25,561 bases of DNA, taken from IMG/VR virus record IMGVR_UViG_3300031758_000516, positions 1 through 25,561 of that record. The stretch is one strand, 5' to 3'. Both the position numbers and the translations under genes were made by a program. Source of the stretch: a virus. Positions 1 through 25,561 of the stretch are shown here, piece by piece. Position 1 is the stretch's first letter. Each line of letters begins with the position of its first letter. A model generated the notes under the pieces. The model saw nothing but the letters and a program-made list of their open reading frames with translations. It was not told the DNA's origin and ran no database searches.

Positions 1-510
1 ATTATCGTAAGTGCTCCATAAGTAGATAAAGGAATTCTCTATTCTTTCAAGAGACTTTTTACTTTTTTCAATCTCTTGTTTCATGACTACGATCTCATCT
101 TGCCCCACTTCATAAGGCAAATTTAGTTTATCAGACAAGATATACAGTTCAAATAACTGGCAATTTTCGTAAGCTTTTGCAGCTTCCGCGAAAATTTCAC
201 TGTAAACACCTTCAGGATCTTTATCAGGGTGAGTCCTTTTAGATATCTCTCTGTACATCTTCTTAGCCTTTTCCTGGATCTCAGGTTTAAAGACTTTCCA
301 ATCGCTCTTAACCTTTTCTTGTTTAGCTTGACTTGCTTCACTATGGGCTTCTTCTGAGCTCTTTCTTTCTTCTCCTATCTTTTCGTAAGCTTTTTCCATA
401 AAAGCAGACTGATTTTCTGACATGATAGAATTTTTGTACTCTAGATCAGCTTTGATGAATGAATACTCTTGTATGAGCTTTCTTTGTTCTAAGTGTATTA
501 AATTGTTCAT
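1..510 (-). CDS. J-domain (DnaJ-like) protein, C-terminus cut by window edge
   Basis: Read on the minus strand from the ATG at 510-508, the frame stays open for 170 codons to the window edge. Residues 1-70 are charged and probably helical/coiled coil. Residues 75-130 look like a J domain: a basic helix II (KAKKMYREISKR), the HPD signature in THPDKDPEG (His94-Pro95-Asp96), then a helix III ending in AAKAYENCQ. J domains stimulate the ATPase of Hsp70/DnaK, so this protein probably recruits the host chaperone, perhaps for replication or virion assembly. The segment after the J domain is helical and charged. It is the only minus-strand gene in the window and is divergent from the gene at 582. The J-domain call is good; the role is inferred. 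Confidence 0.75.
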   Translation of the reverse strand, partial: MNNLIHLEQRKLIQEYSFIKADLEYKNSIMSENQSAFMEKAYEKIGEERKSSEEAHSEASQAKQEKVKSDWKVFKPEIQEKAKKMYREISKRTHPDKDPEGVYSEIFAEAAKAYENCQLFELYILSDKLNLPYEVGQDEIVVMKQEIEKSKKSLERIENSFIYLWSTYDN

Positions 511-529
511 CTTTTTTGCTAACTATTTA

Positions 530-541
530 GATATATATATC
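530..541. promoter_or_regulatory. GATATATA-type motif between divergent genes, possible bidirectional promoter
   Basis: A palindromic GATATATATATC lies in the 71-bp gap between the divergent genes starting at 510 (minus) and 582 (plus). It matches the GATATATAG-like element found before several other genes in this window. Because it is palindromic, it reads the same towards both genes. Promoter function is inferred from position and recurrence only. Confidence 0.4.
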
Positions 542-581
542 AAGAAAAGAAAAGCCTAAAAGCGTAAAAATATGATCGTAT

Positions 582-815
582 ATGTTCAGTGGAGTGGAAC
601 AGCTTGCGTATTCAGTCAAAAAGCTACTTTTAGATTCCGGTTTCCCAGAAGAACATTTCTATATAAAGATAGAAGGACACCAGATAAAAGTACTTTTTGA
701 TAAAAGAGAAGCTGTTGATTATTTTAAAGGAGATTTTGACTGCAGTCATCTTGCTTCTTCACACATCTTTCGTTATCTGAAAGATGGTAAAAGACATTGT
801 GCTATAATATTCTAG
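582..815 (+). CDS. small hypothetical protein
   Basis: A 77-residue protein that I do not recognise. It is mixed alpha/beta by appearance, with a helical N-terminus (VEQLAYSVKKLLLDSGF) followed by alternating hydrophobic strands (FYIKIEGHQIKVLF), and no membrane segment. It is the first gene of the rightward block and lies 27 bp before the membrane-protein pair at 842. An A-rich stretch precedes the ATG and there is no Shine-Dalgarno sequence. The second in-frame context is poor, so the start at 582 is the best available. Confidence 0.6.
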   Translation: MFSGVEQLAYSVKKLLLDSGFPEEHFYIKIEGHQIKVLFDKREAVDYFKGDFDCSHLASSHIFRYLKDGKRHCAIIF

Positions 816-841
816 TACAATTTTAAAAATAAAATATAAGA

Positions 842-1090
842 ATGAAAACTTTTAACATTATCACGCATGTTATTACTACATTTTTCTTTGTAGTGTACTG
901 GACCCAGGTGTGGAACTGGTACCACGATGGAGTAGAGTGGTACGGAATCATCGGAGCAGGTGTAGCAGCCAACGGAGGTTTCTTTGGAAACATAGCTCAT
1001 ACTATAATAGAAGCGAACGATGCATACAAAGCTTCTCATCACGGAGAAGATATGCCGCTTGTCAAAAAACTTAAATTCTGGAAAAAATGA
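842..1090 (+). CDS. small membrane protein
   Basis: An 82-residue protein. Residues 5-25 form a hydrophobic transmembrane helix (ITHVITTFFFVVYW). A second apolar, glycine-rich stretch around residues 36-55 (GIIGAGVAANGG) could be a second membrane span. The C-terminus is short and basic (VKKLKFWKK), which would favour a cytoplasmic tail. It overlaps the next membrane gene by ATGA, so the two are probably translated together and may form a pair in the host inner membrane. The MKTF start resembles the capsid leader seen elsewhere but is followed directly by a membrane helix, so I do not count it. Function unknown. Confidence 0.65.
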   Translation: MKTFNIITHVITTFFFVVYWTQVWNWYHDGVEWYGIIGAGVAANGGFFGNIAHTIIEANDAYKASHHGEDMPLVKKLKFWKK

Positions 1091-1452
1091 TAGCACTATT
1101 TTTTATACTAGTATTTGCAGCTGGAATAGCTGAAGGTTTAATGGACTTCTTACAGTTCCATTATAGACCAATTTTCAAGAACGAACTTTTTTGGAATCCT
1201 GAACTTTCTTGGAAAAATAAGTACAAAGACGGAGATCCCATGAAAGGACCTAAATTCCTCTTCTCTACTACACTCTTCGTAGCTTTAACTGACGGTTGGC
1301 ACACTATGAAACTTCTTAGAAACGTTTTACTTTTTGTATCTCTGCCTTTCATAGGTTTCTTCTCTGGTACTATTGTAGCATTTTTAATCTACGGTGTTTG
1401 CGCTAGAATCGTTTACGGCTTAGGTTTTTATATCAGTTACGAAAAACTTTAA
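1087..1452 (+). CDS. multi-pass membrane protein
   Basis: A 121-residue protein that starts inside the stop of the preceding gene (ATGA). Residues 2-20 form an N-terminal hydrophobic helix (IALFFILVFAAGIAEG). A polar middle region contains several Trp and Tyr. Residues 78-118 form a long hydrophobic region that can hold two spans (LLFVSLPFIGFFSG and TIVAFLIYGVCARIVYG). A conserved-looking DGWHTMKLLRN segment precedes the second membrane region. The architecture fits an integral inner-membrane protein made together with the 842 product. I do not recognise the family; alteration of the host envelope or superinfection exclusion is only a guess. Confidence 0.65.
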   Translation: MIALFFILVFAAGIAEGLMDFLQFHYRPIFKNELFWNPELSWKNKYKDGDPMKGPKFLFSTTLFVALTDGWHTMKLLRNVLLFVSLPFIGFFSGTIVAFLIYGVCARIVYGLGFYISYEKL

Positions 1453-1484
1453 TTATTTCCATCTATAATAGGTAAATTGTTTGC

Positions 1485-1814
1485 ATGTCTAATAAGTGTT
1501 TCGCATGGTCTGAACTAGAAGATGAGTGGATACTTTCTGAGTACCAGTGGTCAGATGTCTGTATTATTAAGAAGATTGGTCTTCCTGGTAATATTGACAT
1601 GTACGATTACAAGTACGTCAAACAGAAATTAGACAAGAAAGAAGAAAAAAGGTTCATTAAACTGGCTTGTAAGATTAACGGAATCTCGATGACTCAGATC
1701 AAAGAAAGAAAAAACAAAGGAGAAGCTATAGTTACTGTCAAAGAGATCAAGACTACTATGGAAACTGTTTTAAAATCTGTTCAAATTATATCTCTACACA
1801 GAGAAGATATATAG
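1485..1814 (+). CDS. hypothetical protein
   Basis: A 109-residue soluble protein with an acidic, tryptophan-rich N-terminus (SELEDEWILSEYQW) and a basic helical C-terminal half (QKLDKKEEKRFIKLACKI, then KERKNKGEAIVTVKEIK). It has no recognisable motif. It starts 33 bp after the membrane pair, with an A/T-rich upstream region (ATCTATAATAGG) and no Shine-Dalgarno sequence. Its stop codon lies inside the promoter-like motif at 1806-1814, so a transcript for the next gene may start there. Function unknown. Confidence 0.6.
   Translation: MSNKCFAWSELEDEWILSEYQWSDVCIIKKIGLPGNIDMYDYKYVKQKLDKKEEKRFIKLACKINGISMTQIKERKNKGEAIVTVKEIKTTMETVLKSVQIISLHREDI
1806..1814 (+). promoter_or_regulatory. GATATATAG motif, candidate phage promoter
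   Basis: GATATATAG followed by AAAA, ending 21 bp before the ATG at 1835 and overlapping the stop codon of the previous gene. It is identical to copies at 9275 and 9989. Promoter function is inferred from recurrence. Confidence 0.4.
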
Positions 1815-1834
1815 AAAAATTACTCCGCTAAAAG

Positions 1835-2404
1835 ATGAAAACTTTTAATGAATACAAGAGTACAGATTTTACTCAAAAGTTGACAAGTAATGTTGATCAG
1901 ATTCTGGCTGAAGCTAAAGAAGCTATAGAAAAGCAAGTTCAAGCTGAAAAGATTGACGAAGTAGTAACTGCAAAAAATGAGAATCCTGTACAAGAAAATT
2001 ACCAGGCTCTTACTCCAGCAGAAAAAGTTGAAGAAACTTTCCCAGGGTATATTATACACAGGGACAAGACTGAGAACTTTGTTTGCGATTTGCAACTTAC
2101 AGGTGTTAATTCTATAGACAATAAAGCTAGAATAATTCTAGAGACAGAAGATTTAACTTACATGTTTGAAGGTAGAATTGATACACTTGGGAAGTGTAAA
2201 ATTCCTCTAAGAAAAATGAGTTTTTTGAAAGAGAATGAAACTGGTAAGATAAAGCTAGAAGTTATAGCTGAAGATACTATTTTCACTCCATGGGAAGATG
2301 AATTTGTGGCAGTTACATCTAAAAAAGTTTCTGTTAAAGTTATGGAATCAGAAACTTCTTCTCCTAAAATGCAAGTTAAAGTTACTAACATAGGAAATAG
2401 ATAA
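1835..2404 (+). CDS. probable virion/head-associated protein, unknown family
   Basis: A 189-residue protein. The N-terminal ~60 residues are acidic and helical, start with MKTFNEYKSTDF and contain QILAEAKEAIEK. The LAE followed by A fits the [LI]xE cleavage consensus of T4-type prohead proteases. Residues ~70-180 are rich in short alternating strands (RIILETEDLTYMFEGRID, KIKLEVIAEDTIFTPW), suggesting a beta-sandwich domain. The gene lies between the GATATATAG motif at 1806 and the collagen-like fibre gene, which it abuts by 2 bp. That neighbourhood and the leader suggest a structural or prohead protein, but this is inference and the family is not recognised. Confidence 0.6.
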   Translation: MKTFNEYKSTDFTQKLTSNVDQILAEAKEAIEKQVQAEKIDEVVTAKNENPVQENYQALTPAEKVEETFPGYIIHRDKTENFVCDLQLTGVNSIDNKARIILETEDLTYMFEGRIDTLGKCKIPLRKMSFLKENETGKIKLEVIAEDTIFTPWEDEFVAVTSKKVSVKVMESETSSPKMQVKVTNIGNR

Positions 2405-2406
2405 AA

Positions 2407-3585
2407 ATGTCAGGATATAATCCAGATTATGATTTAACTTATCAACTTATTAAAGATACTTTTGGGAGCTTATTACAGGTAGGCCCTCAAGGTGAATTTT
2501 ATAACGGTTTAGGTAATCCAGTAGATATAATAGGGCCCTCATCGCAGGGCCCTCAAGGCGTTCAAGGGAATTCAGGCATTGATGGAACTCAAGGACCAGA
2601 AGGTCTTCAAGGACCTCAAGGGAATTCAGGCATTGATGGAACTCAAGGACCTCAAGGGAATTCAGGCATTGATGGCATTGATGGAACTCAAGGGCCAGAA
2701 GGTCTTCAAGGACCTCAAGGGAATTCAGGCATTGATGGAACTCAAGGGCCAGAAGGTCTTCAAGGACCTCAAGGGAATTCAGGCATTGATGGAACTCAAG
2801 GGCCAGAAGGTCTTCAAGGACCTCAAGGGAATTCAGGCATTGATGGAACTCAAGGGCCAGAAGGTCTTCAAGGACTTCAAGGGATCAATGGAACCCAAGG
2901 TCTTCAAGGACCTCAAGGGATACAAGGACCTCAAGGACTTCAAGGACTCCAGGGGGCACAAGGTCTTCAAGGACTTCAAGGGATCACTGGTACACAAGGA
3001 TTCCAAGGAGCTCAGGGATTGCAAGGGCTTCAAGGATTCCAGGGAACACAAGGTCTTCAAGGTCTTCAAGGACCTCAGGGGCTTCAAGGACTTCAAGGAA
3101 TTACTGGTACACAAGGCCCTGCTGGTATCACTGGAGCAGCTTTTTCTCCTATGAATGTTAGTGCTTGTGATCTAGCACCCACAGCAGCTACTACTCAATA
3201 TTATTATCAAACAATAGCAGAACTTACAATGACTGTTTCTAAAGCCAAACTTTGGGGGTTTAGTGGCTCGGATACTGTAAGATTTGGACTTTATCGAGGA
3301 ACTTTATCAGGATCTAAAACATTAATAGGTCAAGGTAGTGCATTGTGTGGAATAGGACCTAATGTCATAGATATCATAGCTCAGTCCGGCCAGACATTAG
3401 ATTTAGTAGCAGGAGAAGATATAATAGTCGGTTTTTACCCAGCCGGAACAAGTTGGAGAACAGTGTATGATACTGGAATAAGTGACACTGCTTTTGGTAT
3501 TACAAATACTGCAGATATCACAACAATGCCTGCTAATCCAACTGGCACTGCTACTGGCGTTAGATTTGCTCTTACTTTATACTAA
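2407..3585 (+). CDS. collagen-like fibre protein (GXY repeats)
   Basis: A 392-residue protein in three parts. Residues 1-47 are a unique N-terminal attachment region. Residues ~48-243 form an unbroken Gly-X-Y run of about 65 triplets dominated by GPQ, GLQ, GTQ, GPE, GNS and GID. Residues 244-392 are a beta-rich C-terminal domain (VRFGLYRGTLSGSKTLIG, EDIIVGFYPAGTSW) that looks like a trimeric receptor- or surface-binding head. Such collagen-like stalks in phages form trimeric tail or capsid fibres. The first part of the run is built from exact 54-bp DNA repeats. It follows the probable virion protein at 1835 closely and probably shares its transcript. Whether it is a tail fibre or a head decoration cannot be told from the sequence. 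Confidence 0.85.
   Translation: MSGYNPDYDLTYQLIKDTFGSLLQVGPQGEFYNGLGNPVDIIGPSSQGPQGVQGNSGIDGTQGPEGLQGPQGNSGIDGTQGPQGNSGIDGIDGTQGPEGLQGPQGNSGIDGTQGPEGLQGPQGNSGIDGTQGPEGLQGPQGNSGIDGTQGPEGLQGLQGINGTQGLQGPQGIQGPQGLQGLQGAQGLQGLQGITGTQGFQGAQGLQGLQGFQGTQGLQGLQGPQGLQGLQGITGTQGPAGITGAAFSPMNVSACDLAPTAATTQYYYQTIAELTMTVSKAKLWGFSGSDTVRFGLYRGTLSGSKTLIGQGSALCGIGPNVIDIIAQSGQTLDLVAGEDIIVGFYPAGTSWRTVYDTGISDTAFGITNTADITTMPANPTGTATGVRFALTLY
2566..2880 (+). repeat. 54-bp tandem repeats inside the collagen-like gene
   Basis: The marker GGGAATTCAGGCATTGATGG begins at 2566, 2620, 2656, 2719, 2773 and 2827, with spacings of 54, 36, 63, 54 and 54. The unit encodes 18 residues (NSGIDGTQGPEGLQGPQG), which is six GXY triplets. 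All spacings are multiples of 9, so both reading frame and triplet phase are kept. The 36 and 63 spacings show an 18-bp deletion and a 9-bp duplication (GGCATTGAT twice). The near-identity points to recent slippage or unequal recombination. Confidence 0.9.
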
Positions 3586-3783
3586 ATTAGAACTTTTTTC
3601 TCTTTTGACTAAGATATATAGTCAGTAAAGGTAATTAAGAGGCTTTAAAGGAATTAAACGGGCAAACTCAGCAGATAGTAGAACAAAAAAGTGCTTCACT
3701 TCCCTGAGAAAATTTTTTTTCAAGTTTTCAAAACTACTTAAACAGGCAACATATAATAAATTCAAATTAAAAATTACGGGCAA
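3586..3783 (+). promoter_or_regulatory. 198-bp non-coding leader of gp32, possible autoregulatory region
   Basis: No gene is visible here. The leader contains a GATATATAG motif (3613-3621), a 9-bp direct repeat ACGGGCAAA at 3658-3666 and 3776-3784, and a near copy ACAGGCAAC at 3742-3750. A foldable region has an outer stem CTCAG/CTGAG (3667-3671 with 3704-3708) and an inner hairpin AAGTG-CTT-CACTT (3689-3701), followed by eight T. The second ACGGGCAAA runs into the start codon of gp32. T4 gp32 is known to repress its own translation by binding its leader, so a similar role here is plausible but inferred. Confidence 0.45.
3613..3621 (+). promoter_or_regulatory. GATATATAG motif upstream of gp32
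   Basis: Exact copy of the recurrent motif, 28 bp after the end of the collagen-like gene and 162 bp before the gp32 start. If it is a promoter, it would give gp32 a long structured leader. It also lies within a short palindrome (TGACTA...TAGTCA). Confidence 0.4.
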
Positions 3784-4701
3784 ATGGAAAATTATCAAGA
3801 CATTTTCAATTTAAATGCGAATGATTTCGTAGAAAGAACAGAAACAAGAGAGTCTGAACTCTATAAACCAGACCCTAAAAAAGGGAAAGACAACGTTTAC
3901 AAAGCGTTAGTGAGATTCGTTCCTTTTCACAAGGATCCGAAAAAATCCAAAGTAAAGAAGTATTCGTATTGGTTAACAGATCCGTTAACATCAGACGGCT
4001 TCTCGGTTGATTGTCCTTCTTCAATCAATCAAAAATCTATCATCCAAGATACTTACTGGAAGTTAAAAAGATCTTCTTCTGTAGCTGAACAAAAAATAGC
4101 TGACAAATTCAAAAGAAGAGAAAACTATTACGCTCTAGTTCAAATCTTAAAGGATGATCAAGATCCTTCAATGGTTGGTAAGATCAAAGTTCTTAAATTT
4201 GGTCAAAAATTGAATAACATTATTCAAGGTGAATTACAACCAGAATACGGAAAACCTTACAATCCTTTTGATCCTTTCAAAGGAAGAGTAATGGCTTTAA
4301 CTGTATCAATAGTTGCTGGTTACAATAACTACGACCTTTCTAAATTTGTTGGCGAAGAAACATCACTTCTTTTAGACGGTAAACCGTTAGAGCAAAACGC
4401 AGAAACTATGTCAAAATTTGTAGAATTTTTGAAAACTAATTCTCCGGATCTTTCAAACTACGACTACAAAGAATGGACTGATGACATCAGAGAAAAAGTA
4501 AAATCAGTTATTGAGAACACAGTTCCAACTATGAGAACTTCTGAATCAATTCAGAGAGAAGCTGCAAAGCCAACTAACATCTCAATTTCAGCTATGCATT
4601 CAAATATTGAAGCTGAATCTAAGAAAGTTGATCTTGATGAATTGAACCTCGATTTAGATGATGATACAAATTTCGAAGATGATCTCTACTCAGGACTATA
4701 A
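3784..4701 (+). CDS. gp32: single-stranded DNA-binding protein, T4 gp32-like
   Basis: A 305-residue protein, close to the 301 of T4 gp32, with the expected layout: a basic N-terminal region, an OB-fold core, and a very acidic C-terminal tail (DLDELNLDLDDDTNFEDD) of the kind that recruits replication partners. The core segment NYYALVQILKD...GKIKVLKFGQKLNNII lines up with the T4 segment around YWANILVVKD and YRFGKKIWDKI. In T4 the protein coats replication and recombination single strands and works with UvsY and UvsX. The T4 zinc site needs one His and three Cys, but here only one Cys is visible in that region (DGFSVDCPSS), so zinc binding is probably lost. The primase gene overlaps its 3' end. 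Confidence 0.85.
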   Translation: MENYQDIFNLNANDFVERTETRESELYKPDPKKGKDNVYKALVRFVPFHKDPKKSKVKKYSYWLTDPLTSDGFSVDCPSSINQKSIIQDTYWKLKRSSSVAEQKIADKFKRRENYYALVQILKDDQDPSMVGKIKVLKFGQKLNNIIQGELQPEYGKPYNPFDPFKGRVMALTVSIVAGYNNYDLSKFVGEETSLLLDGKPLEQNAETMSKFVEFLKTNSPDLSNYDYKEWTDDIREKVKSVIENTVPTMRTSESIQREAAKPTNISISAMHSNIEAESKKVDLDELNLDLDDDTNFEDDLYSGL

Positions 4702-5833
4702 TCCCATAGATAATCTATCAGAAGGTGAGAAAGCAATTTTCTCACCTTCTTCTTATGAGGTTAAAGAAGTGAACACTGATGATCTCTGGAAAAAAATTTA
4801 CGATTCATTGAGAGTAGTTCTAGCTTCTGAGTTTTCTTCTGAAATTAAACGTGAACCCATACCTCATAAAGATAGGATATCATTTGCTTGTGTTTATTGC
4901 GGAGACTCTGTAAAAGATCCTAGAAAGAAAAGGGGAAACATTTTCTCAGGGACTATGCAGTACCACTGTTTCAACGGTGACTGTAAAGCACACATGTCAG
5001 TCTATGATTTTTTAAAGGACAAAGCACAGTTAAACAATTTCTCTATAGAAGAACAATTCTTCATGAAAGAGTTGAATGATAAACGTTCTTTAGACCTTAA
5101 GAAATTAAAAGCTTCGTTAGGATTAGAAACATTCTTTTCCGATGAAATAGCTGATTTGAGTGTAGACAGAGAATTTTTCTTGAAAAAGATGAATCTTCAA
5201 GAAATTAAAGGTTCTAGAATAGAAAAGTACTTAGTGGGTAGATTGCAAAAAGATTTTCATAAATTTGCATGGGATCCAAAGGGTAACTTACTCTATGTCT
5301 TCAATTTAAACAACACTTCAGATAGAATAATAGGTTGTCAGTTGAAAACTTTTAACAAAAAGAACCCTTACTTAACTTGGAAACTCACTAAAATTCACCA
5401 AGAGTTAGGTATTTTTAATCCTGACAATGCCGAAGTCTTAGAGAAAATGGATTTCTTATCAAACATATTTGGAATACTCCAAGTAGATCTAAATAAACCT
5501 ATCACCATATTTGAAGGTCCTTTGGATAGTTTCCTTTTCCCAAATTCAGTAGGTATATGTTCAGCTAAAAATTCTTTACCGTTTGAAGTTGAAGGCTCTA
5601 GATACTTCTATGACAATGATTATACAGGTAGAGAATGGGCAGTTAAAAGGATCCAAGAAGGTAAGAGTGTCTTTATGTGGAGAAAGTTTCTACAAGACAG
5701 TGAACTTATGGTAACAGAATCTATAATCAAAGATCTAAATGATCTTCTACTTTATGTGAGAAAGCACAAAAAAGTATGTAAAAGATTTGTAGACTATTTT
5801 TCAGATAGTCGTTATGATGCAATATGGATATAG
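4658..5833 (+). CDS. gp61: DNA primase, T4 gp61/DnaG type
   Basis: A 391-residue protein. Residues 78-112 form a zinc-binding module (CVYCGDS, then YHCFNGDCKAH) as in DnaG/gp61 primases. A TOPRIM-like catalytic core follows, with ITIFEGPLDSF (acidic Glu/Asp at ~286-290) and RYFYDNDYTGRE (DND at 319-321). It would make RNA primers on the lagging strand together with the replicative helicase. Family members are 300-400 residues, so it looks complete. It overlaps gp32 by 44 bp from this start; in-frame ATGs at 4661 and 4679 are equally possible and no Shine-Dalgarno sequence decides. The gp32-primase adjacency supports a replication operon. Confidence 0.85.
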   Translation: MMIQISKMISTQDYNPIDNLSEGEKAIFSPSSYEVKEVNTDDLWKKIYDSLRVVLASEFSSEIKREPIPHKDRISFACVYCGDSVKDPRKKRGNIFSGTMQYHCFNGDCKAHMSVYDFLKDKAQLNNFSIEEQFFMKELNDKRSLDLKKLKASLGLETFFSDEIADLSVDREFFLKKMNLQEIKGSRIEKYLVGRLQKDFHKFAWDPKGNLLYVFNLNNTSDRIIGCQLKTFNKKNPYLTWKLTKIHQELGIFNPDNAEVLEKMDFLSNIFGILQVDLNKPITIFEGPLDSFLFPNSVGICSAKNSLPFEVEGSRYFYDNDYTGREWAVKRIQEGKSVFMWRKFLQDSELMVTESIIKDLNDLLLYVRKHKKVCKRFVDYFSDSRYDAIWI

Positions 5834-6027
5834 AAAAACCAGAACATGTAGATTTAGAGCAGAAATTTCAAATTTCTGCAAAGGTCGATTTTGAATCTTC
5901 TCAAGAAGAATTTACAGGTTTAGGTGATATCCAGATAGAGATTAAAAAGAAGAAAAAAACAGAACCTGCAAAAATACAAAATATTGAACTCAGAAAATCT
6001 AAATCCAGCAACAGCAGTCTCTTCTGA
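5824..6027 (+). CDS. small charged hypothetical protein upstream of UvsY
   Basis: A 67-residue protein with an acidic N-terminal half and a run of five lysines (IEIKKKKKTEPAK), then a Ser-rich tail. It overlaps the end of the primase by 10 bp and the UvsY-like gene by 44 bp. I do not recognise it. T4 has small genes just upstream of uvsY, but no sequence match is claimed. The A-rich lysine tract includes seven A at 5953-5959; a single-base error there would fuse this frame to the UvsY frame. Confidence 0.5.
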   Translation: MDIEKPEHVDLEQKFQISAKVDFESSQEEFTGLGDIQIEIKKKKKTEPAKIQNIELRKSKSSNSSLF

Positions 6028-6454
6028 ACAAGTAGGATACGTTGAAAGATTCGAACAAGAACGTAACGAGTGGACTGATGATATTAAAAGTATCTCTTCT
6101 CGTTTCAAGAACATCGATGATATGGTAGAAGTCCAAGTTGATCTCTACTCTAAAAGACAGCAAGCGGTGGAATATATGCACCAATTGATGGTCCTCCAGA
6201 GCAGGCTTAAGAAGAATTGGATAGCTGAGTATAAAAAAGCTTACGAATCTCTCATCATAGATGCAGATTACAGGTACAGTGAAAAAGAAAAACAGAGAAT
6301 AGCTGAAGAAAAAACTTCTACTTCTAAACTTAAATTAGAAATTTTACAATCTCATGTAGATTTTTTCAGAGAGACTATTAAAACTATCGATAACATGGTC
6401 TTTGGTGTCAAACACCGGTTAGAAATAGAAGATTTTAAACGAGGTAATAAGTAA
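5984..6454 (+). CDS. uvsY: UvsY-like recombination mediator
   Basis: A 156-residue, mostly helical protein (T4 UvsY is 137). The order of features matches UvsY: a helix ending in a YSK segment (VQVDLYSKRQQAVEYM), basic helices (SRLKKNWIAEYKKAYESL), then a C-terminal helix IDNMVFGVKHRLEIEDFKRG, which parallels IKSRGFAIKHIQDMRAFEAG of T4. UvsY loads the UvsX recombinase on gp32-coated DNA, which fits the gp32 and UvsW neighbours. The start is a TTG at 5984. The next in-frame ATG (6122) would remove part of the aligned region, so TTG is preferred. A frameshift linking it to the gene at 5824 is possible. Confidence 0.65.
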   Translation: MNSENLNPATAVSSEQVGYVERFEQERNEWTDDIKSISSRFKNIDDMVEVQVDLYSKRQQAVEYMHQLMVLQSRLKKNWIAEYKKAYESLIIDADYRYSEKEKQRIAEEKTSTSKLKLEILQSHVDFFRETIKTIDNMVFGVKHRLEIEDFKRGNK

Positions 6455-6455
6455 C

Positions 6456-7127
6456 ATGAAAGTAAAAGATTATAGAGAATTTTTACAGATCGAAGAAGGG
6501 CTGATTACAACTTACCCGATGGATTTCTTTTCTAAAAAAGTTAAGATGCTTATAAGTGGAAAAGGTATTAAAGCTTCTATCAGAGTCGAAAAACTTACTA
6601 ATTCTCTTGTCTTAAATCTAGCATCGTGTACATTAGATTTTTTAAAAATTCTTGAAAAAACATCTGATCAGAATGGTTATTTCATCTCATTAATAGTGAT
6701 AGAAGAAAAATACTATAAAAAAATAGATGAAGTAAAGCTAGATAAAGGTGCGCCTGTTGAAGTGCATTTTGAATCTAAATTTGATAAAGAAGTTAAAGAT
6801 ATCCCTGATACATTATATCATGTGACATTATCTAAAAATCTTGAAAAGATACGAAAAATAGGTCTAGTTCCTAAATCAAAAATGAAACAGACTTATCATT
6901 TGGATAGAATTTACTTAGCTTTTACTATTGAAGGGGCAAAAGCTATAGAGAATGAATTTAAAGGGATAGATAATTCTAAATACGTGATATTGAAAATTTC
7001 CACTAAGGGATTGAATGTAAAATTTATGAAGGATCCTAATGCTACTCTCTTTTCTGGAGAAGTGCTTGGAATCTATACACATGAAAATATTTCTTCAGAA
7101 TTTATTAAAGAATTTCAATATAAATAA
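6456..7127 (+). CDS. putative ART-fold (KptA/DarT-like) protein with capsid-leader-like N-terminus
   Basis: A 223-residue protein. The N-terminus MKVKDYREFLQIEEG resembles the capsid-targeting leader of T4 internal proteins. Residues ~119-215 look like an ADP-ribosyltransferase fold: LYHVTLSKNLEKIRKIGLVP (Tyr121-His122-x-Thr124, then GLVP), LDRIYLAFT (150-157), and a late NISSEFI segment. This pattern is shared by RNA 2'-phosphotransferase KptA and DarT-like enzymes, which use NAD+. Residues 20-110 form an unrecognised N-terminal domain. It begins one base after the UvsY gene stop. If packaged and injected it could modify host proteins or nucleic acid, by analogy with T4 Alt. Fold call moderate; substrate unknown. 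Confidence 0.5.
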   Translation: MKVKDYREFLQIEEGLITTYPMDFFSKKVKMLISGKGIKASIRVEKLTNSLVLNLASCTLDFLKILEKTSDQNGYFISLIVIEEKYYKKIDEVKLDKGAPVEVHFESKFDKEVKDIPDTLYHVTLSKNLEKIRKIGLVPKSKMKQTYHLDRIYLAFTIEGAKAIENEFKGIDNSKYVILKISTKGLNVKFMKDPNATLFSGEVLGIYTHENISSEFIKEFQYK

Positions 7128-7128
7128 A

Positions 7129-7344
7129 ATGGAAGCAAATAAAACTTACAATGATTGGGATCATATAGCTATAGTTCTCATGAAAGATGAAAAAAATGTG
7201 GCTACTCTAAAGATGCATAGATCAGACATAGACGGTTTGGTAGAATTGCATGGAATAGAAAGAGGAGAAGTTATCGATATGGCAGTAAAAGCTATCGAAG
7301 AAGATTACAAAGTAAAAGTAGAAGAAGAAAATGATAATAAGTGA
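7129..7344 (+). CDS. small acidic hypothetical protein
   Basis: A 71-residue protein starting at the ATG 2 bp after the previous stop (AAATAAAATG context). A longer in-frame start inside the upstream gene is less likely. It has a compact alpha/beta look (HIAIVLMKDEKNVATLKM, then RGEVIDMAVKAIEEDYKV) and a highly acidic end. No motif is recognised. It overlaps the next small gene by 14 bp, suggesting cotranslation. Confidence 0.55.
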   Translation: MEANKTYNDWDHIAIVLMKDEKNVATLKMHRSDIDGLVELHGIERGEVIDMAVKAIEEDYKVKVEEENDNK

Positions 7345-7549
7345 TCCTGAAAAATACAGAAACTTTACAGTTGATATAACTTCACCGTTTGCGATAGAAG
7401 TTCTTAACTTGCATAAACTTTATCCAAATGACAGCAATTTTGGAGAAATGGTTAGAAAACTTGTGAATAATTTAGAATATCAACTAGAACAAAAAACTAT
7501 CGATAAGAATGCAAACTCTGACGATAGAAATGTGAAATGGGATTTATAA
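7331..7549 (+). CDS. small hypothetical protein
   Basis: A 72-residue acidic protein, probably helical in the middle (FGEMVRKLVNNLEYQLEQK). It overlaps the upstream small gene by 14 bp and belongs to the run of short genes between the ART-like gene and uvsW. No family recognised. Confidence 0.55.
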   Translation: MIISDPEKYRNFTVDITSPFAIEVLNLHKLYPNDSNFGEMVRKLVNNLEYQLEQKTIDKNANSDDRNVKWDL

Positions 7550-7572
7550 AGTAATCAATAAAAACAACATAA

Positions 7573-7743
7573 ATGAAAAAGTTAAACATCAAAAAACTAA
7601 ACCAATTCTACATGGCAGGAAATAATGCTCCTGAATTGAAGAGATTAGTAGAAACTGCAGTAGACAATTTTGTTAATGCAGAAACACAGAATCCAATGTG
7701 TGTTCGAGTTCTTTTAGATCTTGGATTACTTTTAGATTCTTAA
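7573..7743 (+). CDS. 56-residue hypothetical protein
   Basis: A short frame with an AT-rich upstream region (ACAACATAAATG) and double stop TAATAA. The product starts MKKLNIKKLNQFYMAG and continues with a likely amphipathic helix (LKRLVETAVDNFVN) and a hydrophobic end (CVRVLLDLGLLLDS). It fills the gap between 7549 and uvsW, is codirectional with its neighbours and has similar codon use. Its small size makes it less certain. Confidence 0.45.
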   Translation: MKKLNIKKLNQFYMAGNNAPELKRLVETAVDNFVNAETQNPMCVRVLLDLGLLLDS

Positions 7744-7760
7744 TAAGAATAGAATAGATA

Positions 7761-9263
7761 ATGAAGTTAATTGTTACAGAAGATTTAAAGTACCTAAGAA
7801 TAGCAGAAGCAGAAGAGCTCGAAATGGAGCAACTCAGCTTCTCTCTTAAGAAAAGAATTAGAGGATGGTTCTTTAACCCAACCGTGAAGAAGAAACTCTG
7901 GGACGGCTATGTCCATTTCTGTAAGAATAACTTCATTCCTGTCGGTCTCTGGAGTGAAGTCGTGAAACTTGGAGAGACTTATAATTTTCCTGTAGAAATA
8001 CAAGGCTTAGAACGTATTATTGATACAGATTTTAATGAAGTTGATTTTAGAAAATGGGTAGAAGAATTCTTCTCTGATCATCCAAAGTACAGTCCTAGAG
8101 ATTATCAAATAGATTCTGCTGCAGCAATCTTGAAACACCGACTCTGTACTTCAGAAATTGCAACTTCAGCTGGAAAAACTCTTATCACTTTTTTAGTTTA
8201 TGGATATTTAAAGGCTAAAAACAAAGTTGATAAAATGGTAATAGTTGTTCCTAACACTACGTTAGTAATGCAACTAAAAGATGACTGGGAAGATTATAAT
8301 AATGATAAACTTGCTCTAAAAGTTAAACAAGTATACGGCGGTTCTAAAGACAATGATCCTGGATACGATGTCATAGTAGGAACTTTTCAATCTCTTACTA
8401 AAAAAACATTAGATTTTTATAAAGGTGTCAATATTGTTTTTGTTGATGAGTGCCATACTTCTAAAACAGTATCAGTTAAAACAGTTATAGAAAAATGTAA
8501 AGATTCTGTTTACAGGTTCGGTCTTTCTGGTACTGTTCAAGAAGATAATTCAGCAGACTTTACTACTATAGTAGCTTTACTTGGTCCTATGGTGAAATCT
8601 ATTCCACCGAAATTCTTGTTCAAAGAAGGGTATGCAACTCCTGTGAAATTTAAAGTCATGGTGATGGATTACCAAAACGAAGATCTTAAATCGCAACTTT
8701 ACGATGTGAGAAGAGGTAAACAGATGGAAGGAAGCCAGTTACTAGCTTTAGAAAAAAATATTATCATTCAAAGTAAAGCTAGATTTCAATTTATCATGAA
8801 ACTAGCAGCCGGAACTAGTAAAAATACTTTGATTCTTTTCAGTAATATTAAAGATCAATACGGGAAAAAAATGTACGATTGGCTAAGAGAGAATACTGAT
8901 AAAGTTTGTTTTTATGTAGATGGTTCAGTTGGACAAGATCATAGAGATTTTTACAAGAAACAGATGGAAGAAGGTGAGAATAGAATACTCATTGCTTCTT
9001 TTACCACATTCTCTACTGGTATATCTATTAAGAACATACACAACATTTTCTTTACTGAATCTTACAAGTCTGAGATTATCATAAAACAATCTATCGGTAG
9101 AGGAATGAGACAGGTGCAAGGTAAAGAGTCTTTTACTATAGTCGATATAGTAGATGATTTATCTTATAACAGTCCTAACTTGTTGTATAAGCACGGTAAA
9201 GCACGGCTTGAAATGTACAAACAGTACTCTTCCAACATAAGTATCCACAGAGTCAAAATTTAA
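7761..9263 (+). CDS. uvsW: UvsW-like superfamily 2 helicase
   Basis: A 500-residue protein, nearly the length of T4 UvsW (503). Helicase motifs in order: Q-type region SPRDYQ (111-116), Walker A TSAGKT (135-140), motif Ia VPNTTLVMQL, Walker B DECH (229-232), motif III LSGT (255-258), a second RecA domain with LILFSN, and motif VI QSIGRGMRQ (443-451). The first ~90 residues match the small N-terminal UvsW domain (RGWFFNP, LWDGYVHF). UvsW remodels branched DNA, rewinds strands and unwinds R-loops at the switch from origin- to recombination-dependent replication. It completes the gp32/UvsY recombination module. Confidence 0.9.
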   Translation: MKLIVTEDLKYLRIAEAEELEMEQLSFSLKKRIRGWFFNPTVKKKLWDGYVHFCKNNFIPVGLWSEVVKLGETYNFPVEIQGLERIIDTDFNEVDFRKWVEEFFSDHPKYSPRDYQIDSAAAILKHRLCTSEIATSAGKTLITFLVYGYLKAKNKVDKMVIVVPNTTLVMQLKDDWEDYNNDKLALKVKQVYGGSKDNDPGYDVIVGTFQSLTKKTLDFYKGVNIVFVDECHTSKTVSVKTVIEKCKDSVYRFGLSGTVQEDNSADFTTIVALLGPMVKSIPPKFLFKEGYATPVKFKVMVMDYQNEDLKSQLYDVRRGKQMEGSQLLALEKNIIIQSKARFQFIMKLAAGTSKNTLILFSNIKDQYGKKMYDWLRENTDKVCFYVDGSVGQDHRDFYKKQMEEGENRILIASFTTFSTGISIKNIHNIFFTESYKSEIIIKQSIGRGMRQVQGKESFTIVDIVDDLSYNSPNLLYKHGKARLEMYKQYSSNISIHRVKI

Positions 9264-9274
9264 AAATCTGTTCA

Positions 9275-9283
9275 GATATATAG
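9275..9283 (+). promoter_or_regulatory. GATATATAG motif, candidate phage promoter
   Basis: GATATATAG followed by AAAA in the 35-bp gap between uvsW and the DUF5856 gene, 16 bp before the ATG at 9299. Identical to copies at 1806 and 9989. Confidence 0.45.
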
Positions 9284-9298
9284 AAAAACTTAACAAAT

Positions 9299-9670
9299 AT
9301 GAAAAAAATAGTGCTTAAATTTTTGCAGATCCAGTCTCAAATGAGAGTTCTTCACTGGCAAACTACTTCTTACGCAGAGCATAATGCTTTCGGAGGATTT
9401 TATGATGCAACAGGAGATATCATAGACAAGATTGTTGAAGCTATTCAAGGTAAATACGGCAGAATCATGCTAGGAGGTATCGATAGTATTCAGATTTCTG
9501 ATTACAATAACCTAAAACTTAACATGTTCATAATGGATGTAGATACTTTTTTAAGTAACGAAATATATTCTTGTGGAATAGACAAAGAGAAAGATTCCGA
9601 GATTGAAAATATCATTCAGGAATTTAGAGCAGAGGTTGATAAGCTTAGATACTTATTGACACTCAAGTAA
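9299..9670 (+). CDS. DUF5856-type protein, ferritin/Dps-like helical fold
   Basis: A 123-residue, all-helical protein. The segment QSQMRVLHWQTTSYAEHNAF is characteristic of phage DUF5856 proteins and resembles the first helix of Dps, where HWxT...H precedes the ferroxidase residues. It is followed by GFYDATGDIIDKIVEAIQGKYG. Function in phages is not established; DNA or iron binding like Dps is a guess. It has its own GATATATAG motif 16 bp upstream and is followed by a small gene and a terminator, so it may form a short separate transcript. Confidence 0.65.
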   Translation: MKKIVLKFLQIQSQMRVLHWQTTSYAEHNAFGGFYDATGDIIDKIVEAIQGKYGRIMLGGIDSIQISDYNNLKLNMFIMDVDTFLSNEIYSCGIDKEKDSEIENIIQEFRAEVDKLRYLLTLK

Positions 9671-9688
9671 AGATAACTAATCATGTAA

Positions 9689-9907
9689 ATGCAAAATGAT
9701 CTTAACTTTTTTGTATTTGTTCGTTTAGAATCAGTAGATGAATTCTTGGAATGGACAAAAGACGTAACTAAAGAACCTTCCAACGAGTTGAAACACAAAG
9801 TTAGGATTTGTTTTCCGAAATTCCCAGGATTCACTATGATAGGAGTAGGAGAAGATCTTTGGAAAACAATAAGAAGAGTTTTTGAAAATTCTTCAAAATG
9901 TTCATAG
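9689..9907 (+). CDS. small hypothetical protein
   Basis: A 72-residue protein (FFVFVRLESVDEFLEW, then a KVRICFPKF strand and a C-terminal helix). It starts 18 bp after the DUF5856 gene and its stop directly abuts a 9-bp inverted repeat and a terminator. No family recognised. The codon two triplets upstream is ATG-TAA, so 9689 is the only sensible ATG. Confidence 0.5.
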   Translation: MQNDLNFFVFVRLESVDEFLEWTKDVTKEPSNELKHKVRICFPKFPGFTMIGVGEDLWKTIRRVFENSSKCS

Positions 9908-9958
9908 TTTAATGCGGTAGAGGCGCAATACCTTCCCTTTTTAATAGAACGCATTAAA
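9908..9958 (+). other. long-range stem (TTTAATGCG/CGCATTAAA) before terminator; possible structured RNA
   Basis: A perfect 9-bp inverted repeat (9908-9916 with 9950-9958) encloses 33 nt that can form an inner GGTA/TACC pairing (9916-9919 with 9929-9932). It begins right after the stop at 9907, and its 3' arm overlaps the terminator stem by 3 nt, so the two may compete or stack. It could be a 3' UTR structure or a small RNA. I do not recognise an RNA family. Confidence 0.35.
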
Positions 9959-9987
9959 AGCTGATAGAAATATCAGCTTTTTCTTTT
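9956..9987 (+). terminator. intrinsic terminator
   Basis: An 11-bp stem AAAAGCTGATA / TATCAGCTTTT with a GAAA tetraloop (9967-9970), followed by a T-rich tract (TTCTTTTT). It ends the uvsW-DUF5856 side and is followed within 2 bp by a GATATATAG motif for the next unit. Confidence 0.85.
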
Positions 9988-9988
9988 T

Positions 9989-9997
9989 GATATATAG
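9989..9997 (+). promoter_or_regulatory. GATATATAG motif, candidate promoter of the accessory block
   Basis: Exact copy of the motif directly after the terminator, 18 bp before the ATG at 10015. The terminator-motif-gene order is the best support in this window that the motif is a promoter. If transcription starts just downstream, the ATG at 10003 would lie at or before the transcript end, favouring 10015 as the translation start. Confidence 0.5.
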
Positions 9998-10014
9998 AAA
10001 AAATGCTATCATCA

Positions 10015-10917
10015 ATGAAGATAAAAAGCTATAATGATTTCTTTGTCACGGATTTTGAATTATCTGAATCAGAAGAAGTGAAATTAGATAAATCTTTGAG
10101 AGAGTATGAATTGCAACACAAGTCTGGAGATCTATTTATAGTCAAATCCGATGATTTTCAAAAAGAATTTTTCGTTAAGCCTTATAATTCAGAGAGTGTT
10201 AAATTACTTCCAGATGTTCAGGAGAGACTAGAGAAAGCTATCCAAACGCTTAATGTTGAAGATCTATATAATTCTATTAAAGCTGCTGAAAGAATTCCGT
10301 ATGAATTCGGAAAAATTTTTACTTCTCTGTTCGATTTAAAGAATGTTCCCGAATTGTCCATATCTTTAGATCCTGATTTGCAAAGAACTCTACAATCTTC
10401 AGAGAAAGAATTTCTGATGAACAATTTTAACCAATTGAACAAAGAAACTAAAGACTTAGTAATAAGCACTATGAGAGAAAGAGCAGAATTACTATGTGTA
10501 TCTATAGAAGCTCTTTTCTATTTCTTACGAAGCGAAGATAAAGATAAGTTCTATCAAAACTTGAGCTCTGATGAAATATTAAAAATATACAAAGAAAAAG
10601 TAGAAGAAGCTGCTAAAGAATCGCAGTTTTCTGTAGAAGGTCCTTTCTCTGATATTAAAACTAAAGCTCAGATAGACGAGACTTCGGAAACAGCTTTTTG
10701 GGAATGTGAAAAAGACCAGAAAACTTTTATAATTAAAGCTACCATATCTCCTTCAAAGCTTCACTCTGAAGACAATATAGGAGGCACTTCAGGTCTAAAA
10801 TTCAGCTTATCTGTGAGTGGAAAACCTGAGAATGATGACGATTTTAATTTCTTCAGTATAGAAGAGCTTAAAGATAGAGCAAAACTTTTTAATTCTAAAA
10901 TACTTAAAAAAACATGA
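10015..10917 (+). CDS. hypothetical protein with capsid-leader-like N-terminus
   Basis: A 300-residue acidic protein. I prefer the ATG at 10015 (MKIKSYNDFF) over 10003 because it fits the leader of its neighbours and leaves room for a leader transcript. The leader MKIKSYNDFFVTDFELSESEE is followed by a long helical region (~residues 60-200) and a more beta-rich C-terminus (TAFWECEKDQKTFIIKATIS). No domain recognised. It is the first gene of a tightly coupled string, overlapping the next by ATGA. Probably a packaged internal protein, by inference. Confidence 0.6.
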   Translation: MKIKSYNDFFVTDFELSESEEVKLDKSLREYELQHKSGDLFIVKSDDFQKEFFVKPYNSESVKLLPDVQERLEKAIQTLNVEDLYNSIKAAERIPYEFGKIFTSLFDLKNVPELSISLDPDLQRTLQSSEKEFLMNNFNQLNKETKDLVISTMRERAELLCVSIEALFYFLRSEDKDKFYQNLSSDEILKIYKEKVEEAAKESQFSVEGPFSDIKTKAQIDETSETAFWECEKDQKTFIIKATISPSKLHSEDNIGGTSGLKFSLSVSGKPENDDDFNFFSIEELKDRAKLFNSKILKKT

Positions 10918-11159
10918 ATAATCAAGAGAAAATAGTGGAATTTTGCACTAAAGTTAAGAAAGGATTTGGCACTATTGTAGATACGATAGTAAAGACTGAA
11001 TTTGAAAGAATCTATGAAAATAGGCTTGAAGGTGAAGAATTGGCTACTCTGTTAGCTCTTTTAGAAAAACATGATCTTTTAGATAAAAAGAGATGCACAA
11101 ATTCGGCACCAGGATTCTATCAAGATATGAGAAAAAAAATGAAAGAATCTAAAATATGA
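10914..11159 (+). CDS. small hypothetical protein
   Basis: An 81-residue helical protein (IVEFCTKVKKGFGTIVDTIV, then a LEGEELATLLALLEKHDLL helix) with a basic C-terminus (MRKKMKESK). It overlaps both neighbours by ATGA, so it is translated with them. Unlike them, it lacks the leader motif. No family recognised. Confidence 0.55.
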   Translation: MNNQEKIVEFCTKVKKGFGTIVDTIVKTEFERIYENRLEGEELATLLALLEKHDLLDKKRCTNSAPGFYQDMRKKMKESKI

Positions 11160-11392
11160 AATCTTTTATTGAATTCGTAAATGAAGCTGAGGCGTTTTCT
11201 CATGAAATAAAGTCTGAAAAATATTGGAGACAAATTTTAAAAAATGTCAATAATTCTTCTCAAAGAGAGTTTGCGACAAAAGTTTTAGATACTATTATGA
11301 CCAAACAGAACGGTTTTGCTTCAGATAGGCAAATGGAAATTTTACACAGAGCTGAAAAGGGAGATAACTCTCCATATAATACTAAAAACTGA
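11156..11392 (+). CDS. small protein with strong capsid-leader match
   Basis: A 78-residue protein starting MKSFIEFVNEAEAF, the closest match in the window to the T4 internal-protein leader MKTYQEFIAEA, with VNE before Ala at the expected cleavage point. The remainder is helical and basic (KYWRQILKNVNNSSQREF, then RQMEILHRAEKG). Predicted to be a small internal head protein whose mature form starts near residue 11. Overlaps ATGA with the gene before and by one base (TGATG) with the gene after. Function unknown. Confidence 0.6.
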   Translation: MKSFIEFVNEAEAFSHEIKSEKYWRQILKNVNNSSQREFATKVLDTIMTKQNGFASDRQMEILHRAEKGDNSPYNTKN

Positions 11393-11841
11393 TGAAAAAT
11401 TTTAATGATTGGTTAGTTGAAGAAGAAAGTAGTTATCTTTATCCGTTAAAAATGCTAGCTCCGCATAAAGATAAGTATATAAAGGATAACAATCTAGAAG
11501 AAGGCGAGATAGTGTATTTTCAGAATTCCAGATACAGAGGAACTGTAATCATAAGAGCTTATAAGAGAGTGAGAGATAGCCTTCCTGGGAAACAACCAGA
11601 ACCCGATTTTCCTTACACTATTTATGTTTCTAAGAAAGGAAAGGGAGAATTTCATCTGAATGCAGATTTGCTTTTACCGCCTGATGTACTTAAACAAACA
11701 TTAGATGTTGTAGAAAAGTATGCTTCTCCAGAAAATCCTGTAGAAGCATATAGAGAGATATGTGATATTATAGAAAAATACTCAGACGAAAATGCTAAAA
11801 AATGGAAAATCGAAGAAACTAGTAAAAAATTTGGATTATGA
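11392..11841 (+). CDS. protein with capsid-leader-like start and C-terminal KFGL tag
   Basis: A 149-residue protein. It starts MKNFNDWLVEEESSYL, a leader-like sequence with LVE before Glu, and ends ETSKKFGL, matching the C-terminal tag of three other proteins in this block. The middle contains a small beta-rich segment (EGEIVYFQNSRYRGTVIIRA) and a helical region. No catalytic motif recognised. Coupled on both sides (TGATG and ATGA). Probably a packaged protein of unknown activity. Confidence 0.6.
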   Translation: MKNFNDWLVEEESSYLYPLKMLAPHKDKYIKDNNLEEGEIVYFQNSRYRGTVIIRAYKRVRDSLPGKQPEPDFPYTIYVSKKGKGEFHLNADLLLPPDVLKQTLDVVEKYASPENPVEAYREICDIIEKYSDENAKKWKIEETSKKFGL

Positions 11842-13010
11842 AGTTTAAAAGTTACGAGCAATTCAACGAAAGTATAGCGGATTTATTCAAGTCTGCTCAT
11901 GGTGCAATTGAGCCCGATAATCTTATTCCTGCTGAAAGGCTTATAGACCATCCAAAGTTTTTCACACAAGAAGAGTTTGATGAAGCTATTGAGTACTTGA
12001 ACATTGATCCTGAATATTTATACTACAATCCAAAAGATATCATATCTCCAATTATGTACTGGAACGGTCCTATTTACGAACCTTTTCATGGAGGATTAAA
12101 TATGGAAGCGCTTAAAATGTTTCACACTAAAGAAAGGTTGCAGCACAAGACTGAAAAGTTTGAAAAGCTTTTAAAAGCTAATGATTATGCAAGCGTCTTT
12201 GATATGATGGATAAAAAAATACTTATCCCATCTTTTGTGAGCATGTACAAAGAAATTCCTGATAAAGATAAGTACGATATTTTTAAAGATCTTTACGTTC
12301 GTTCGGAATACGGATTTCAAACATTTCCGGTGGAAATAATAAAAGACTGCTTTTCTAAACGAAAGCTTTCTACCGAATGGAAATCAAGAATGGAAGAATT
12401 TAGTAAAACTGTTAAGTTAAATCCGGACGTAACTTTAACTATTTATAGAGGAGAAAATGTAGATTCTGCAAAAGGAGATGATGCATTTTCTTGGACACTT
12501 GATAAAAAGACTGCTAAATTCTTTGCAGATAGATTCAGTAAAGGCTCTGGAAGAATCATAGAAAAAACTATCAAAGTTGAAGAAGTTATTGATTACTTAG
12601 ATGACAGAGGAGAATCTGAAGTGATTCTTTTTCCGAAAAAATTTGGAATTCTTAAAGAATCTTTAGAAGAGAGTATCATTGGAGGATCTGAACACATAGA
12701 TTTTCCGATTGGAGGAAAAACCAGAGTAGTTTTCTCTAGAGAATCGAACAGTATCGAAACTATCAATTTTCATCCTAATCTAGGGAAAATAACATGGTTT
12801 GAATTAGATAAAGATGGGAACTTTCACACTGATACGACTGCTTCAGAATTTTTCATATTTAAACAGTTTTACGAATTTATAAAAAATCCTCCCGCTACGC
12901 ATAGAGAAAGAACTGCTACATTGTTGTCATGGGAACCTTTTAAGGCATGGATAGATTCTTGTACAGAGAAGTACCGAATAAAACTAACAGGAGAAAGATA
13001 CGGACTATGA
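11838..13010 (+). CDS. putative Alt-like ADP-ribosyltransferase with leader and C-terminal YGL tag
   Basis: A 390-residue protein. Leader MKFKSYEQFNESIADLF. Residues ~195-265 carry the three ART signatures of the R-S-E class: LTIYRGE (Arg204), the FSWTLDKKTAKFFADRF segment (Ser218-Thr220 region), and GESEVILFP with an ExE pair (Glu259, Glu261). ExE is typical of arginine-targeting mono-ADP-ribosyltransferases. The T4 protein Alt is packaged, injected and modifies host RNA polymerase, and this gene has both the enzyme signature and the leader to do the same. Residues 280-390 form an additional domain ending TGERYGL. The ART call is fairly firm; the target and injection are inferred. Confidence 0.7.
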   Translation: MKFKSYEQFNESIADLFKSAHGAIEPDNLIPAERLIDHPKFFTQEEFDEAIEYLNIDPEYLYYNPKDIISPIMYWNGPIYEPFHGGLNMEALKMFHTKERLQHKTEKFEKLLKANDYASVFDMMDKKILIPSFVSMYKEIPDKDKYDIFKDLYVRSEYGFQTFPVEIIKDCFSKRKLSTEWKSRMEEFSKTVKLNPDVTLTIYRGENVDSAKGDDAFSWTLDKKTAKFFADRFSKGSGRIIEKTIKVEEVIDYLDDRGESEVILFPKKFGILKESLEESIIGGSEHIDFPIGGKTRVVFSRESNSIETINFHPNLGKITWFELDKDGNFHTDTTASEFFIFKQFYEFIKNPPATHRERTATLLSWEPFKAWIDSCTEKYRIKLTGERYGL

Positions 13011-13735
13011 AAAACTTTAGAGAATTTTGCTTGTACGAATTTATAAACACTAGAGAAATAGATCCAAAGAGATTTCAAAATCCTGGGAAAAAAGGAGACG
13101 TAGCTTTCTTTAAACGAGGATTTCTAGATGGACTTATTAAAGATGATATAGTGAGATCAAAAGAGATCAATATTTCAGCTAACAAATTGAAACCTTCTCA
13201 AACGTCAGTTTTCTTGGGAAAATCTTTAGACATGGCTGTCAGAGGATATTACGGTGGAGATTTGGGATCAATAGTCTCATCGGATTTAAGAATCTTGGAT
13301 GGACATCATCGTTGGGCAGCCACTGTATTTGCAAATCCTACTGAAATATTGACATGTACTCAACTAGATATGACTATTGGAGATCTCATTCCTGTTCTTA
13401 GACAAGCTGGTGATATTTTAGGAAATACAAGAGGAGTTGAACCTGACGGAGGAGACATTAATATTTTTGAAGCTACGATAGAAGATGCTGAAGAGTGTAT
13501 TCTTACCGGAAAAGGATTTCCAGAAAAAAATTGGAACCTTGAAAAAGCCAAAGAATGGTTTGAAAAAAATAGAGACAATGTGTCGAAAGCTTTAGAATTT
13601 TTCAAGAAAACCACTCCACCGGCTGGAGCTTTGCCCAGAGAACAGATGCCAAAGATTAAAAAAGACCAAGTAGATTCTGTAGAGAGGATACTTAATCGAG
13701 GTGGAATTGATGTTAGAACTCCTTACGCTGAATAG
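13007..13735 (+). CDS. ParB/sulfiredoxin-fold domain protein with capsid-leader-like start
   Basis: A 242-residue protein from the ATG that overlaps the previous stop (ATGA); a longer upstream frame is less likely. It starts MKNFREFCLYEFINTRE. Residues ~54-110 match the ParB/Srx fold: ISANKLKPSQTSVFLGKSL, then GGDLGSIVSSDLRILDGHHR with the DGHHRWAA signature (98-105), which binds nucleotide in this superfamily. Members include ParB CTPases, nucleases and a free-serine kinase. The C-terminal part is helical with a basic tail. It follows the ART gene directly and is probably in the same packaged set. The exact activity cannot be assigned. Confidence 0.65.
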   Translation: MKNFREFCLYEFINTREIDPKRFQNPGKKGDVAFFKRGFLDGLIKDDIVRSKEINISANKLKPSQTSVFLGKSLDMAVRGYYGGDLGSIVSSDLRILDGHHRWAATVFANPTEILTCTQLDMTIGDLIPVLRQAGDILGNTRGVEPDGGDINIFEATIEDAEECILTGKGFPEKNWNLEKAKEWFEKNRDNVSKALEFFKKTTPPAGALPREQMPKIKKDQVDSVERILNRGGIDVRTPYAE

Positions 13736-13736
13736 T

Positions 13737-13919
13737 ATGAAAAATTGGTTATTAAATTGGACATCTTTTGTGACAAGAAACACTCAAGTTGAATTTGATG
13801 GAATTTCTTACGAAGATGGGCCAGAATGGTTTCAAAAAATGTGGGAATCTTGGTTGAAAAATTCAGACTATGGTCAGAAGCTTAGCAAGAAAATGAAAAA
13901 GAAGAAGAAACATGTTTAA
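13737..13919 (+). CDS. small basic hypothetical protein
   Basis: A 60-residue protein taken from the ATG one base after the previous stop. It is tryptophan-rich (MKNWLLNWTSF, WFQKMWESWLK) with a lysine-rich end (KLSKKMKKKKKHV). It overlaps the next gene by 8 bp. It could bind nucleic acid through the basic tail. No leader motif and no recognised family. Confidence 0.5.
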   Translation: MKNWLLNWTSFVTRNTQVEFDGISYEDGPEWFQKMWESWLKNSDYGQKLSKKMKKKKKHV

Positions 13920-14232
13920 AGATTACGAACAATTCCTTAACGAAAACGATACACACAAAGAAGAATTTGAAAAAGAATGTACTCATTACATTTCAAAAGA
14001 CATACCAGGGAAAGAAAAATACACTGGTCACCTTGTTCAAATTAAGGATGATTTTGGAAGAGGTAATCCAAGAGCCAAAGCATTTGAGAATAAGATTATA
14101 GTAAGAGATTCAGGATCTACAACTCATCATACCCTTGTCATACAATTCAACATGTCTGATGAAGATGTTGAAAAGTATTTCAAGCCTATTACCCAATCTT
14201 ATTTAGCATCTAAAAAATACGGTTTAAGATAA
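13912..14232 (+). CDS. small protein with capsid-leader-like start and C-terminal KYGL tag
   Basis: A 106-residue protein starting MFKDYEQFLNENDTHKEE, a good leader match with LNE before Asn. It ends FKPITQSYLASKKYGLR, similar to the end of the 18838 product (FKGTLAGRKYGL). The middle is beta-rich (GHLVQIKDDFGRGNPR, then HTLVIQFNMSDEDV). No enzyme motif seen. It is the last gene before the methyltransferase and is followed by a 51-bp gap with an inverted repeat. Confidence 0.6.
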   Translation: MFKDYEQFLNENDTHKEEFEKECTHYISKDIPGKEKYTGHLVQIKDDFGRGNPRAKAFENKIIVRDSGSTTHHTLVIQFNMSDEDVEKYFKPITQSYLASKKYGLR

Positions 14233-14252
14233 TCTCTAAACCTTTCTAATTT

Positions 14253-14283
14253 CCGTCTATAATTTTTTATAGAAATTTGACGG
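14253..14283 (+). promoter_or_regulatory. inverted repeat abutting the methyltransferase start
   Basis: CCGTC (14253-14257) pairs with GACGG (14279-14283), and inside it TCTATAA (14256-14262) pairs with TTATAGA (14267-14273). The two pairings share bases, so they are alternatives. The outer arm ends at the base before the ATG at 14284, so folding could affect initiation. It might also simply be a promoter-like AT-rich element. Function is inferred. Confidence 0.3.
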
Positions 14284-15462
14284 ATGAATAATGAAATTAA
14301 GTACGCCGGAATAGTTCCCCTGATAGGAGGAATGATGTTTGGAGCTGAAAAAGCTACCGGAAAAAAACCAGAGTACATACTAAGCTACCCTCCTTTTGCT
14401 GGAAATGATTCCATGTTAATGGATTATTGGAAAGAAGTTCCATACCATGTAATAGACCCCGAAACAAATACAGTAGAAAATACACTATCTAACGTAGATT
14501 TTGTTTCCGCTTTGTGTCCTTGCGCAGGCTTGTCTCAACTTAATAATGGAAAAAATAGAGGAGCAAATGCTACTCAGAATGATTGGATGTACAAAACTGC
14601 AGAGTTTGTTCTCGAAGGGATGCAACCTAAAGTTTTCTGGGGAGAAAATGCCCCAGGTTTGTTTAATCCTGTTGGAGAACCTGTAGCTGAAAGGTTAAGA
14701 GAAATCGGTGAAAAGAACGGTTACTCTATGTCATTGCTAAAAACTTCTACAATGTTACATGGGATACCTCAGAACAGAGTAAGATCTTTTTACTTTTTCT
14801 GGAAATCCGAAACTGCTCCTATTCTAAATTGGTACAATGTTGAAATGCCAACATTAGAAGAGTACTTACATAGAATAGATGAAATGGTCTCACCTGAAGA
14901 TAAATTAGAAAAAGCTTTAGAGCTCCAATCTGATCCTCTTTACATCTGGTTAAAGCAAGAGTTTGGAGACTGGAGAGGATTCATGAAAGAGAAAAAAGGT
15001 TCTATGATGGATGTCATGATCAATTCAGGAAAGCCTGATGAGTATATCGAATGGGTAAAAACTAATTATCCTGATCATGAGAAAAAAGCTGCACATGCTC
15101 TTTATAAAAGAAGAAATGGTATGGGATTCTGGGATAGCAGCCCATTTCTACCTTCGGATTACACTGGAGCTTTTACTGGAGCAAGAATGAACGCTATTCA
15201 TCCTACTGATGATAGAGTGTTGACTAGAAGAGAATTGATGCATTTTATGGGGCTTCCTTCTAATATGATAGTTCCAACACAAGATCACATGGGTAGAGTT
15301 TTTCAGAATGTACCCTCTTCTACCGCTGCAGATTGGACAAGAGAAGTTATTAAATTTATTAACGGAGAATTGGAAATGAGCGAGCATTCTTTTATTAAAC
15401 AAGATAACTTATCTCAAAAAATTACCGTTCCTTCAAGAGTGAAATCTGCTCCACTATTCTGA
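14284..15462 (+). CDS. DNA cytosine-C5 methyltransferase family protein
   Basis: A 392-residue protein. Motif IV with the catalytic Cys is LCPCAGLSQL (Pro79-Cys80), motif VI is GENAPGL (Glu121-Asn122), motif VIII is HGIPQNRVRSF (159-169), and the late TRRELMHFMGLPS matches the family motif IX region (usually RxLTxRExxxLQGFP). It would transfer a methyl group from SAM to C5 of cytosine in DNA, probably to protect phage DNA from host nucleases. Odd points: motif I is unusual (IVPLIGGMMFGAEKA instead of FxGxGG), and PCAGLS replaces the common PCQxFS, so the substrate may differ. No partner endonuclease gene is next to it. An inverted repeat abuts its start. Confidence 0.75.
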   Translation: MNNEIKYAGIVPLIGGMMFGAEKATGKKPEYILSYPPFAGNDSMLMDYWKEVPYHVIDPETNTVENTLSNVDFVSALCPCAGLSQLNNGKNRGANATQNDWMYKTAEFVLEGMQPKVFWGENAPGLFNPVGEPVAERLREIGEKNGYSMSLLKTSTMLHGIPQNRVRSFYFFWKSETAPILNWYNVEMPTLEEYLHRIDEMVSPEDKLEKALELQSDPLYIWLKQEFGDWRGFMKEKKGSMMDVMINSGKPDEYIEWVKTNYPDHEKKAAHALYKRRNGMGFWDSSPFLPSDYTGAFTGARMNAIHPTDDRVLTRRELMHFMGLPSNMIVPTQDHMGRVFQNVPSSTAADWTREVIKFINGELEMSEHSFIKQDNLSQKITVPSRVKSAPLF

Positions 15463-15470
15463 TATATAAG
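15461..15470 (+). promoter_or_regulatory. GATATATAAG motif, candidate promoter
   Basis: Variant of the recurrent motif, overlapping the stop codon of the methyltransferase gene and 38 bp before the ATG at 15508. It suggests the ligase/adenylyltransferase gene can be transcribed separately. Confidence 0.4.
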
Positions 15471-15507
15471 GTATAGAAGGAAAAGATACGACTACAAAAT
15501 TATCAAG

Positions 15508-17424
15508 ATGGCAATAAATTATTTATACGAAGAGTACAAGAAAGATCCTCAAAGGATTGAAAAATTACTAGAAGAAAAAATTGAGATCACTGAAAAACTA
15601 GACGGATCTAGATTTTTAGCGCAAGCACAAGAAGGTGGTACTCTATCCTTTTACAAAAGAAAAGACATGTCAATTTCTAAAATTGATAGGACTCTTTCTA
15701 AGTACTATGAGAAAGCAATTTTACATTTTGAAAATTTTCCACCTGAGAAAGTAATTCAACTTCCTGAAGGATGGAGATTTGGGATGGAATATTTTCCTAA
15801 TTTGCGTCCAGTTACTATCGCTTACGATAGATTACCTTTAAACAATCTTGTCTTAACTGATATTAAAGTTAAAGATCCTAGAGATAAGACGATAGATATT
15901 ATAACTGATAAGAAAACTCTTGACCGTTGGGCAGATATTTTAGAAGTTGAAAGACCTCCAGTTATCTTTGAAGGTCTTCTTGATGATAAACAGAAGCGAA
16001 GAATTTTAGACTTTTTAAATACACCTTATGGGAATTTAGTAAAAAGATTCAAGACTGAAAACTTTACACATTTTATTCTTTCTATGTTGAATCCGCAACT
16101 GAAAACTTCTTTCTTGCACAACAACACTGACAAAGATATAGACGGATTAATATTCAAATTTGGCGGAAAAGAATCTTTTAGAGTTAGTAACCCTGAAGTT
16201 GTTTTACAGAAAACTGCTAAAAGAGAAGATAAACCTTCCGATATTTACAACTTAACTCTTGTTATACTTCAAGAATTCTTAACAGGATTAGATTTTAGAA
16301 AGATAAAACTTAAAGAAAAGACTTACGAAGAGCGATACATTGAATTTATCTCTAAAGCTTTTTCACTTTTCTTAGAGTCTCCTCAGTACAAAAAGAATTT
16401 TGAAAAAGGAGTAGATTTTGAACTTCCATCTTTTTTATCTAGAGCAGAATCTAATGTTAATTTCAAGTTTGTAAAAGAACCTGAAATTCTTTCAGCTTTA
16501 GAAAAGAGCAACACAAACCGTGAGCTTTTTAAGATTATGATGGCATCTATGAGATCTCACAAGAAAAGACCGTCCGGATTCTTTTCTAAAGAGCTTGTCT
16601 ATCATCACAATGCTTTGGTAGATAAGATAGCAGATTTTATAGACGAAGGTGTTAAAATAGATAAGAAAAATTCATTTTCACTTAAAGAAGCTACTCTAGT
16701 TTCTTTTCAAGAATTCAAGAAAGTTTTCTTGACAGAGTCCGTTGATTGGCAAGAAGAATTTGGAAAGGAAAAACCTGAAGAGCTTGAGAACGTAGATGTT
16801 AATGATGTAGTAGAGGATGAAGAGTTGAAAGAAAACGTTATATTCCCTTCTTACACTGATCTAAAAAAGTTACAAACTGTAGATAGTATTTCTAGACCAG
16901 TTTCAGTGATGCGTAAATTGTTTAGCGAAACTTCTCAGGAAGATAAAAAACAGACTCCGGTTTGTTTACTTATGGGAAAATTTCAGCCTTTTCATAACGG
17001 ACATAAAACTATCATAGAAGATGCTAACACTGCTTCAGGGTGTAAAGTTTTCCTAGTGGTTACTTCCAAGAGATTAGGAAATAACGGAATCACAAGAGAA
17101 CTTCACACTTCTATGTTAGAAGAAGCTTTAGCGAAGAACAAAGATATATGTGGTTACATTTTCTCAGAAGGTAGAACTGTGACTGAAATTATAAAAGAAC
17201 TTCCTTCTAAGTACAAAATCAAAGCTTTCGCAGGAAGCGAAGATGAATGCGAAGATGTGAAGACCCAATATAAAGAACTTGAAACATATCCTATGACTAG
17301 GCATATCAGTTCTAAACAAGTTTTTCAGAAGATTAAAGAAGAAGATTACGATGGTTACAAAAAACTTGTACCTTCATCTCTTCATAATTACTTCTATAAA
17401 CTTAGAAATGAGATTACTTCTTAA
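15508..17424 (+). CDS. fusion of ATP-grasp-free ligase-like nucleotidyltransferase and NMN-adenylyltransferase-like domain
   Basis: A 638-residue two-domain protein. Residues ~1-240 look like a covalent nucleotidyltransferase (RNA/DNA ligase family): motif I EKLDGSRF with Lys30, RFGMEYF as a likely motif III (90-96), DGLIFKF as motif IV (212-218), and VVLQKT as a candidate motif V. Residues ~485-638 are a cytidylyltransferase-like domain: LMGKFQPFHNGH (488-499, the GxFxPxHxGH nucleotide site) and HISSKQVF (599-606, like the ISSTxxR of NMNAT). A helical linker (~260-480) contains SFQEFKKVFLTES, similar to the capsid leader. It could join RNA ends and make or use NAD in a repair or salvage pathway. 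Domain calls are good; joint function is inferred. Confidence 0.75.
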   Translation: MAINYLYEEYKKDPQRIEKLLEEKIEITEKLDGSRFLAQAQEGGTLSFYKRKDMSISKIDRTLSKYYEKAILHFENFPPEKVIQLPEGWRFGMEYFPNLRPVTIAYDRLPLNNLVLTDIKVKDPRDKTIDIITDKKTLDRWADILEVERPPVIFEGLLDDKQKRRILDFLNTPYGNLVKRFKTENFTHFILSMLNPQLKTSFLHNNTDKDIDGLIFKFGGKESFRVSNPEVVLQKTAKREDKPSDIYNLTLVILQEFLTGLDFRKIKLKEKTYEERYIEFISKAFSLFLESPQYKKNFEKGVDFELPSFLSRAESNVNFKFVKEPEILSALEKSNTNRELFKIMMASMRSHKKRPSGFFSKELVYHHNALVDKIADFIDEGVKIDKKNSFSLKEATLVSFQEFKKVFLTESVDWQEEFGKEKPEELENVDVNDVVEDEELKENVIFPSYTDLKKLQTVDSISRPVSVMRKLFSETSQEDKKQTPVCLLMGKFQPFHNGHKTIIEDANTASGCKVFLVVTSKRLGNNGITRELHTSMLEEALAKNKDICGYIFSEGRTVTEIIKELPSKYKIKAFAGSEDECEDVKTQYKELETYPMTRHISSKQVFQKIKEEDYDGYKKLVPSSLHNYFYKLRNEITS

Positions 17425-17819
17425 TGGACAATTTTTTAGATTTTGAAAATTTTCACTCTTTAAATGAAGATTTCAAAGAAAATTTTACTAAACTTGAAGA
17501 TGCTATTAGCAACAAGTTTGTTTTGAATTTTTATTACAAAGGAGAACAAAAAGGTGTTGTAGATGATGGGTACAGAGAAGTTGAACCGTATGCATTAGGA
17601 GTAAATAAACACGGTAACACTGTACTTAGAGCTTGGTTGATAAAAGGTATCTCTAGATCAGGGAAAATAGATCCTTCTTTAGTACCAGGTTGGAGACTTT
17701 TCAGAGTAGATAGAATTGGAATGGTAAATCCAACTTTAAGTAAATTTACTACTCCACGAAAAGGATATAATGCAGACGATCAAGGTATGACTGAGGTTCA
17801 TACTTCTGCACAATTTTAA
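17424..17819 (+). CDS. WYL-like domain protein with weak leader
   Basis: A 131-residue protein beginning MDNFLDFENFHSLNEDF, a weak leader match with LNE. Residues ~25-105 resemble a WYL domain: FVLNFYYKGEQKG, GYREVEPYALGVNKHGN, TVLRAWLIKG and PGWRLFRVDRIGMV. WYL domains bind nucleic-acid or nucleotide ligands and regulate defence systems and transcription factors. Here it stands alone without a helix-turn-helix. Its ATG shares one base with the preceding stop, so it is coupled to the ligase/NMNAT gene. A standalone, possibly packaged WYL protein could sense or sequester a host ligand, by inference. Confidence 0.6.
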   Translation: MDNFLDFENFHSLNEDFKENFTKLEDAISNKFVLNFYYKGEQKGVVDDGYREVEPYALGVNKHGNTVLRAWLIKGISRSGKIDPSLVPGWRLFRVDRIGMVNPTLSKFTTPRKGYNADDQGMTEVHTSAQF

Positions 17820-17830
17820 CTATCTTTACT

Positions 17831-18349
17831 ATGATTAAGAACTTTGAACAATTTATATTTGAATCAGAAGATCCAGACACTCGCCTTGTAAACTTCTTCT
17901 CTTCGCTTACTAGAAATTATGAAACTGACAGACCTTTTTATACTGATCAATTACAATTTGACATTAATCAGGAATGGAGAAATTGGGAAGATACTATCAA
18001 GAAAGTTAAATTAGAAAAACTAGTAGACATAGAAGCTTCTTATAAAATAAACTTCACTCTAGATCAAAAGAACTATATTCTAAAGTTAGAGTTTGTTTTC
18101 ACTATCAACGGTCAGAATGAAAAAGATGCCCCAGAAGCGCTATCCGATGAAAACGCTGAAAGGTTAAATATTGTCTTAGAAAAAATAACTCCTAAAAAGA
18201 TCGATCTAAAATCTACAGATTTTGACATTGAAAAATCCGGAAGTGGAATATCTGCTCCAGTCATCAAAGCGCTTGAAACATTTTTAGTGAAAGTTCTTGA
18301 AGCTGATTACGATTCACTGGGAGGAGAGATATATAAGATAGAACAATAA
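17831..18349 (+). CDS. hypothetical protein with capsid-leader-like start
   Basis: A 172-residue acidic protein starting MIKNFEQFIFESEDPD, a good leader match (IFE before Ser). It has alternating beta strands (IEASYKINFTLDQKNYILKL, then LEFVFTING) followed by a helical end (PVIKALETFLVKVLE). No family recognised. It starts 11 bp after the WYL gene, and a GATATATAAG motif lies in its last codons. Confidence 0.6.
   Translation: MIKNFEQFIFESEDPDTRLVNFFSSLTRNYETDRPFYTDQLQFDINQEWRNWEDTIKKVKLEKLVDIEASYKINFTLDQKNYILKLEFVFTINGQNEKDAPEALSDENAERLNIVLEKITPKKIDLKSTDFDIEKSGSGISAPVIKALETFLVKVLEADYDSLGGEIYKIEQ
18328..18337 (+). promoter_or_regulatory. GATATATAAG motif, candidate promoter
   Basis: Variant of the recurrent motif inside the last codons of the preceding gene, 28 bp before the ATG at 18365. 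Being within coding sequence, it is weaker evidence than the intergenic copies. Confidence 0.3.
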
Positions 18350-18364
18350 AAAAAAATTAAAAGT

Positions 18365-18838
18365 ATGCCTAGTACTACACAGGAACAACAAAAACTTTTT
18401 GGATGGGCTTTAGCTTGCAAAAGAGGAGAATCTAAAGAATGTCCTGCAAATATTCAAAACCTTGCGGACAAAATGACAGAAGTTGAACTAGAAAAATTTG
18501 CGTCATCTTCTAGATTACCAAAGAGAATTAAAGAATCTCTTAGAGAATGTATGGAGAACATGGATCCTGAGACTTTTGAATTACTAGAAGCAAAATCATC
18601 TACAGGAGATGTTACCACTCCTCCTCAAGTAGATAAAATTCCTTCAGTGCCTCCGGGCTATGAACAAGCATCTGCGAAAAGAGAACCTATGACTCCTAGC
18701 CTTTATAAAGCTCCAATGGGTAAAGCTAAACATGAAAGAAGATTAATGGATTTTTCTGAATTCTTAGACAGAATCAACTATAGAACTCATGACAATGTTT
18801 TGCAAAAAGGCCACGGGCAAAATTTAACAGGAAAATAA
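18365..18838 (+). CDS. DUF3008-like small virion-type protein
   Basis: A 157-residue protein. Residues 4-50 (QEQQKLFGWALACKRGE, then QNLADKMTEVELEKFAS) follow the pattern of a small domain common in large phages, similar to DUF3008, in which a Q-rich helix precedes an AxxKRGE turn and a MsexxLexfA helix. A proline-rich linker follows (PPQVDKIPSVPPGYEQ). Near the C-terminus RRLMDFSEFLDRINY resembles the leader motif, but internally; the end is QKGHGQNLTGK. The internal segment starts with a Met codon at 18747, so a 30-residue independent product is conceivable. Function unknown. Confidence 0.55.
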   Translation: MPSTTQEQQKLFGWALACKRGESKECPANIQNLADKMTEVELEKFASSSRLPKRIKESLRECMENMDPETFELLEAKSSTGDVTTPPQVDKIPSVPPGYEQASAKREPMTPSLYKAPMGKAKHERRLMDFSEFLDRINYRTHDNVLQKGHGQNLTGK

Positions 18839-19356
18839 TGGAATTCTTGAGTTACGATCAATTTCTCAATGAAAATGAAGAAAAGCCTAGGAGATCTGTT
18901 AGAGCAAAATCTCCAATGACACCTATACTAAAGAAGTCGCTAGATAGAATTGGTAAATCTTTCAAATCTGACGAGGAGATAGTTAAAGCTATTGAAAAAC
19001 TAGGATTTGTAAGAGAACCACTGAAACCTAATTCAAATGGAGCAGAATATATCTTTGTATATGACACAGATCTTGACACAGGCAAAAAATACAGATACAT
19101 TACGTACGAGAATGGTTATGTTAGAGCTGAAATGCCAGGCGGACATTGGAAAATAAAAGGCTATAATCAAACGCCTATCAGCGATCAGTATATACCAACT
19201 ACTAGAGAACGGTTATTATTAGTTCTTAGAAGAGCTTTAAAGAAAAACGATCTTTATCAGTTATGGTCTAAAGCTAATTTAAAATCAGATGATCCTGTAT
19301 CAGAATTTTTCAAAAAATTCAAAGGAACATTAGCTGGTAGAAAATACGGATTATAA
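18838..19356 (+). CDS. protein with capsid-leader-like start and C-terminal KYGL tag
   Basis: A 172-residue basic protein beginning MEFLSYDQFLNENEEKPRR with LNE at the expected cleavage point, and ending FKGTLAGRKYGL. The middle has a beta-rich region (GAEYIFVYDTDLDTGKKYRY, then GYVRAEMPGGHWKIKGY) and a basic helix (ERLLLVLRRALKKNDLYQL). No enzyme motif. It is the last gene of the block; its ATG shares a base with the preceding stop, and its transcript probably ends at the terminator 19459-19482. Confidence 0.6.
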   Translation: MEFLSYDQFLNENEEKPRRSVRAKSPMTPILKKSLDRIGKSFKSDEEIVKAIEKLGFVREPLKPNSNGAEYIFVYDTDLDTGKKYRYITYENGYVRAEMPGGHWKIKGYNQTPISDQYIPTTRERLLLVLRRALKKNDLYQLWSKANLKSDDPVSEFFKKFKGTLAGRKYGL

Positions 19357-19420
19357 AATCTGTTAATTGCAAATACTAGCTCTGAAGATATAAAATACTT
19401 ATTATCACTCATAAAAAAGT

Positions 19421-19451
19421 CTTTGTCGTGTTATTGTAAAATAACATAAAG
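19421..19451 (+). other. hairpin upstream of terminator
   Basis: TGTTATT (19429-19435) and AATAACA (19440-19446) pair around a GTAA loop, with an outer CTTT/AAAG extension (19421-19424, 19448-19451). It lies in the 186-bp gap 19357-19542, which has no gene. Together with the terminator 8 bp later it could form the end of a 3' UTR or a small RNA. Confidence 0.4.
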
Positions 19452-19458
19452 CTTTCTA

Positions 19459-19482
19459 AAACCTCCTGATGGAGGTTTTTTT
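19459..19482 (+). terminator. intrinsic terminator closing the accessory block
   Basis: Stem AAACCTCC / GGAGGTTT with a TGAT loop (19467-19470), followed by seven T. It separates the tagged-protein block from the nucleotide-metabolism genes starting at 19543. Confidence 0.9.
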
Positions 19483-19542
19483 ATGTTAAATGGAATGAAC
19501 TTTTAGCCTCTGACGATAAAACATGTACAAAAATTTTTTTAA

Positions 19543-20025
19543 ATGGCAAATACAGACAACTCGTGTGCTAATCTAGAAATAAAGGATTACCACACAATAG
19601 TAACAGAAAATGGAGTTTCAAAAGATACTCTAGGTGACATCTTAAATCTTCAAGCCGAAACACAAAAAAATGTTTACGGATACGATTTTGAAAACATGAA
19701 CTTGAGAGATCTTATGGGATTTTGGCACATGAACAATCACGCGTTAATTGATGAGATTCACGAAGCTACAGATGCATTAGGCGGCATAAGCGCTGGAGGT
19801 AATGCAATCTGGAAAAGATGGAAAAAAGATTATTCATCTTATTCGGATAAGAAATTTTCAGATTTATCTACATCAGATCAGATAGAATGCAAATTTGAAA
19901 TTATTGATATGTTGCATTTCTTCATGAATTACGCTGCATCAATAGGAATGACATCTCAAGAAATGTACAACATGTACATGTCAAAAAATGAACATAATAG
20001 AGAAAGACAGCGTAACGGATACTAA
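19543..20025 (+). CDS. all-alpha NTP pyrophosphatase, dimeric dUTPase type
   Basis: A 160-residue helical protein. ALIDEIHEATDALGG carries the ExxE metal-binding pair, and ECKFEIIDMLHFFMNYAA the second ExxD pair. The C-terminal YMSKNEHNRERQRNGY matches the conserved KNxxNxxRQxxGY end of dimeric dUTPases (dUTPase_2, MazG-related). It would hydrolyse dUTP to dUMP, preventing uracil incorporation and supplying dTMP synthesis, which fits the RNR genes downstream. First gene after the terminator. Confidence 0.8.
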   Translation: MANTDNSCANLEIKDYHTIVTENGVSKDTLGDILNLQAETQKNVYGYDFENMNLRDLMGFWHMNNHALIDEIHEATDALGGISAGGNAIWKRWKKDYSSYSDKKFSDLSTSDQIECKFEIIDMLHFFMNYAASIGMTSQEMYNMYMSKNEHNRERQRNGY

Positions 20026-20059
20026 TTTTCCACAGTGTTAAACATTTAAACATAAATTA

Positions 20060-20419
20060 ATGAATACGTCAGAAATCACAAACATTGTCTTGAATTATTT
20101 TTCAGGATTTGCAGAAAGAAATATTGATACTATTTCTAAGAATTTTGCAGATAACATCGCTCTTCAAGATTGGGAAGGCAGATGGGAAAATTACACTGTA
20201 GTAAAAGAAGCTATTTTATCGGCAATTAATCACACAGATTCGTTAGTAATTATTCCTAAAGATATTCAAGTTTCTATTTACGGTCCAACTTCAGTTGCTA
20301 CTTGCAGAATTGACATTATTATCAACGGAAAAACTACTTTGAAAGTAGTAGATATTATAACATTGTACAATGATTTTGGAGGATTAGTTATCACTAACAT
20401 AGACGCATACAAACAATGA
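20060..20419 (+). CDS. NTF2/SnoaL-like protein
   Basis: A 119-residue protein with the cone-shaped NTF2-like pattern: an N-terminal helix (IVLNYFSGFAERNIDTISKN), then FADNIALQDWEGRWENYTVV, a second helix, and C-terminal strands (VATCRIDIIINGKTTLKVVD, then ITLYNDFGGLVITNIDAY). The fold serves as enzyme or binding protein; catalytic residues cannot be assigned. Its stop overlaps the start of the RmlC-like gene (ATGA), so the two are coupled and may act on the same sugar nucleotide. Confidence 0.6.
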   Translation: MNTSEITNIVLNYFSGFAERNIDTISKNFADNIALQDWEGRWENYTVVKEAILSAINHTDSLVIIPKDIQVSIYGPTSVATCRIDIIINGKTTLKVVDIITLYNDFGGLVITNIDAYKQ

Positions 20420-20925
20420 GAGAAGAACCTAAATTAACAAAGACTGGCGTTTTTACTGATGATAGAGGAACATTCTTTCCTTTAAGTATCGAGGACCCTA
20501 GATGGTTACAAAGTAACGTTAGTATCAGCAAAAAATGGACTTTTAGAGGTCTTCATCATCAACTTGGCGAAACTGCTCAGACTAAATTAGTCACAGTTAT
20601 AAAAGGTAGAATTTTAGATTTTGTGGTAGATCTTAGAAAAGGATCTTTTAAAGAAGCTTACTTTTTTAATATGACCCCAGGAGACCAACTTTACGTACCC
20701 AAAGGATTTGCTCACGGTTTTCTAGCTCTAGAAGAAGATTCTATGATCCAATACCTAGTGGACAATCCATACTCTCCTAAAACAGAAATAAGTTTTGATT
20801 GGAAATCTGTTGAAATGGTAAGAGATCTTATCCTTGCAGAAGTTGGAGATGTTAAGAATCTTTCATTGTCTCCAAAAGATGCAATAGGAGTTCAATTAGA
20901 AAGTACGCATTCTGAAATAGTATAA
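20416..20925 (+). CDS. rmlC: dTDP-4-dehydrorhamnose 3,5-epimerase-like cupin
   Basis: A 169-residue protein with RmlC motifs: DDRGTFFPL, SKKWTFRGLHHQ (catalytic His in RGLHxQ), VIKGRILDFVVDLRKGS, LYVPKGFAHGFLALEEDS, and NPYSPKTE. RmlC converts dTDP-4-keto-6-deoxyglucose to the rhamnose isomer. No RmlA, RmlB or RmlD is present here, so it would act on host sugar nucleotides, perhaps for surface glycan, virion or DNA decoration. Slightly shorter than cellular RmlC (about 180). Substrate not proven. Confidence 0.75.
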   Translation: MREEPKLTKTGVFTDDRGTFFPLSIEDPRWLQSNVSISKKWTFRGLHHQLGETAQTKLVTVIKGRILDFVVDLRKGSFKEAYFFNMTPGDQLYVPKGFAHGFLALEEDSMIQYLVDNPYSPKTEISFDWKSVEMVRDLILAEVGDVKNLSLSPKDAIGVQLESTHSEIV

Positions 20926-21242
20926 TGGAATACGCGATCATAACATCCAAAGGATCTCACGATTTTAACATCGCAGTTATACAAAGAGATGATTCTGTTT
21001 CTTATCAGTTGAGTAGATCGCAGTCTACCATGTGGACTAACCCGGGAGAACATTTGCTAACTATCACTGACAATGGCTCGGATATGTATTTTAATCCTAA
21101 GATGACTAAAAAAATGAATTATGCAGAATTTTCTTATGCAGCAATTCTTTTCGATTTCATTAAAAACTATGATGGAATTCGCATTGAATCTTATGAAGTG
21201 TACCAGAAATTAGGATCATTGACTGCAAAGAAAAGTCGCTAA
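20925..21242 (+). CDS. hypothetical protein
   Basis: A 105-residue protein that starts on the last base of the RmlC-like gene's stop codon. Strand-rich N-terminal half (YAIITSKGSHDFNIAVIQRD, then SVSYQLSRSQSTMW) and helical middle (YAEFSYAAILFDFIKNY), ending in a basic tail (KLGSLTAKKSR). No family recognised. It is followed by a 56-bp AT-rich gap before the polymerase gene. Confidence 0.6.
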   Translation: MEYAIITSKGSHDFNIAVIQRDDSVSYQLSRSQSTMWTNPGEHLLTITDNGSDMYFNPKMTKKMNYAEFSYAAILFDFIKNYDGIRIESYEVYQKLGSLTAKKSR

Positions 21243-21298
21243 TAAATTACTTATTTCTCTGATTTAAAAAACTTTAGACAAACCTAGATACAATAATT

Positions 21299-22675
21299 AT
21301 GATAGATATTGAACAACTTTCAGACAGACTAAGAATTTCTCATTTTGGAAAAGACGGTCAAGTAAAATTTAAAGATATTGCTATTCCAAAAACTGAAAAG
21401 TACAAATGGGAACTTGCAGGATCTGAAAGAAAAGATCCATTCTTTCTTTCTTGGGACGGACAACCTGTCAAAAAAACTCGAACTAATTATTTGTCAAAGT
21501 TTAGAATAGAAGAATTTCTAGCTTCACAAAGCGAAGAAGTAGTAAAAGATATTTTTGAATTCAATCAACCTGAGGTATGGTTTTGCGATATTGAGGTAGA
21601 AGTTGGAGAAGAATTTCCAGATCCTGCTCAAGCAGCCACTCCAGTTTTAGCTGTAGCATTAGTTAATTCGGAAGGAAGAGTTTTTGTTTTTGGTTTAAAA
21701 CCTCTTAGCTCTGAACAAATACTGAGATTGCAATCAAAAATGCAAGATTATTTCAAAAATTTTGGAATTGAAATAATCTTCCAATACGAACATTTTCAAT
21801 CAGAAGCTGAATTACTGTACACTCTTTTTGAAAAATGGTTTAAGAAGATGCCTCTAATCACAGGATGGAACTTCGTAGGATTTGACTGGAAATTTTTAAT
21901 AAACAGAGCTAAACGATTAGGAATAGATCCTTCAAGATGTTCAATAAATGGACAACTAAAAGGAGATGATAGTTTTCCTATGCATAAAGTAGTAGTCGAT
22001 TATCTTGAACTTTACAAAAAGTGGGATAGAGTTATAAAGATCAAAGAAAATAACAAACTAGATACTGTTGCTAATGCAGCTCTAGGAGTTACTAAAATTA
22101 AGTACAACGGTACTTTCATGGATCTTTACAATACTGACTTTGAAACTTACATTTACTATAACGCAGTCGATACTTTTCTGGTTTATCTAATAGATAAAAA
22201 ATTGAAAACTATGCAGACGTTCTTAATGTTAGGAAATGTAACCAGAGTAGAAGCGCAGAAAGCTTTCTCGCCGATTTGGATGACTGAAGCTATAGTTACT
22301 AGAGAATTTTACAAAAGAAAAAGAGTGGTAGCAGAAATAAAGAAAGCTACTAAAACAGGATCTTTTGAAGGAGCATACGTTAAACAACCTCAACCAGGTT
22401 TGTACGAGTCAATCGCTACATTTGACTTCGCTTCTCTGTACCCTTCAGTAATGAGGCAATGGAACATTTCACCTGAAGCTTACAAAGGAAAAAACATAGA
22501 TCTGAGAGAAGGATGGATAAAAACTGCATCAGGAGCAGTATTTGATAATAATGAAGATTCTATTATGAGATCTGTTCTTACAGAGTTCTACGCTAAACGT
22601 AAAGTTTCAAAGAATAAGGCATTTGAGATTGAAAAAGAAATATCGGAATTGCAAAAAATATGTAAAACAAAATAA
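21299..22675 (+). CDS. gp43: DNA polymerase B (T4 gp43-like), N-terminal exonuclease half ending before motif B
   Basis: A 458-residue protein (T4 gp43 has 898). It carries the 3'-5' exonuclease motifs: Exo I FCDIEV (Asp97, Glu99), Exo II GWNFVGFDWKFL (~Asp196) and Exo III YNAVDTFLVYLIDK (~Asp291). Palm motif A is FDFASLYPSVMRQWNISPE (Asp376). The frame stops (ICKTK then TAA) just before the place where the KxxxNSxYG motif B would follow. Motif C (DTDS) and the thumb are missing and not encoded downstream: an HNH endonuclease starts 5 bp later, then NrdB. The polymerase is either split, with a second gene elsewhere, or broken. Splits of gene 43 are known in some T4-like phages. Confidence 0.85.
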   Translation: MIDIEQLSDRLRISHFGKDGQVKFKDIAIPKTEKYKWELAGSERKDPFFLSWDGQPVKKTRTNYLSKFRIEEFLASQSEEVVKDIFEFNQPEVWFCDIEVEVGEEFPDPAQAATPVLAVALVNSEGRVFVFGLKPLSSEQILRLQSKMQDYFKNFGIEIIFQYEHFQSEAELLYTLFEKWFKKMPLITGWNFVGFDWKFLINRAKRLGIDPSRCSINGQLKGDDSFPMHKVVVDYLELYKKWDRVIKIKENNKLDTVANAALGVTKIKYNGTFMDLYNTDFETYIYYNAVDTFLVYLIDKKLKTMQTFLMLGNVTRVEAQKAFSPIWMTEAIVTREFYKRKRVVAEIKKATKTGSFEGAYVKQPQPGLYESIATFDFASLYPSVMRQWNISPEAYKGKNIDLREGWIKTASGAVFDNNEDSIMRSVLTEFYAKRKVSKNKAFEIEKEISELQKICKTK

Positions 22676-22680
22676 GTTTT

Positions 22681-23505
22681 ATGAATTATCAATGGCATTA
22701 TGATAGATTAATAGAAACTAGGAAAACTAGAGAAATGGCATCTGTGGAATATTATGAAAAACATCATATACTTCCAAAATCAATGGGTGGATCTAACGAT
22801 AAAGATAATTTAGTTTATCTTACAGCCAGAGAACATTTTATTGCACATTGGCTTCTTTGGAGAATATATAGAAACCAACAAATGGCTTACGCTTTTCATT
22901 CGATGTGTAATTTTAGAAACACTGGACAAAAAAACCATTTTATTTCTAGTAGAGCATATTCAGAAGCTAAAGAAGTGTTCAGGCAAATCGTAAGTGAAAA
23001 AATGAAAGGTAATACATACTGTTTGGGATATAAACATACAGATGAAGCTCGCAAAAATTTTAGCATATCGCATAAAGGATTAAAAAATAGTTTAGGATTT
23101 AAGCATTCTGATGAGGTTAAACTACAGAGATCTGAAGCTTTAAAAGCATCGTGGAGACGAAGGAAAGAAAACGGTCTTAAACCTATAAATCGCAAACCTC
23201 ATACAGAAGAAACTAAAAATAAAATACGAGAAGCCAACAAAGGTAAGATTCTATCAAAAGAGACTAAAGAAAAAATTTCATTATCTAAACAAAATGTTAG
23301 TGATGAGACGCGGAAGAAAATTAGTGAAGCTAACAAAGGACGAAAGCTTTCAGATGAAACAAAAAAGAAGATGTCTAGCAGTAGAACTATTAGACAAAAA
23401 GAAATTAAGAATTGTGAATTTTGTCTAAAAGAATTTGAAACAAATAAGAACAAAAGATTTTGCAATAGGAGTTGTGCATGTTCTTTTCAAATGAAAAATA
23501 AGTAA
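22681..23505 (+). CDS. HNH homing endonuclease with NUMOD3 repeats
   Basis: A 274-residue protein. The HNH core is near the N-terminus: YEKHHILPKSMGGSNDKDNL, then REHFIAHWLLW. Several NUMOD3-like DNA-binding repeats follow at residues ~115-240 (HTEETKNKIREANKGK, SDETRKKISEANKGR, LSDETKKKMSSS). The C-terminus holds a possible zinc finger (CEFCLKEF, then RFCNRSCACSF). Homing endonucleases of this type cut a recipient allele to spread their own gene, usually inside conserved genes. It is placed directly after the truncated polymerase, with no room for a group I intron at its upstream side, so it is probably freestanding or an inserted mobile gene. It carries the A-rich start seen in the window. 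Confidence 0.9.
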   Translation: MNYQWHYDRLIETRKTREMASVEYYEKHHILPKSMGGSNDKDNLVYLTAREHFIAHWLLWRIYRNQQMAYAFHSMCNFRNTGQKNHFISSRAYSEAKEVFRQIVSEKMKGNTYCLGYKHTDEARKNFSISHKGLKNSLGFKHSDEVKLQRSEALKASWRRRKENGLKPINRKPHTEETKNKIREANKGKILSKETKEKISLSKQNVSDETRKKISEANKGRKLSDETKKKMSSSRTIRQKEIKNCEFCLKEFETNKNKRFCNRSCACSFQMKNK

Positions 23506-23521
23506 AAAACACGTATTCTCA

Positions 23522-23530
23522 GTTATATAG
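23522..23530 (+). promoter_or_regulatory. GTTATATAG motif, candidate promoter of nrdBA
   Basis: One-base variant of the recurrent GATATATAG motif, followed by AAAA, in the 49-bp gap between the HNH gene and nrdB and 25 bp before its ATG. Confidence 0.4.
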
Positions 23531-23554
23531 AAAACACAAAAATAAAACAATCTT

Positions 23555-24553
23555 ATGGGATTATTTGATGAAAGAGTAGAATATAAACCGTTCGAGTACC
23601 CTGTGTACTACACGGAAGGATGGTTGAAACAAGCTCAGGCGTTCTGGTTGCACACTGAAATTTCAATGCAAGGAGACGTAAAAGACTGGAAAGAGAATTT
23701 ATTGCCTCATGAAAAACACTTGGTAGGAAATATTTTGCTAGGTTTCGCTCAAACCGAATGTGCTGTTTCGGATTACTGGACAGGAATGATCACTAAATGG
23801 TTCCCTAAGCATGAGATTAAGCAAATGGCTATGATGTTTGGATCTCAAGAGACTATACACGCTACAGCTTATTCTTACTTGAATGAAACTTTAGGACTTG
23901 ATAACTTTGCAGCATTTATGCACGAACCTACTATAGCTGAAAAGTTTGAATTTTTAGTATCTACTGAAATAGATTACACGCCAGAAGATCTTAAAAAATC
24001 TGCTAAAGCTAGAAAAGATGTAGCAAGATCTATTGCAATATTTTCTGCTTTCGCGGAAGGTGTTTCATTGTACTCATCTTTTGCAGTTCTATACTCATTT
24101 CAAATGAGAAACTTACTCAAAGGTGTTGGACAACAGATGAAATGGTCAGTTAGAGATGAGTCTTTACATTCAAAAATGGGTTGTCAACTTTTTAGACATC
24201 TTTGCGAAGAGTACCCAGAACTAAGAGATGAAGTAGAATATGATGTAATATACGCTGCTAAATTAATGGTAGACATGGAGCACAATTTCATAAACAAGAT
24301 GTTTGAAATGGGTGACTTGGAAAACCTCAAAGCAGAAGATCTTAGAAACTTTATTTTAAGAAGAGCTAATGAAAAATTAGTAGAACTTGGTTACGAACCG
24401 AAGTTTGAATTCAATTCACATTCAGCTGATCAGTTAGAGTGGTTTTATCATTTAACAGGAGGTACTACTCACACAGACTTTTTCGCTATTCGTCCAACCG
24501 ATTACGCAAAAGCTGGAGAAGATGAAAACTGGGATGAAGATGATATCTTCTAA
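23555..24553 (+). CDS. nrdB: ribonucleotide reductase class I beta subunit NrdB
   Basis: A 332-residue protein. Metal ligands and radical site are visible: Glu68 (TECAVSDYW), Glu99 and His102 (QETIHATAY), the radical Tyr106, Glu168 (FAEGVSLY), Glu202 and His205 (RDESLHSKMG). The first ligand is Glu where E. coli has Asp84; the spacing of 31 to the next Glu matches. The start MGLFDERVEYKPFEYP resembles Bacteroidetes/Chlamydia-type NrdB. It forms the radical needed by NrdA to reduce ribonucleotides for phage DNA synthesis. The acidic C-terminal tail ENWDEDDIF is the usual NrdA-binding end. nrdA follows after 32 bp. Confidence 0.95.
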   Translation: MGLFDERVEYKPFEYPVYYTEGWLKQAQAFWLHTEISMQGDVKDWKENLLPHEKHLVGNILLGFAQTECAVSDYWTGMITKWFPKHEIKQMAMMFGSQETIHATAYSYLNETLGLDNFAAFMHEPTIAEKFEFLVSTEIDYTPEDLKKSAKARKDVARSIAIFSAFAEGVSLYSSFAVLYSFQMRNLLKGVGQQMKWSVRDESLHSKMGCQLFRHLCEEYPELRDEVEYDVIYAAKLMVDMEHNFINKMFEMGDLENLKAEDLRNFILRRANEKLVELGYEPKFEFNSHSADQLEWFYHLTGGTTHTDFFAIRPTDYAKAGEDENWDEDDIF

Positions 24554-24585
24554 AGATTAAAAAACAAATTAAACTAAAAATAAGC

Positions 24586-25561
24586 ATGTTTAGAAACAGA
24601 GAAGGCGACGAATCGAACAAAACTCCAAAACACAACGGAGATCCTAAACCAGAAGGATCACATTTCGGAGAGTCGCAAGGATGGGAATTAGGTGTAGATT
24701 ATCCTACATGGGGTAATACAGAAATTTACGTAAAAACGATCAGTAAAGGTTATTTATTAAAAGGAGAAACTCCTAAAGATGCTTACTGGAGAGTTTCTAC
24801 TACAGTTGCCAAACGTTTAGGAAAACCTGAAATGGCTTCTAAGTTCTTCGATTACATCTGGAAAGGGTGGTTGAACTTGGCGACTCCAGTTCTTTCTAAC
24901 ACAGGAACAGAAAGAGGTCTTCCTATTTCATGTTTTGGTATCGATGTAGCAGATTCAATTTTCGACATAGGTAACAAGAACTTGGAAATGATGTTGCTAG
25001 CTAAACACGGAGGTGGAGTAGGTATTGGAATCAACCAAATTAGACCTTCAGGATCTCTTATAAAAGGTAATGGTACATCTGACGGTATAGTTCCTTTCTG
25101 TAAAATTTACGATTCTACTATACTAGCTACCAATCAAGGATCTGTTAGAAGAGGAGCTGCCTCTGTAAACATCGATATTGAACATGGCGATTTTTGGGAT
25201 TGGTTAGAAATTAGAGAACCTAAAGGTGATGTTAATAGACAATCTCTTAACTTACACCAATGTGTAGTTGTATCTGATACATTTATGCACAAAGTTGAGT
25301 CTGGAGACAAAGAAGCTCGTTCTAGATGGACTTCAGTTCTAAAGAAAAGAAGAGCTACTGGAGAACCTTACATCATGTTCAAAGGTAATGTTAACAGAAA
25401 CAATCCTCAGGCTTATAAGCAGAACGGATTGAAAGTTTACATGACTAATATCTGTTCAGAAATCACATTACACACTGACGAATCTCACTCTTTCGTTTGT
25501 TGTCTTTCTTCTATTAACTTAGCTAAGTATGACGAATGGAAAGATACAGATCTAATTTACA
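24586..25561 (+). CDS. nrdA: ribonucleotide reductase class I alpha subunit NrdA, C-terminus beyond window
   Basis: Open from the ATG at 24586 to the window edge (325 codons plus one base). Catalytic features: ATPVLSNTGTERGLPISCFG with the active-site Cys116, HGGGVGIGINQIRPSG, GSVRRGAASVNIDIEHGDFW, and YMTNICSEITLHT with Asn288, Cys290 and Glu292, corresponding to the N-x-C-x-E radical centre, then FVCCLSSINL holding the second redox Cys. The ~25-residue N-terminus is short, so no ATP-cone activity domain is present, suggesting reduced overall dATP feedback, as in some phage enzymes. It pairs with NrdB upstream. Confidence 0.95.
   Translation, partial: MFRNREGDESNKTPKHNGDPKPEGSHFGESQGWELGVDYPTWGNTEIYVKTISKGYLLKGETPKDAYWRVSTTVAKRLGKPEMASKFFDYIWKGWLNLATPVLSNTGTERGLPISCFGIDVADSIFDIGNKNLEMMLLAKHGGGVGIGINQIRPSGSLIKGNGTSDGIVPFCKIYDSTILATNQGSVRRGAASVNIDIEHGDFWDWLEIREPKGDVNRQSLNLHQCVVVSDTFMHKVESGDKEARSRWTSVLKKRRATGEPYIMFKGNVNRNNPQAYKQNGLKVYMTNICSEITLHTDESHSFVCCLSSINLAKYDEWKDTDLIY

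What the first reader, a model, noticed from the sequence alone, without database searches (positions are those of the whole stretch)
10015..19356. Block of proteins sharing a T4-like capsid-targeting leader: candidate injected effector set
The proteins starting at 10015, 11156, 11392, 11838, 13007, 13912, 17424, 17831 and 18838 (plus 6456 outside the block) begin with variants of MK-x-[FY]-x-[EDQ]-F-[LIV]-x-E, for example MKSFIEFVNEA, MFKDYEQFLNEN, MEFLSYDQFLNEN and MIKNFEQFIFES. T4 internal head proteins start with MKTYQEFIAEA, a leader that targets them to the prohead and is cut after [LI]xE by the gp21 protease. Apart from that start these proteins are unrelated, and several carry effector-like domains (ART, ParB/Srx, WYL). 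The block is bounded by terminators at 9956-9987 and 19459-19482. It may be a large arsenal of proteins packaged and injected with the genome.
Basis: partly seen in the sequence, partly recalled or inferred. Interest (0 to 1): 0.85.

Follow-up and report, generated by a model that had tools for sequence, protein, structure and literature searches.

The report
Phage cargo proteins with packaging tags
This stretch of a large T4-like bacterial virus encodes at least ten otherwise mostly unrelated proteins that start with the same short tag, which in phage T4 sends proteins into the virus head to be injected into the next host; related giant phages tag dozens of proteins this way, so the tag is a way to read from sequence what such phages probably inject.

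Summary
Ten window proteins begin with an aromatic-x-x-aromatic leader followed by an [LIV]xE-like site (5 exact matches against 0.14 expected in shuffled starts). The same start is the strongest N-terminal pattern in related 200-480 kb phage genomes: exact matches 26, 21, 12 and 9, against 0.2-0.7 expected. T4 IPII and IPIII come up as positive controls; phiKZ and PTm1 give none. Across 103 such proteins the bodies fall into 93 unrelated families. The conserved positions are the four mapped experimentally in the T4 capsid targeting sequence. Six relatives carry an S77 prohead protease fused to a scaffold with 4-15 copies of the same Y-x-x-Y-L-x-E pattern. Orthologues show the leader is an add-on: conservation starts at the predicted cut site, and an ADP-ribosyltransferase and an Acb1-like 2H phosphoesterase exist with and without it. 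Most likely this is an operon of head-packaged, injected host-takeover and anti-defence proteins of the T4 internal-protein kind, greatly expanded. Packaging, cleavage and injection are inferred; the window is a fragment without head genes. The set extends outside the block, and several members also share a C-terminal KYGL-type end.

The parts
6456..7127 (+). Leader protein MKVKDYREFLQIEE|G (223 aa), outside the block; weak similarity to Tpt1/KptA RNA 2'-phosphotransferase (ART-like fold)
   Evidence: Pfam E 0.0077, below cut-off
10015..10917 (+). Leader protein MKIKSYNDFFVTDFELSE|SEEVKLD (300 aa); orthologue in L082 is 50% identical from LSE|SEEVKLD onward, leader not alignable
11156..11392 (+). 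Leader protein MKSFIEFVNE|A (78 aa); body 63% identical to residues 264-336 of a 336-aa leader protein of L082
   Evidence: PHROG 'internal head protein' hit, E 0.014
11392..11841 (+). Leader protein MKNFNDWLVE|E (149 aa) with C-terminal SKKFGL
11838..13010 (+). Leader MKFKSYEQFNE|S + ADP-ribosyltransferase domain (R204, S218-W-T, E259-x-E261) + C-terminal domain ending GERYGL (390 aa)
13007..13735 (+). Leader protein MKNFREFCLYE|F (242 aa) with DGHHRWA motif (ParB/Srx-like); a leader-bearing homologue in G001
13912..14232 (+). Leader protein MFKDYEQFLNE|N (106 aa), C-terminal SKKYGLR
17424..17819 (+). Leader protein MDNFLDFENFHSLNE|D (131 aa) with WYL domain
   Evidence: PF13280, 6e-7, above cut-off
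17831..18349 (+). Leader protein MIKNFEQFIFE|S (172 aa), no known domain
18838..19356 (+). Leader protein MEFLSYDQFLNE|N (172 aa), C-terminal AGRKYGL; orthologue remnant in L002
9956..9981 (+). Intrinsic-terminator-like stem-loop before the operon
19458..19479 (+). Intrinsic-terminator-like stem-loop after the operon
15508..17424 (+). No leader at its start; RNA-ligase-like N-terminal part fused to a cytidylyl/NMN-adenylyltransferase-like domain, with a leader-like SFQEF at the domain junction
   Evidence: the RNA-ligase reading of the N-terminal part is by eye, no profile hit
14284..15462 (+). C5-cytosine DNA methylase inside the block, without leader
10914..11159 (+). Small gene without leader, conserved in this position in L082 and L002

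Best explanation
The shared start is a capsid targeting sequence of the T4 internal-protein type. During assembly its two aromatic residues dock each cargo protein onto the prohead core. In this phage group the core is a protease-scaffold fusion whose repeats show the same Y-x-x-Y-L-x-E pattern. The S77 prohead protease then cuts after the [LIV]xE site and releases the mature cargo into the head; the cargo is ejected with the DNA and acts in the new host before phage genes are expressed. The window block is one swappable operon of such cargo, including an ADP-ribosyltransferase. Shown: the leader, its statistical reality, its modularity, the protease and repeat scaffold in relatives, and the catalytic residues. 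Inferred: docking, cleavage, packaging, injection and the effector or anti-defence role.
For: Enrichment over shuffled N-termini in the window and in G001, G002, G016, G020 and W01. An unbiased search for gapped N-terminal patterns puts the leader first in G002 (94 against 19.7 expected), W01, G016 and G001, but not in T4, KVP40, phiKZ, PSSM2 or PTm1. Consensus MKxIKxFExFxNE with almost nothing conserved after it in 94 proteins; 103 proteins in 93 body families. The four conserved positions equal those mapped in T4 IPIII (PMC9026906); T4 IPII and IPIII are recovered by the same pattern. S77 protease in relatives, fused to scaffold repeats that are nearly the only proteins with 4 or more copies of the pattern; conserved major-capsid propeptide ending HSLNE|S. 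Leader as add-on: ART homologues start without it, 2H phosphoesterase orthologues occur with and without it, conservation of 10015 begins at the predicted cut site, and 11156 carries the leader at a domain border. Synonymous codons in leaders vary about as much as genome-wide in G002 and G016, so selection acts on the peptide. Acb1-like leader protein in the same island of close relative L002.
Against: No virion proteomics for any of these phages. The window's own genome is only 25.6 kb, so its protease, scaffold and capsid are unseen. Five of ten window leaders have extra residues before E or lack the aliphatic residue. A matrix built only from scaffold repeats picks out leaders only weakly (N-terminal 1.6% against 0.5% internal in G002 and W01; 3 of 37 against 0 of 278 in the window). 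G003 and G004 have the repeats but no exact leaders (fragments). PTm1 has the protease but neither repeats nor leaders. Most cargo has no recognisable function.
Confidence: 0.8

Rival explanations
1. The leader proteins are packaged in the head but serve mainly as core, scaffold or DNA-condensing proteins in assembly; few act in the host.
For: T4 IPIII affects head assembly and internal proteins co-purify with gp22 (PMC9026906). A second G002 protein carries scaffold-type repeats. Most cargo has no recognised domain.
Against: Bodies are extremely diverse and exchanged between close relatives, unlike structural proteins. Recognised bodies are enzymes or regulators: ART, WYL, NUDIX, PNK phosphatase, GNAT, Acb1-like.
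Confidence: 0.12
2. The start is an address for another destination, such as the tail, a replication compartment or a host membrane, and only resembles the T4 sequence.
For: No localisation data exist (searches found no such work). Amphipathic aromatic N-termini can have other uses.
Against: The same pattern is repeated 4-15 times in the protease-scaffold fusion and in hardly any other protein. Predicted [LIV]xE cuts coincide with where orthologue conservation starts.
Confidence: 0.06
3. The common start is DNA-level: a repeated 5' cassette that helps recombination or translation initiation, with no role for the peptide.
For: Gene content of the island turns over quickly; some W01 leaders are near-identical in DNA.
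Against: Codon use in leaders is about as varied as genome-wide in G002 and G016. The conserved residues are spaced at fixed protein positions while the DNA differs.
Confidence: 0.02

Closest known systems
T4 internal proteins IPI, IPII, IPIII and Alt with their capsid targeting sequence (Mullaney and Black 1996; reviewed in PMC9026906 and PMC3012670)
   Same: 10-19 residue N-terminal leader with the same four key positions, S77 protease, unrelated small bodies, ART among the cargo, T4-type replication genes
   Different: T4 has three IPs and Alt; the relatives here have roughly 10-75 leader proteins per genome. The protease is fused to a repeat scaffold. Some window members share a C-terminal KYGL end. 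Cargo includes WYL, Acb1-like, NUDIX and others.
phiKZ / SPN3US ejection proteins (PMC5694885)
   Same: Giant phages with many ejected, protease-processed head proteins; some identical N-termini on paralogues
   Different: Different protease motif (AxE or SxE), mostly long propeptides, no MKxIKxFExFxNE leader (phiKZ 0 exact matches)
P1 DarB and other Dar packaged anti-restriction proteins (PMC9024508)
   Same: An N-terminal signal sends an anti-defence protein into the head
   Different: No common sequence among Dar N-termini; no separate T4-type scaffold

Membership tests
T4-type capsid-targeted internal proteins | Short N-terminal leader with aromatic, aromatic(+3), aliphatic(+4), E(+6) | tested here: met
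   5 window proteins exact (11156 and 11392 at T4 positions 4, 7, 8, 10); 5 more with insertions or one missing position
T4-type capsid-targeted internal proteins | Leader on otherwise unrelated bodies | tested here: met
   103 proteins, 93 body families
T4-type capsid-targeted internal proteins | S77 (gp21-type) prohead protease in the same phage | tested here: inconclusive
   Present in G001-G004, G020 and W01; window contig lacks head genes
T4-type capsid-targeted internal proteins | Cleavage after [LI]xE in the prohead | not testable with these tools
   Sites present in sequence; conservation boundary fits
T4-type capsid-targeted internal proteins | Present in virion and ejected into host | not testable with these tools
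   Needs proteomics or reporter assay
ADP-ribosyltransferase (11838) | R-S-E catalytic signature | tested here: met
   R204, S218-W-T and E259-x-E261 invariant in homologues from Lysinibacillus and Mycobacterium phages; no Pfam hit at the curated level
ADP-ribosyltransferase (11838) | ART fold | tested here: inconclusive
   Single-sequence model, pLDDT 37
WYL domain (17424) | Pfam PF13280 over cut-off | tested here: met
   29.8 bits against 21.8
ParB/Srx (13007) | Profile match | tested here: not met
   No Pfam ParB hit; only phrog_2859 and a DGHHR motif
Acb1 anti-CBASS (L002 18235) | Acb1 / 2H phosphoesterase profile and two HxT/HxS-type motifs | tested here: inconclusive
   PF13563 over cut-off, PF23474 26.0 against 27 bits; HVT and HST present

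The most novel reading that the evidence does not exclude
In this group of giant T4-like phages the leader is a detached copy of the scaffold's own 14-residue repeat. Any protein that gains it co-assembles with the protease-scaffold core and is cut free by the same polypeptide. This gives an open loading code by which one phage packages and injects dozens (perhaps about 75 in the 482 kb relative) of exchangeable effectors and anti-defence proteins.
Probability: 0.35. Interest if true: 0.88.

Novelty: new variant of a known kind. Interest (0 to 1): 0.7.

Why it matters
It is largely unknown what giant phages inject. A sequence-readable tag would turn hundreds of unnamed proteins into candidates for injected host-takeover and anti-defence factors, name their mature N-termini, and show how the cargo set is exchanged. 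It also suggests how targeting may work, through a leader that resembles the scaffold repeat, which can be tested directly in the T4 packaging assay.

Tried and rejected
Megablast against phages gave no match. Single-sequence AlphaFold of 11838 and 6456 was unusable (pLDDT 37 and 29), so no fold search was run. PDB sequence searches of 11838, 6456, 13007 and the L002 phosphoesterase gave nothing significant. No homologues of 11838 or 18838 were found in IMG/VR. The T4 late-promoter box TATAAATA is not enriched (5 against 2.9 expected). A scaffold-repeat matrix as leader finder was only weakly better than background. The C-terminal DDFGLI end in W01 is mostly one paralogous family, so I do not count it as independent support for a second tag. 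A DNA-level cassette is made unlikely by codon variation. A scan of leader proteins against defence-system models gave only scattered weak hits. Literature searches found no description of large leader sets in huge phages; the library is open-access only, so this is not proof of novelty. A search for the string MKHIK returned only noise.

Full report
What the window is. A 25.6 kb virus fragment with T4-type replication genes: gp32-like, primase, UvsY-like, UvsW, family B DNA polymerase and ribonucleotide reductase (the reductase is read by eye). It has no close match among 50,697 phage records. The nearest relatives are L002 (UvsW 65%), L082 (15508 protein 70%) and giant contigs G001 (374 kb), G002 (482 kb), G016 (203 kb) and LR756500.1 = W01 (462 kb).

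Is the leader real? Yes. Exact four-point starts: window 5 (0.14 expected after shuffling), G002 26 (0.63), W01 21 (0.70), G016 12 (0.20), G001 9 (0.32), G020 5 (0.13), T4 4 (0.23, including IPII and IPIII), KVP40 2, P-SSM2 3, phiKZ 0, PTm1 0. An unbiased scan of gapped N-terminal patterns finds the same motif at the top in G002, W01, G016 and G001 and not in the other genomes. In G002, 94 proteins carry one form of it against 19.7 expected, so perhaps 75 real cases. Aligning 94 leader proteins gives MKxIKxFExFxNE and then almost no consensus; 103 proteins form 93 body families.

Why a capsid targeting sequence. In T4 IPIII (MKTYQEFIAE|A) residues 4 and 7 govern targeting and 8 and 10 processing (PMC9026906). 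These are the aromatic, aromatic, aliphatic and Glu positions conserved here. Relatives carry an S77 protease. In G001-G004, G020 and W01 it is a 630-710 residue protein whose C-terminal part contains tandem 14-residue repeats such as NISYSEYLAENLDK. With 4 to 15 copies these are almost the only proteins in each genome rich in the pattern; the one other, G002 264056, also has YLAEN repeats. PTm1, which has no leaders, has none in its scaffold. The major capsid protein propeptide ends in a conserved HSLNE|S. That the leader mimics a repeat is suggestive, not shown: a matrix made from repeats alone enriches N-termini only about threefold in G002 and W01.

The leader is an add-on. The ART at 11838 has homologues in Lysinibacillus and Mycobacterium phages that lack the leader and the last ~120 residues, with R, SWT and ExE conserved. 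An Acb1-like 2H phosphoesterase in L002's version of the island has leader DFQSYLSE|G. Orthologues in LR756502 and LR745206 have other leaders of the same pattern, and those in LR756508 and Maribacter phage Molly_5 have none. The orthologue of 10015 in L082 aligns from LSE|SEEVKLD onward. 11156 carries the leader at what is an internal border in its L082 orthologue. Synonymous codons vary freely in G002 and G016, so the peptide is selected.

Cargo. Window: ART, WYL, Tpt1-like (weak), ParB/Srx-like (motif only) and unknowns. Relatives: five LRR proteins, NUDIX, PNK 3'-phosphatase, GNAT, PAP2, tRNA-binding, AAA/VWA and metallopeptidase-like proteins. Gene content differs even between close relatives. 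This fits the T4 view of internal proteins as a diverse defence set with only the targeting sequence conserved (PMC3012670).

A second shared end. 11392, 11838, 13912 and 18838 end in [KR]x[FY]GL (4 of 10 leader proteins, 0 of 30 others, p 0.002). In L002 and L082 5 of 16 leader proteins and 0 of 24 others end in a related form (p 0.007; leader calls there by eye). The motif was noticed before it was tested, so the window value is post hoc. The last ~75 residues of 11838 match those of L082 5839, which has the leader but no ART. So at least part of this is a shared, fast-evolving C-terminal domain; its role is unknown.

Verdict. It is a strongly expanded variant of a known kind. Packaging and injection need an experiment.

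Noticed in passing
window 11392-11841, 11838-13010, 13912-14232, 18838-19356; L002 and L082: Shared C-terminal [KR]x[FY]G[LF] end in leader proteins; at least partly a common C-terminal domain of unknown role.
   Followed up: partly
window 15508-17424 and homologues L082-L089: RNA-ligase-like domain fused to a cytidylyl/NMN-adenylyltransferase-like domain; a conserved F-x-x-F (SFQEF) at the junction resembles the leader and could be a fossil leader or cut site.
   Followed up: partly
G001-G004, G020, W01 (e.g. G002 68283-70328): Prohead protease fused to a scaffold made of tandem 14-residue YxEYLAEN repeats, next to the major capsid gene.
   Followed up: yes
G002 264056-264997: A second, protease-free protein with scaffold-type YLAEN repeats; perhaps another core component.
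   Followed up: no
L002 18235-18795: Leader-bearing Acb1-like 2H phosphoesterase (candidate injected anti-CBASS protein).
   Followed up: partly
window 2407-3585: Collagen-like (GPQG/LQG repeat) tail-fibre-type protein.
   Followed up: no
window 21299-23505: DNA polymerase exonuclease part (458 aa) followed by an HNH/NUMOD3 homing endonuclease, so the polymerase gene may be interrupted or split.
   Followed up: no
W01 leader proteins: A paralogous family of leader proteins (at least 7 linked by body homology), several ending NADDFGLI; five leader proteins in the set of 94 are leucine-rich-repeat proteins.
   Followed up: partly
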